This document shows, one piece after another, positions 1-48,041 of a stretch of 48,041 bases of DNA (position 1 is the stretch's first letter; each line of letters begins with the position of its first letter). The stretch comes from Clostridia bacterium. GTDB taxonomy: Bacteria > Bacillota > Clostridia > Oscillospirales > Acutalibacteraceae. A model generated the notes under the pieces. It was not told the origin of the DNA. It saw only the letters and a program-made list of their open reading frames with translations, and searched no databases. The stretch covers positions 1 to 48,041 of the forward strand of contig JAFQCR010000038.1 in the NCBI GenBank assembly GCA_017416345.1, read 5' to 3'. The position numbers and the translations under genes were made by a program.

Positions 1-140
1 AAATTTCTTGAAATTTGATTGTTTTTCTACATCATTGCAATGGTCGTTGTCAAATTTTCTTTGAAAATTTGTTGCCAAATCGAAGATTTGGCGTGGAAAT
101 AACACTTTCAGAGTTATTTCCACGTTCAACCACCATTATA
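1..140. repeat. chain of small AT-rich hairpins
   Basis: Four short inverted repeats follow one another: AAATTT-CTTG-AAATTT near the left edge, CAAATTTT/AAAATTTG around 51-71, GCCAAATC-GAA-GATTTGGC around 73-91, and GTGGAAATAAC/GTTATTTCCAC (11-bp perfect stem) around 93-123. No gene is visible. It resembles the hairpin arrays at 6.5 and 7.4 kb in being a series of unrelated small stems, but lacks their ATGATG-type spacers. Its left end is outside the window. Confidence 0.5.
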
Positions 141-272
141 GTGCTTAAAAGCGGTTGTGAACCGGTAGAAAGCGCATCGTGCTCATAAACACAAAGCGCC
201 ATACAGCAACCCGGCTTTGTGCCGAGCTTTCGGTGCAAGGAGCACTTTCCGCCCGACAAAAACAAAAACGGT
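141..272 (-). pseudogene. duplicated 3' fragment of the dehydroquinase-like gene
   Basis: These 132 bases match 1674-1805 in the same orientation with three mismatches (counted by eye) and no gaps. They correspond to the C-terminal 43 codons or so of the type I dehydroquinase-like gene at 1640-2395, ending just after the QPLLS codons. Nothing upstream of the fragment on the minus strand (273 onward) matches the rest of the gene, so it has no N-terminal half, active-site His or Lys, or start signal. It is a gene remnant, not an expressed protein. A local duplication, gene-conversion scar or assembly artefact could each explain it. Confidence 0.75.
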
Positions 273-551
273 CACGTCAAAACCGGATTCTGTAGCCGAA
301 TCAACGGACAGTCGGGGACGCCTGTCCCTACAAAAATCAATTCGCCCACCGTAAGACAGCTTACGAACCCTCTCACCCGACGTCCGTCGGGAGCTCTCCC
401 TGTGGGAGAGCCTTTTATATCCTCTCCCTTAGGGAGAGGTGGCACACGAAGTGTGACGGAGAGCGTGGTGGTAGGGGCTTTCCTGTTCGCCCGACAAAAG
501 CATCGTTATCCAATAAACCTCACCGCTTATTCGTAAACGGTAGGGCTTTGT
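273..551. repeat. REP-like palindrome cluster (no gene)
   Basis: This gene-free stretch holds a reverse-oriented GTAGGG palindrome (about 305-331, arms GGACAG...CTGTCC), the phrase CCCACCGTAAGACAGCTTACG that recurs at about 25.4 kb, two GAGAG-rich palindromes (about 391-445) and a forward GTAGGGGC copy at about 472. The same modules build the clusters at 4.1, 25.2, 32.3 and 41.7 kb. Confidence 0.65.
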
Positions 552-1313
552 TTAAAGACCGAACAGTCTTTTGGCATTATTAAATAAGATATTCTCTTTA
601 TCCTCTTGGGGAATCATCGCATATTCGATCCGTCCCCGTTGAGCACCTGCCGCATAAGTATCGGTCCCAAATAATATCCGATCCGAACCGATCTGCGACA
701 CTGCATACTCGATAAGCTTATTTTTCAAGCTGGCCATGCCCGAGGTGTCCGTATAAATGTTTCTGTGCTTGGCGTTTTTAACAGCATTGATATGAAGTGC
801 TCCTCCCAGATGAGCAACAATAAAGGTCGCATGAGGAAAGGCATCAGCCAGGTCGACATAGTTTTCCTTGCCATAGTGCATTTGCACAATAGCGGAGCGA
901 TTTTCCGCAAAGGAGAAGATTTTCTCCCCGTATTCTTCCAGCGTATAATGATGCAATCTCGGGTGCAGCTTGATGCCAACACATTTTTTGCTTTTCAGCA
1001 TTCTGTCTGCTTGCTCAAAGGTGATGTCGTTTCGCGGGTCGATCACAACCCATTGGTAGAGATTCGGAATATCCTGCACCAGTCTGAACATATCCTCGTT
1101 TGCCTGCACAGTATCCGCCGTATCCACCAAAGCCTCAATAGGTGATGCGAAAACGGTGCTGATCCTTGCCGCCTTCTCCATCTGTGATAGTTCCTCCCAA
1201 TAGGCGGTATAACAAGGACCTTCCTGCATTATGTCGGAAATTGGAATGGGCTTTAATTTTTCTAAAGGTGCGTAACGAATATGACAGTGTGTATCGATCG
1301 CATTTATTATCAT
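552..1313 (-). CDS. amidohydrolase family metal-dependent hydrolase
   Basis: A 253-residue TIM-barrel protein of the amidohydrolase-related (Amidohydro_2) family, whose members hydrolyse or decarboxylate small ring or lactone substrates using an active-site metal. Visible motifs are DTHCH at 7-11 (metal-binding His9, His11), GIKLHP at 113-118, QMHYG at 144-148, IVAHLGG at 165-171 (metal His168) and FGTD at 215-218 (catalytic Asp218). Length fits the family. The start follows a strong AAAGGAGG site eight bases upstream. It is the last gene of a minus-strand series after the SDR and dehydroquinase-like genes, separated from them by a 278-bp inverted-repeat element, so it may be polar-sensitive or have gained its own promoter. 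The substrate is unknown; a cyclohexane carboxylate or lactone in a shikimate/quinate-like route is only a guess. Confidence 0.8.
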   Translation of the reverse strand: MIINAIDTHCHIRYAPLEKLKPIPISDIMQEGPCYTAYWEELSQMEKAARISTVFASPIEALVDTADTVQANEDMFRLVQDIPNLYQWVVIDPRNDITFEQADRMLKSKKCVGIKLHPRLHHYTLEEYGEKIFSFAENRSAIVQMHYGKENYVDLADAFPHATFIVAHLGGALHINAVKNAKHRNIYTDTSGMASLKNKLIEYAVSQIGSDRILFGTDTYAAGAQRGRIEYAMIPQEDKENILFNNAKRLFGL

Positions 1314-1343
1314 AAAATCCTCCTTTTTATAAACACCTGATCT

Positions 1344-1621
1344 TAAGGTGACACGAGTAATCCGAATCTGTTTTTAAAAGGCGGATTTCCGCTCACCCAT
1401 TGTTAAAATACTCGCCAATACATATAGTATTGGCTGTGTGTTTGCCTCGGTTGACCGAAAATCCGCTACTTTTAAAAATCTTCGACCTCAAAGAGAGAAG
1501 ATTTTTAGGCGATTTTTGTTTTTCTTTTCTGCAGGTGGGCTATCGCCCACCAAAGAAAAAAGGGCAAAAAGCGCTTTGAATTACCGCTTTGAGGCAGGTT
1601 CGGACTATTCGTGTCACCTTA
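1344..1621. mobile_element. MITE-like element with 22-bp terminal inverted repeats
   Basis: The ends are inverted repeats: AAGGTGACACGAGTAATCCG at 1345 and its complement, ending GTGTCACCTT at 1620, with two mismatches over 22 bp. Inside are a 10-bp stem AAAAATCTTC/GAAGATTTTT (about 1473-1508) and a GGTGGGC-TATC-GCCCACC hairpin (about 1535-1552). No transposase is encoded; the short open frame inside is not credible as a gene. No clear target duplication was seen. It lies between two co-oriented operon genes. It could instead be a decayed palindromic repeat. Confidence 0.5.
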
Positions 1622-1639
1622 TGTGAGGTGCGCTCGCAT

Positions 1640-2395
1640 TTAAAGCAAGGAAGAATCCCTGATGCTTTTCATCGTGCTTAAAAGCGGTTGTGAACCGGTA
1701 GAAAGTGCATCGTGCTCATAAACACAAAGCGCCATACAGCAACCCAGCTTTGTGCCGAGCTTTCGGTGCAAGGAGCACTTTCCGCCCGATAAAAACAAAA
1801 ACGGTGCGCCAAGCTGCTCCTTCAACAGATTCGTAATGCGCAGATTCTCGATCTGCTGTTCCATATTACCTGCGCTTGTCACGATTTTTATGACATCTGC
1901 GCCTCTGCGCTTTTGCTCAAGAGCGATCTCCAGCACACGCTCGGCAGGGGTATATTTATGAACGTGCGACGACATAAGCACCTGCGCACCTAACCCATGC
2001 AGTTTTTCAATAAGTTCCATCTGCTTTTGGATAGCATCTTCATTGTCGGTAAGCTCCTCGGGGTGCCTGCAGAACATATCGCCCATTACATCGCAAAGGG
2101 TAGCACCGCTTTCTGCAAGCGTGACCAAGCCCTCTGCAAGCTGGTCATCGGTTTTTCCGCTGTTGTGTTTGCCACGGTAATAGGTCACATAAAACGGTCG
2201 GCCATTCCCTTCGGAAAAGATCTTTTTATATGTGGTCGGGTTTTGGTATTCCGGCTTGAGTGATTCAACCTGCAATCCGTAAGCGTCGGCTCCCAAATGG
2301 TTCGCGTTTCTGATCCTGCCAATGGCTGTTTCGGGCGTTTCGCACTGCAGTATTACGGTAAGCATTTCTTCTCGGGTCAAAAAATCTCTTTTCAC
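1640..2395 (-). CDS. type I 3-dehydroquinate dehydratase-like class I aldolase
   Basis: A 251-residue barrel enzyme matching the type I dehydroquinase (AroD) fold, which forms a Schiff base with substrate lysine chemistry and removes water from 3-dehydroquinate. Aligned landmarks are Glu44 (LQVES), Arg74 (TYYRG), His144 (SSHVHK), Lys170 (ADVIKIV, Schiff-base candidate), Arg211 and Gln236 (STGSQP); spacing of His144, Lys170 and Gln236 matches the Salmonella enzyme closely. Flanking sequence departs from housekeeping AroD, for example the Cys-rich KCSL and GCCMALC stretch, so the substrate may be a dehydroquinate analogue. It starts 2 bases after the SDR stop, indicating cotranscription. The 3' 132 bp are duplicated at 141-272, and the last dozen residues after QPLLS look newly acquired. 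Confidence 0.7.
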   Translation of the reverse strand: MKRDFLTREEMLTVILQCETPETAIGRIRNANHLGADAYGLQVESLKPEYQNPTTYKKIFSEGNGRPFYVTYYRGKHNSGKTDDQLAEGLVTLAESGATLCDVMGDMFCRHPEELTDNEDAIQKQMELIEKLHGLGAQVLMSSHVHKYTPAERVLEIALEQKRRGADVIKIVTSAGNMEQQIENLRITNLLKEQLGAPFLFLSGGKCSLHRKLGTKLGCCMALCVYEHDALSTGSQPLLSTMKSIRDSSLL

Positions 2396-2397
2396 GG

Positions 2398-3162
2398 TTA
2401 TTTACCCCTCCTCATGGCGTTTCTGCCGCCGTCGATCATTATGTTTTCGCCGTTGATAAACTGTCCCTTATCCGAAGCCAAAAACAGGCACAGATCAATG
2501 ATCTCCTGCGGATCGGCGGCCCTGTTCAAAAGGGTTTCCATATTCGCCATGGCGGCACGGGTCAGCACCGGTCCGGGAGATACGCACACACATCGGATAT
2601 TGTGCTTTGCGCCATACTGGGCTAAGGATTTTGTGAGTCCGTACATCAGACCCGCTTTAGAGGTGGCATAATCCACACCAAAAGCACTGCCCTCTGCTCC
2701 CGTGATGGAACCGATATTTATAATAAGTCCGCTTTTCTGCTCACGCATCTGCTTTAATACGGCGTGTGCAAAATAAAACGGCCCTTTTAAATTTACATCG
2801 ATTCCCCAATCATAAACATCTATCGGAACGTCCGGCAGCTCGGGGTATACCTTGCGGTCAACCTTTTTTATGCGGACGGCTGTTCCGCCTGCAAAATTTG
2901 CCACAACGTCTATTCTTCCGAAGCTCTCGACTGCAGTATCTCTGGCGTTGCAGATCTGACTGTAGTCACGGACATCACAGAAAACACCTATTGCCCTGCC
3001 TTTTCCCTTTGCGTTGATCCCGTCAACCTTTTCTTTTAAAACTGCTTCATTGACATCGCACAAAACAACGTTACCGCCAAGCTCTGCCCAGTTTTCAGCA
3101 AACAACAAGCCCATTCCTGATGCAGCGCCCGTAGAAATCGCCACTTTTCCTGTAAAATCCAT
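2398..3162 (-). CDS. SDR family NAD(P)-dependent oxidoreductase
   Basis: A classical short-chain dehydrogenase of 254 residues, the family's usual size. It carries the dinucleotide motif TGAASGMG (11-18), Asp36 after the second strand (suggesting NAD preference), NFAGG (89-93), Asn124, catalytic Ser152, and YATSK with Tyr165 and Lys169, followed by PG at 186-187. It is the first gene of the minus-strand operon with the dehydroquinase-like and amidohydrolase genes, and it diverges from an AraC-type regulator. The start follows GGAGG with good spacing. The combination suggests catabolism of a hydroxylated ring acid (quinate or shikimate-like), which is inference; SDR sequence alone does not set the substrate. 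Confidence 0.85.
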   Translation of the reverse strand: MDFTGKVAISTGAASGMGLLFAENWAELGGNVVLCDVNEAVLKEKVDGINAKGKGRAIGVFCDVRDYSQICNARDTAVESFGRIDVVANFAGGTAVRIKKVDRKVYPELPDVPIDVYDWGIDVNLKGPFYFAHAVLKQMREQKSGLIINIGSITGAEGSAFGVDYATSKAGLMYGLTKSLAQYGAKHNIRCVCVSPGPVLTRAAMANMETLLNRAADPQEIIDLCLFLASDKGQFINGENIMIDGGRNAMRRGK

Positions 3163-3184
3163 AATGTCAACCTCCTTTTTCTAT

Positions 3185-3213
3185 ATTTTAATTTTAACAG
3201 CACGGCAAGGCAA
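3185..3213 (-). promoter_or_regulatory. promoter of the SDR operon
   Basis: On the minus strand TTGCCT (3208-3213) and TAAAAT (3185-3190) are 17 bp apart, upstream of the SDR start. The weak -35 fits an activator-dependent promoter; paired GATAC repeats lie just upstream. Confidence 0.45.
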
Positions 3214-3223
3214 TGGGAAAAAT

Positions 3224-3250
3224 GATACAGTATTTACATTTTTGATACTG
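3224..3250. promoter_or_regulatory. candidate AraC-regulator binding site
   Basis: Direct repeats GATACAG (3224-3230) and GATACTG (3244-3250) are exactly 20 bp apart, about two helical turns, between the divergent SDR and AraC genes and directly upstream of the SDR -35 hexamer. AraC-family proteins typically bind such direct repeats. The assignment is inferred from geometry and location. Confidence 0.5.
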
Positions 3251-3266
3251 ATTTCTCTTGAATTGG

Positions 3267-3294
3267 TTGATTTTATTGTTAATTATGATATAAT
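3267..3294 (+). promoter_or_regulatory. promoter of the AraC-type regulator
   Basis: TTGATT (3267-3272) and a perfect TATAAT (3289-3294) with a 16-bp gap. Transcription would begin about 3301, leaving only a few bases before the proposed start codon, so the message may be leaderless or translation may begin slightly later. Confidence 0.5.
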
Positions 3295-3307
3295 GGTATC
3301 GGTGATA

Positions 3308-4072
3308 ATGATGAACGATCCTCAAAATATGATTATAACCGGCATAAAAGCACCAAATATTGTTCTTTTCCCCAAAAAGGAAACCCGTCAAATGACAAAC
3401 CGCAAAAGTTATGGGCTGTCGTTGTGCATAAGCGGTCAGATCACATATACCATGAACGGAAAAAAGTATGTCAGCAATCAAAGCAATGCCGTATTGCTTC
3501 CCAAGGGCGGCACATACACACTCTACGGTAACGCCGAAGGTGTGTTTCCGGTAATAAATTTCACGTGTGCTGATTTTTTCTGTGATGAGATCATGGTCTT
3601 TCCGTTGGAACAGCCGGAAAGCTGTATAAAAAGCGTTGAGGCTTTAAGAAAGCTATTTCAGCATAACGGCAGTCCGCTTGAGATATACGGTTCCTTTTAT
3701 AATCTGTTGAGCAAAATATTTTCCGTAAGGGCCAAAATGCCAGCAACGCTTGCCTTTGTGATTGAGTATATTGAGGAAAACATACAAGACCCGAATCTTT
3801 CAAATGTTGCGCTTGCCAAGAAAATGGGAATAAGCGAGGTTTATTTAAGGAAGCTGTTTTTATCCCATTGCGGTATGACACCGAGGCAGTATGTTTTGGA
3901 AGAAAGACTTAAAAAAGCAAAACAAATGCTTGTTGATACCCCGTTCACAGTCGCTTCCATTTCCGAGGATTGCGGATTTGCAAGTGTTTATCATTTTTGC
4001 CGAACATTTAAAAAGCGGATCGGCATAACCCCCACACAATACGCCGAAGAAAATAAAATATACAAAATATAA
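3308..4072 (+). CDS. AraC family transcriptional regulator
   Basis: A regulator of about 254 residues with an N-terminal sensing domain and a C-terminal double helix-turn-helix of AraC type (roughly 155-252). Typical landmarks are ALAKKMGISEVYLRKLF (first HTH), GMTPRQYVLEERLKKA, and VASISEDCGFASVYHFCRTF followed by GITPTQY (second HTH). The reading frame is open back to 3014, but that part overlaps the SDR gene and lies upstream of the only good promoter; I choose ATG 3308 (ATG 3311 or 3293 are alternatives). It is divergent from the SDR operon and very likely controls it, probably as an activator through the GATAC repeats between them. The effector is unknown. Confidence 0.85.
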   Translation: MMNDPQNMIITGIKAPNIVLFPKKETRQMTNRKSYGLSLCISGQITYTMNGKKYVSNQSNAVLLPKGGTYTLYGNAEGVFPVINFTCADFFCDEIMVFPLEQPESCIKSVEALRKLFQHNGSPLEIYGSFYNLLSKIFSVRAKMPATLAFVIEYIEENIQDPNLSNVALAKKMGISEVYLRKLFLSHCGMTPRQYVLEERLKKAKQMLVDTPFTVASISEDCGFASVYHFCRTFKKRIGITPTQYAEENKIYKI

Positions 4073-4103
4073 AAGGCTTGACCGAGCGGTCAAGCCTTTT
4101 CTG
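4071..4103 (+). terminator. intrinsic terminator after the AraC gene
   Basis: AAAAGGCTTGACC-GAGC-GGTCAAGCCTTTT gives a 13-bp perfect stem immediately after the stop codon with a T-rich end. Confidence 0.8.
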
Positions 4104-4140
4104 TATAGAAACTGCCGTTCTCACAAAACACACCTTTACT

Positions 4141-4295
4141 TGTAGGAGCGATTCACGAATTGCCTACCTAAAGACGGCTTTGCGGAAGGCATAAATGCCT
4201 TCCCTACAACAAACCTGTCAGATCTTTGTAGGGCAGGGATTTATCCCTGCCGCCGCAAGCCGGCTTTCGGGAGGGCACAGAGGCCCTCCCCTACG
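4141..4295. repeat. REP palindrome cluster (four copies)
   Basis: Four palindromes with GTAG heads: forward GTAGGAGCGATTCACGAATT (4142), reverse at 4184-4207 (arms AAGGCA/TGCCTT), forward GTAGGGCAGGGA (4228-4251) and reverse at 4269-4294 (arms GGGAGGGC/GCCCTCCC). The 4184-4207 copy is identical over 24 bases to copies at 19446-19469, 41801-41824 and 42082-42105. Nothing else is seen between 4104 and 4455. Confidence 0.75.
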
Positions 4296-4455
4296 ATTGG
4301 GAAGCCATGCTCCGTATAAACAAAAAATCGTTCAACGGAAGCGCTCGAAACGCCGCCTTTGAACGAACTAACAAAATCAGTATACCATATTCAAGCAAAA
4401 ATGTCTACTGACAGGATAAACAAAATATTTTTTAGATATTTATCTATTCTGCGAA

Positions 4456-4484
4456 TAGACATTTGTCCACGTGTCGTGTATACT
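4456..4484 (+). promoter_or_regulatory. promoter of the orphan repeat-bearing transcript
   Basis: TAGACA (4456-4461) and TATACT (4479-4484) with 17-bp spacing, predicting a start near 4491. The -35 box is one arm of an inverted pair, AATGTCTA (about 4399) and TAGACATT (4456), which might bind a regulator. Confidence 0.6.
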
Positions 4485-4490
4485 GTAGTC

Positions 4491-5166
4491 AGAAAGAAAA
4501 CAGAAGCAACAAAAAACCGTGAAGTAGTCGGGAATGAAAGGGGACTGATTCCGATGAAAACTGAATTTGAGCCACCCGCACATTTGGAAAAATTTATGAA
4601 GAAGGGAATGAGTCCAAAGAACAGGTAAGCTCTGAACTCAAAACAAATCTTTGAAAAGGACCAAACTCCAATGTACAGTTAAAGCGTAGATCTAAAACAG
4701 GATTTCTGCCGTAACACTACGAAAGGAACCAAGTCCGATGTACAGTTAAAGATCAAACTCAAACCAAAAAAACAGCAAAGGAATGAGTCCGAAGAACAGT
4801 TGAGTTAAAAACCTCATCCAAAATTTTTAAAAAGGAATGAGTCCGAAAAACAGTTAAGTTTGAACTCAAAAATCTTTAAAACAGCTTTGGTGTTACCGAT
4901 GAACTAATAGTGGATCCAAGTTTGAGCGTTATATGAATAGGTTATAAACCTTGCGTCAGATCGAAAGATTTTATAGGTGAATCCGATGTACAGTTTAGAG
5001 TAACCCTCCCGATGAGGAGCGAATCCAAGGCGCTGACAATTTAATAGTGTAAACGACTTTAATATATAAAATATGTAAATCTGTAGAAAGTCAGAGGTAC
5101 GTCAAAATAGAGATCGTAACATGACGCCCTTCAAAAAGTGAGTAAAACTTTTTGAAGGGCTTTTTT
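4491..5166 (+). ncRNA. candidate ~675-nt structured RNA with tandem repeats
   Basis: This unit has its own promoter and a strong terminator but no frame longer than about 25 codons. It contains at least seven degenerate copies of a core shaped AGGA-N4/5-GTCCGA-N3/4-ACAGTT at about 4540, 4604, 4656, 4722, 4778, 4832 and 4976, plus two CCGATGA...ATCCAAG variants at about 4895 and 5009. GGA and TCC can pair as a mini-hairpin in each copy, and downstream AACTC segments can pair with GAGTT. A 24-codon frame (4554-4628) and several 4-7 codon frames such as MSPKNS and MYS arise from the repeat, so a peptide role cannot be excluded. Size, isolation and closeness to a tRNA recall large ornate RNAs such as ROOL, but I cannot recall that consensus and do not claim a match. 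Confidence 0.5.
5126..5166 (+). terminator. strong intrinsic terminator of the orphan transcript
   Basis: GCCCTTCAAAAAG (5126-5138) pairs perfectly with CTTTTTGAAGGGC (5148-5160), loop of nine, followed by TTTTTT. Confidence 0.9.
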
Positions 5167-5204
5167 GATTTTGTTACACACAACAATAAATTGACCATAA
5201 ATAA

Positions 5205-5280
5205 AAAGATTCTTCACTTCGTTCAGAATGACAGGGTTTAATTAGCCGTGTCATTCTGAACCGCAGGCGAAGAATCTTTA
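5205..5280. repeat. palindromic AAGATTCTTC element, copy 1
   Basis: A 76-bp imperfect palindrome: AAAGATTCTTCACTTCG and TTCAGAATGACA in the left arm, TGTCATTCTGAA and CGAAGAATCTTTA in the right. A second copy lies at 26237-26313. Both sit between converging transcription units; read on the minus strand this one ends in a T-rich run, so it may also terminate the AEC transporter gene. Confidence 0.75.
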
Positions 5281-5302
5281 GTTGTTATATTAATTAACGT
5301 GA

Positions 5303-6247
5303 TCATTTTACAACCGTCTCAAACAGCATAAATATGAGAGGGATGGTACCGATGGAGGCGAGGTGGGATATCAGCGCCATGCTTGCGGCCACCGTGGTGT
5401 CACGGCCGTAGGCGTTGGGGACGACAATGGTGTTAAGCCCCAACGGCATAGCAAGTGAGCAGACCGTGCAGAGCATAAGGCCGTACGGCAGCTCCCAAAA
5501 AGCAAACAGCAACACGGCAAAAAGCGGCATTATAAGAAGCCTTACCGCCGAAACAACATACACCGAGGGCATTTTGAACATTGTGATAAGGTCAGTCTTG
5601 GCCACCGTCATACCGGTCAGAAGCATTGCCACAGGAGACATACAGGCACCAAGCGTTGAAATTGACGAGGTGAGAAACTGCGGTGTGGGAATATCGCAAA
5701 GGCCGATGACTATACCGACAAGCATTCCGATAAACATCGGGTTGAGCAAGGGCTTGAGTCGGCCGAGCAGGGTGATCTTGCCCTCCTCGTGCGGCATCAG
5801 CAGCGACGGAACGCCCCATACGTAGATGTAGATCCAGAACGGCAACACAAAAATGAGGTATTCGTCAAAAATATCGGGGAAAAGGGCGGAGACTACGGCG
5901 TTGCCCATAAATCCGAAGTTGGAAAACGACAGACCGTAGGTATAGGTGTTTTGGATGAATTTGTCACGGCTTGCGGCCTTGGAAACAAAGATGGCTACGG
6001 GTACCGACACGGTGACCGTGACAAGTCCGCACAAAACGTACTGCCAGGCGTAATTAAGGCTTTGCACTGTGAAATTCTGCATAAATGTGCCCAAGACAAG
6101 GCAGGGGATAAACACATAATTTTCCAGCTTGGACAGCACCGCTGTGCTGTTGTCGGGCAGCAGCTCAAAGCGTGTCAGCACGTAGCCTATAACGATAAGC
6201 ACCGCCAGAAACCCCATCTGGCTCAGGGTTGATGTGAAAACAGTCAT
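5303..6247 (-). CDS. AEC family transporter
   Basis: A 314-residue integral membrane protein of the auxin efflux carrier (AEC/BASS-like) superfamily, which in bacteria exports or imports organic acids such as malate or related anions. About ten hydrophobic segments are visible, arranged as two similar halves with a hydrophilic middle around residues 150-165 (MPHEEGK). Family-like stretches include the N-terminal FLAVLIVIGYVLTRF, NFGFMGNAVVSALFP near 110-125, and ASMALISHLASIGTIPL near the C terminus. The start follows an AGGTGAG site. It is a single-gene unit converging on the orphan RNA. Substrate is not predictable from context. Confidence 0.85.
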   Translation of the reverse strand: MTVFTSTLSQMGFLAVLIVIGYVLTRFELLPDNSTAVLSKLENYVFIPCLVLGTFMQNFTVQSLNYAWQYVLCGLVTVTVSVPVAIFVSKAASRDKFIQNTYTYGLSFSNFGFMGNAVVSALFPDIFDEYLIFVLPFWIYIYVWGVPSLLMPHEEGKITLLGRLKPLLNPMFIGMLVGIVIGLCDIPTPQFLTSSISTLGACMSPVAMLLTGMTVAKTDLITMFKMPSVYVVSAVRLLIMPLFAVLLFAFWELPYGLMLCTVCSLAMPLGLNTIVVPNAYGRDTTVAASMALISHLASIGTIPLIFMLFETVVK

Positions 6248-6412
6248 TTCAGCTCACCTGCGAATTCAAAAATCATATTTATTCTAATACAACCGCCCAA
6301 AAAGTCAAGCGAAAACAAGCCGTCAGAAAAAATTTTCAAATTTTTGAAATTTACTATTGATTTTTCAAAAGTTTTGTGGTAATATACTATGGCAGTTCGA
6401 AAGAACCCATGT

Positions 6413-6489
6413 GCGTTGTTAGCTCAGCTGGATAGAGTGACTGGCTACGAACCAGTAGGTCGGGGGTTCGAGTCCCTCACAGCGCACCA
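6413..6489 (+). tRNA. tRNA-Arg (anticodon ACG)
   Basis: The 77 bases fold as a full cloverleaf: acceptor GCGTTGT/ACAGCGC, D stem GCTC/GAGT, anticodon stem ACTGG/CCAGT with loop CTACGAA (anticodon ACG), T stem GGGGG/CCCTC around TTCGAGT, discriminator A and encoded CCA. A TATACT box at 6383-6388 is a plausible -10 element. It reads CGN arginine codons after A34 deamination. A perfect terminator follows directly, so it is a single-tRNA unit. Confidence 0.97.
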
Positions 6490-6490
6490 A

Positions 6491-6532
6491 AAAAGAAGTA
6501 ACTTTTGTCTACCAAAAGTTACTTCTTTTTTT
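6491..6532 (+). terminator. terminator of the tRNA-Arg gene
   Basis: A 17-bp perfect stem, AAAAGAAGTAACTTTTG with CAAAAGTTACTTCTTTT, around loop TCTAC and ending in T8. The CTTTTGTCTACC core recurs in the terminator at 7326-7370. Confidence 0.9.
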
Positions 6533-6696
6533 ATCCAAGCCGCAGGCTTGGCATATCATCACGCATCAGCGTGTATATCATCGCCGAAGGCGCATATCAT
6601 CAGCCGGAGGCTGTATTAACTGCGGCTTGATAAGATGCAACACTTCGTGTTGATGATATACCGCAACAAGTTGCGGATGATATACAAGGCTTCGCC
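6533..6696. repeat. hairpin array 1 with ATATCATC/GATGATAT spacers
   Basis: At least seven short hairpins with unrelated stems: CAAGC-CGCAG-GCTTG, ACGC-ATCA-GCGT, GCC-GAAG-GC, AGCC-GGAG-GCT, CAACAC-TTC-GTGTTG, CCGCAAC-AA-GTTGCGG and AAGGC-TTC-GCCTT. Stems in the left half are separated by GCATATCATC or TATATCATC; those in the right half by GATGATATAC, its complement. The whole array is thus a large inverted repeat able to fold into a branched structure. It begins right after the tRNA terminator and ends on the -35 box of the NUDIX gene. No known family is recognised. Confidence 0.7.
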
Positions 6697-6725
6697 TTGA
6701 TTTGATTGCTGAAAAGCGGTATAAT
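6697..6725 (+). promoter_or_regulatory. promoter of the NUDIX gene
   Basis: TTGATT (6697-6702) and TATAAT (6720-6725), 17 bp apart. The first bases of the -35 box are shared with the last hairpin of array 1 (GCCTTGATT). Confidence 0.75.
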
Positions 6726-6762
6726 TAGTTCGATAAATAAGTATTTAACGAGGTGATTAGGG

Positions 6763-7239
6763 ATGGATATTTCTTTCAAAAATGGCAATGAGAAATTTAA
6801 TTACAGAGTGTGTGCTATGATGATTTCTGACGGTAAAATCTTGGCAATGCACGATGAGCGGTCACCGTATTACTATTTGCCTGGTGGGAGAGTTGCGATA
6901 GGTGAAACGGCAGAAAGTGCGGTTATCAGAGAGGTTCAAGAAGAATTGGGTGTTACACCTAAGATTGCTCGTTCTCTTTGGCTCAATCAGGCTTTTTTCA
7001 CAGAAGATGTCGATAATTTGCACTATCACGAACTCTGTATTTACTTCTTAATGGACATAACCGATACTGATTTGCTTTCGAGGGGAAAAAGCTTTACTGT
7101 AAACGAAGGCCACCGCATACATACTTTTGAATGGCTGGAGTTTGAAAGACTAAAGGACGAGTATTTCTACCCGTTGTTTTTGAAGAAGGATATTTTCAAT
7201 CTTCCTGATGTGTTTACCATCCGCACAGAGATTGAGTAA
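6763..7239 (+). CDS. NUDIX hydrolase
   Basis: A 158-residue NUDIX protein, hydrolysing nucleoside diphosphates linked to another moiety with Mg2+. The complete Nudix box spans residues 42-64: Gly42, Glu48, then REVQEELGV (Arg56, Glu57, Glu60, Glu61, Gly63). The N-terminal strand YRVCAMMISDGKILAM and the LPGG lead-in are typical. The C-terminal part (HRIHTFEWLEFERLKDEYFYP) resembles the 8-oxo-dGTP/ADP-ribose type subgroup but does not define the substrate. The start ATG follows GAGGTG. It is monocistronic with its own promoter and terminator and lies between the two hairpin arrays. Confidence 0.9.
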   Translation: MDISFKNGNEKFNYRVCAMMISDGKILAMHDERSPYYYLPGGRVAIGETAESAVIREVQEELGVTPKIARSLWLNQAFFTEDVDNLHYHELCIYFLMDITDTDLLSRGKSFTVNEGHRIHTFEWLEFERLKDEYFYPLFLKKDIFNLPDVFTIRTEIE

Positions 7240-7329
7240 GCCAATTCCAATTTATCGACCAGCGTTGCCACAATACTTTTAGTCGTTTTTACCTCAACTT
7301 ACACTACTTTTAGTCGCTCTTTGGCAACA
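7240..7329. other. short spacer with duplicated ACTTTTAGTCG
   Basis: ATACTTTTAGTCG and CTACTTTTAGTCG occur about 40 bases apart between the NUDIX stop codon and its terminator. Nothing else is recognised. Confidence 0.4.
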
Positions 7330-7370
7330 AAAAGACCCCTTTTGTCTACCGGACAAAAGGGGTCTTTTTG
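7330..7370 (+). terminator. terminator after the NUDIX gene
   Basis: AAAAAGACCCCTTTTGTC pairs with GGACAAAAGGGGTCTTTTT around TACC. The long stem and CTTTTGTCTACC core resemble the tRNA-Arg terminator, although the outer stem sequence differs. Confidence 0.9.
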
Positions 7371-7375
7371 AATGA

Positions 7376-7545
7376 TGTTTGCCTTCGGCAAATGATGTCG
7401 TTTTACTAATGATGCCGCTGACGCTAATGATGTCGGCTTCGCCTAATGTTTTGTGGCAAACATCGCATCATTGCGACCCAAGGGAGCAACATCATATTTG
7501 CGTAGCAAATGCATCATGTCGCCGCAGGCGATGCATCATTGAAAT
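7376..7545. repeat. hairpin array 2 with AATGATGT/GCATCAT spacers
   Basis: A second series of small hairpins: TTTGCC-TTC-GGCAAA, GGC-TTC-GCC, TGTTT/AAACA, CGCA-TCAT-TGCG, ATTTGC-GTA-GCAAAT and ATCGCC-like TCGCC-GCA-GGCGA, with two degenerate units. Spacers are AATGATG in the left half and GCATCAT in the right, so the array is again an overall inverted repeat. It follows a strong terminator and ends at a promoter -35 box (CATTGAAA), the same layout as array 1 although stems differ. Confidence 0.65.
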
Positions 7546-7567
7546 GTCCTGAATTTTATGATATAAT
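7539..7567 (+). promoter_or_regulatory. distal promoter fused to hairpin array 2
   Basis: TTGAAA (7539-7544) and TATAAT (7562-7567), 17 bp apart, overlapping the last spacer of array 2. About 165 bp upstream of the DUF3592-like gene, with an AT-rich repeat in between. Confidence 0.6.
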
Positions 7568-7590
7568 TACTTTTAAAGGTGGCGGTTTTG

Positions 7591-7680
7591 TGTTATTCAC
7601 TATTCATTTTTCATTATTCAATATTCATTCGGCAGGATTTTCAATGAATGATGAATGATGAATTCGCTTCGCTGATGAAT
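7591..7680. repeat. AT-rich imperfect inverted repeat
   Basis: TTCACTATTCATTTTTCATT and TTCAATATTCATTC are followed by AATGAATGATGAATGATGAA, forming an imperfect inverted repeat around a GGCAGGATTTTC centre. It looks like an insertion between a good promoter and the gene it would have served. Confidence 0.45.
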
Positions 7681-7682
7681 AA

Positions 7683-7711
7683 TTGATTTAGGGGATAGTT
7701 TATGTTATAAC
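7683..7711 (+). promoter_or_regulatory. proximal promoter of the DUF3592-like gene
   Basis: TTGATT (7683-7688) and TATAAC (7706-7711) with 17-bp spacing, 20 bases ahead of the start codon; AAGGCGGTGGG serves as ribosome site. Confidence 0.55.
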
Positions 7712-7731
7712 ATAAAAAAGGCGGTGGGAAT

Positions 7732-8637
7732 ATGAAAAATATTGTTGGTAAGATATTCACAGTTATCGGGATCGTGATTATTTGTGCAATGCCTATTGTT
7801 GCAGGGTATCTGTTTGTTACGGGCGTTATGGACTGTCAGGAGTATTCCGAGGTGTATAAGGATCCCGTTTGGGTCGAGGCTACGGTGACCCTGCATGATG
7901 AATACGAGGATTCAGACGGCGACACCGATTACTATTCCTACGTTTCCTACACCGTTGACGGTGTGTATTATAAAAACGTTGATTTTGAGACCGAAAACAG
8001 CAGGTCGGATCTCACTCCCTATGGCACAAGATTAAGACTTGCGGTCAATCCGAGAGACCATTCTCAACTGCTCCGGAATCTCGCCCGACCCGGATTTGTA
8101 ACGGTTATGGGAACCGCCACTGCGGCGGCGTTGGCCGGTGGCTTATGGGCTTTAAGACGTCGCAGGCTGTCAAAGGAAGCGTATCTTTTGAATGACGATG
8201 AAGTCATAAGAAAGGACATAAAAGCGGCGATAAGTGCACGGTTTTTCCGCACGTTTTGGTTCTTTGCAGCCGTAACAATGGTTGCGCTGTGCGTGGTCTA
8301 TCCGATGATATTCGGTGACGGATACTTGGTTTATGCATGCGTGCTGGCAGTTTTCTGGGTCATTTGCCTTATCCGTGCCATAAAAGATATGGGAATGTGC
8401 GCACGGGGCGAGTATACCATACATAACGACCGTCTTGTTGACAAGCGTGAGAACACCGATTCCGACGGCGACACGACCTACACGCTGTGCTATGCCGCTG
8501 ATGACCGTGAGTGGTCGACCTCCACCACACGAAAGAAATACGAAAGCGCCGTGATCGGCACCTTGATAAAGGCGGTGTACCTAAACGGCCGAAAAAAGCC
8601 TATCATTCATTATGACGATGAGGGTGCAAATACTTAA
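7732..8637 (+). CDS. DUF3592-like membrane protein
   Basis: A 301-residue membrane protein of unknown function. A hydrophobic segment at about 7-31 is followed by an exposed region (32-120) with the DUF3592-type pattern of a beta-rich stretch, EATVTLHDEYEDSDGDTDYY then YVSYTVDGVYY. Further membrane segments lie near 123-141, 175-193 and 198-216, and a C-terminal domain (about 225-301) repeats an acidic DSDGDTTYT motif resembling the first. The two DSDGDT motifs suggest an internal duplication or matched Ca-binding-like turns; that is inference. It is transcribed alone and ends at a bidirectional terminator. Confidence 0.7.
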   Translation: MKNIVGKIFTVIGIVIICAMPIVAGYLFVTGVMDCQEYSEVYKDPVWVEATVTLHDEYEDSDGDTDYYSYVSYTVDGVYYKNVDFETENSRSDLTPYGTRLRLAVNPRDHSQLLRNLARPGFVTVMGTATAAALAGGLWALRRRRLSKEAYLLNDDEVIRKDIKAAISARFFRTFWFFAAVTMVALCVVYPMIFGDGYLVYACVLAVFWVICLIRAIKDMGMCARGEYTIHNDRLVDKRENTDSDGDTTYTLCYAADDREWSTSTTRKKYESAVIGTLIKAVYLNGRKKPIIHYDDEGANT

Positions 8638-8643
8638 AACAAT

Positions 8644-8686
8644 AAAAAGCGTTGCTGAACGAAAATTTCAGCAACGCTTTCTTTTT
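8644..8686. terminator. bidirectional terminator
   Basis: AAAAGCGTTGCTGA and TCAGCAACGCTTT form a stem between converging genes, with T-runs on both strands. Confidence 0.85.
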
Positions 8687-9979
8687 TTACAGCTTGATTA
8701 TTGTGCCGGTCTTTCGGGACTCGTTGGCGCAGAAAACGGTGTGGTGGCTGACCACCGAATCCTCCAGCGTGGTGCAGGAGACCGAAGGCTCATGACCGTT
8801 CATATACTCGAGGAAGTCGAGCACAAGACCCGTGTCACCGCCACCGTGGCCGCCCGTAGCACCAATCATATCACCCGTGACGTTGACGTCATACTCGGTC
8901 TCGGTATAGCCCGAATAGTCCTTGGACGGGGTAAGCGTTCTCAAAACGTATTTTGAGGACTCAAACAGACCCTTAAGCTCGCCCTTGGTGCCGATAATGT
9001 GGATATTACGCTCCGACTTTGCGGCGCCGCCGATCATACTGAAGGTGCCGGTTGCACCGTTCTCAAAATTGACGATAAGCGTCTGATGGTCAACATTGCC
9101 GCCACGGTCAAAGTTCCAGGCGCACTCGCCAAACGGGTTGGTGGTCTCCAAAAGCCTGCGCTTTTCCTCAACGGGGAGGTTGCGAAGCTCGGGAGAATCA
9201 TTCCAGACATACTGCGGCCAGCGCTGAATATCAATATAATGCTTTTCGGCAGAATAGGCGCATTCATCCTTTAACGGACAATCGACCATACAGCGGTTGC
9301 CTGCACCCTCGGGCTTGTTTTGAGGGCCGAACATAAACTCCGAGCCGAACGAAGCGACAGATATAGGCTTGGTGGGCTTCATCATCCACATCATAAGGTC
9401 AATATCGTGGCAGGATTTTGCCAGCAGCATCGGAGCAAAGCAGACCTCCTCCGAGCGCCACTTGCCACGGACATAGGAAACGCACATATGGTGGAAGTTT
9501 ACGTGCTCGTTCATCTCAATGGAAATGATATCGCCGAGATCGCCGTTCAAGATGTGGTTTTTGACAGCTTTATAAAACTTTGTGTAGCGCAAAACGTGGC
9601 AGATGACCACCTTTGAACCGCAACGCTGGGCAACCTCACGAAGGCGGTTCATCTCCTCCTCGTTTACGGCAAACGGCTTTTCAAGCAGGAGGTCGTAGCC
9701 TTTTTCAAGGGTGGGAATGGCGGTGTCAACGTGGAGCTGATCCATTGTGCCGTTGATAACAACGTCGGCAAATTTTTCACGCTTGCAGAGAGCATCAACA
9801 TAGTCGAAGCAATTTTCATCGGGGACGTTGAAACGCTCCTTCATAAATTTCATCCGCTCGGGGTTAGGGTCGACAAGGCCGACCACCTTCAGCTTTTCGG
9901 GAAAGTTGAACTGTACGCTTGCGTATGTATTTGCTCGGTTGCCTGCACCGACCAAAATGGCGGTAATTTGCTTATCCAT
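8687..9979 (-). CDS. Gfo/Idh/MocA family oxidoreductase
   Basis: A 430-residue NAD(P)-dependent sugar or inositol dehydrogenase-like protein. The N-terminal Rossmann motif AILVGAGNRANTYA (about 6-19), LVDPNPERM, and LLEKPFAVNEEEM (the conserved EKP) are typical; the C-terminal domain carries GGGDTGLVLDFLEYMNG near the end. The central insertion with CPLKDEC and neighbouring Cys and His residues is unusual and may bind metal or be structural. The ATG at 9979 follows AAAAGGAGAAATCACT, so the 12 upstream in-frame codons are dropped. It diverges from an AraC regulator of sugar-responsive type, implying induction by a carbohydrate derivative. Confidence 0.88.
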   Translation of the reverse strand: MDKQITAILVGAGNRANTYASVQFNFPEKLKVVGLVDPNPERMKFMKERFNVPDENCFDYVDALCKREKFADVVINGTMDQLHVDTAIPTLEKGYDLLLEKPFAVNEEEMNRLREVAQRCGSKVVICHVLRYTKFYKAVKNHILNGDLGDIISIEMNEHVNFHHMCVSYVRGKWRSEEVCFAPMLLAKSCHDIDLMMWMMKPTKPISVASFGSEFMFGPQNKPEGAGNRCMVDCPLKDECAYSAEKHYIDIQRWPQYVWNDSPELRNLPVEEKRRLLETTNPFGECAWNFDRGGNVDHQTLIVNFENGATGTFSMIGGAAKSERNIHIIGTKGELKGLFESSKYVLRTLTPSKDYSGYTETEYDVNVTGDMIGATGGHGGGDTGLVLDFLEYMNGHEPSVSCTTLEDSVVSHHTVFCANESRKTGTIIKL

Positions 9980-10023
9980 AGTGATTTCTCCTTTTGTTAT
10001 TGACTTTCTGTGCATTTTATTTT

Positions 10024-10052
10024 ATCATAAGCGTAGCGGATTAATAGCACAA
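10024..10052 (-). promoter_or_regulatory. promoter of the Gfo/Idh/MocA gene
   Basis: Minus-strand TTGTGC (10047-10052) and TATGAT (10024-10029), 17 bp apart, in the divergent intergenic region. Confidence 0.5.
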
Positions 10053-10087
10053 AACTGCTCTTTTTTAGCAATAAGAGGTGTAAATGC

Positions 10088-10897
10088 ATGAAACCGAGAC
10101 ACGAGACCCTACCCATCATATTTCCGACCAACATTCGTCACTTTGTCGACCACCGCTCGGGCGGACGGTCGCATTGGCATGAGGAGATCGAGCTGCAGTA
10201 TGTGGTAAACGGCGGCGCACAGCCGCTTTGCAACCTGCAGCCTGCGCCTTTAAAAAAAGGCGATATTCTGTTTGTCAACTCAAACGAGCTTCACGCAGGC
10301 AACGTTGCTCCTTTAAGCGGCGAATTTTACTGTTTTCATATAAACAAGGACTTTTTTTCAAATCACATAGGCAATGAGCATGTGGTTTTTGACAACGTCA
10401 TCCGTGATACCGAGTGTGCCGCCTTGCTGGACGAGGTCATACGGCTGTCACGTACCGACGGCTTTAAGACCACAATTGCCATCAGCCGCCTTATGTATGA
10501 GTTTTTCACGCTTTGTGCCGAGCGGCATACCTCGGCGGTGCTGGGTGAGGGTGATTTTAAAAAGCACTTTAGGCGTGTGGACAAATTCAACGATATGGTA
10601 AAATATATCGAGGACCATTCGGCCGAGCCGCTGACGGTCTCGTCGGTCGCCGAGGCGTTTTTCGTCACGCCGTCGTATTTTGCACACTTTTTCAAGAAAA
10701 GGGCAGGCAAAAGCGTCATTCAGTTTTTGAACGAGGTGCGGATATTAAAGGCGAGGCTTATTTTGGAGCAGGAGGATATACCTGTTTCGGAGGTCGCATT
10801 GCAGGTCGGCTTTGACGACATAAACTATTTCAGCCGAAAGTTCAAGCAAATAACGGGTCAGACCCCCACCGATTATAAAAGAGAATATACAAAATAA
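10088..10897 (+). CDS. AraC family regulator with cupin sensor domain
   Basis: A 269-residue regulator. The N-terminal half is a cupin-type ligand domain (GGRSHWHEEIELQYVVNGG and KKGDILFVNSNELHAGN, about residues 25-75), the usual sensor for sugars. The C-terminal AraC double HTH spans about 170-268: PLTVSSVAEAFFVTPSYFAHFFKKRAG, then VSEVALQVGFDDINYFSRKFKQITGQTPTDY. The start follows GAGGTG seven bases upstream. It is divergent from the Gfo/Idh/MocA oxidoreductase gene with 108 bp between them and most likely controls it. The ligand is not deducible. Confidence 0.9.
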   Translation: MKPRHETLPIIFPTNIRHFVDHRSGGRSHWHEEIELQYVVNGGAQPLCNLQPAPLKKGDILFVNSNELHAGNVAPLSGEFYCFHINKDFFSNHIGNEHVVFDNVIRDTECAALLDEVIRLSRTDGFKTTIAISRLMYEFFTLCAERHTSAVLGEGDFKKHFRRVDKFNDMVKYIEDHSAEPLTVSSVAEAFFVTPSYFAHFFKKRAGKSVIQFLNEVRILKARLILEQEDIPVSEVALQVGFDDINYFSRKFKQITGQTPTDYKREYTK

Positions 10898-10947
10898 AAA
10901 CAGCCTATGTATTTAAATTTAACTCAAATGCATAGGCTGTTGTTTTT
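10897..10947. terminator. bidirectional terminator
   Basis: AACAGCCTATG and CATAGGCTGTT flank a 20-base loop region between the converging AraC and YifB genes, with A and T runs outside the stem. Confidence 0.8.
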
Positions 10948-12478
10948 ACAGCTCGCTCCAGTATTTTCGATCCATGCTTCTGAACTGAATGGCCTGGGCA
11001 ATGTGGCTTGCACCTATTTTCTCCTGACCGTCAAGGTCGGCAACGGTGCGTGCTATTTTTAAAATTCGGTCGTAAGATCTGGCCGACATTCCGAGGTTTT
11101 CAAAGGCTGCCTTCAAAATGCGGTTGGCATCGTCGGTCAAAACGCAGTAGTTCTGCATAAGCTCTGAGGTCAGCCGTGCGTTGCAGGTGACCTTGGTGCC
11201 CTTATATCGTGCCTGCTGAAGTGCACGTGCCTTTTCAACACGGGCACGTATTTCGGCCGAGGTCTCACCGTCGCTTCGACCTGTCAGCTCCTCATACTGC
11301 ACGGCAGGTACCTCAACATGGATGTCAAGTCGGTCAAGCATCGGGCCCGATATTTTTCCGAGATACTTTTTGACGGCCATAGGTGAGCAGATACACTTTT
11401 TCTTAGGATGGCCGAAATATCCGCACGGACACGGGTTCATTGCAGCCACAAGCGAAAATTCGCAGGGGTATGTAAGCCGTCCGCTGGCTCGTGAGATGGT
11501 GACCTTACCGTCCTCAATGGGTGCACGCAAGACCTCCATTGCCTGCCTCGAAAATTCGGGAAACTCGTCTAAAAACAGCACACCGTTGTGCGAAAGTGAG
11601 ATCTCACCGGGTCGGGGTATGATACCGCCGCCCGAAAGTCCTGCGGCTGAAACCGTGTGATGCGGTGAGCGGAAGGGACGGGTGACGATAAGCGGAGTGT
11701 CCTGCGGCAAAGAACCTGCTACCGAGTGTATTTTGGTGGTTTCGATGGATTCCTCAAAGGTCATAGACGGCAAAATGCTCGGCAAACGCTTGGCCAGCAT
11801 ACTTTTACCTGAACCCGGAGGACCGATAAGCAAAACGTTGTGACCGCCTGCGGCGGCTATCTCCAAAGCCTTTTTGGCGGCAGTCTGCCCCTTTACGTCA
11901 AAAAAATCGGGACAGTTGAAGAACGGCGACCCGATGTTGGGCTTTTCCTGCGGTTTTACGGTGGTTTCCCCCGTCAAGTGTGCCACCAGCTCGGCCACGG
12001 TGTCAATGGGGTAGATGCTTATCCCGTCCACTACCGATGCCTCATAAGCGTCGCTTTTGGGCACAAAAAAGTGCTTGATTCCGTGGCGTTTAGCCTCAAT
12101 GGCCATCGAAAGCATACCGTTGATGTGGCGCAGATGACCGTCCAGCGAAAGCTCACCGATAAAAGCGCATTCCGAAAGGTCGCAATCGGGCTTTAACTGA
12201 CCCGAGGCACTCAAAATAGCCAGTAACGAAGGCAGGTCGTACATAGAGCCTGCCTTTTTGATGTCGGCAGGGGCAAGGTTGACGGTTATCTTGGTGGTAG
12301 GGAAGCTAAAGCCGCTGTTTTTAAGCGCCGAGCGAACACGGTCTCGTGATTCCTTGACCGCAGTGTCGGGAAGGCCGACTATCTCAAAGCTCGGAAAGCT
12401 GTTGGAAATATCGGCTTCAACCTCGACCATATAGGCATCTATGCCAAAGATACCCGTGCTGTGAAGTCGTGTGAACAT
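10946..12478 (-). CDS. yifB: YifB family Mg chelatase-like AAA ATPase
   Basis: A 510-residue protein of the YifB/ComM family: an N-terminal Lon-protease-like S5 fold domain (about 1-160), a central Mg-chelatase AAA ATPase domain with Walker A GPPGSGKS near 219-226 and Walker B LFLDEF near 302, and a C-terminal magnesium-chelatase domain ending SIDRKYW-like (FRSMDRKYW). Relatives act as hexameric helicases, ComM supporting branch migration in natural transformation. The start at 12478 is set by GAGGAG six to seven bases upstream of ATG; 16 upstream codons in frame lack a ribosome site. It is read in the same direction as the htrA gene but separated from it by a terminator. Confidence 0.92.
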   Translation of the reverse strand: MFTRLHSTGIFGIDAYMVEVEADISNSFPSFEIVGLPDTAVKESRDRVRSALKNSGFSFPTTKITVNLAPADIKKAGSMYDLPSLLAILSASGQLKPDCDLSECAFIGELSLDGHLRHINGMLSMAIEAKRHGIKHFFVPKSDAYEASVVDGISIYPIDTVAELVAHLTGETTVKPQEKPNIGSPFFNCPDFFDVKGQTAAKKALEIAAAGGHNVLLIGPPGSGKSMLAKRLPSILPSMTFEESIETTKIHSVAGSLPQDTPLIVTRPFRSPHHTVSAAGLSGGGIIPRPGEISLSHNGVLFLDEFPEFSRQAMEVLRAPIEDGKVTISRASGRLTYPCEFSLVAAMNPCPCGYFGHPKKKCICSPMAVKKYLGKISGPMLDRLDIHVEVPAVQYEELTGRSDGETSAEIRARVEKARALQQARYKGTKVTCNARLTSELMQNYCVLTDDANRILKAAFENLGMSARSYDRILKIARTVADLDGQEKIGASHIAQAIQFRSMDRKYWSEL

Positions 12479-12492
12479 TGTTTTCTCCTCAA

Positions 12493-12531
12493 AACAAAAA
12501 CCGATGCCGTGTTTGTGGCACGGCACCGGTT
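12493..12531 (-). terminator. terminator after the HtrA gene
   Basis: On the minus strand ACCGGTGCCGTG pairs with CACGGCATCGGT, followed by a TTTTTG run, just upstream of the YifB ribosome site. Confidence 0.8.
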
Positions 12532-12545
12532 GAGATCAATAATTA

Positions 12546-13907
12546 TCAGCCGTGACTGTTGTTTGAACCGATCGTAACGGTGGTGGAATAGTATCTTCCG
12601 TTGCGGTAGATACGTGCGGTGACCTTAGTACCCGGCTTGCACTCATCCAGAGCATCAATAAAGTCGGTATATTCCGCAATCTCGACCTTATTGAAGGCGG
12701 TAATGATGTCGCCCGAGCGAATGCCTGCGTTGTACGCAGGAGCATTCTTCACAACGCCCTTGACAGCGGCTCCCGAGGGCAGACCGTACTGCGAAAGGTA
12801 CTCGGAATCGTACTTATATATTTCAATTCCGATGTAAGGCGAGGGGTTGTCCTTATTCTCGATGATCTCCTTGATGACCTTGATCGCTGTGTTGGAGGGA
12901 ATGGCAAAGCCCATGCCCTCAAAGCTTTCGTCGACCAGCTTGGAGGAGTTGATACCGATAAGCTGACCCTTCGAGTTGAGCAGCGCACCGCCCGAGTTAC
13001 CGGGGTTAATGGCGGCGTCGGTCTGGATAAGGTCCATCTCACCGATAGAGTCAACAGTGATGGTGCGGTTAAGTCCGCTGACGATACCGTAGGAGACCGA
13101 GTTCAAAAACTCGATGCCGCCGGGACATCCGATGGCTATGGCATACTGTCCCACCTTGATCTCGTCCGAGTTGGCGATCTCAATAGCGGGGAGGTTTTTC
13201 TTTTCGACCTTTATGACCGCAAGGTCGGCCGAAACATTATAGCCGATTATGGAGGCGTTTATGGGCTCATCGGGAGCTGACATAAGGAATACCTCAACTG
13301 CTGCCTCCTCCGACTGGTTGTTTACAACATTGGAGATGACGTGGTAGTTGGTGATGATGTAGCCGTCGGCCGTGTAGATAACGCCCGAGCCTTCACCCGT
13401 GCTTTCGGTCGAACCGCCGAAAAAGCTTTCGACCCACGCCTTGGTGCGGATTCCGACCACACTGTTGGCCGATTTATCATAAACAGCCTCAACCAGTGAT
13501 TCAATGTTACCCTCGATCGTTATGGTGGAGGAGACTGTGCTTCCAAAAGAGGTGTCATCCCCGCTTGAGGTGTTGGAGGCGGTCAGGTCGGAGGCAGACG
13601 AGGATATGTTGCTTTCGGTACCGTCCTTACCGTCATCCATCGAGTTGAATGCAATGGTGAGCGAGGTGGCGGTGCTGACCAGTATCGACAGCACGATGCA
13701 GATTATCATTGCGCCGATGCCAAACAGCTTTTTATCCTTTTTAGGGGGCTGGGGCGAACCCGACGGTGTGTGGTCGGGAGCCGTGTAGCCGTAGTTATTG
13801 TTGGGGGTGTAGCTGTAAGGCTGTTCGGCCACGGGAGCGCTTTCAAAGCCGCTCTGAGCGGGTGCTTCAGCTTCGGGTGCGGTCTTGGGGATATTATTTT
13901 CATCCAT
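12546..13907 (-). CDS. membrane-anchored HtrA/DegP-like serine protease
   Basis: A 453-residue S1C trypsin-like protease. A Pro/Asn/Tyr-rich cytoplasmic tail (1-57) precedes one membrane segment (about 61-86), a Ser/Asp-rich linker, the protease domain with catalytic His179 (IITNYHV), Asp218 (SADLAVIKV) and Ser295 (NPGNSGGALL), and one PDZ domain (about 348-445). It should act outside the membrane in degrading misfolded exported proteins, like Bacillus HtrA/YyxA. The start follows AAAGGAG. A promoter is visible upstream; the gene stands alone between two terminators. Confidence 0.93.
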   Translation of the reverse strand: MDENNIPKTAPEAEAPAQSGFESAPVAEQPYSYTPNNNYGYTAPDHTPSGSPQPPKKDKKLFGIGAMIICIVLSILVSTATSLTIAFNSMDDGKDGTESNISSSASDLTASNTSSGDDTSFGSTVSSTITIEGNIESLVEAVYDKSANSVVGIRTKAWVESFFGGSTESTGEGSGVIYTADGYIITNYHVISNVVNNQSEEAAVEVFLMSAPDEPINASIIGYNVSADLAVIKVEKKNLPAIEIANSDEIKVGQYAIAIGCPGGIEFLNSVSYGIVSGLNRTITVDSIGEMDLIQTDAAINPGNSGGALLNSKGQLIGINSSKLVDESFEGMGFAIPSNTAIKVIKEIIENKDNPSPYIGIEIYKYDSEYLSQYGLPSGAAVKGVVKNAPAYNAGIRSGDIITAFNKVEIAEYTDFIDALDECKPGTKVTARIYRNGRYYSTTVTIGSNNSHG

Positions 13908-13962
13908 AAGTTATCTACTCCTTTAAAAGGCAAGATCTTTTGGTTTTCAAAATTGCAAGTTT

Positions 13963-13990
13963 ATTATATCCGCCAAATATTAAGAGTAAA
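13963..13990 (-). promoter_or_regulatory. promoter of the HtrA gene
   Basis: Minus-strand TTTACT (13985-13990) and TATAAT (13963-13968), 16 bp apart, about 55 bases upstream of the start codon. Confidence 0.55.
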
Positions 13991-14085
13991 GGCAGATATT
14001 GTGAACATTCTTTAAATAATGATACCTTAAATTTTGGTAACAGTCAAATGTTTTTACACATTTTGACATATTATATGGAAATGTT

Positions 14086-15636
14086 TTACATAAACGGAGC
14101 AAAAACGTTAAGTAAAGCCTGCATAAAGCGCTTTCTCAAAGGACGTTTTGACCATTTGGAAAGGATTATCTCATCACTTTCGGCCTGCATTTCCTCAAAA
14201 TGCTCCTTGATGTCGTCCACAGCCGGAACCGAGCACATCCACACGCCGCACTCAAAATGGAAGTAAAAGCTGCGGTAGTCCATATTGATGGTGCCGCAGG
14301 TGGCAACGGCATCGTCCGAAACAAATATCTTGGAGTGTATAAATCCCGGGCGGTATTCAAAAATCCGCACGCCTGCCTCAAGCAGCTCCTGATAATTGAA
14401 CTGCGTTACGGGGTGGACATACCATTTGTCACCGATCCTCGGTGTGATGATGCGGACATCAATGCCTGCCTTGGCGGCCGAGGTCAGCGCCGTGATCATG
14501 GTGTTGTCCAGAATAAGGTAGGGGGTTATGATGTAAACGTAATCCTTGGCCGAGCCTAAGATCTGGCGGTAGATGCCCTCACCGGGGTAATGGTGAGTGT
14601 CCAACGGGTTTTCGACGTAAGGCTGGACATAGCCCTCGGATTTCGGGAAGGTGTCAACAATATAATTTTTGGGATCAAGCCGCTCACGGCTCATACTGCT
14701 CCACATTTCGCAAAAGGCTACGGCAAAGCTGGTGGCGGCAGGGCCCTTCATAATAACGGCCGAGTCCATCCAATAACCGTGCGGATGGGTCTCGTTGATG
14801 TATTCATCGGCAATATTTAGTCCGCCCGTCATGGAAATATAACCGTCTATAACACATATTTTGCGGTGGTCACGGTTGTTCAAAAACAGGTCGACCGAGG
14901 CACGTATCTTATTGAAGGCCATCACTCTTATGCCTTCCTTGCGAAGCTTTTTCACAAAATGTCGGCTTTGGCGTGAGATGGAGCCGAAATCGTCAAAAAT
15001 TATCCTTATTTCAACCCCTTGGGCGGCCTTGCGGCGCAGAACATCATAAATGGCGTTCCACATTTTGCCTCTGGCCAGAATAAAATATTCAATAAAAATG
15101 TATTTTTCGGCGGTCTCAAGCTCTTGGAGCATTCGGGGCAAGAATTCCTCACCCGGGGCTAAAAATTCGACCGTAGTGTCGGTATAAACGGGGTAGCCCG
15201 ATTCACGGAACAAAAACTGCGACTGACGTGCGTGGTCAACATCCTTGAAGTGCAGGTTGGTCACAACAGCAGGGTCCTGCCACAAATAGCGCTTGTTCAG
15301 CTTCTTCTGCTCACGCATACGGCGGGTAAGCAACGGCTTAACCTTGCCGTTTCCCCAAAGGAAAAACAGCACACCGCCGACCAAGGGCGCTATAAGGATG
15401 AAAACTATCCACGTCAGCTTGTAGCTGGGGTTGTCCCGCTTGTTGATGATGGCAAAAACGATGATGAGGGCAACTATGCGGACAAAAGCGTAAATAAAGC
15501 TTGCCCATTGCTTTAAATAAAGCTCAATGAGGGCAAAAAATCCGATCTGAAGAAGTATCAGCAGACCTGCCGTTAAAATTCTGCCGGGTATTGCAATACC
15601 TCGCTTGTGTTCCTTTTTTATCTTCGGCTTACTCAA
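14086..15636 (-). CDS. cls: cardiolipin synthase (phospholipase D type)
   Basis: A roughly 516-residue membrane enzyme that joins phosphatidylglycerol molecules into cardiolipin. Hydrophobic segments lie near 18-40, 45-65 and 75-95, followed by two PLD-type HKD motifs: NNRDHRKICVIDG (His257, Lys259, Asp264) and GFIHSKIFVSD (His434, Lys436, Asp441), each with the downstream GG/GT-x-N motif (SMTGGLNIAD, TCGTINMDYRS). Length fits bacterial Cls. The frame opens at a GTG that is part of GGAGGTG; because that heptamer is the ribosome site, I place the start at TTG 15636, six bases downstream. GTG 15645 is the alternative. It is read towards htrA but spaced by about 180 bp. Confidence 0.92.
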   Translation of the reverse strand: MSKPKIKKEHKRGIAIPGRILTAGLLILLQIGFFALIELYLKQWASFIYAFVRIVALIIVFAIINKRDNPSYKLTWIVFILIAPLVGGVLFFLWGNGKVKPLLTRRMREQKKLNKRYLWQDPAVVTNLHFKDVDHARQSQFLFRESGYPVYTDTTVEFLAPGEEFLPRMLQELETAEKYIFIEYFILARGKMWNAIYDVLRRKAAQGVEIRIIFDDFGSISRQSRHFVKKLRKEGIRVMAFNKIRASVDLFLNNRDHRKICVIDGYISMTGGLNIADEYINETHPHGYWMDSAVIMKGPAATSFAVAFCEMWSSMSRERLDPKNYIVDTFPKSEGYVQPYVENPLDTHHYPGEGIYRQILGSAKDYVYIITPYLILDNTMITALTSAAKAGIDVRIITPRIGDKWYVHPVTQFNYQELLEAGVRIFEYRPGFIHSKIFVSDDAVATCGTINMDYRSFYFHFECGVWMCSVPAVDDIKEHFEEMQAESDEIILSKWSKRPLRKRFMQALLNVFAPFM

Positions 15637-15683
15637 GAATATCACCTCCGCCCAAGGTTTAAAACCCGTTCATATTTATGTGC

Positions 15684-15712
15684 AAAAAAGCCGGCAAAAA
15701 ACTTTAGCCGGC
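15684..15712 (-). terminator. terminator after the secreted-protein gene
   Basis: Minus-strand GCCGGC...GCCGGC with an 11-base loop followed by TTTTTT, between the hypothetical secreted protein and cls. Confidence 0.7.
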
Positions 15713-15756
15713 CGTTTTTCTACTATTATATACCAAAAATGTGAACAATTCAAGTC

Positions 15757-16404
15757 TTACAGAAGCTCCGAGGAAATAAGGTTAAAGCCAAACTCCGAAG
15801 CATCGTTTCGCACAAAAACCGAGTGGGAGAGTCGGGAAACGGTATCGTCGCCGCCGTAGTAGGACGTGACGGTCGAGATGACCTCGAAGGTATCACCGCT
15901 TTGTGTGACCGAAAATACACGGTGCACCTCGCTTCCAAGCTCAACGGCGGGAATGATATAATAATTTTCGGGAGCACTGTCGGATTCAAAAACCTCGGGG
16001 TCAAGCGTTCTGCCGTAAAAGCTTTCGGCAAAGCCTTCTATGAGGCAGGTGTTTACGCAAAGTCCGACGCCGGGGAAATCAACGGCATAGTCCGACAAAA
16101 CAAAGGCTGAAACCGCCGCAATAGAAGCATCGGACGAAAATGCCTCGTCGTAGCAATGATTGAGGTTGAGCATGACCGAGAAGCGCTCAAAAAGTTCATC
16201 CTCGGTGTAGGCGTGAGCCACGGCTGTGGTTTCGGTCTCCTCAGCCAAGGCGGCCGCCTCGTTTACCGTTACCGAAATTTCGGAATGGGCTTCAACACGG
16301 TCGGTGGGAGCTTCGGTGCTGATTGTGGGTGCAACGCACAAAGCAAAGCACAGGCAGATCATTGAAATAACAGCCTGCAATCCCAAAAGAGTCCTTCTTT
16401 TCAT
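15757..16404 (-). CDS. hypothetical secreted or membrane-anchored protein
   Basis: A 215-residue protein of no family I recognise. Residues 1-27 form a signal peptide or anchor (MKRR, then a hydrophobic run LGLQAVISMICLCFALCVA). The mature part begins with a Thr/Glu/Ala-rich stretch (30-65) and continues into a mixed alpha/beta domain of about 150 residues with FERFSVMLNLNHCYDE, YYIIPAVELGSEVHRVFSV and DTFEVISTVTSYYGGDD. The only cysteines outside the signal are scattered (NHCYD, GLCVNTCL), perhaps a disulfide. The start follows GGTGGTGAG. It has its own terminator. It lies divergent from the ThrE genes. Confidence 0.6.
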   Translation of the reverse strand: MKRRTLLGLQAVISMICLCFALCVAPTISTEAPTDRVEAHSEISVTVNEAAALAEETETTAVAHAYTEDELFERFSVMLNLNHCYDEAFSSDASIAAVSAFVLSDYAVDFPGVGLCVNTCLIEGFAESFYGRTLDPEVFESDSAPENYYIIPAVELGSEVHRVFSVTQSGDTFEVISTVTSYYGGDDTVSRLSHSVFVRNDASEFGFNLISSELL

Positions 16405-16585
16405 ACGCTCACCACCACTACATATATTAGTTTACAATATCATTATACACATCATCTTGCTAAAAAGCGTATCATTGAGATTACAGTTTGATTAAATTTA
16501 GGTTACAATTATTACAGTTTTGTAACAAAAGCACAACAAAAAACGCAGAATGGAATTAAAAGGAACAAAATCAGTCAAATCGGTA

Positions 16586-16614
16586 TTGAATAGCAGAGAA
16601 AAATCTGTTATTAT
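16586..16614 (+). promoter_or_regulatory. promoter of the ThrE operon
   Basis: TTGAAT (16586-16591) and TATTAT (16609-16614), 17 bp apart, about 30 bases upstream of the first start codon. Confidence 0.55.
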
Positions 16615-16645
16615 ATTGTAAAATATCAAACGGGGAGGAAGAAGA

Positions 16646-17407
16646 ATGGGCGACCAACGCAAAGAGTTCATCGGTGCCGTGCTGGACATTGCCGAGGGCA
16701 TGATGGTCAGCGGTGCCGAGATCGACCGTATTGAGGGAACCGTCACCCGTATGGGCGAGGCTTTCGGAGCCAAAAGAGTAAACTCTTTCGCCATAACCTC
16801 AAGTATTGTTGTCACGCTTGAAATGCCCGACGGGGAGACCCTGACCCAGACACGCCGTATCGTGTCCTCGGGGACCACCGATTTTACAAGGTTGGAGGCG
16901 TTGAACCGACTCAGCCGCGAATACTGCGAGCAGCATTTTTCGGTTGAGGAGTTGAAAAAGCGCCTGGACGACAGCAAAAGGGTGTTCAGCAACCTGAAAT
17001 ATTATATTGGAAGTGTGCTTGCGGCTGCGGCGTTTGCCGTATTCTTCGGCGGTACGGTGTATGACGGCCTTGTTGCAGGCGTTTTTGCCGTGTTTATATG
17101 TGCGTTTTCTCTCGTTGCACCCAAGTTCTGTCCAAATAGCATAATTTCAAAGTTTTTGTGTTCGTTTATTGTCGGTCTTGGCATTTGTGCCGTGTGCCGA
17201 CTTGTGCCGAACCTTAACGCCGATATGATTATGATAGGCGATATTATGCTGCTTATCCCCGGAATTGCGCTGACTAACTCCATCCGCAATCTGCTTGTGG
17301 GCGATACCGTTTCGGGGTTGACCCGATTCACCGAAAGCCTTGTTTTGGCAGGTGCATTGGCCGGCGGCTTTATGCTGTCCATTGTTTTGTTGGGAGGCTC
17401 GATATGA
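16646..17407 (+). CDS. threonine/serine exporter family protein, large subunit (ThrE N-terminal type)
   Basis: A 253-residue protein matching the N-terminal half of ThrE exporters, which expel threonine and serine. The cytoplasmic N-terminal part (1-115) has the family signature around GMMVSGAEIDRIEGTVTRMGEAFG and ITSSIVVTLEMPDG; about five membrane segments follow from residue 118 (VLAAAAFAVFFGGTVYDGLVAGV, LLIPGIALTNSIRNLL). In Corynebacterium ThrE is one chain; here the C-terminal half is a separate gene that overlaps by four bases (ATGA), so both subunits are probably translationally coupled. The start follows GGGGAGGAAG. Confidence 0.9.
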   Translation: MGDQRKEFIGAVLDIAEGMMVSGAEIDRIEGTVTRMGEAFGAKRVNSFAITSSIVVTLEMPDGETLTQTRRIVSSGTTDFTRLEALNRLSREYCEQHFSVEELKKRLDDSKRVFSNLKYYIGSVLAAAAFAVFFGGTVYDGLVAGVFAVFICAFSLVAPKFCPNSIISKFLCSFIVGLGICAVCRLVPNLNADMIMIGDIMLLIPGIALTNSIRNLLVGDTVSGLTRFTESLVLAGALAGGFMLSIVLLGGSI

Positions 17408-17853
17408 CGGATATAATTATTCAGCTTGTAACGGCCTTGCTCGGCTCACTCGGTTTTGCGTTGCTGTTCCAGCTAAGAAAGGGACTGCTTGCGGCGGCAT
17501 CCATAGGCGGTCTTATCAATTGGGCCGTGTACCTTTTGGTGTATGAGCTTTTGGGCGGTGCGTTTATTCCGTGCTTTGTTGCGGCGGCTGTTGCGGTCGT
17601 TTACTGCGAAGTGTCTGCACGTGTCTTAAAAGCGCCCGTAACGCTGTTTCTGGTGCCGTCGGTGGTGCCCTCGGTGCCCGGCTCGGCATTGTTTTACACC
17701 ATGAGCGGCATCGTTCGCCGGGATTGGGCGGCGGCAAAGGATTTCGGCCTTAAAACGGCCGAGTTTACGTTAGGGATCGCTGCCGGTATCTGCCTTGCTG
17801 TCGTGGTGTTCAGCATCGTGAACAGCATCGTCCACCGATTGCAAAAGAGGTAA
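17404..17853 (+). CDS. threonine/serine exporter family protein, small subunit (ThrE C-terminal/DUF3815 type)
   Basis: A 149-residue membrane protein with about four to five transmembrane segments covering nearly the whole length, corresponding to the C-terminal module of ThrE. Family-like text is VVPSVPGSALFYTMSGIVRRDW (about 92-113). Its ATG overlaps the stop of the large subunit gene, and the following FliB-like gene starts 2 bases after its stop, so the three genes form one operon. It should assemble with the large subunit to export threonine or serine. Confidence 0.88.
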   Translation: MTDIIIQLVTALLGSLGFALLFQLRKGLLAAASIGGLINWAVYLLVYELLGGAFIPCFVAAAVAVVYCEVSARVLKAPVTLFLVPSVVPSVPGSALFYTMSGIVRRDWAAAKDFGLKTAEFTLGIAAGICLAVVVFSIVNSIVHRLQKR

Positions 17854-17855
17854 AT

Positions 17856-18668
17856 ATGGATATATTTGCGCCGAGTTACTACAACAGCTTCAAGTGTATT
17901 GCCGATAAGTGTCGGCATAACTGTTGCATTGGGTGGGAGATCGACATTGACCCCGAATCGCTGGAATTTTACAGGACACAAAGCGACATTTTGGGTAAAA
18001 TTTCGTTTGAAGGCACACCGCATTTTGTGTTGGGCGAGCAGGAAAGATGTCCGTTTTTGAACAAAAATAACCTCTGCGACCTCATGATCGCCCACGGAGA
18101 ACAGCATTTGTGCCAGATCTGCCGTGATCACCCAAGGTTTCGCAGCTTTTTTGATATGAGGACCGAGATCGGGGTGGGGCTGACCTGCGAAGCGGCGGCA
18201 AATCTCATTCTGGACAACGATTTTGTGCTTGAAAAGATAGGAAATGATGATGAAACGCCCGGGTACAGCGCCGAAGAGGAAGATTTTTTCGGCTACCGTG
18301 ATGAAATTTTCAGCCGCCGACCCGAGGCTCTTGCCCATCTGTTACCCAAAATGACGGTCAGCGAGCTTGCCGAGGTCTTCACAACGCTTGAACGTCTTGA
18401 CCCTGAATGGGATGATGTGCTGGCCACCCTCAAAAACCGCAATGAAAGCCTTAAAGATATAAGATTCGGCCGACCGCAACAAGCTAAAAGGCTGTTTGAC
18501 TATTTCGTTTTCCGCCACCTGCACGAAGCAGGACTTGAATTTTGTGTTCTTAGCACCTATTTCGTGATGTGCCTCGACGGCGACATTTACGAAATGGCAA
18601 GAATGTTCTCAAGCGAGATAGAATACAGCGACCTAAACATCGAGATGTTGATGGATAAGGCGCTTTAA
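17856..18668 (+). CDS. FliB-family (lysine N-methylase-like) cysteine-rich protein
   Basis: A 270-residue protein of the FliB family, named after the Salmonella flagellin lysine N-methylase. The N terminus carries the family's cysteine signature: FKCIADKCRHNCCIGW (about 12-27), then RCPFLNKNNLCDLM (67-80) and HLCQICRDHPRF (about 87-98), probably binding an iron-sulfur cluster. The rest is helical. No flagellar genes are visible and it is coupled to the ThrE exporter, so flagellin need not be its target; methylation of another surface or translation protein is possible. The gene ends at a bidirectional terminator. Confidence 0.82.
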   Translation: MDIFAPSYYNSFKCIADKCRHNCCIGWEIDIDPESLEFYRTQSDILGKISFEGTPHFVLGEQERCPFLNKNNLCDLMIAHGEQHLCQICRDHPRFRSFFDMRTEIGVGLTCEAAANLILDNDFVLEKIGNDDETPGYSAEEEDFFGYRDEIFSRRPEALAHLLPKMTVSELAEVFTTLERLDPEWDDVLATLKNRNESLKDIRFGRPQQAKRLFDYFVFRHLHEAGLEFCVLSTYFVMCLDGDIYEMARMFSSEIEYSDLNIEMLMDKAL

Positions 18669-18675
18669 CAAAGTT

Positions 18676-18716
18676 AAATCCGAGGAATGCAGTTGTGCAC
18701 TCCTCGGATTTTTAAT
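18676..18716. terminator. bidirectional terminator
   Basis: ATCCGAGGAATGCA and TGCACTCCTCGGAT fold into a stem with tetraloop GTTG (one mismatch), between the converging FliB-like and peptidase genes, followed by TTTTT. Confidence 0.85.
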
Positions 18717-19293
18717 ATTCTATAATTATTGCCTCATCATCCCTCAAGGCGGTGACGGGGTGGGGACTGCTGATTTTGAGTGCCTCAAGATCGTCCTTGC
18801 GGTCGTCGGTGTAGTGGCAGATAAGCACGCCGTAAAACAACCCCAAGCCCTTAAAATCGGTTAGCCCAAAGGTGTCGGTGTCATATTTTTTGACGTGCTC
18901 GATATCGACCGAGGCAATGTGTGCCCCTGCACTGCCGCCGATGTAAAATGCACCTTGGTTTACATAATTCTTTATAATTTGATCGGCACCCGTGTCCTTA
19001 AGACGCTTCATTGTGCCAAAGGTGTTGCCGCCGCTGATGTAAACGACATCAAAAGCCGCATCGGTCAGATCCTGCGGAGAAAAGTAGTTAAAAACGGTGC
19101 CGTTTTGTGGGTCAAAGCCAAACTCCGCAAGCCGAGCGTGGTATTTTCCGCCAAGTATAGCCGCCTCGGTGGCCTTTTCGTTGGGGAAAAACAAGACCCG
19201 ACAATCCTTAGCCGACTTGGGTAAACGGTTAAAAATAATCTCGGCCGATTTTTCGTTTCTGAAATCGCACGACGATAATATCAATTTCGGCAC
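18712..19293 (-). CDS. peptidase E-like (S51 family) protein
   Basis: A 193-residue serine peptidase-like protein of family S51, related to aspartyl dipeptidase PepE with a class I glutaminase-like fold. The nucleophile elbow is GGSAGAH with Ser121; FDVVYISGGNTFGTMKRL (81-98) is the conserved strand-loop preceding it, and ICHYTDD (His160) provides the candidate catalytic His. Translation starts at GTG 19293, set by AAAGGAG eight bases upstream. It lies 14 bases after the RAYT stop on the same strand, so the two may share a transcript, although a functional link is unlikely. It may hydrolyse Asp-Xaa dipeptides or cyanophycin-like peptides. Confidence 0.85.
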   Translation of the reverse strand: MPKLILSSCDFRNEKSAEIIFNRLPKSAKDCRVLFFPNEKATEAAILGGKYHARLAEFGFDPQNGTVFNYFSPQDLTDAAFDVVYISGGNTFGTMKRLKDTGADQIIKNYVNQGAFYIGGSAGAHIASVDIEHVKKYDTDTFGLTDFKGLGLFYGVLICHYTDDRKDDLEALKISSPHPVTALRDDEAIIIEY

Positions 19294-19307
19294 AACATCA
19301 TCTCCTT

Positions 19308-19832
19308 TTAAATATCCGCAACGTAAAATTTATCACACGTCCACCGTACGGGGTTTTGTTCGATGTATTCCCATATTTTTCGGTAATCGTGCGGCCCACG
19401 GATTATGTGGTCGTGAAAACCCGTTTGCCGGATTTTAGGCTTAGCGGAAGGCATAAATGCCTTCCCTACAATGCGGGTTACTGCCGCCTTGAATTTTCCG
19501 ACAACATTATGAATATCATATTTCTTTGATGTAGGGAACGGATTTGTCCGTTCCGTGATGACTATAATCATGTGAATGTGATTAGGCATCACAACATACT
19601 TGTCGATTTTTATGTTTTGGTAAAAGCCTTCGATTTTTGAAATTTCTGCTTTGGCAATTTCGCCTAATGCAGATAAAATCATCTTTGAAGCGTTGAGTGC
19701 ATCACCGGTCTGGACATGACCAAAAAACGGCCGCATATTTTTGGTACAGATAGTAACAAAATACGCACCGGGGGTGCTGTAGTCGTAGGCTTTCAGACGT
19801 GTGGGTCTTCTTTGCGGTAGTTTTTCTTTCAT
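19308..19832 (-). CDS. REP-associated tyrosine transposase (RAYT, Y1_Tnp/HUH type)
   Basis: A 174-residue HUH single-strand transposase related to IS200/IS605 TnpA. Landmarks are GAYFVTICTKNM (22-33), the metal-binding HUH pair His85/His87 in VMPNHIHMII, and the C-terminal GFHDHIIRGPHDYRKIWEYIEQNPVRW with catalytic Tyr150. Such enzymes cut and rejoin REP palindromes carrying a GTAG head, and many such palindromes are in this window. Two 24-base REPs sit inside this gene: one encodes VGKAFMPS (122-129) in frame, the other about TERTNPFPT (93-101). Both fall in variable loops, so the protein may remain active. No own terminal repeats or accessory gene were seen, consistent with a domesticated single-copy RAYT. 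Confidence 0.88.
   Translation of the reverse strand: MKEKLPQRRPTRLKAYDYSTPGAYFVTICTKNMRPFFGHVQTGDALNASKMILSALGEIAKAEISKIEGFYQNIKIDKYVVMPNHIHMIIVITERTNPFPTSKKYDIHNVVGKFKAAVTRIVGKAFMPSAKPKIRQTGFHDHIIRGPHDYRKIWEYIEQNPVRWTCDKFYVADI
19446..19469 (-). repeat. REP element inside the RAYT gene, copy 1
   Basis: GTAGGG head at 19464-19469 on the minus strand, palindrome AAGGCA-TTTA-TGCCTT behind it. The 24 bases equal eight codons and are identical to copies at 4184-4207, 41801-41824 and 42082-42105. Confidence 0.85.
19531..19554 (+). repeat. REP element inside the RAYT gene, copy 2
   Basis: GTAGGG head at 19531-19536 followed by AACGGA-TTTG-TCCGTT. It is opposite in orientation to copy 1, heads facing each other across 61 bp, like a BIME pair. 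A close relative lies at 32849-32872. Confidence 0.8.
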
Positions 19833-19947
19833 TTATTTCACCGCTTCTATGATTTTTAATTACTATACCACAACCCCTGCTGAAAGGCAAGCTTCGGCAG
19901 GGGTTGGTGTTAATTGAAAGGATAAATCCTAATATCGGTTTTAGATA

Positions 19948-21339
19948 TTAAAACAGCTTATCGGGATTCAGAATACACTTGGGGTCGAAGGCGGATTTTA
20001 TGCCTCGCATCAAAGCTATCTGGGTGTCGCCCAGGCTTTCCTTGAGGTAGCCCTTCTTGGCAAAGCCGATACCGTGCTCGCCCGATACCTGACCGCCGAT
20101 CTCGTGGGCTTTAGAGTACATCATATCAAAGGCCTTTTTCAGCTTTTCCTCCCACATCTTGTCGGTCGCACCGTCACGGCAGATGTAGATATGAAGGTTG
20201 CCATCGCCTGCGTGACCGAAGCTGGGGATCCTCACACCAAGCTCTTTAGCGATGATATGGGTGTATTTGATATATTCCGCAATTCTGTTTCGGGGAACGA
20301 CAACGTCACACTCGTCCATCTCGTCGGTCGAAGCCTTGATGGCTTCGAGGAATGCGCCACGTGCCGACCATACCGACTTTTTACGCTCGTCGGTGTCGAT
20401 AAAGAAGGCATCGGCCGCACCGTTGACGATACAAAGGTCGGCGATCTTCGAGTAGTTCTTTTCGATCTCGTCGTCCGAAGAACCGTCAAAGGTCAACAGC
20501 AGATAAGCAGGATGTGAGGTGTCGGGGAACTTCTTGGAAAGGTAGTCCTCCGAGAACAGAATGGTGTCACGGGACATATATTCGATGGCGGTGGGGTTGG
20601 TGTCGGTCTTGACAATAAGCGGCACACAATCCAGCGCATCGTCCATGGAATCAAACGGCACAAGCAGGCTTACCGACTTGGTAGGCTTGGGCAACAGTCT
20701 CAAAACGGCCTTGGTGATGATGCCAAGGGTACCCTCGGAGCCGACCATAAGGTTAAGCAGGCTGTAGCCCGAGCTGTTTTTAACTATCTTACCGCCGAAG
20801 ACCTGAACCTCACCGTTGGGCAGAACGACCGTCAGCTCACGCACGTAGTCACGGGTGACACCGTAACGGACGGCACGCATACCGCCGGCATTGGTTGAAA
20901 TATTACCGCCGATGGTGGCCGATTTTTCACCCGGATCGGGAGGATAGAAAAGGTCGTTTTCCTCAACAAAGGCGGCCAATTCCATAAGCAGAACACCGGG
21001 TTCTACCGTAACGGTCAGATTGTCGGTGTCAAGCTCCAAAATGCGGTTCATCTTGGAGGTGCAGAGCAAAATTCCGCCCTTTACGGCAACCGCCGCACCG
21101 ACAAGTCCCGTACCCGAGCCACGAACCGTGACGGGGATGTTGTACTTGTAGGCATAGGTCATTATCTTGGAGATCTCCTCGGTGGAATTGACAAATATCA
21201 GCACGTCGGGAGCGGCCTCGGTGCCGCCGAGCTCGTCGTGATGATAGTCGGGGTTGATTTCGTTTCCTACAAAAATACGGTCGGCAGGAACGATTGATTT
21301 CAAGTATTCAATATCGGTTGAATTGATGATGTTATACAT
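19948..21339 (-). CDS. lctD: FAD-binding D-lactate dehydrogenase subunit (LctD/GlcD-like)
   Basis: A 463-residue FAD-linked oxidase of the VAO family. The N-terminal FAD-binding domain has [16 protein letters not shown] (71-86), [28 protein letters not shown] (about 133-160) and [19 protein letters not shown]; the C-terminal oxidase domain has [13 protein letters not shown] (metal/substrate His residues) and [14 protein letters not shown]. Its gene overlaps the upstream Etf alpha gene at TAATG and is third in an EtfB-EtfA-LctD order, matching LctBCD of Acetobacterium woodii, which oxidises lactate with NAD+ driven by ferredoxin oxidation. A glycolate or 2-hydroxyglutarate substrate is an alternative. 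Confidence 0.88.
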
Positions 21340-22532
21340 TATTTTCCTGCCTCCTTTATCATTTTTTCAAGCTCACCAAGGCACTCATACATATCGCCTA
21401 TCACGCAGTAATGAGCAACATCGAAAATGCTGGCCGTACGGTCGGAGTTGACGGCGATGATGCACTCGGCACCCTTCATACCTGCCGCAAACTGAACCGC
21501 ACCCGAAACGCCAAGCGTGATTATCAGCTTAGGTGCAACGGTCTTGCCGCTAAGACCTATCTGTCGGCTTGCATCCACCCATCCGCATTCAACAAGCGGT
21601 CTTGTGCAGGCAAGCTGTGCGCCGATGGAATCGGCAAATTTCTGAACGATCTGGAGGTCGTCCTTGGATTTAAGTCCACGTCCCACGGCAACGATTATTT
21701 CCGATTCCGAAATATCATTCTCGGGCGGCTTGTGCTCGACGTTGAGCACCCTTACCGAGGGTTCCTCCCAATCGGGGTTTACTGCGCAGTTGATAACCTC
21801 GCCCGTGGCATTTTCCTGCTGCTCGGGAGCCGAGAAGACCTTGTAACGCACGGTGCAGAACTGCGGTCTTGTGTTGGGGGTGATGATACGTGCCATAATG
21901 TTACCGCCAAAGGCAGGTCTTATCTGCACAAGGTCGGTGTTTTCCTTCATTTCAAGTCGGGTACAGTCGGCAGTAAGTCCCGTTCTGAAGCGGCAGGCCA
22001 CACGGGGAGCAAGGCTTCGGCCGATGTTGGTCGCACCTACAAGCACCGAGCTCGGCTTGGTGGCGTTGATGAAGTTGGCAAACGCATTGGCGTATGTAGT
22101 AACGGTAAAATTCTCAAAAATGGGCGAATCGTAGACAAATACCTTGTCAACACCGCTCTTCAAAAGGCGCTCGGAATAGCCCTTGTCACCGTTGCACATC
22201 AGCACGGCATAAACGGGATGACCGATAACGGCGGCCAGCTCCTTGGCCTTGCCGATAAGCTCAAAGGTAACGGGGTGGATACCGCCGTCGGCACAGTCGG
22301 CAAAAACGGCAATACCTCGCCACTGGGACTTGTCAACGGTCACCTTGGCCTCATCCTCAACGTATTCAACGGCACCCTTAGGGCCTTTTTTAACACAAAG
22401 CTTGCACATTTTGCAGGCGGAATTTATATGCAGCTCGCCATCGTAGGAAATAGCCGAAAACGGACATATCTTTACAAGCTGTTCGGCTGTTTCGGGGGTT
22501 ATGAGTGATTGGTTTATCTTAAGCTCTGCCAT
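21339..22532 (-). CDS. lctC: electron transfer flavoprotein alpha subunit with N-terminal 4Fe-4S domain (LctC-like)
   Basis: A 397-residue EtfA. Unlike simple EtfA it has an N-terminal ferredoxin-like extension with Cys23, Cys40, Cys43 and Cys46 ([19 protein letters not shown]), the hallmark of confurcating lactate dehydrogenase complexes. The adenine-nucleotide alpha domain follows (about 70-260), then the C-terminal FAD-binding domain with [17 protein letters not shown] and [28 protein letters not shown]-type motif (about 270-370). It forms a heterodimer with the preceding EtfB and passes electrons between lactate, NAD and ferredoxin. Gene spacing is 15 bases after etfB and a TAATG overlap with lctD. 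Confidence 0.92.
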
Positions 22533-22547
22533 TTATTCCACCGCCCT

Positions 22548-23339
22548 TCAAATAAATTTTCTATCGCACAATATCTTATAGATATGTGCGGCGTTTTCCT
22601 CGGATGTACCCTCAACCACAACGTGCTCCGACATCTTTTCGGGAGGGAATATCTTTTCAACCTGCGTAGGTGAGCCCGAAAGACCGTAGTGCTTGGGGTC
22701 CTTGTCGATAAAATCGTCAAGAGACAGCACCTTTATAAGGTCGGCGTTGCCCTCTGCGGCCTTTTTGCGCTTGTAGGACGGCAGACGGGGAGTGTTGATC
22801 TCGCCGTCGGCACAGATGACGCAGGGAGTATCCATCTCGGCACTCATAACAAGGTTGCCGAGCATACACTTGAATTTCAGCTTACCGTCAACTATCTCAC
22901 ACGACTGAACGTTGGAGTAGTGCGGCAGCCCCAAAAACTCTGCCATCTCGGCACCGACCTGCGCAGTATCGCCGTCGGTGGTCTGCTTGCCGCAGATGAT
23001 GAGGTCGTAGTTGCCTAAAGACACAAGGCAGGACGAAAGGGTGTAGGAGGTGGCCAAAACATCGGCACCTGCAAAACGGCGGTCGCTGATAAGCACACCG
23101 TTGTCAGCGCCCATATAAACCGCCTCTAAAAGCACCTGCTTTGCGGCGGGAGGACCCATTGTGACGGCTGTAACGGTGCCGCCGTGAGCCTCTTTAAGTG
23201 AAAGAGCAGTTTCAAGTGCATAAAGGTCGTACGGATTCATTTTACTGTCCGCACCGTCTCGGATAAGCACACCCGTTACGGGGTCGACCTTGACGTTTGA
23301 ACTGCCGGGAACCTGTTTGATACAAACGATAATGTTCAT
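22548..23339 (-). CDS. lctB: electron transfer flavoprotein beta subunit (LctB-like)
   Basis: A 263-residue EtfB, the usual length. Typical stretches are MNIIVCIKQVPG at the N terminus, NPYDLYALETALSLKE (35-50), TAVTMGPPAA (56-65) and DGDTAQVGAEMAEFLGLPH (about 122-140), the ETF beta signature. It holds the bifurcating FAD and NAD site in confurcating complexes. First gene of the lctBCD operon; start follows AAGGTGG. No lactate permease or LctE racemase gene is adjacent. Confidence 0.92.
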   Translation of the reverse strand: MNIIVCIKQVPGSSNVKVDPVTGVLIRDGADSKMNPYDLYALETALSLKEAHGGTVTAVTMGPPAAKQVLLEAVYMGADNGVLISDRRFAGADVLATSYTLSSCLVSLGNYDLIICGKQTTDGDTAQVGAEMAEFLGLPHYSNVQSCEIVDGKLKFKCMLGNLVMSAEMDTPCVICADGEINTPRLPSYKRKKAAEGNADLIKVLSLDDFIDKDPKHYGLSGSPTQVEKIFPPEKMSEHVVVEGTSEENAAHIYKILCDRKFI

Positions 23340-23463
23340 AAGCCACCTTACCTTTGTTAAAATGTTGAATAAGTATAATATCAGTTTAACACACTAAATT
23401 GGCAAATTCAATAATAATTAATTTTTTAACAATGTTTCTTGGGACTATGGCCTGATTTTGGGT

Positions 23464-23495
23464 AAAAATAAGCCCGAGATCTTTGTCTCGGGCTT
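23464..23495 (-). terminator. terminator after the DUF1846 gene
   Basis: Minus-strand AAGCCCGAGA and TCTCGGGCTT around a six-base loop, followed by ATTTTTA. It separates DUF1846 from the lct operon downstream. Confidence 0.8.
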
Positions 23496-23509
23496 GAAAA
23501 ATATAAATT

Positions 23510-24994
23510 TTAACCGTGGAAAAGCTTTTTGGTCTGATATTTGGGCTCGCAGGTGAGGTTGATACCAAGCTTTTTGAACACGTTGATATCGACCGAGCTG
23601 AGCATTACCGAGGAATGAGCCTCACAGTTTTTGAGAAGCTTCAGACAATCCATAGCCTTTTTGGCGTTTTCGTCGGTAACGGCCGAAACGCAAAGCGCAA
23701 TCAAGATCTCGTCGGTGTGAAGTCGGGGATTGTGGTTTCCGAGGAAGCCGACCTTTAATTCCTGCACGGGCTCGATAACGTTTTGCGGAATAAGGCGAAC
23801 CTCTTTGGGAATACCTGCAAGAGCCTTCAATGCGTTCAACAGCATTGCCGAGCTTGCGCCGAGCAACGAAGTAGTTTTGCCTGTGACGATGGTACCGTCG
23901 GGCAGCTCCAAAGCGGCGGCGGGAGCGTTAGTTTCGGCCGCACGGTCGTTTGCGGCGGCAATGACTGCACGGTCGGAAGCCTGAATGCCTGCCTGCTCCA
24001 TCAAAAGCTCTATCTTGACGGTCTCGGTCTCGTCAGCCTCTCCACGGCTGCGCTTGCAAAGTGCTTCGTAGTAGCGGCGGATTATCTCATTATCGGCGGC
24101 GGCCTTAACAGCCTCGGGGTCAAAAATGCAGTTGCCTGCCATATTAACGCCCATATCGGTGGGGGATTTGTAGGGACAACTACCGAGCATACGCTCCATA
24201 CAGGCTCTCACAACGGGGAATATCTCAACATCTCGGTTGTAGTTTACCGCCATCTCACCGTAGGTCTCAAGGTGGAACGGGTCGATCATATTGACGTCGT
24301 TAAGGTCGGCGGTTGCGGCCTCGTAAGCCAGGTTGACCGAGTCCTTCAAAGCGAGGTTCCATATAGGGAAGGTCTCAAACTTGGCATAGCCTGCCTCAAC
24401 GCCACGCTTGTGCTCATGGTAAAGCTGACTTAAACAGGTGGCCATCTTGCCGCTTCCGGGACCCGGACCGGTCACGACCACCAGCTTACGGGTGGTTTCG
24501 ATATAATCGTTCTTGCCGTAGCCCTCGTCCGACACAATGAGCTTCAGGTTGGAGGGGTAACCGGGGATGGGGAAATGCTTGTAAACGGGCACACCCAAGG
24601 TCTGCAGCTTGTTGGCAAAGGCATCGGCCGAGGCCTGACCCGTGTAGCGTGTCAGCACAACGCTGCCCACATAAAGACCAAAGCCGCGGAAGGCATCAAT
24701 AAGGCGGAGAACGTCAAGGTCATATGTAATACCAAGGTCGCCTCTGACCTTGTTTTTCTCAATATCGGCGGCGTTGATGGCGATAACGACCTCAGCCTCG
24801 TCCTTCAATCGGGCAAGCATTCTTATTTTGGAATCGGGTGCAAAGCCGGGCAACACACGGGAAGCATGGAAATCGTCAAAAAGCTTGCCGCCAAACTCTA
24901 AGTAAAGCTTGCCGCCGAACTTTTTGATACGCTCCGCAATGTGCTCGGATTGCATCTGCAAATATTTGTCATTATCAAAGCCGATACGATACAT
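23510..24994 (-). CDS. DUF1846 domain-containing protein
   Basis: A 494-residue protein of the DUF1846 family, common in Firmicutes and Actinobacteria and of unsettled function. A nucleotide-binding-like loop VVTGPGPGSGKMATCLSQLYHE lies at about 172-193, with an N-terminal Rossmann-like region (AEVVIAINAADIEKNKVRGDLGITYDLD) and a C-terminal domain rich in Ala (about 335-494) containing GKTTSLLGASSAMLLNALKALAG. The full length matches the family. Its start follows AGAGGTAG. It is monocistronic, with a hairpin and T-run in the leader. The P-loop-like sequence suggests nucleotide binding, an inference. Confidence 0.9.
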   Translation of the reverse strand: MYRIGFDNDKYLQMQSEHIAERIKKFGGKLYLEFGGKLFDDFHASRVLPGFAPDSKIRMLARLKDEAEVVIAINAADIEKNKVRGDLGITYDLDVLRLIDAFRGFGLYVGSVVLTRYTGQASADAFANKLQTLGVPVYKHFPIPGYPSNLKLIVSDEGYGKNDYIETTRKLVVVTGPGPGSGKMATCLSQLYHEHKRGVEAGYAKFETFPIWNLALKDSVNLAYEAATADLNDVNMIDPFHLETYGEMAVNYNRDVEIFPVVRACMERMLGSCPYKSPTDMGVNMAGNCIFDPEAVKAAADNEIIRRYYEALCKRSRGEADETETVKIELLMEQAGIQASDRAVIAAANDRAAETNAPAAALELPDGTIVTGKTTSLLGASSAMLLNALKALAGIPKEVRLIPQNVIEPVQELKVGFLGNHNPRLHTDEILIALCVSAVTDENAKKAMDCLKLLKNCEAHSSVMLSSVDINVFKKLGINLTCEPKYQTKKLFHG

Positions 24995-25026
24995 AATTTC
25001 TACCTCTGCTCTTGCCGTATTTCAAA

Positions 25027-25060
25027 AACAAAAAGCGAAAGGGTGCAATACCCTTCCGCT
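25027..25060 (-). terminator. hairpin with T-run in the DUF1846 leader
   Basis: Read on the minus strand AGCGGAAGGGT and ACCCTTTCGCT form a stem followed by TTTTTGTTTTTG, 32 bases upstream of the DUF1846 start. The nearest upstream gene on that strand is over 500 bp away, beyond a REP cluster. It could be that gene's terminator or an attenuator. Confidence 0.6.
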
Positions 25061-25150
25061 TATATATTCTACCACAGGTTATTTTTAATTACAAGCCTAA
25101 ATTGTCGGAATATCGGTTATTTTTTCACGTTTGAGCAAGCGTGATGTCGT

Positions 25151-25605
25151 AAGGGCGGCCATTGGCCGCCCGCTGTGTGCCGACTATATTGTATCATTTG
25201 CAGTTTGTTGCTGTTGTGAACACCTCATCCGTCAGGCTTCGCCTGCCACCTTCCCCTCAAGGGGAAGGCTAACATAGCAAAAGATCGATCGTAGGGGCGA
25301 ACTTAGTTCGCCCGTCTCAAACAGGCTTTGCGGACCGCCCGGGAGGTCGGTCCCTACAAGAATCAATTCACCTCATTGTAGGGGCGATTCACGAATCGCC
25401 CACCGTAAGACGGCTTACGAGCCCTCTCACCCGACATTCGCCGAAAACTTCCCAGAGGGAGAGCCTATCGAAATCAGTTTTGCGGAATGGATAAATCCGT
25501 GCCCTACAGAAGATCGATTTCCCGCATTGTAGGGGAAGGCCTCTGCGCCTTCCCGAGGTTTTACGAGAATTAGCGAGAGCACACTTAAGGCGCTCCCCTA
25601 CAAAA
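25151..25605. repeat. REP palindrome cluster (no gene)
   Basis: At least six palindromes: GGGCGGCCATTGGCCGCCC (25153), a GTAGGGGCGAACTTAGTTCG copy (25291), reverse GGACCGCCC...GGTCGGTCCCTAC (about 25332-25356), GTAGGGGCGATTCACGAATC (25378-25401), a degraded ATGGATAAATCC copy (about 25488) and GTAGGGGAAGGCCTCTGCGC (about 25529), plus a CCTTCCCCTCAAGGGGAAGG palindrome near 25250. Bases 25179-25401 are an inverted copy of 32457-32679. No coding region is seen. Confidence 0.8.
25179..25401 (+). repeat. 223-bp inverted repeat, left copy
   Basis: Ungapped inverted match to 32457-32679; I count seven mismatches over 223 bp. It contains a non-REP unique part (TTGTATCATTTGCAGTTTGT) as well as four palindromes, so the match is not just shared REPs. 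Confidence 0.85.
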
Positions 25606-25607
25606 TC

Positions 25608-25871
25608 TTAATCTACCGTTTCAACCGCAAGCTGTGCACCTAATTTAAAGCTGTAGGTGAAAATCAAACGCTCGTTGATGTTGCTCAATTCCTCATAGCA
25701 ATTCATTAGCTTTTCGAAAATCGCTTTTTGTTCGTCGGTCATAATTTCAGACAGAACTCGTTTGTGTCTTGCAATGTAGTCATCCAATTCTTTAGCATCA
25801 TCCGAAGCCGAGATGCATTTTTCAAACGGTTTAAGTCGGCCGTACCACAAATCTTCAATTATATTTGACAT
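25608..25871 (-). CDS. DUF6809-like small protein
   Basis: An 87-residue mainly helical protein resembling DUF6809, a family of small Clostridia proteins of unknown function. The N terminus SNIIEDLWYGRLKPFEK matches the family's E-LYYG-L-P-E pattern, followed by two predicted helices (DDYIARHKRVLSEIM, QKAIFEKLMNCYEELSNINERLIFTYSFKLGAQLAVE). Start follows GAGGTGA. It diverges from a 70-residue XRE repressor; its promoter is overlaid by paired palindromes, suggesting repression. Such pairs are common in integrated or mobile regions, but no integrase is nearby. Confidence 0.75.
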   Translation of the reverse strand: MSNIIEDLWYGRLKPFEKCISASDDAKELDDYIARHKRVLSEIMTDEQKAIFEKLMNCYEELSNINERLIFTYSFKLGAQLAVETVD

Positions 25872-25909
25872 TTTGTCACCTCACATAATTCAAACGGGGT
25901 TATTTGGCT

Positions 25910-25938
25910 ATAATAACACAAAATTGTGTTATTGTCAA
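25910..25938 (-). promoter_or_regulatory. promoter of the DUF6809-like gene
   Basis: Minus-strand TTGACA (25933-25938) and TATTAT (25910-25915) spaced 17 bp. The spacer and both boxes are covered by the operator palindromes. Confidence 0.6.
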
Positions 25939-25955
25939 CACATTTTTGTGTTGAC
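25912..25955. promoter_or_regulatory. two adjacent 22-bp palindromic operators
   Basis: AATAACACA-AAAT-TGTGTTATT (25912-25933) and GTCAACACA-TTTT-TGTGTTGAC (25934-25955) are directly abutted. Both share AACACA-N4-TGTGTT. They are the likely sites for the XRE protein encoded beside them; symmetry is perfect in each arm. Confidence 0.75.
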
Positions 25956-25979
25956 TGTTAAAATAGCAGTGAGGTGATT

Positions 25980-26192
25980 ATGGTGAAATATGAGTACTCA
26001 AGAATCAGAGACCTGCGTGAAGATAAGGACAAAACTCAAGAGGATATTGCCAAGCTGTTAAATGTATATACAACCACTTACCAAAGGTGGGAACGTGGTG
26101 AAACTGAAATACCGTGTCACGTTGTAATACAATTGAGTAAATATTACAACACTTCAACCGATTATCTTTTGGGAGTGACCGATAAAAAATAG
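25980..26192 (+). CDS. XRE family transcriptional regulator
   Basis: A 70-residue single-domain Cro/CI-like repressor. The helix-turn-helix covers about 16-40 (KTQEDIAKLLNVYTTTYQRWERGE), followed by ALSKYYNTSTDYLLG-type text (VIQLSKYYNTSTDYLLGVTD) that is standard for the family. No second domain is present. GAGGTG at 25971-25976 is the ribosome site; ATG 25980 or GTG 25983 could both serve, the latter better spaced. It likely represses the divergent DUF6809-like gene and itself through the two palindromes. Confidence 0.88.
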   Translation: MVKYEYSRIRDLREDKDKTQEDIAKLLNVYTTTYQRWERGETEIPCHVVIQLSKYYNTSTDYLLGVTDKK

Positions 26193-26236
26193 ATTTTTCA
26201 GTCAGGCCGCTTAAATTTATTGTTTTGAAAGACAAA

Positions 26237-26313
26237 AAAGATTCTTCGCTTGCGCTCAGAATGACAAACGGGTAGTAATTTCTGTCATTCCGAGTAAAAG
26301 CGAAGAATCTTTA
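26237..26313. repeat. palindromic AAGATTCTTC element, copy 2
   Basis: AAAGATTCTTCGCTTGCGC, CTCAGAATGACA and the complementary TGTCATTCCGAG, GCGAAGAATCTTTA form a 76-bp imperfect palindrome homologous to 5205-5280. It lies between the converging XRE and HAD genes and can act as a bidirectional terminator. Confidence 0.75.
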
Positions 26314-26351
26314 TTTTACGGTTTCGCGTTTTTTATACTTTCCTTACCGGA

Positions 26352-27158
26352 TCACGCCTTAAGTGCTTCGGTTATCTCGCTGCAGTCCTTTAATACCATA
26401 TCGGGTTTATCTATGGACTCGGTCAGAATCTGCTCGTCGGTCTCGCCGCTCATAACTAAGATAGCAAGGCAGCCTGCGTTGAGTCCGCTTTTCACATCGG
26501 TGTAGATGCGGTCGCCGATAACCGCAGTCTTTTCTTTGGGGGTGTTGGTTCTGACCATTGCAAGCTCGGGCATTAAAGCTTCGGGCTTGCCGACCAAAAA
26601 CGGACGTTTTTTGGTGCAGTTATATATCATATCGCAAAAGCTTCCGCAGTCGGGCACAGAGCCAAACTCGGTGGGGCAGACGTAGTCAAGATTGGTTGCA
26701 ACGTACGGAACCTCTCTCGTCAACAGCTCACGGCAGACGTCCTCCAGCTTTTTGAAGGTCAGCTCCTGGTCGTTGCCCATAACGATAACGTCGGCCTTGG
26801 ATGCGTCGTAGGTTACGGTAAAGCCCTCGGATTCAAGCTCGGCGATCAGCGACTTGGTTCCGCAAACGTAAAGCGTTGCATCGGGGTAGGTGTTTTTAAG
26901 ATAGTACGATGTTGCCTGCGACGACGAGATAAACTCTTCCTCGGTGGCGGCAATGCCAAGTCGGTCGAGCTTTTTGATATAATCAACAACACTTTTGGAC
27001 GAGTTGTTGGTCATAAACATATACCGTTTGCCCTGCGACTTTATGGTTTCGAGCAGCTCGACGGTAAAGTCGTACAGACGGTTGCCGAGGTACAGCGTGC
27101 CGTCCATATCAAACAAAAACAGGTCGATATTCTGCAGTTTTGCGATTTTGTCGTTCAT
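26352..27158 (-). CDS. HAD-IIA family phosphatase (NagD-like)
   Basis: A 268-residue HAD-superfamily IIA phosphatase. Motif I is FDMDGTLY with Asp17 and Asp19; motif II MTNNSSKS lies near 48-56; the C2 cap covers roughly 70-180; motif III is VGKPEALM (Lys near 192) and motif IV AVIGDRIYTDV (about 216-226). The gene begins 18 bases after the DUF1667 gene and on the same strand, so it is the last gene of the glycerol-3-phosphate operon. That makes glycerol-phosphate or phosphoglycolate a sensible substrate, as for related AraL/PGP enzymes; this is inference. Confidence 0.88.
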   Translation of the reverse strand: MNDKIAKLQNIDLFLFDMDGTLYLGNRLYDFTVELLETIKSQGKRYMFMTNNSSKSVVDYIKKLDRLGIAATEEEFISSSQATSYYLKNTYPDATLYVCGTKSLIAELESEGFTVTYDASKADVIVMGNDQELTFKKLEDVCRELLTREVPYVATNLDYVCPTEFGSVPDCGSFCDMIYNCTKKRPFLVGKPEALMPELAMVRTNTPKEKTAVIGDRIYTDVKSGLNAGCLAILVMSGETDEQILTESIDKPDMVLKDCSEITEALKA

Positions 27159-27176
27159 AAAAACACCTTTTAAAAA

Positions 27177-27527
27177 TTATTTTATATCCTTCGTTGCGAT
27201 AACGTTGGTACCGTAAACGTTTTCGATGATAATGTCACCGATCTTGACGGGTGCTTCGACCGTCGTTTCACGGATGAGCTTCATCAGATCGAATATTTCC
27301 GCCTTGGGGATCGGGTCGGCGGTCTTTACGCTGACCATGGTGTCCTCACGGTTAGTCACACGGACGATAGAGGTCACGGTGCGGACGGGGTTAACACACT
27401 CGTCGATACCGTATTTTTCGCCCTTGGGACAGCTGTGACCGATGACCTTGGTGTTCTCACCGTCAACGGTGACGGTCAGGGAACAGCCTCTCGGACAGAT
27501 TATACAAGTAATATTTCTTTCCATCAT
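27177..27527 (-). CDS. DUF1667 domain protein of the glycerol-3-phosphate oxidation module
   Basis: A 116-residue cysteine-containing protein. N-terminal CIICPRGC (Cys8, Cys11, Cys15) and GHSCPKGEKYG (Cys near 33) could bind an iron-sulfur cluster or zinc. This DUF1667 family is regularly encoded next to the GlpO-like and pyridine-nucleotide flavoproteins found upstream here, and its stop and start codons overlap them (ATGA with the preceding gene). It is probably the small electron-transfer partner of an anaerobic glycerol-3-phosphate dehydrogenase, standing in for GlpC. Confidence 0.87.
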   Translation of the reverse strand: MMERNITCIICPRGCSLTVTVDGENTKVIGHSCPKGEKYGIDECVNPVRTVTSIVRVTNREDTMVSVKTADPIPKAEIFDLMKLIRETTVEAPVKIGDIIIENVYGTNVIATKDIK

Positions 27528-28768
27528 ATTTCCTCCAAAGATACGGTGACGGTGTCCTTGGCTAATGCGAGCTTGGACGATTTTACCACTATCTTTTCCA
27601 TTTCACCGGGTGCGGCCTTTATCCTTACAGCGGTGGCGAGCACCTCATCACCGCTTTTTACGGTGAAGCGCACCTTGCCGAACGGCTTGACAACACGCAT
27701 AAAGAGTGCTACGTCGCTATCGGTGTTTGAAATGCGCTGGGGCAAAACGTAACGCACGCCGTTGCCTGCGGCGGTGTTGACGGCGGTACCGTCGGTGCGG
27801 CCGTTCAAGACCAGCTCGGCGGCCGACATACCTGCGATCTCGGCCTCGTCCGAAACGTAGTCGACAAGGTCGTGCACCTGCAGAACGTTTCCGCAAGCGA
27901 AAATGCCCTTGACCTCGGTCTCACGGTGCTCGTCAACGATGGCGCCGTTGGTGATGGGGTCGATGGGGATTCCTGCGGCACGGGTCAGCTCATTCTCGGG
28001 GATAAGACCGACCGACAAAAGCAGGGTGTCGCAAGGGATGTAGCGCTTGGTTTCTTCGATAACACGGCGGTTTTCGTCAACCTCGGCGATAGTCACGCCC
28101 TCAAGTCGGCGGTCACCGTGGATCTCGCAAACGGTGGTCGAAAGATATAGCGGGATATTGAAATCCTCAAGGCATTGTACAATGTTTCGGGTCAAACCGC
28201 CCGAATAGGGCATCAGCTCGCAAACGGCCTCGACCTTTGCGCCCTCAAGCGACATACGTCTTGCCATAATAAGACCGATGTCACCCGAGCCCAAAATAAC
28301 GGCACGCTTGCCTACCATATAGCCCTCGCAGTTCATCAGCTTCTGGGCTGTACCTGCGCTGTAAACTCCTGCAGGGCGCTTGCCGCTGATGTTGAGTGCG
28401 CCACGGCTGCGCTCACGGCATCCCATTGCCAAAATAACGGCTTTGGCCTTGATCTTCAGAATTCCGTCACGGTTGGAGGCGGTCACCACTCTGTCTGCGG
28501 TAAGATCGGTGACCATAGTCTCATAATACACCTTTATGTGTCGTTCTTCAACCTTTTTCTTATAAACAGCGGCATATTCGGGGCCTGTCAACTCACGGCC
28601 GAGCTTGTGCAGACCGAAGCCGTTGTGGATGCATTGGCGCAAAATTCCGCCGATGTCATCGTCACGGTCCAATATCACAATGTCGGTTGCACCCTTGTCC
28701 CAGGCGGCAACGGCCGCTGCCATACCTGCAGGGCCTCCGCCGATAATTACTATATCGTGTTCTAACAT
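27524..28768 (-). CDS. NAD(P)/FAD-dependent oxidoreductase (glycerol-3-phosphate module)
   Basis: A 414-residue two-dinucleotide-binding flavoprotein. FAD motif IVIIGGGPAGMAAAVAAWDKG (6-26), NAD motif AVILGSGDIGLIMARRMSLEGAKVEAVCE (about 154-182), and FACGNVLQVHDLVDYVSDEAEIAG near 290-315 for FAD ribityl binding. CGCRERSRGALNISG includes a Cys-Arg pair seen in this subgroup. It overlaps the DUF1667 gene by four bases and follows the GlpO-like gene by 12, so the three form one unit. It probably hands electrons from glycerol-3-phosphate oxidation to NAD or another acceptor, replacing GlpB. Confidence 0.9.
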   Translation of the reverse strand: MLEHDIVIIGGGPAGMAAAVAAWDKGATDIVILDRDDDIGGILRQCIHNGFGLHKLGRELTGPEYAAVYKKKVEERHIKVYYETMVTDLTADRVVTASNRDGILKIKAKAVILAMGCRERSRGALNISGKRPAGVYSAGTAQKLMNCEGYMVGKRAVILGSGDIGLIMARRMSLEGAKVEAVCELMPYSGGLTRNIVQCLEDFNIPLYLSTTVCEIHGDRRLEGVTIAEVDENRRVIEETKRYIPCDTLLLSVGLIPENELTRAAGIPIDPITNGAIVDEHRETEVKGIFACGNVLQVHDLVDYVSDEAEIAGMSAAELVLNGRTDGTAVNTAAGNGVRYVLPQRISNTDSDVALFMRVVKPFGKVRFTVKSGDEVLATAVRIKAAPGEMEKIVVKSSKLALAKDTVTVSLEEI

Positions 28769-28780
28769 CGTTTGGCCTCC

Positions 28781-30214
28781 TTAAATCTTGCCGATGACCA
28801 TTGCGGATTCCTTACCGTTTTTGGTCACGTTTTCCATTGCGGTCTTGTTTTCCTCGGCGATAAGCTTCATAACAAACGGCTTGCAGAAGCCGCCCTGACA
28901 GCGACCCATACCCGATCTTGTGCGGCGCTTTACACCGTCAATGTCCTGCGGCTTGGGGTCACGGCGAATAGCATCTCGAATCTCGCCTTCGGTCACCGTC
29001 TCGCAACGGCAGATGATCTTGCCGTAGTCGGGGTGAGCTTTAACGTATTCGTTTTTCTCATCGTCGGTCATGTGGCGGAAGAAGTGCGGATCCTCACGTG
29101 TGCCGTCAAAATCGGTGTTTTCGATAAGTTCAACACCCATATTGCGAAGAATATCAACGGTATACTCGGCAATGGCAACGCAGGAGCTGAGACCCGGAGA
29201 ATCAATGGCGGCAACATTTACAAAGCCCTTCTGAACCTTGCTTTCCTCAATGATAAAGTCACCGTTTTTCTCGGACGAACGCACACCGCAGAACGAGGTG
29301 ATGACCTCTCTGAACTGCACAGAGGGAACGCTTTTTGCGGCCAATTTCTGCACAGCCGCAAGTCCGTCGGGGGTGGTGTTGACGCACATCGGACAGTCAA
29401 CCGCCTCGGCGGTGGGCCCCGTCAAAAGGTTGCCGTCAACGGTGGGCGAAACGAGAATACCCTTACCCTCTTTGGAAGGTACCTGGAAAATGGTGTGGGT
29501 AACCCTTGCACCCTCTTTTTTATCGAGCAGGATGTACTGACCGGCCCTCGGGATTATCTCAAACGAGGTGTCACCGACCATATTGGCCACCTTGTCGGAG
29601 TAACAGCCTGCGCAGTTGATGATGTATTTAGCCGAAACGGCACGGCCGTCGGCCGAGCTTACGGTAAACATACCGTCGGTATTGATTATAGAGGTTACGG
29701 TGAAGTCGGTGAGCAACTCGGCACCGTTTTTCATAGCGTTGCCGACTGCGGCAATGGTCAGCTCATACGGGCAGATGATACCTGCCGACGGCACGTTGAG
29801 AACCGATGTGATGTCGGGGGAAAGGTTAGGCTCCATTTTGCGTGCCTCATCGCCCGAAATAACAGACATTCCTTTGATCCCGTTTTTAAGTCCTCTTTCA
29901 TAAAGCTCTTTTACAGTCTTATCCTCCTCTTCGGAAAAAGCGCAGACAAACGAACCGTTGTTTTTGTGGGGGACGTGGAGTGCCTTGGCCGTTGCGTAGA
30001 GCTTTTGAACACCCATTGCGTTAAGCTTGGCCTTCAAGGTGTCGGGCTCGGGGTCAAATCCGCCGTGGATGATACCGCTGTTGGCCTTGGAAGCGCCGCA
30101 GGCAACATCATTTTCCTTGTCGATCAGCACGGTGGAAAGCTTGTATTTGGTGAGCTCTCTTGCCACCATACCGCCGACGACACCTGCACCGATGACCGCT
30201 ACATCATAATTCAT
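28781..30214 (-). CDS. glycerol-3-phosphate dehydrogenase-like FAD oxidoreductase with BFD [2Fe-2S] domain
   Basis: A 477-residue GlpA/GlpO-like enzyme oxidising glycerol-3-phosphate to dihydroxyacetone phosphate. The DAO domain begins with VAVIGAGVVGGMVARELTKY (5-24) and includes SKANSGIIHGGFD (about 41-53) and FCGVRSSEKNGDFIIE. The C-terminal BFD-like domain has CRCETVTEGEI (about 400-410) and GRCQGGFCKPFV, four Cys ligands for a [2Fe-2S] cluster, as in GlpA-type anaerobic enzymes. It is first in the operon and lies behind a terminator that GlpP, encoded immediately upstream, is expected to override. Confidence 0.9.
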   Translation of the reverse strand: MNYDVAVIGAGVVGGMVARELTKYKLSTVLIDKENDVACGASKANSGIIHGGFDPEPDTLKAKLNAMGVQKLYATAKALHVPHKNNGSFVCAFSEEEDKTVKELYERGLKNGIKGMSVISGDEARKMEPNLSPDITSVLNVPSAGIICPYELTIAAVGNAMKNGAELLTDFTVTSIINTDGMFTVSSADGRAVSAKYIINCAGCYSDKVANMVGDTSFEIIPRAGQYILLDKKEGARVTHTIFQVPSKEGKGILVSPTVDGNLLTGPTAEAVDCPMCVNTTPDGLAAVQKLAAKSVPSVQFREVITSFCGVRSSEKNGDFIIEESKVQKGFVNVAAIDSPGLSSCVAIAEYTVDILRNMGVELIENTDFDGTREDPHFFRHMTDDEKNEYVKAHPDYGKIICRCETVTEGEIRDAIRRDPKPQDIDGVKRRTRSGMGRCQGGFCKPFVMKLIAEENKTAMENVTKNGKESAMVIGKI

Positions 30215-30253
30215 ATATACCTCTCCTTTGAGTTGATTTTTGAAATTTTACAT

Positions 30254-30312
30254 AAAAAAAGAAACGGCAAAACACACGGCGGCCAAAAACCGTCGTCCGT
30301 TTTCCGTTTCTC
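30254..30312 (-). terminator. leader terminator of the glp operon (GlpP-controlled candidate)
   Basis: On the minus strand AGAAACGG and CCGTTTCT close a long hairpin with internal GGACGACGG/CCGCCGT pairing, followed by TTTTTTT, about 40 bases before the GlpO-like start and directly after glpP. In Bacillus GlpP with glycerol-3-phosphate prevents termination at just such a leader site. Confidence 0.8.
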
Positions 30313-30339
30313 CAAATCTCTTACGGAATATTCAATTTG

Positions 30340-30897
30340 TCAAATATACCAAAGATCCTTTTTACCGGTCGATACCGCTAAAGCACCCTGGCTCAAAGCA
30401 TCCATGACCTCGGGCTTCGACTCGATAAGTCCGCCTGCAATAACGGGAACCTTGCCCTTGGAAAAGCGTTTTATCACCTTGCCTGCAATGCCCGGCATTA
30501 TCTCAACAAGGGTGGGGGAGGATGCGTGCAGGACCTCCTCAATACTGTCGACCCCTTGCGAATCGAGTGCAAAGAAACGCTGAACCGTGATAAGTCCCAG
30601 CTCTTTTGCGGCCCTTATCAAATGTGAACGCGTGCTGATTATACCATCAACCTCGCATTTTGTCAAGTACTGGATTCCTGCCTTGTCCTTGCCTATTCCG
30701 TCGGCAAGGTCGATATGCACCAATACAAGCTTATCTTTCCCGTGCGCCTTGGTAATAAGGTCGGCAACCGTTAAAACGTTACAGCCCAAAAGGAAAATGA
30801 CCTCACTCGGAGACTCCAAAGCCTCTTGAAACTTATCCTCACGTATGGCCGAAATAACGGGACAGTTTTCCAGCCGTTCGATCAGCTCGGTTCGCAT
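30340..30897 (-). CDS. glpP: glycerol-3-phosphate responsive antiterminator
   Basis: A 185-residue GlpP-family antiterminator, a TIM-barrel RNA-binding regulator. Family text includes NCPVISAIREDKFQEALESPSEVIFLLGC (about 12-40), LVLVHIDLADGIGKDKAGIQYL (58-79), GIISTRSHLI, and VIAGGLIESKPEVMDALSQGALAVSTGKKDLW at the C terminus, where the phosphate of the ligand would bind. Start ATG 30897 follows AAGGCGGTG; 17 upstream codons are dropped. Its position ahead of a terminator and the GlpO-like operon is the classical arrangement: glycerol-3-phosphate binding should allow read-through. Confidence 0.93.
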   Translation of the reverse strand: MRTELIERLENCPVISAIREDKFQEALESPSEVIFLLGCNVLTVADLITKAHGKDKLVLVHIDLADGIGKDKAGIQYLTKCEVDGIISTRSHLIRAAKELGLITVQRFFALDSQGVDSIEEVLHASSPTLVEIMPGIAGKVIKRFSKGKVPVIAGGLIESKPEVMDALSQGALAVSTGKKDLWYI

Positions 30898-31003
30898 TTT
30901 TTCACCGCCTTGATAAGAATGATCAACATATCTATTACATTTTATCACATTTCATCGCAAATGTAAACCAGAAAATCGTGTAAGAAATTCGGTGTTTTGT
31001 GCA

Positions 31004-31032
31004 TTGTGCTTACTAAAATGATATTATATAAT
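31004..31032 (+). promoter_or_regulatory. promoter of the alpha/beta hydrolase gene
   Basis: TTGTGC (31004-31009) and TATAAT (31027-31032), 17 bp apart, about 35 bases upstream of the start. Confidence 0.55.
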
Positions 31033-31066
31033 GTAATCGATAATACTTTCAAAGGCGGTAGTATCT

Positions 31067-32308
31067 ATGCTTGATGAGAAATGGCTTCACACTATGGAGA
31101 TCTATGACGAGTACGAAAAGCGTTTTGCCAAAACGGCGGCAGAGCGGCAGTTTTACGTGCCGACCGCCGAGGAGGATTTTCAAAAAATAATCAAAAAGAC
31201 CAAACGGATGTTGGCCTTTGACGAGAAACTTATCCCCAAGATTTCCAACATTCAAGAGGTCTGCCGCAACGGCTTCGACAGTTACGAGGTCGTTCAACTG
31301 AAATTCACCACGTGGGAGAATTTTCATTCCTCTCTGACCCTTTATATGCCGCATATCGAGGACGGTCAAAGGGTGCCGCTGGGCTTTGTCTTTTGCGGAC
31401 ACGGCGGCGACGGACGGCTGACCGTGGGCTATCAGCTTATGGCCGAGCGCCTGGCACGAATGGGTATGGCGGTGGTTCTGCCCGACAACATCGGTCAGGG
31501 TGACCGAAGCCGACTTGGGCATCGGGATGCGATAGCTCCGTTTTACTGCGGTCTGACCCTGCAGGGGCTTATTCTGATGGAGTCGGTTGCGCTGATACGC
31601 CATTTTGTGAAGCAATCTTGGGTCGATACCGAAAAAGTCAGTGCCTGCGGTAACTCGGGTGGCGGAACGCTTTGTCTGTTTTTGGCGGCATTGGCACCCG
31701 AGATCAAGATGCTTTGTCCAACGGGATATTCCTCGGATTTTGGTTATCTTTTGGCAAAGGAGCGCAGGCATTGCGCCTGCAACCTCATTCCCGGGTGCGC
31801 TTACGGCCCCGAAATGTGGGAGATTTTGTCCTGCTTTGCACCCAAGCCCTTGATGATCGAGCAGGGCGCAAACGACCACCTTATCCCTTATGATCTGTTT
31901 ATGCGGACGGCTCGCAAGGTCTCACACGTTTACCGTCAGTTGGGCGCCAAGGATAGCTTCTCGGCTCAATGGACAAAGGAGGGTCATGCGTGGACACCTG
32001 CTGACCGCACCGTTATAGTGAAGTTTATTGCCGAGCAGCTTGGTCTTGAGGCGGTCGAGACCGACAATGAGGAGATCCTAAAAAATATAAAGGATTGGCA
32101 TATCGCACAGCCTGCCGACGGTCTTACGACCGATCAGCTTGCCCAAAGGTTGACGGGAAAAGCAGTACCCGAGGGCATCCTGCTTTCCGATATTTTCAAG
32201 CCGCAGTTTCACGGCCGACCGATCGAAAGGGATGAGATAATCCCCGACATCGGCCGAGGTGATGTTATGGAAATTCTGGCACAGATGGAATGTGCCCTGC
32301 AAAAATGA
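31067..32308 (+). CDS. alpha/beta hydrolase (large acyl esterase-like)
   Basis: A 413-residue alpha/beta hydrolase related to the dienelactone hydrolase/acetyl-esterase group with an extended N-terminal region. The nucleophile motif is ACGNSGGGTLCLFLAAL with Ser near residue 198; the oxyanion region is FCGHGGDGRLTVGYQ (about 107-121), and MIEQGANDHLIPYDL (about 263-277) supplies the candidate acid, with TKEGHAW (His near 307) as the catalytic base. No signal peptide, so it is probably cytoplasmic. It is divergent from glpP and ends in a REP cluster. Substrate unknown; deacetylation of sugars is plausible. Confidence 0.82.
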   Translation: MLDEKWLHTMEIYDEYEKRFAKTAAERQFYVPTAEEDFQKIIKKTKRMLAFDEKLIPKISNIQEVCRNGFDSYEVVQLKFTTWENFHSSLTLYMPHIEDGQRVPLGFVFCGHGGDGRLTVGYQLMAERLARMGMAVVLPDNIGQGDRSRLGHRDAIAPFYCGLTLQGLILMESVALIRHFVKQSWVDTEKVSACGNSGGGTLCLFLAALAPEIKMLCPTGYSSDFGYLLAKERRHCACNLIPGCAYGPEMWEILSCFAPKPLMIEQGANDHLIPYDLFMRTARKVSHVYRQLGAKDSFSAQWTKEGHAWTPADRTVIVKFIAEQLGLEAVETDNEEILKNIKDWHIAQPADGLTTDQLAQRLTGKAVPEGILLSDIFKPQFHGRPIERDEIIPDIGRGDVMEILAQMECALQK

Positions 32309-32905
32309 CGGGCGAACAGAAAAGCCTCTACAGAAGTTCCCTTTAGACGAGGGTGACTCCCCATAAAATGGGGAGATGTCACGAAGTGACAGAGGGGACC
32401 GCCACGGTAAGTGGCTGTCACCGCAGGTGACTGAGAGAGATAAGCCGGCTTGTGACGGGCGATTCGTGAATCGCCCCTACAATGAGGTGAATTGCTTCTT
32501 GCAGGGACCGACCTCCCGGGCGGTTCGCAAAGCCTGTTTGAGACGGGCGAACTAAGTTCGCCCCTACGACCGATCTTTGGCTGTGTTAGCCTTCCCCTTG
32601 AGGGGAAGGTGGCAGGCGAAGCCTGACGGATGAGGTGTTCACAACAGCAACAAACTGCAAATGATACAATACAGTCGGCTTACGGCGGTCGCACACTTAA
32701 GGTGCGTCCCTACGGCCGACCATTGGCCGCCCCTGCGACATGGCAATTTGCCGTTTTGTAGGGGACGGCGCCCACGACGTCCCGCGAAGCCGGCTTACGG
32801 CGGCACGACGAGGGCGTCGTGCCCTACATTGTAGCTATAAGCCTAATTGTAGGGGACGGATCTATCCGTCCCGCACGGAGCGCTCCGCAGGTGTGCTCTT
32901 TTTTA
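32309..32905. repeat. REP palindrome cluster (no gene)
   Basis: About ten palindromes, mostly reverse-oriented, including copies at 32457-32480, GGGCGAACTAAGTTCGCCC (about 32544), CACTTAAGGTG (about 32695), GGGACGGCGCCCACGACGTC (about 32762) and GTAGGGGACGGATCTATCCG (32849-32872). A duplex GCCACGGTAAGTGGC/CACCGCAGGTGAC stretch near 32400 recurs at 41.7 kb in related form. Bases 32457-32679 are the inverted partner of 25179-25401. Confidence 0.8.
32457..32679 (-). repeat. 223-bp inverted repeat, right copy
   Basis: Inverted, ungapped partner of 25179-25401 (about 97 percent identical by my count). Recombination between the two would invert the intervening 7.1 kb carrying the DUF6809/XRE pair, the glp operon and the hydrolase. 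Confidence 0.85.
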
Positions 32906-32975
32906 TATTCAAATCTTCCTCAACGGTTGCAGAATGGGGCGATGGGTGGTATAATATAAAAAAGGAGATGATCTT

Positions 32976-33221
32976 ATGAAACCGAAGAAAATTATTTTGA
33001 CAGTTTTAAGCGTTTTGGCAGTTCTGGCAGTGTTGACCGTGCCCGTGAAGCTTCAGTTCAAGGACGGCGGTTCGGTCTCATGGACGTCGCTGACCTACCG
33101 TGTGGTCAAGTGGTACGATTGGGAGACCGATTCGACCGAGACCAAGGTCTATTTCATCCCCGATAACTTCAAGGACATCAACCAACTCCGAGAAGAGTAT
33201 TTTGCCGCAAAGGATAAATAA
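32976..33221 (+). CDS. small membrane-anchored hypothetical protein
   Basis: An 81-residue protein with a Lys-rich start and one hydrophobic segment ([18 protein letters not shown], about 7-24), a signal anchor or cleavable signal, then a soluble part containing [40 protein letters not shown]. The family is common in gut Clostridia to my recollection but has no assigned function. AAAGGAGATGATCTT provides a strong ribosome site. Its stop is one base before the uvrB start, so the genes are cotranscribed, though a role in repair is doubtful. Confidence 0.75.
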
Positions 33222-33222
33222 A

Positions 33223-35181
33223 ATGGAAACCTTTAAGCTTCATTCAAAATATCAGCCGACGGGGGATCAGCCCGAGGCTATCGAAAAGTTAGTCGAGGGC
33301 TTGGAGCGTGGTGATAAAGAGCAGGTACTCTTGGGTGTTACCGGCTCGGGTAAGACCTTTACCATGGCCAACGTTATAGCCCGTGTCAACCGTCCCACGC
33401 TGGTGCTTGCTCACAACAAGACCCTTGCGGCACAGCTCTGCTCCGAGTTCCGTGAGTTTTTCCCCGAAAATGCGGTGGAATATTTTGTATCCTACTACGA
33501 CTACTATCAGCCCGAGGCGTACATCCCCGGAACCGATACCTACATCGAAAAGGATTCGGCCATAAACGACGAGATAGACAAGCTCCGCCACTCGGCGACC
33601 TGCGCTCTGTCCGAGCGCAACGACGTTATCATCGTTGCATCGGTCTCCTGCATTTATTCTCTCGGTAACCCTATCGACTACCGCAATATGGTCATATCCT
33701 TGCGTCCCGGTATGCAGAAGGACCGTGACGAGCTTATCCACAAGCTGATCGACCTGCAGTACGAGCGTAACGACATCAATTTTATCCGAAACAAGTTCCG
33801 TGTCCGTGGTGACGTGGTCGAGGTCTTCCCGGCCTACTCGGGCGAGACGGCCATCCGCATTGAGTTTTTTGATGACGAGATCGACCGCATCAGCGAGATA
33901 AACCCCTTGACGGGTGAGATAAAGACCGTGCTGGGTCACATCGGAATCTACCCTGCATCGCACTACATCGTCCCCGAGGAGGAAAAGGAGGCCGCTCTCC
34001 AAGACATCCTTGACGAGATGGAGGACAGGGTCAAGTATTTCACCGACCACAAGCAGTTGATCGAGGCACAGCGCATCCGTCAGCGCACCGAGTATGACGT
34101 TGAAATGCTGCGGGAGATCGGCATCTGCAAGGGCGTTGAAAACTATTCCCGTGTGCTGTCACGACGTGAGCCCGGCAGTACGCCTTTTACCTTGCTTGAT
34201 TATTTCCCCGATGATTTTCTGCTTTTTGTGGATGAGTCGCACGTGACCCTGCCTCAGGTAAGAGGTATGCTTGGCGGTGATAAAGCCCGAAAGACCAACC
34301 TTATTGATTTCGGCTTCCGTCTGCCGTCGGCTTATGACAACCGTCCGCTTTCGTTTGACGAGTTCTACGGTCACCTCAATCAGGCGGTCTACGTTTCGGC
34401 AACGCCGGGTGACTTTGAAAAGGCTCACGCAACCCAGGTGGCCGAGCAGATAATCCGTCCCACGGGACTTATAGACCCCGAGATCATTGTAAAGCCTACC
34501 GACGGACAGATCGACGACCTTGTTTCCGAGATAAACGAGCGCACCGCAAAGCAAGAGCGTGTGCTGGTCACGACCTTGACCAAAAAAATGGCCGAGGATC
34601 TCACCGATTATCTTTACAACCTCGGTATAAAGGTCAAGTATATGCACTTTGACGTTGACACGATGGAGCGTATGCGGCTTATCCGTGAGCTTCGCTTGGG
34701 TGAGTTTGACGTGCTTATCGGCATCAACCTGCTCCGTGAGGGTCTTGACATCCCCGAGGTGTCGTTGGTGGCCATTTTGGATGCCGACAAGGAGGGCTTT
34801 TTGCGCTCCGAGACCTCTCTTATTCAGACGGTCGGACGTGCCGCCCGAAATGCAAAGGGTCAGGTCATAATGTATGCCGATAGTGTCACACCGTCGATGG
34901 AGCGTGCGATTTCCGAGACCGAGCGCCGCCGCAAGATACAGTCGGACTACAACACAGCGCACGGCATTGTGCCTAAGACCATTATCAAGGATGTCTATGA
35001 CGTTATCGAGATAACGCCCAAGCAGGACACCGAGAAAAACATCCGTCAGATGTCACGAGAACAGCGTGAGGCCATGATAAAACGGCTGACGGTCGAGATG
35101 AAGCAGGCCGCCAAGCTATTAGAGTTTGAGCACGCCGCCGAGATCCGTGACCGAATTGAGAAGTTGAGAAAAGGTAAGTAA
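33223..35181 (+). CDS. uvrB: excinuclease ABC subunit UvrB
   Basis: A 652-residue UvrB, normal length. Walker A GVTGSGKT (about 37-44), the beta-hairpin [22 protein letters not shown] (about 91-112), DESH Walker B (around 337), helicase motifs [52 protein letters not shown] and QTVGRAARN, and the C-terminal UVR motif (about 615-650) that contacts UvrC. It verifies DNA damage delivered by UvrA and loads UvrC. The start is ATG 33223; 41 upstream in-frame codons overlap the preceding gene in another frame and are not used. uvrA is not in the window. Confidence 0.97.
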
Positions 35182-35219
35182 ATGAAAGTTACTGTGCTTT
35201 CGTATAACGAGGTGTTACT

Positions 35220-35402
35220 ATGTCTACCAACAAAATACAAACAGGAATCCGTTTTACTCCCGAAATGCTTTATAAGATCACCTATATTGCCAAGAGCAAT
35301 CTGCGTTCCCTTAATGCGCAGTTGGAGTTTTTAGCCAAGCAATGTATTGATGATTATGAAAACGAGCACGGAAGCATTGATGTTCCGGAGGATGTCTGCT
35401 GA
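35220..35402 (+). CDS. Arc-type ribbon-helix-helix-like small protein
   Basis: A 60-residue protein whose central part, IQTGIRFTPEMLYKITYIAKSNLRSLNAQLEFLAKQCIDDYE, matches the strand-helix-helix pattern of Arc-like DNA-binding proteins (strand 5-11, helices 14-27 and 31-46). The strand residues would contact DNA as a dimer. It follows uvrB by 38 bases with its own GAGGTG ribosome site and precedes the TrmH gene by 11 bases. Target and role are unknown. Confidence 0.72.
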   Translation: MSTNKIQTGIRFTPEMLYKITYIAKSNLRSLNAQLEFLAKQCIDDYENEHGSIDVPEDVC

Positions 35403-35413
35403 CAGAAAATAAA

Positions 35414-36217
35414 ATGAACATTATTGAAATAAACGATTTTTCGGCGCCCGAGCTGGACGTGTTTGCCAGGCTGACCGAGGCGCAGTTGATGAACCATCAC
35501 ATGATAAAAGAGGGCTTGTTCATTGCCGAAAGCCCCAAGGTCATAACCCGTGCGTTGGACGCTGGCTTTCAGCCGATAGCCTTTTTGGCCGAGCGTGGCA
35601 ACCTTTCGGGCGAGACGCTTGAGGTTATAAAGCGGTGCGGTGATATTCCCGTTTACACCGCCGATTTCGACGTGCTGACCAACCTCACGGGGTATATGCT
35701 GACCCGTGGAATGCTCTGCGCAATGAAGCGCCGTGAGCTGCCCGACCCGAAGGCTATTTTGACGCAATTCGACCGTGTTGTGGTGCTTGAGGACGTTATG
35801 AACCCCACCAATTTGGGGGCTATTTTCCGCTCGGCGGCGGCCTTGGGTATGGAGGCCGTGCTGTTGACCCCCGGGTGCAGTGATCCGCTTTACCGCCGTT
35901 CGGCACGAGTCAGTATGGGCACCGTTTTTCAGGTGCCGTGGACATATCTCGGTGAAAATTGGGTCGAGGACCTAAAAAATGCAGGCTTTAAGACCTGCGC
36001 AATGGCTCTGACCGACGATTCGATCTCGATCGACGACCCTTGCCTTGAAAAGGAGCGAAAGCTGGCCATAGTGCTTGGCACCGAGGGTGACGGGCTCAAG
36101 GAAAACACCGTCACGGCCTGCGACTACACCGTAAAGATCCCTATGGCGCATGGGGTTGATTCTTTAAACGTAGCCGCCGCAGGTGCGGTTGCCTTTTGGC
36201 AGTTGAGAAAGCGGTAA
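35414..36217 (+). CDS. TrmH/SpoU family RNA methyltransferase
   Basis: A 267-residue SPOUT methyltransferase that transfers a methyl group from S-adenosylmethionine to a ribose 2'-OH of rRNA or tRNA. The N-terminal substrate-binding domain spans about 1-105; the knotted catalytic domain has VVLEDVMNPTNLGAIFRSAAALGMEAVLL (motif 1, about 117-145), LAIVLGTEGDGL (motif 2, near 216-227) and VKIPMAHGVDSLNVAAAGAVAFW (motif 3, near 238-260). Catalytic Arg in IFRSAA and Glu in GTEGDG are present. Start ATG has a weak ribosome site but the upstream stop is only 11 bases away, allowing coupled translation. Confidence 0.92.
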   Translation: MNIIEINDFSAPELDVFARLTEAQLMNHHMIKEGLFIAESPKVITRALDAGFQPIAFLAERGNLSGETLEVIKRCGDIPVYTADFDVLTNLTGYMLTRGMLCAMKRRELPDPKAILTQFDRVVVLEDVMNPTNLGAIFRSAAALGMEAVLLTPGCSDPLYRRSARVSMGTVFQVPWTYLGENWVEDLKNAGFKTCAMALTDDSISIDDPCLEKERKLAIVLGTEGDGLKENTVTACDYTVKIPMAHGVDSLNVAAAGAVAFWQLRKR

Positions 36218-36236
36218 ATATACATATATATAAAGC

Positions 36237-36273
36237 AAAAGTGCAGACGGTCTATTCACCGTTTGCACTTTTA
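36237..36273. terminator. bidirectional terminator
   Basis: AAAAGTGCAGACGGT and ACCGTTTGCACTTTT form a near-perfect stem between the converging TrmH and YtvI-like genes. Confidence 0.85.
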
Positions 36274-37331
36274 ATTTGCGTCAAATTCGGAAAACGCTCT
36301 GTCAAAATGCTTTTTATAACAATGACCGCAACGGGTGCAAGGAGTATACCCATTGCGCCGAAAAGCCGCAACCCCACAAACACCGATGCCAGCATCAAAA
36401 CGGGATGCACGCCAAGCTTTGAACCGATGATCTTGGGCTCGGTGATGTTGCGGACGGCGGTTATTATAATGTAAAGTATAACAAGCCCGATGGCTCTTGA
36501 CGGGTCACCCGTAAGTGCCGAGACTGCCGCCCACGGGATAAGCACCGTACCCGACCCAAGCACGGGTAAAATATCGACCAGCGCCGTGACCAATGCGATA
36601 ACCAGCGCATATTTTATATTGAGCACCCAAAGTCCGATGAGCAGCTCCGAAAAGGTCAAAGCGATTATTATAATGTACCCTTTGAGAAGCTTTTGAATAT
36701 TTTTTAGGGTGGTGTTTTTGATGTGCAACAGCTTTTCGGCGGTGCGGTGGGGGACGCTTGCTTTCAAAAACGAGGTCAGCTTGTCAAAATCCTTGGTCAA
36801 ATACGCCCCTGCGATAACGGTCACGGTCAGCGACAGCAAAAACGAGGGTATGCTCTGCGCCAGCCTTGCGGCAAGGTCGGTCAAAGCCGATGCGGCCTTT
36901 TCGGCGGCGGCGGTCAGAGCGGCTGTGGGGATGTCCTCCAAAAAGCCGCCCATATCGGGCATCTTGCCGAAAAAGGCGTTGACCTTTTCGACCAAGGCGT
37001 TGTATCCTGCCGATATGCTTTCGGAATATCGGGGCAGGGCGGATATAAGCTCGGTCAGCTGACGGTAAAGCACACGCACAAGCCATACGGCGGCAAACAT
37101 CACCGACCCGAAAAGCACAAAAAACGTGAACACGGCGGCAAATGTCCTTTTGAAGCGGAATTTTTCGCAAAGCCGACGCACAGCCCCCTGCAGACAAAAG
37201 GCCAATACGGCCGCCAGCACAAACGGCAAAAGGGGACCTATCAGCAGACGGACGCCGAAATACGCCACAACGCCCAATACACCGTAAAACAAAGCGTTCA
37301 TCAGTAGTTTTTTCTGCTTTTCAACCGTCAT
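36252..37331 (-). CDS. AI-2E family/YtvI-like sporulation membrane protein
   Basis: A 359-residue polytopic protein of the AI-2E transporter superfamily, closest in size and pattern to the Bacillus sporulation integral membrane protein YtvI. Hydrophobic segments lie near 9-55 (two), 60-85, 145-175, 205-235, 240-265, 270-300 and 310-340; the family motif GSGTVLIPWAAVSALTGDPSRAIGLVILY is at about 260-290 and EPKIIGSKLGVHPVLMLASVFVGLRLFGAMGILLAPV near 305-340. Start at ATG 37331 is preferred to the upstream in-frame ATG 37349. The C-terminal codons overlap the bidirectional terminator. It converges on the TrmH gene. Confidence 0.85.
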   Translation of the reverse strand: MTVEKQKKLLMNALFYGVLGVVAYFGVRLLIGPLLPFVLAAVLAFCLQGAVRRLCEKFRFKRTFAAVFTFFVLFGSVMFAAVWLVRVLYRQLTELISALPRYSESISAGYNALVEKVNAFFGKMPDMGGFLEDIPTAALTAAAEKAASALTDLAARLAQSIPSFLLSLTVTVIAGAYLTKDFDKLTSFLKASVPHRTAEKLLHIKNTTLKNIQKLLKGYIIIIALTFSELLIGLWVLNIKYALVIALVTALVDILPVLGSGTVLIPWAAVSALTGDPSRAIGLVILYIIITAVRNITEPKIIGSKLGVHPVLMLASVFVGLRLFGAMGILLAPVAVIVIKSILTERFPNLTQIKSANGE

Positions 37332-37419
37332 TTTAACACCACAATTCACAAAAAAATTCGCAAAAGTCGGACATATTTATAATATTGTCAAAAAGTTGCA
37401 AAATATGAAAAAATAATGC

Positions 37420-37448
37420 TTGCTTTTCCGAAAAGTATGTGTTATAGT
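37420..37448 (+). promoter_or_regulatory. promoter of the ACT/hom/ask genes
   Basis: TTGCTT (37420-37425) and TATAGT (37443-37448), 17 bp apart. The leader is only about 35 bases, so no T-box or lysine riboswitch can be accommodated. Confidence 0.6.
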
Positions 37449-37489
37449 GTTTTTTAATCAAATACACTGTTTGCGGGAGGCGGATAATA

Positions 37490-37915
37490 TTGGTCAACGG
37501 AATGTTGCTGGTCAACTCCGTCGCATTGCCTGATGTTTTCCAGAAGGTGGTCGAAGCCAAGAAGCTTATTGCTACCGGCATCGCCAAAACTGCCAGCGAA
37601 GCATCACGAATGTGCGGGATCTCCAGAAGCGCTTATTATAAGTATAAAGACTATGTCTTTGAATATACAAGTCCCATCGGGCAAACGGTCTCTTTACAGG
37701 CTGCTTTAAGAGACAAGGCAGGAGTGCTGTCACAGTTTTTGCAGGTGCTTTACAGCAGTAAGGCCAATCTGCTCACCGTAAACCAGGGGTTGCCGGTCAA
37801 CGGCATAGCATCCTTCTCGGTCTCCTTCAGAATTGAGGAGTTCGATTCCGAAAGCCTGCTTGAAAGCCTCGCCGAGATTGACGGAGTTATCTCGGTAAAA
37901 CAAATACACGGTTAA
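37490..37915 (+). CDS. ACT domain-containing protein (PheB/YszB-like)
   Basis: A 141-residue protein with an N-terminal helix-turn-helix-like segment (EAKKLIATGIAKTASEASRMCGISRSAYYKYKDYVFEY, about 24-62) and a C-terminal ACT domain (about 66-139: TVSLQAALRDKAGVLSQFLQVL), the UPF0735/PheB architecture. ACT domains bind amino acids. Translation begins at TTG 37490, set by GGGAGGCGG five to six bases upstream; no in-frame ATG is better placed. It lies directly ahead of homoserine dehydrogenase, as in many Firmicutes, and may regulate the aspartate pathway. Confidence 0.87.
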   Translation: MVNGMLLVNSVALPDVFQKVVEAKKLIATGIAKTASEASRMCGISRSAYYKYKDYVFEYTSPIGQTVSLQAALRDKAGVLSQFLQVLYSSKANLLTVNQGLPVNGIASFSVSFRIEEFDSESLLESLAEIDGVISVKQIHG

Positions 37916-37950
37916 AACTAAAAAGGTTATTTTTGAATTTGGAGATAAAT

Positions 37951-39186
37951 ATGATAGATGTAGCAATTATGGGCCACGGTGTGGTTGGCTCGGGCGTTGC
38001 CGAGGTGCTTCTCAAAAACGCCGAACACATTTCAGAAAAAGCAAAGACCTCCATCAACATCAAGAAAATTCTTGATCTGAGAGAGTTTCCCGGTCTTACA
38101 TACAGCGATAAGTTCACCAAGGACTTTAACGAGATCTTAGACGACCCCGATATAAGGGTCGTTGCCGAGGTCATGGGCGGACTTCATCCCGCATACGAGT
38201 TTACCAAGGCTCTGCTCGAATCGGGCAAAAGCGTTGTCAGCTCCAACAAGGAGCTGGTTGCCGAAAAGGGTGACGAGCTTCTCAGAATTGCCGAGGAAAA
38301 GAACGTGAACTATCTGTTCGAGGCAAGTGTCGGCGGCGGTATCCCCGTTTTAAGACCTATCGCACAGTGCCTTGCCGCTAACGGACTTTATGAGGTGCAG
38401 GGCATCCTTAACGGAACCACCAACTTCATTATGACCAAGATGGTCAGCGACGGCGAGCCGTTCGAGGAGGTTCTGGCCGAGGCACAGCGCCTGGGCTATG
38501 CCGAAAAGGACCCGACCGCCGATGTTGAGGGTCACGATGCCTGCCGCAAGATATGTATTTTGGCGGCTCTGGCCTTTGGCAAGCACGTTTACCCCAAGGA
38601 TGTTTACACCGAGGGTATCACCAAGATAACCTCTGCCGATATTCAGTATGCCGATTTTGCAGGCTGTGTCATCAAGCTTATCGGCCGTGCAAGAATGGCC
38701 GATAACGGCAAATGCTCGGTAACCGTTTACCCCGCATTTGTTCCCAAAAAGAATCAGCTTGCCCACGTTGAGGACGTTTTCAACGCCGTTATGGTAAGGG
38801 GCGACGCTGTGGGTGATGTTATGTTCTACGGCCGAGGAGCAGGCAAGCTCCCCACCGCTTCGGCTGTTGTAGCCGATATTATCGATGCCGTAAAGCATTT
38901 AAGTGCCAGAAAATATCTGTCGTGGGCACCTGCCGAGGACGGATATGTTTCCGACCACACGGAGGATACCGTCCGACTTTACGTCCGTGTTAAGGCCGAC
39001 AAGTGCCGTGACTGTCTGAGAGCCAAGGCAGAGGAGCTGTTCGGCGAACTGCAGTTGCTTGGCCGTAACGGTGAAGCCGGTGACGAGCTGGCATTCATCA
39101 CACCGTTTGCTTCGGAAAAGCAGTTGATGGCACAGCTCGCAAAACTCAACGGAACGGTGCTTTCCACCATCCGTTTGCTGGATTAA
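37951..39186 (+). CDS. hom: homoserine dehydrogenase
   Basis: A 411-residue enzyme reducing aspartate semialdehyde to homoserine, the branch point to threonine and methionine. NAD motif IMGHGVVGSGVAEVLL (6-21), SSNKELVAEKG (about 101-111), and the catalytic signature NGTTNFIMTKM (about 157-167) with GYAEKDPTADVEGHDACRKICILA (about 184-207) containing the active Lys and Asp. A C-terminal ACT-like domain (about 330-411) suggests threonine feedback control. Start ATG 37951 follows GGAGATAAAT. It follows the ACT gene by 35 bases and precedes aspartate kinase by 54. Confidence 0.95.
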   Translation: MIDVAIMGHGVVGSGVAEVLLKNAEHISEKAKTSINIKKILDLREFPGLTYSDKFTKDFNEILDDPDIRVVAEVMGGLHPAYEFTKALLESGKSVVSSNKELVAEKGDELLRIAEEKNVNYLFEASVGGGIPVLRPIAQCLAANGLYEVQGILNGTTNFIMTKMVSDGEPFEEVLAEAQRLGYAEKDPTADVEGHDACRKICILAALAFGKHVYPKDVYTEGITKITSADIQYADFAGCVIKLIGRARMADNGKCSVTVYPAFVPKKNQLAHVEDVFNAVMVRGDAVGDVMFYGRGAGKLPTASAVVADIIDAVKHLSARKYLSWAPAEDGYVSDHTEDTVRLYVRVKADKCRDCLRAKAEELFGELQLLGRNGEAGDELAFITPFASEKQLMAQLAKLNGTVLSTIRLLD

Positions 39187-39240
39187 GTTAAATTTATTTT
39201 GAATATTATCAGAACGAACTTGAAAGGATAGGGTGATTTT

Positions 39241-40449
39241 ATGGCTCTGATAGTAAAGAAGTTCGGAGGCTCTTCGGTTGCCGACGCTAACAAGCTGTTC
39301 AACGTTGCACGAATAGTCACCGAGGATTATAAGAAAGGTAACGATGTAGTTGTAGTTGTATCGGCTCAGGGTGATACAACCGATGATCTCATCGCCAAGG
39401 CGAAGGAGATCAATCCCGACAACCCTTCGAAGCGTGAGATGGATATGTTGTTGGCCTCGGGTGAGCAGATCTCAATTGCACTTTTGGCAATGGCTATCGA
39501 AAAGCTCGGCTGTCCCGCAGTTTCGCTGCTTGGCTGGCAGGCAGGCTTCAGTACCGACTCCAAGCATTCCCTGGCACGTATCAAGAATGTCAACTCCGAG
39601 CGCATCCGTGCCGAGCTTGACAAGCGCAACATCGTTGTTGTCGCAGGCTTCCAGGGACTTAACAAATATGATGATATCACAACTCTCGGCCGTGGCGGCT
39701 CGGATACAAGCGCTGTTGCGATCGCATCCTCGATGCATGCCGACCTTTGTCAGATATACACCGACGTTGACGGTGTTTACACCGCCGACCCCAGAAAGGT
39801 AGTCGGTGCCAAGAAGATGAACGAGATCACCTATGACGAGATGCTCGAGTTGGCAACCCTCGGTGCACAGGTTCTCAACAACCGTTCGGTCGAAATGGCC
39901 AAAAAATATGCAGTTGAGCTTGAGGTTCTCTCAAGCCTTGAAAACAAACCCGGTACAATCGTTAAGGAGGCAGTTAATATGGAAAAAATGCTTGTTAAGG
40001 GAGTAGCTTGTGATAAAGACATTCTGCTCGTATCTATAATCGGTCTGAAGGATACCCCCGGTATCGCCTTTAAGGTATTCAATCAGCTCAGCCGTAAGAA
40101 CGTAAACGTTGATATCATTCTGCAGTCGGTCGGCCGTGACGGCACCAAGGACATCACCTTTACCGTTCCCAAGACCCAGCAGGCCGATGTTGAGGAGGCT
40201 CTTTCCATCATCAAGGAAAAGGTCGACTATGAGGATATGGTCATCAACGATAAGACCGGTAAGCTGTCCATCGTTGGCGCAGGTATGGAGACCCATCCCG
40301 GTGTTGCATCCAAGATGTTTGAGGCTCTGGCCGACGTTGGCATCAACATCCACATGATCGCCACCAGCGAGATCAAGATCTCGGTCATCATCGACGTTGA
40401 GGACTGCCAGAAGGGTATGCAGGCCGTCCACGATAAGTTCATCGGTTGA
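39241..40449 (+). CDS. aspartate kinase
   Basis: A 402-residue monofunctional aspartokinase, class with kinase and two ACT domains. KFGGSSVAD (5-13) binds phosphate, and GRGGSDTSAVAIA (about 151-163) with TDVDGVYTADPR (about 178-189) complete the kinase core. The regulatory ACT pair covers about 255-400 (DILLVSIIGLKDTPGIAFKVFNQL and LSIVGAGMETHPGVASKMFEALADVGINIHMIATSEIKISVII), predicted to bind lysine or threonine. As in LysC of Bacillus, an internal ATG with upstream GGAGG at about 39979 could give a separate regulatory subunit (NMEKMLVKGVA). It is followed by a strong terminator. Confidence 0.96.
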   Translation: MALIVKKFGGSSVADANKLFNVARIVTEDYKKGNDVVVVVSAQGDTTDDLIAKAKEINPDNPSKREMDMLLASGEQISIALLAMAIEKLGCPAVSLLGWQAGFSTDSKHSLARIKNVNSERIRAELDKRNIVVVAGFQGLNKYDDITTLGRGGSDTSAVAIASSMHADLCQIYTDVDGVYTADPRKVVGAKKMNEITYDEMLELATLGAQVLNNRSVEMAKKYAVELEVLSSLENKPGTIVKEAVNMEKMLVKGVACDKDILLVSIIGLKDTPGIAFKVFNQLSRKNVNVDIILQSVGRDGTKDITFTVPKTQQADVEEALSIIKEKVDYEDMVINDKTGKLSIVGAGMETHPGVASKMFEALADVGINIHMIATSEIKISVIIDVEDCQKGMQAVHDKFIG

Positions 40450-40460
40450 TAAGTATATTG

Positions 40461-40503
40461 AAAAAACCTCTGTTTCCCAAATCGGGGAACAGAGGTTTTT
40501 TAT
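40461..40503. terminator. bidirectional terminator
   Basis: AAAAAACCTCTGTTTCCC and GGGGAACAGAGGTTTTTT flank loop AAATC between the converging ask and SLOG-like genes. Confidence 0.85.
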
Positions 40504-40506
40504 GCG

Positions 40507-40935
40507 TTAATCTGATATGTTGATAACTGTTTTTCTTTTGGCACGTGCTAATTCGGTATATTTGTATGCACCGCCGAAATTGTGTGTTACGAACGAAATG
40601 ATAAAATCCGAATGCTTTACCATCCAACGGTTGCGATAATCAATTGCAAACCGTGGGAGTACGTTTTCAAAGCCTTCAGGCAAAATTGTTTTACCGTAGT
40701 CGATACCGTTGTCGACATCACGCAAATAGGCCAAAACAGTATATATTTTTATGTGAGGATATGTATTTTTAAGCTTCCGCAGTACGCTCCTTGCCGTTGC
40801 ATCAAAATTCCCGTGATTACCGATATAATATGTGTCAACATTGTACGTTGTTATCAGATCAATAACGGTCTCTCGCAGACGGTCGTCAATGCTGCTTGGA
40901 CAATCACGGTGACCAAAGAATGTGCAAACCGCCAT
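40507..40935 (-). CDS. SLOG-like (DUF1273/YspA-type) nucleotide-binding protein
   Basis: A 142-residue protein with features of the SLOG superfamily: N-terminal strand AVCTFFGHRD (2-11), YYIGNHGNFDATARSVLRKLK (about 35-55), IYTVLAYLRD (62-71), and the late FVTHNFGGAYKYTELARAKRK (about 117-137) with the glycine-rich phosphate-binding turn. SLOG proteins bind nucleotide-derived ligands and some relatives act in phage-response systems. ATG 40935 is preferred; the frame is open further back to 41184 but overlaps the divergent XRE gene. GGGGGTGG is the ribosome site. It diverges from two XRE genes across a shared pair of inverted sites. Confidence 0.7.
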   Translation of the reverse strand: MAVCTFFGHRDCPSSIDDRLRETVIDLITTYNVDTYYIGNHGNFDATARSVLRKLKNTYPHIKIYTVLAYLRDVDNGIDYGKTILPEGFENVLPRFAIDYRNRWMVKHSDFIISFVTHNFGGAYKYTELARAKRKTVINISD

Positions 40936-40953
40936 TATTAAACCACCCCCGCC

Positions 40954-41035
40954 ATTATTGACCAGTATAGCGGTCAACTTTATCGTTAAGTATATCATAA
41001 ACTTTTCATAGTTGCAACCAATACTGGTCAATAAT
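40954..41035. promoter_or_regulatory. paired 15-bp inverted sites between SLOG-like and XRE genes
   Basis: ATTATTGACCAGTAT (40954-40968) and its exact complement ATACTGGTCAATAAT (41021-41035) are separated by 52 bp in the divergent intergenic region. Each half contains TTGACC/GGTCAA, and the left copy overlaps a possible promoter. They look like a two-site operator for one of the XRE proteins, possibly looping. Confidence 0.65.
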
Positions 41036-41053
41036 TTGTGTTGAGGTGTAGTT

Positions 41054-41299
41054 ATGGAACAGAAAATAAGGCGTGATAGATGTATGGGAGATAATCTTGG
41101 CCGATTACGTGCTTTGAGTGGACTGTCACAGGAGAAACTATGCGCTGAGTTACAGAGGCGAGGCTGTGATATTGGCAGAAGCACTTATGCAAAATATGAA
41201 GCAGGCGAGCTCAATATTCGTGCAAGCGTTATTATTGCTCTGCGCAAAATATATAACTGCACATATGACGATTTTTTCTTAGGTCTGGATGATGAATAA
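41054..41299 (+). CDS. XRE family transcriptional regulator
   Basis: An 81-residue single-domain Cro/CI-type protein. Helix-turn-helix at about 12-60: NLGRLRALSGLSQEKLCAELQRRGCDIGRSTYAKYEAGELNIRASVIIALRKIY, with the RSTYAKYEAGE recognition region. The C terminus is a short DDFFLGLDDE tail. Ribosome site GAGGTG. It is the nearest gene to the inverted operator pair and so the likely binder. Followed by a second XRE gene after 20 bp. Confidence 0.88.
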   Translation: MEQKIRRDRCMGDNLGRLRALSGLSQEKLCAELQRRGCDIGRSTYAKYEAGELNIRASVIIALRKIYNCTYDDFFLGLDDE

Positions 41300-41319
41300 T
41301 AAATAGGGTGAGTAAGTTG

Positions 41320-41565
41320 ATGGAGTATTCCGATCTTTACGTTATGAGAATACGAAAACTCTGCAAAGAGCGTGGAATTGCAATAAACAAACTCGCAACA
41401 ATGAGCGATGTAAAGCAATCTACATTGGACAATATTGTTAGGGGAATAACGAAAAATCCGGGAGCCAAAACACTACACAAATTGGCTATTGCGTTTAATA
41501 TGACCTTGGCAGAATTTTTGGATTTTAAAGAATTAAATGATTATTCATTCGATGATAATGAATAA
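41320..41565 (+). CDS. XRE family transcriptional regulator
   Basis: An 81-residue helix-turn-helix protein of the small Cro/CI class: VMRIRKLCKERGIAINKLATMSDVKQSTLDNIVRGITKNPGAKTLHKLAIAFNMTLAEFLDF covers nearly all residues, with STLDNIVRG as recognition helix. The ribosome site AGGGTGAG sets ATG 41320; GTG 41308 opens the frame but overlaps it. The two neighbouring XRE genes are different in sequence, so they are not a recent duplication. Expected to be cotranscribed with the upstream XRE gene. Confidence 0.88.
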   Translation: MEYSDLYVMRIRKLCKERGIAINKLATMSDVKQSTLDNIVRGITKNPGAKTLHKLAIAFNMTLAEFLDFKELNDYSFDDNE

Positions 41566-41637
41566 GGGAGACAAGGGGGGATGGCTCTGTTGTCTCCTTT
41601 ATGTTGAGTTAGCTAAAAGACTGTTAAAAACTAAAAT

Positions 41638-41668
41638 GAGCGGATGGCAAAAGCCATCCGCTTTCTTT
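41638..41668 (+). terminator. terminator after the XRE pair
   Basis: GAGCGGATGGC-AAAA-GCCATCCGCTTT followed by CTTT; 9-10 bp GC-rich stem. Confidence 0.8.
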
Positions 41669-41749
41669 ATGCACCCCCTGCGAGAGCCTCCCTCTGATGA
41701 GGGAGGGGGGACCGCCGAATGGCGGTGGAAGGAGAGATAAGCCGGCTTG

Positions 41750-41872
41750 CGGCGGACCGTCGGGGACGCCGGTCCCTACGGTGTTTCTATAAGATATCTT
41801 GTAGGGAAGGCATTTATGCCTTCCTCAAAGCCGGCTTTCGACGGGCGAACACAGTTCGCCCCTACGACAGAC
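41750..41872 (+). repeat. direct repeat of a REP pair, copy 1
   Basis: Matches 42031-42152 in the same orientation; the first 70 bases differ at one position by eye (GTGTTTCTA against GTGTTCCTA), the rest at several. Carries three palindromes. Confidence 0.75.
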
Positions 41873-42030
41873 TTTTAGGTCTGAATTGTAGGGGACGGCG
41901 CCTACGACGTCCCGAAAAAAGGCTGACCGTCACAACATACCTCACGGGTGCACTTAAGGTGCGCCCTTACAATAGGTGAACTGATTTTTTTGTAGGGACC
42001 GACATCCTTGGCGGTCCGTATTCCGACATA

Positions 42031-42152
42031 CGGCGGACCGTCGGGGACGCCGGTCCCTACGGTGTTCCTATAAGATATCTTGTAGGGAAGGCATTTATGC
42101 CTTCCGCAAAGCCAACTTTCGGCGGGCGAACAGGAAAGCCCCTACGACAGAC
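42031..42152 (+). repeat. direct repeat of a REP pair, copy 2
   Basis: Second copy of the 122-bp segment, 281 bp downstream of the first. It shows that REPs are also multiplied as multi-palindrome blocks by ordinary duplication. Confidence 0.75.
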
Positions 42153-42381
42153 CTTGAGATTTTTCGTAGGGGCGCATCACGATGCGCCCGAAAGGCTGAA
42201 ACCGACAGGTAGGCTATTCGGGCGGCCAATGGCTCTCCCTACGACAGGCCTTGAGAGCTTTCTTATGTATTGCCGGATCGACCGTGCGGAGTGGTGTGAT
42301 TTGGATGTTAACGGCTTTGTAAACCAAACCTTACAAAGTTGTTAATTTTTGGTGGCAAAACGCCATATTTGCTGAAAACGG

Positions 42382-42410
42382 TTGACGGCGGACACTTTAT
42401 ATGGTATAGT
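42382..42410 (+). promoter_or_regulatory. promoter of the polysaccharide operon
   Basis: TTGACG (42382-42387) and TATAGT (42405-42410), 17 bp apart; predicted leader of about 110 bases before the sugar transferase gene. Confidence 0.7.
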
Positions 42411-42525
42411 AATGTCGAATAGTAATGCGATATTGTCGGGTCGTGCGGCTTGTGTTCGGCGGTTTTTATAAGGCCGGAATGCAAATACTATGATCGGACA
42501 CCTTTAAGACAAAAGGAAGTGCAAA

Positions 42526-43956
42526 ATGTCTAAGATCAATCAAACCAAAAGAGCAGACGCCAAAAGTTTTGTAAGAAGCCTTGAATGTATTATCGAGGTC
42601 GTGGCGCTGACCGTGCTGTACTATTTTGTATGGAGAAACGGTTACGGCTATGAGGGCGGCCCGTTCCCCGATTATTACTACAACGGTAAATACGTTCTGG
42701 CCGGTGTTTACGGTCTTTTGCTGGTGCTGGTGTTCAACAATTCGGATTGCTTTTTGTTCGGACATCTGAAATCGGTCGATATCGGCCTCGGTCAGGCTAT
42801 AGCTTTGCTGATGGTCAACTTCATAACCTATTTCCAGCTTTGCCTTATCGCCAACCGAATGATAAGCGTCATCCCCATGCTGGTGCTGACCGGCTTCCAG
42901 CTTGTGGCCGCCGTTATTCTGATATTCATCTATTCACGCATTTATCATTCGCTGTATGCACCGCACCGCATGGTGTTGATCTACGGAACCGACAATGCGG
43001 TCGCACTCAAGATCAAGATGGATTCCCGCCGTGATAAGTATAATGTCTGCAAGCTTATCTCGGTTGAGGAGGGAATGGATAAAATCTGCGAGGAGATCGT
43101 CAACTACGATGCCGTTATCATCAACGATATTCCCTCGCAGATAAGAAACGACATACTGAAATTCTGCTACGAGCATGAGCTTCGTGTTTATGTTGTTCCC
43201 AAAATATCGGATATTATCGTCCGTGGCGGACACGATATCAAGCTCTTTGACACGCCGCTGTTTATGGCCAAGGGCAAGGGCCTTTCGCTGGCACAGCGCT
43301 TCTGGAAGCGCTTGATGGACATCGTTCTGAGCCTTATCGTCACCGTTATTGCGTCACCCATAATGCTTTTGGTGGCTTTGGCTATCAAGATCGAGGACAG
43401 AGGCCCTGTTTTCTATAAGCAAAAGCGTCTCACTTTGAACGGACGTGAGTTTGAGATACTCAAATTCCGCAGCATGATAACCGATGCCGAGAAGTATTCG
43501 GGCGTTGTGCTGGCCTCCGAAAAGGATCCAAGAATCACCAAGGTCGGCCGCTTTATCCGTGCAACGAGACTGGACGAGCTGCCGCAGGTGCTCAACATCC
43601 TAAAGGGTGATATGAGCGTTGTGGGTCCCCGTCCCGAAAGACAGGTCTTTGTTGACGAATTCTGTAAGGATATGCCCGAGTTTGTTTACCGTATGAAGGT
43701 GAAGGGCGGTCTTACCGGCTTTGCACAGATCTACGGCAAGTACAACACCAGCCCTTATGACAAGCTAAGGCTTGATATGATGTATATCGAGAATTACTCT
43801 TTGTTGCTTGATATAAAGCTTATCATCCTTACCGTGAGAATAATGTTCAGCAAGGACAGTACCGAGGGTATTGATGTTGCAAAGGAAAACGAGAAGCTGA
43901 AGGATCAGCTTCTGCAGGATATTGAAAAAGAGAAGAACGGCCAAGAACCCAAATAA
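42526..43956 (+). CDS. polyprenyl-phosphate sugar phosphotransferase (priming glycosyltransferase)
   Basis: A 476-residue priming enzyme that places the first sugar phosphate on undecaprenyl phosphate for exopolysaccharide or capsule. Four or five N-terminal membrane segments (about 15-125) precede a CoA-binding-like domain (about 145-240: LIYGTDNAVALKIKM, VVPKISDIIVRGG) and the C-terminal bacterial sugar transferase domain (about 260-460) with RLMDIVLSLIVTVIASPIMLLVALAIKIEDRGPVFYKQKR, EILKFRSM, RATRLDELPQVLNILKGDMSVVGPRPE and GLTGFAQIYG. A charged tail ends the protein. First gene of the operon; AAAAGGAAG is the ribosome site. Confidence 0.93.
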   Translation: MSKINQTKRADAKSFVRSLECIIEVVALTVLYYFVWRNGYGYEGGPFPDYYYNGKYVLAGVYGLLLVLVFNNSDCFLFGHLKSVDIGLGQAIALLMVNFITYFQLCLIANRMISVIPMLVLTGFQLVAAVILIFIYSRIYHSLYAPHRMVLIYGTDNAVALKIKMDSRRDKYNVCKLISVEEGMDKICEEIVNYDAVIINDIPSQIRNDILKFCYEHELRVYVVPKISDIIVRGGHDIKLFDTPLFMAKGKGLSLAQRFWKRLMDIVLSLIVTVIASPIMLLVALAIKIEDRGPVFYKQKRLTLNGREFEILKFRSMITDAEKYSGVVLASEKDPRITKVGRFIRATRLDELPQVLNILKGDMSVVGPRPERQVFVDEFCKDMPEFVYRMKVKGGLTGFAQIYGKYNTSPYDKLRLDMMYIENYSLLLDIKLIILTVRIMFSKDSTEGIDVAKENEKLKDQLLQDIEKEKNGQEPK

Positions 43957-43972
43957 CGAAAGGAAGCTTAAA

Positions 43973-44734
43973 ATGACCAAAGGACTTGTTTCCATCATCA
44001 CACCGTGCTATAACGGCGCAAAATATATTTCCGAGACCATTGATTCGGTGCTGGCACAGACCTACACCGATTGGGAAATGATCATTATTGATGACGGCTC
44101 GAAGGACAACTCGGCCGAGATCGTGCGTGATTATGTGGAGAAGGACAGCCGCATTAAGTTTTTACAGCAGGAAAATGCAGGCTCGGCGGCCGCACGAAAC
44201 AACGGAATCCGCAATGCCGACGGTCAGTATATCGCCTTACTCGATGCCGACGATCTTTGGGAGCCCTCCTTTTTACAGGAGCAGATCGCTTTTATGACCG
44301 AAAAGGAAGCGGTTTGCGTTTATTGCTCGTATAAGTGCATTGACGAAAACGGAAATGAGATCTTGGCACCCGTCATCTGCCGACCCGAGATAACCACAAA
44401 AAATATGATGGTGACCAACTATATCGGTTGCTTAAGCGGTCTTTACGATTGCTCAAAGCACGGCAAGGTATACCTTAAAGAGGAGCTTAAGAGTCTTCGT
44501 GACGATTATGCTTATTGGCTGGACATCGTAAAGCTGGAGGATAAGGCCTACGGTAACCAAAAGCTTCTTGCACGCTACCGTGTGCTGGCAAATTCAACCA
44601 CCGGCAACAAGAAAAAGCTGATCAAAAAGCAGTACCGTTTTTACCGTGATTATCTGAAGCTGGGTGTTTTCAAGAGTACGGTAAACCTCATTCGCTGGGG
44701 CTTGATGGGACTTAAGAAGTATAAAGGAATTTAA
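43973..44734 (+). CDS. glycosyltransferase family 2
   Basis: A 253-residue GT-A enzyme. LVSIITPCYNGAKYISETIDSVLAQTYTDWEMIIIDDGSKDNS opens the protein (5-47), AGSAAARNNGIRNADGQYIALLDADDLWEPSFL (about 68-100) includes the DxD motif for nucleotide-sugar metal binding. No membrane segments. Start ATG 43973 follows GAAAGGAAG; 17 upstream in-frame codons overlap the end of the previous gene and are dropped. It adds a sugar to the lipid-linked precursor; donor unknown. Starts 16 bases after the preceding stop. Confidence 0.93.
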   Translation: MTKGLVSIITPCYNGAKYISETIDSVLAQTYTDWEMIIIDDGSKDNSAEIVRDYVEKDSRIKFLQQENAGSAAARNNGIRNADGQYIALLDADDLWEPSFLQEQIAFMTEKEAVCVYCSYKCIDENGNEILAPVICRPEITTKNMMVTNYIGCLSGLYDCSKHGKVYLKEELKSLRDDYAYWLDIVKLEDKAYGNQKLLARYRVLANSTTGNKKKLIKKQYRFYRDYLKLGVFKSTVNLIRWGLMGLKKYKGI

Positions 44735-44735
44735 G

Positions 44736-45785
44736 ATGAGATTTTCCATTGTTGTGCCGGTCTACGGCGTTGAAAAATACCTTGAGGAATGTGTGCAGTC
44801 ACTTTTTGCACAGACCTTCAAGGATTTTGAGATAATTCTTGTGGACGACCGTTCACCCGACCGCTGTCCCGAAATGTGCGACGAAATTGCCAAAAGGGAC
44901 GACCGTGTGCGTGTTATCCACAAGCCGCAGAATGAGGGCTTGGGCTTTGCACGCAATACGGGACTTGAGGCGGCAAAGGGTGACTATATCCTCTTTGTCG
45001 ATTCGGACGATACCATCGACCGTGAAACGCTGGAGGAGTGTGCCGAGGCGCTTGAGGATGACCCCGATATCGTGGTATGGGGAATGAGGCTCTGCTACGA
45101 AAACAAGAAGGGTAAGACGGTCCGCACCGAAAAAATCGAGCCGGAGGATTTTTATGCCGCCTCCAAGGCCGAAATGGCCGAGATGTTCCGCAGACTTTCG
45201 GCTTCACGTGTGTTCCAGTATGCCTGCAACAAGGCCTACCGCAGGGAGTTTGTACAGGGCTTGACCACACGCTTTGAAAAGACCAAGCTTATTGAGGATT
45301 TTCTTTTTAATATTGAGGTCTTTGGTAAGGTCGAAAGGGTGCGTTCCATTGACGAGGATCTGTATTTTTACCGCAAGCCCACCCACGTAACGCTGGCAAG
45401 CAGCTATAATCCCGAATTTTTTAAATTAGCCAAGCGGAAATTCTCTTTGGAGGAGGATTTTTTGCGTGAGCATAATGCCTATGAGGGCGAGTGCCTGCAG
45501 CAGATACTCAAGGGCTACATCAAGCATTACATTTCGGCGGTGGTGCGAAATCGGTCGAGATCTGCGAATTTGAGTCGAAAAGAACAAAACAGGCTGGCAA
45601 AAGAAATGCTTTTGGACGAAACGACCCAAAGGGTATTGCAAGGCTTTGAACCGAAAGGCTTTGTGTTCAAAACGCTGACCAAGCTGATGAAAAAGCAAAG
45701 AGTTAAAAGTATAGTTCTATTGTGCTCGACCGTTAATTTTGCCCAGCAGACGCTGTTGCCGCTGGTCAAAAAACTTAAAGGATGA
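44736..45785 (+). CDS. glycosyltransferase family 2
   Basis: A 349-residue GT2 enzyme, longer than its neighbour. FSIVVPVYGVEKYLEECVQSLFAQTFKDFEIILVDDRSPD (3-42) and NEGLGFARNTGLEAAKGDYILFVDSDDTID (about 65-94, DxD present) form the donor-binding half; the rest is helical with a basic C-terminal end (KLMKKQRVKSIVLLCSTVNFAQQTLLPLVKKLKG) that may associate with the membrane. Starts one base after the preceding stop, so translation is coupled. The acceptor and donor sugars cannot be named. Confidence 0.92.
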   Translation: MRFSIVVPVYGVEKYLEECVQSLFAQTFKDFEIILVDDRSPDRCPEMCDEIAKRDDRVRVIHKPQNEGLGFARNTGLEAAKGDYILFVDSDDTIDRETLEECAEALEDDPDIVVWGMRLCYENKKGKTVRTEKIEPEDFYAASKAEMAEMFRRLSASRVFQYACNKAYRREFVQGLTTRFEKTKLIEDFLFNIEVFGKVERVRSIDEDLYFYRKPTHVTLASSYNPEFFKLAKRKFSLEEDFLREHNAYEGECLQQILKGYIKHYISAVVRNRSRSANLSRKEQNRLAKEMLLDETTQRVLQGFEPKGFVFKTLTKLMKKQRVKSIVLLCSTVNFAQQTLLPLVKKLKG

Positions 45786-45801
45786 ATCAAGGTAATTTCT
45801 T

Positions 45802-47265
45802 ATGGCAAAAATTCTTAAAAACGAAAACATTTTCTTAAATACCCGACTTGTGTATATCGTCTGTGTGCTGATATACGCCATGGCACGTCAGAACATAACG
45901 GCCACACAGCCGCTTTTGATGAGCGGTGTGCTCAATGTGCTGGCAACTCTGGGTGCAGGCATGATATTCCTATGGGATATTGCGGTTTTCAGAAATGTTT
46001 TAAAAACGAAGTACATCTGGATACTGGTTGCGCTGTTTGCGGCAACCGGTGTTTCTACATTGCTCAATACGGGGTACGCCTTGGTCGATAATATCAAGGC
46101 GGCCGTCAATATGTTCATACAGTTTTTCGTTCTGTATGCCGTGGGCAACCGCTTGACCAAGGAGCGCATCAACCGTGACGTTACGGTCATCGGCAGCGCC
46201 CTGGGAGCCTTGTGGATGGTGGCGGCAGCCATTTCGGCCGTGATGTATTTCTTCGATATACATTACACCCAGACCAATTATATCTGGGGCGACCCCACAC
46301 TTATCAATCAAGGCTTTGTCCGTGTGGATGACGGTGCTGTGGTAATGCGTCTGTGGGGCGTTTTTGTCGATCCCAATTTTGCCGCCGCAATTTCCATCAT
46401 AGTCATCTGCTTTGCCGTTTATATGATGCACAACGCCAAGAAAAGATGGGTCAAGGGTCTGCATATTGTGAACATCGTTCTGCAGTCGCTTTACGTTGTG
46501 CTTTCCAACTCCAGAATGGCGCTTATTATACTTCTGTTTTTGGCCTTTGTGGGCTGTTGGTATATATCCATCAAAAAGATCCGCAGCTTTAAGATCAAGG
46601 CTATTGCCGAAAAACGCATTCTCCGTGAGCTGACCGCCATCGTGCTTTCGGTGGTTATGGTTGCGGCCTGCTATATCGGCGTCAACGTCACCAAAAGGGT
46701 ACTGCCGTATGCACAGTACGGTATAACCCAGTTGGGCGAACTTGTTACGGGCTCCGATCCCTCGGACGGGGACACCGACGAGCCTGAGAACGAGATAGCC
46801 GATCTCGACCGTGAGGATATCAGCTCTAAGGGCGATATCTCCAACGGACGCCTTAAAATGTGGGGAGAGGGCTTTGAGGTGCTTAAAAAGAACCCCGTTG
46901 TGGGTGTGGGCCCGAGAAGCTACCACCTTATCGCCGCCGAGCTGGACGGCGAGATGACCATCGCTAAAAAATCCATCCACAACAGCTATGTGGAGCTGCT
47001 TATGGGTAACGGCATCGTGGGATTTTTGCTTATGCTGGCCTTCTTTGTGCTTTGTGCCAAGGATGCGCTTGTGCTTCGCTTTAAAAACACCGGTTCGCTC
47101 TTTACCGTGGGCATTCTGATGCTGATAGTGCTGAGTGCTTTGGCCGGCGGAATGTTTATATCAAGCCTGTTTTACTATCTGTCGGGCATTTCGGTCGTGG
47201 CCTTCGGTATGCTGGGCTATGCCATTTGCTATATGCAATGCGAAAAGGAAGAAACCGCAGAATAA
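45802..47265 (+). CDS. O-antigen ligase/polymerase (Wzy/WaaL-like) membrane protein
   Basis: A 487-residue polytopic protein with about 11-12 hydrophobic segments. An extended extracytoplasmic loop (about 315-405) contains the family-like GDISNGRLKMWGEGFEVLKKNPVVGVGPRSYH, with the conserved Arg, Gly and His residues, and KSIHNSYVELLMGNGIVGFLLML follows. That architecture fits the Wzy_C/O-antigen ligase superfamily. It would polymerise lipid-linked repeat units or transfer the chain to an acceptor on the cell surface. Ribosome site AAGGTAA is moderate. Third enzyme after the priming transferase in the operon. Confidence 0.9.
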   Translation: MAKILKNENIFLNTRLVYIVCVLIYAMARQNITATQPLLMSGVLNVLATLGAGMIFLWDIAVFRNVLKTKYIWILVALFAATGVSTLLNTGYALVDNIKAAVNMFIQFFVLYAVGNRLTKERINRDVTVIGSALGALWMVAAAISAVMYFFDIHYTQTNYIWGDPTLINQGFVRVDDGAVVMRLWGVFVDPNFAAAISIIVICFAVYMMHNAKKRWVKGLHIVNIVLQSLYVVLSNSRMALIILLFLAFVGCWYISIKKIRSFKIKAIAEKRILRELTAIVLSVVMVAACYIGVNVTKRVLPYAQYGITQLGELVTGSDPSDGDTDEPENEIADLDREDISSKGDISNGRLKMWGEGFEVLKKNPVVGVGPRSYHLIAAELDGEMTIAKKSIHNSYVELLMGNGIVGFLLMLAFFVLCAKDALVLRFKNTGSLFTVGILMLIVLSALAGGMFISSLFYYLSGISVVAFGMLGYAICYMQCEKEETAE

Positions 47266-47289
47266 GGCTTTTGAAGGAAGGTGCCGCAC

Positions 47290-48041
47290 GTGGCAAAACC
47301 GTATACATTTAAAATGAAATGCAAGCATTTTGTCATCCGCTCGATGATGACCGCTTTCAGAGTTTTTCCGATAAACCGCAAAAAGATCGTTATCTGCAAC
47401 TATTTCGGCAAGGGCTACGGCGACAACGGCAAGGCCATAGCCGAGGCACTTTTGAAGCGTGACCCCGAGCTTGATATCGTTTGGGGCGTAAAATCGCAGT
47501 TTAAGGGCTCTTTGCCCGAAAATATCCGTGCGGTCGAGTATAACAGCGTGAAATATCTGTGGGAGCTGGCTACGGCCGCCGCCTGGGTGGACAACAGCCG
47601 CAAAAACGCAGGTATAAAAAAACGCAAAAAACAGTTTTACGTTCAGACCTGGCACGGCACCGTTGCTTTGAAGCGGATCGAAAAGGACGTTGAGGAAAAC
47701 CTTGACGAATTTTATGTTGCAGGTGCCAAAAACGATTCCAAAATGGCAAATATTATTTTGTCGGGCTGTAGATTTTTTACCGAGCTTTGCCGCCGCACCT
47801 TCTGGTTTGACGGCGAGATAGCCGAGGTCGGCTCGCCACGCTCGGATGCGCTTTTCAACACCGATGAAAGTAAGCAGGCCGAGGTCAAAAAGGCGTTGGG
47901 TATACCGCAGGATAAAAAGGTGGTCTTGTATGCGCCGACCTTCCGTGCCGACGGTAATCTTGAATGCTACAATATGGATTTTGAGGCTGTTCTGGATGCG
48001 CTCGAGAAAAAGACGGGGGACAGCTGGGTCTTTTGTATGAG
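47290..48041 (+). CDS. CDP-glycerol glycerophosphotransferase family protein (partial, 3' end outside)
   Basis: The frame is open from GTG 47290 to the window edge, about 250 codons, and is missing its C-terminal part. It matches the TagB/TagF/TarF-type Glyphos_transf family: KIVICNYFGKGYGDNGKAIAEALLKRDPELDIVWGVK near 33-70, QTWHGT (about 129-134), EVGSPRSDAL (about 184-193) and VVLYAPTFRADG (about 213-224). Such enzymes transfer glycerol phosphate from CDP-glycerol to teichoic-acid or capsule chains. The ribosome site GAAGGAAGG precedes GTG by nine bases. It suggests that the polymer made by this operon carries glycerol phosphate. Confidence 0.88.
   Translation, partial: MAKPYTFKMKCKHFVIRSMMTAFRVFPINRKKIVICNYFGKGYGDNGKAIAEALLKRDPELDIVWGVKSQFKGSLPENIRAVEYNSVKYLWELATAAAWVDNSRKNAGIKKRKKQFYVQTWHGTVALKRIEKDVEENLDEFYVAGAKNDSKMANIILSGCRFFTELCRRTFWFDGEIAEVGSPRSDALFNTDESKQAEVKKALGIPQDKKVVLYAPTFRADGNLECYNMDFEAVLDALEKKTGDSWVFCM

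Follow-up and report, generated by a model that had tools for sequence, protein, structure and literature searches.

The window, meaning the whole 48,041-nucleotide stretch of DNA analysed here, is contig 37 of a 2.47 Mb genome that is 96% complete, and the presence at 4456-5166 of a unit that is single-copy in that genome is confirmed. The parts of the unit listed in this paragraph lie on the forward strand. The unit opens with a promoter of sigma-70 type, TAGACA-17-TATACT (4456-4484), followed by a first site (4537-4628) at which a Shine-Dalgarno (SD) sequence, AAAGGGG, and a spacer precede an ATG at 4554; the leader reading frame that begins there, MKTEFEPPAHLEKFMKKGMSPKNR, ends with a stop at 4626-4628 and contains a Pro-Pro pair kept via synonymous codons. 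The remaining sites are of two kinds, which were collected with fixed regular expressions: the A pattern is GG, 0-4 nt, TGAGTCC, N and AA[AG], and the B pattern is GG, 4-9 nt, [AT]CC, [ACG] and ATG. Sequence, regular expression and in-frame stop count together identify the first A site, AAGGGAATGAGTCC A AAG with an in-frame TAA at 4626-4628 (4602-4628); two B sites, AAAAGGACCAAACTCC A ATG TAC AGT TAA (4654-4682, minigene 4671-4682) and AAAGGAACCAAGTCC G ATG TAC AGT TAA (4722-4749, minigene 4738-4749); two more A sites, AAAGGAATGAGTCC G AAG AAC AGT TGA (4777-4803) and AAAGGAATGAGTCC G AAA AAC AGT TAA (4831-4857); and a B site, GGTGTTACC G ATG AAC TAA (4889-4907, minigene 4899-4907). A further B site, TAGGTGAATCC G ATG TAC AGT TTA GAG TAA (4974-5003, minigene 4986-5003), matches the regular expression and has an SD-like dG of -12.7, and a degenerate ninth site, GAGGAGCGAATCC A AGG CGC TGA (5014-5036), was missed by the regular expression and recognised by eye (SD-like dG -12.5). 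The B frames of the window accordingly encode MYS, MYS, MN and MYSLE, and the A frames before their stops read AAG-AAC-AGG, AAG-AAC-AGT and AAA-AAC-AGT. A 3' region (4880-5125) contains blocks that alignment shows to be kept in a congener, G002 (e.g., CTGTAGAAAGTNAGAGGTACGTCAAAATAGAGATCGTAACAT), and the unit is closed by an intrinsic terminator (5126-5166) consisting of a stem of 14 pairs (5126-5160) and six T.

A preliminary description of this DNA had listed the promoter with its 17-bp spacing, a 13-bp terminator with six T, and at least seven copies of a repeat 45-75 nt apart. The promoter stands and is backed by its conservation in other loci; the terminator is present with its six T and a stem counted here as 14 pairs; and the copies number eight by regular expression with a ninth by eye (5016-5036), at a spacing of 53-87 nt between start-codon positions. 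Judged by consensus alone, neither boundary stands out in the unit (three promoter-like sites against 2.8 expected, and one terminator against 0.8), and both were accepted because they are conserved among loci. The same hexamers at the same 17-nt spacing, 99-101 nt before the end of the first ATG, occur in the window and in loci L009, L010, L031, L032 and L033, with TTGACA/TATAAT found elsewhere. Two palindromic sequences flank the unit: a 16-nt inverted repeat (94%) directly past the terminator (5221-5261), which resembles a small dispersed palindromic element, and a long imperfect palindrome 5' of the promoter (4179-4255), which gave weak, sub-threshold matches to microRNA models on both strands.

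Distribution and Novelty of the RNA Family

The preliminary description called the unit an orphan, a label that a search of related Clostridia genomes, as had been proposed there, removed by placing it in a family of 58 non-redundant loci, the window included. When the 696-nt unit was compared with 60 relatives, a full-length counterpart was found in the congener G002 (69% identity over 686 nt, E 6e-72; locus L107, record JAGBXM010000033, a Clostridia MAG from yak colon), and a second genome, G029, matched the 5' part alone. A covariance model of the 5' part built from three sequences (R1) matched 21 of 300 genomes of the family at E<=0.01, of which 19 have an array and two (L044 and L046) do not, and a sequence-only model from 17 of the R1-matched genomes (R2) matched 49 of 394 genomes of the order at the same threshold; 19 of the 29 new loci fetched from these have at least two sites. 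The exact A-site pattern TGAGTCCRAARWACAGTTAA was found in 27 stretches of a species-genome collection, 26 of them from Clostridia, all with an array, and one from Methylococcales, without. At E<=0.001, a class-wide search gave 11 matches in 391 genomes, four of these inside the order, and a phylum-wide search two in 249, the genome of the window among them. No array was found outside the order, loci L113-L119 and L122 lacking any two-site cluster. The 58 loci belong to one order, in which two-site arrays occur in seven family-level groups (f1, f10, f14, f17, f19, f23, and f26) and three-site arrays in five (f1, f17, f19, f23, and f26); Ruminococcus bromii YE282 and Caproiciproducens galactitolivorans BS-1 are among the carriers. 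Of three congeners, two (G001 and G003) gave no match to R1 at E<=0.01, so that the RNA is not essential. A mobile or viral origin was considered and rejected, five matches on viral contigs having no second site beside the match.

The comparison with Rfam that the preliminary description had called for, including ROOL, GOLLD, and raiA, yielded a tRNA alone in the window at the gathering score, nothing over the unit, and nothing credible within 4100-5300 when the threshold was lifted. Across 20 loci at the gathering score, no model matched over the arrays, with 6S, c-di-GMP-I, and tRNA found elsewhere in the loci; nearby tRNAs, to which the earlier reading had drawn attention, are no general feature. 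No published description of such an array was found in a search that covered few subscription papers and few supplements. For a free-standing RNA in which a succession of one-to-three-codon reading frames is conserved, there is no Rfam model and no description in the literature searched, and the suggestion of a new RNA family is borne out by this and by the relatives in other genomes.

The suggested likeness to ROOL, GOLLD, and raiA found no covariance-model match in the window or in the 20 loci. A large structured RNA of that kind would agree with the folding energy of 4490-5166, which lies 4.15 sd below 20 shuffles in a segment that includes the terminator hairpin, but this explanation is very improbable given that no Rfam model matches, repeat number and length vary freely, and covariation in the hairpins is weak. 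The GGA/TCC mini-hairpins proposed for each copy have limited support, the third pair being A-U or U-A in 68 of 118 unique B sites against 57.4 expected (p=0.015), and they were rejected as the main signal on that count.

Composition and Boundaries of the Arrays

Sites were clustered by allowing gaps of up to 130 nt, which gave 64 non-redundant arrays with 200 sites in the 58 loci; 40 arrays have at least three sites and 48 contain an A site. Six loci (L102 and L108-L112) were excluded from this set by hand as chance occurrences. Shuffled copies of all 128 fetched loci, in three passes, gave 0.3 clusters of at least two sites per pass and 0.00 of at least three, and 47 control loci (172,409 bases) gave one two-site cluster, so that chance can be excluded as the source of the arrays. 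Abundance of SD-like sequences is less telling: the window RNA has nine, above all of 40 shuffles (mean 4.5, maximum 8) but not above all of 40 other segments (mean 5.8, maximum 11), and SD density was set aside as stand-alone evidence. In one locus (L052:1280-1800, genome G432) a unit of leader plus A site is present three times in tandem.

Successive sites are never closer than 47 nt. The 136 gaps fall at 47-57 nt (65), 58-90 nt (42), and 91-122 nt (29), the upper bound following from the rule used for clustering. Because a ribosome spans approximately 30-40 nt, all of the sites on one RNA could be filled simultaneously.

A promoter score of at least 9.5 is reached within 200 nt before the first site in 38 of the 64 arrays, compared with 16.0 in shuffles, and a terminator lies within 170 nt past the array in 36 of 64, compared with 0.5. 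In a wider look over 560 nt, made without shuffles for comparison, a promoter scoring at least 10 is present in 49 of 58 loci and an exact TTGACA-17-TATAAT (12/12) in 17 of 58. The architecture of promoter, leader in about half of the loci, A and B sites, and terminator is well supported at the level of sequence.

A gene for a DUF1292 protein (Pfam E 9e-18 for the copy in L106) lies upstream of the array and divergent from it in 16 of the 58 loci. Among the 20 loci scanned with Rfam, the five in which 6S RNA was found (L080, L082, L085, L089, and L106) show the order array, DUF1292, 6S, and DUF1292 adjoins the array in 11 further loci. This setting is missing from the window, so that its locus must have been moved or rearranged. 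The locus L062 (1510-1762) differs in layout, having two sites, no terminator found, and then, at the contig end, the beginning of a gene whose N-terminus resembles a signal peptide, possibly a cis-regulatory use.

Start-Stop Reading Frames

The preliminary description stated that the unit has no long open reading frame, a remark that misses the very short frames, which prove central. In a B site, an SD sequence and a spacer lead to an AUG that is followed by mostly zero to two further sense codons and a stop, whereas an A site has the same geometry but AAG or AAA in the place of the AUG, with an in-frame stop a short way downstream. Both patterns end at ATG or at AAG/AAA, so the sequence downstream is free to vary. 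Among unique downstream sequences, a stop within three codons was found in frame at 48 of 61 A sites, against 13 and 1 in the other two frames, and at 84 of 129 B sites, against 24 and 14; within five codons, the corresponding values are 57 of 61 against 22 and 11, and 91 of 129 against 36 and 39. The excess persists at three codons when the commonest downstream type, xACAGnT, is removed (A sites, 20 of 26 against 9 and 1; B sites, 71 of 111 against 22 and 13). Ten B sites consist of an AUG with a stop immediately after it. A minigene in the strict sense, in which a stop follows the AUG after a few codons and only in the frame of that AUG, is found at the B sites; the A sites share the stop and have AAG/AAA for the AUG. 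Initiation of A sites at an upstream NUG was considered and rejected: the SD would then be 0-2 nt from the start, which is too close. The tracts surrounding the A sites are purine-rich, and an A, G, or T precedes UGAG in 61 of 62 of them. It is very likely that the loci carry a conserved array of tiny reading frames, and its repeats are best read, from their sequence, as ribosome-binding sites.

Complementarity to the 16S rRNA 3' End

The profile of the A sites, GAAAGGGGUGAGUCC-A-AAG-(A/U)ACAGUUAA, contains a purine-rich SD at a fixed distance. The 16S 3' end, confirmed in two relatives as GCGGCTGGATCACCTCCTTTCT, has the complement AGAAAGGAGGUGAUCCAGCC, which the A core matches with one unpaired G, and an SD complementary to the 16S 3' end was found at the distance expected of a start codon. 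The A sites have the longest match to the 16S tail of any kind of site (GAAAGgGGUGAgUCCAA against the complement GAAAGGAGGUGAUCCAG). Their predicted duplex with the tail has a median of -16.0 kcal/mol, compared with -10.8 (sd 3.3) for dinucleotide shuffles, 7.4% of which reach the median; the pattern itself fixes TGAGTCC, so this statistic supports selection for 16S pairing without proving it. For B sites the median is -13.3 against -9.3 in shuffles, 10.5% of which reach it, barely stronger than ordinary starts at about -12.5: uncurated comparison ORFs of at least 200 aa, each taken at its most favourable start, gave medians of -12.8 (41 in the window) and -12.4 (83 elsewhere). The share able to form at least 12 pairs with the 16S tail is 85% for A sites, 55% for B sites, and 32% for long-ORF starts. 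The start of fliJ in L076 (Pfam E 6.5e-10), an ordinary gene, uses AAAAGGGGATGATTCCAATG, a close look-alike of the first site.

The preliminary description had offered a multi-site decoy for either a protein or the 16S 3' end, and in-frame stops together with the predicted duplexes favour the second option. A sponge that captures, through GG...UGAGUCC, either a small RNA or an RNA-binding protein would share its tandem copies, strong promoters, and stand-alone transcript with the CsrB-type sponges, but it would give the conserved in-frame stops no role, and it is quite improbable. CsrA, the obvious candidate and the sole protein looked for, was ruled out, csrA being found in none of the 24 carriers searched and in all of the controls (E. 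coli, B. subtilis, and T. maritima). The 11-mer GGACTCATTCC, the complement of the A core, occurs in the one genome examined, that of the window, solely within the array, and a trans partner of the A core other than rRNA was rejected for want of any exact copy there.

The Leader Peptide

In 31 of the 58 loci, reading the ORFs by eye gave a short opening frame that has a strong SD and encodes Pro or Pro-Pro, with two more added by L061 and L105; in 27 of 58 no Pro-bearing leader was read (L047, L054, L055, L064, L070, L082, L091, L099, and L106 among them). The 34 peptides compared, 22 with Pro-Pro and 12 with a single Pro, were picked for having Pro, so that its frequency proves nothing. Representative leaders are MKTEFEPPAH (the window), MKNETPPAHFIK, MKDTPPESNLK, MKMEAEPVQ, and MIQLEDNPPDV. 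Outside the R. bromii group, 27 of the 34 have an acidic residue before a Pro at position 5-8; the other seven, which come from the R. bromii group, carry RSLPPN close to their end and no acidic residue directly before the Pro-Pro. Loci of R. bromii type (L081, L083, L084, L090, L096, L104, and L105) also carry approximately 300 nt with conserved blocks of their own between the leader ORF and the array. In the 22 Pro-Pro pairs, the first codon is CCA in 11, CCG in seven, and CCC in four, and the second is CCC in 13, CCG in five, CCT in two, and CCA in two; the Pro residues are thus kept while their codons vary synonymously. Conservation extends over the first half of the leader only, the C-terminal half shifting in frame and length. 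Codon-like conservation is seen for this short peptide and not for any one protein frame across the region, the latter being what the preliminary description had named as counting against its reading.

These features bear on whether the unit is a small mRNA whose product is the leader peptide or a set of two- or three-residue formyl-peptides. The strong first SD, the conserved Pro-Pro, and the in-frame stops would suit such a role; the variable C-terminal half would not, nor would mini-peptides that differ between sites (MYS, MN, MF, MRI) and at some sites reduce to AUG-stop, and a coding function seems improbable.

The site of the leader and the first A site are able to pair (GGACUGAUUCC with GGAAUGAGUCC in the window). 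Over 19 pairs, pairing of the first site (type 1) with its own A site stands at -9.89 against -8.82 for permuted partners (0 of 500 permutations), relatedness between loci being ignored. Early acidic residues next to proline, such as EPDP of MgtL, pause or eject ribosomes (PMC11282234), and as sensors in MgtL they lend some plausibility to a leader-peptide-controlled regulatory RNA, in which the minigenes would keep ribosomes on the transcript as a shield against Rho or ribonucleases and function would reside in a peptide-sensed signal or in the 3' region. Codon-level constraint on the leader, the blocks conserved in the 3' region of G002, and the pairing of leader site and A site all fit this account. 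However, no regulated gene is evident downstream of the arrays that end in a terminator (36 of 64), and shielding has no need of an AAG class with extended 16S matching, which leaves such a regulatory RNA somewhat unlikely.

Proposed Function

The reading preferred here, to which we give a probability of roughly 45%, is that of a minigene array RNA that would load and idle ribosomes without making protein. Under this proposal, 30S subunits would bind each site; at B sites ribosomes would start and then stop at once, and at A sites they would bind or stall, unable to start. In this way a single RNA would hold or idle several ribosomes along with initiator tRNAs, a number that could reach about nine in the window, and would buffer or sequester ribosomes as a translational counterpart to 6S RNA. 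The in-frame stops of the A sites are left unexplained by the proposal, because these sites lack a usable start codon at the proper distance. The ability of the leader site to pair with the first A site makes it possible that pausing or drop-off on the leader peptide gates access, ribosome pausing on the leader opening or closing the first trap as a switch. A more specific version, in which up to about nine extended SD sites, half of them minigenes and half start-less traps, hold ribosomes while the leader senses ribosome stability (Mg2+, EF-P, or ABC-F state), is possible but doubtful. As a whole, the interpretation given in the preliminary description is partly supported.

If the ribosome-holding reading is true, starving gut bacteria could store ribosomes on a transcript for rapid release, and the protein factors of ribosome hibernation would be joined by an RNA dedicated to occupying ribosomes in the way that 6S RNA occupies RNA polymerase. 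Such an RNA would account for a conserved intergenic transcript of abundant gut and rumen bacteria and provide a natural tandem array for the study of start-stop translation, SD strength, and leader-peptide pausing. Even if sequestration fails as an explanation, there remains a conserved string of one-to-three-codon frames for which neither an Rfam model nor a description was found in the literature searched.

Comparison With Known Systems

Minigenes such as lambda bar RNA and AUG-stop elements are single elements consisting of an SD, an AUG, a few codons, and a stop. The B sites have the same make-up, but here two to eight or more sites stand in tandem in a dedicated transcript and are mixed with AAG sites. 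CsrB and RsmZ are sponge RNAs with tandem GGA-containing motifs, a strong promoter, a terminator, and no protein, all of which the arrays share; unlike those systems, the 24 carriers searched lack the target protein, CsrA. Leaders of the MgtL type, which act through intrinsic ribosome destabilization and EttA-dependent pausing, resemble the leader described here in having acidic residues and proline in the first codons (EPDP in MgtL and E-x-E-P here), as do 27 of the 34 peptides chosen by eye; MgtL, however, governs a downstream transporter gene, whereas here minigenes and, in many loci, a terminator follow (PMC11282234 for MgtL). Mammalian "ribosome sponge" lncRNAs, which are eukaryotic and have no SD array, share the notion of ribosomes being occupied by an RNA (PMC7932693). 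The last parallel is with 6S RNA, which adjoins arrays in 5 of 20 loci, its model RF00013 having no match over the arrays in these 20. 6S RNA, a mimic of an open promoter, binds RNA polymerase; the array sites mimic translation starts and have no sequence relation to it, and the likeness lies in the proposed logic, that of an RNA occupying a core machine.
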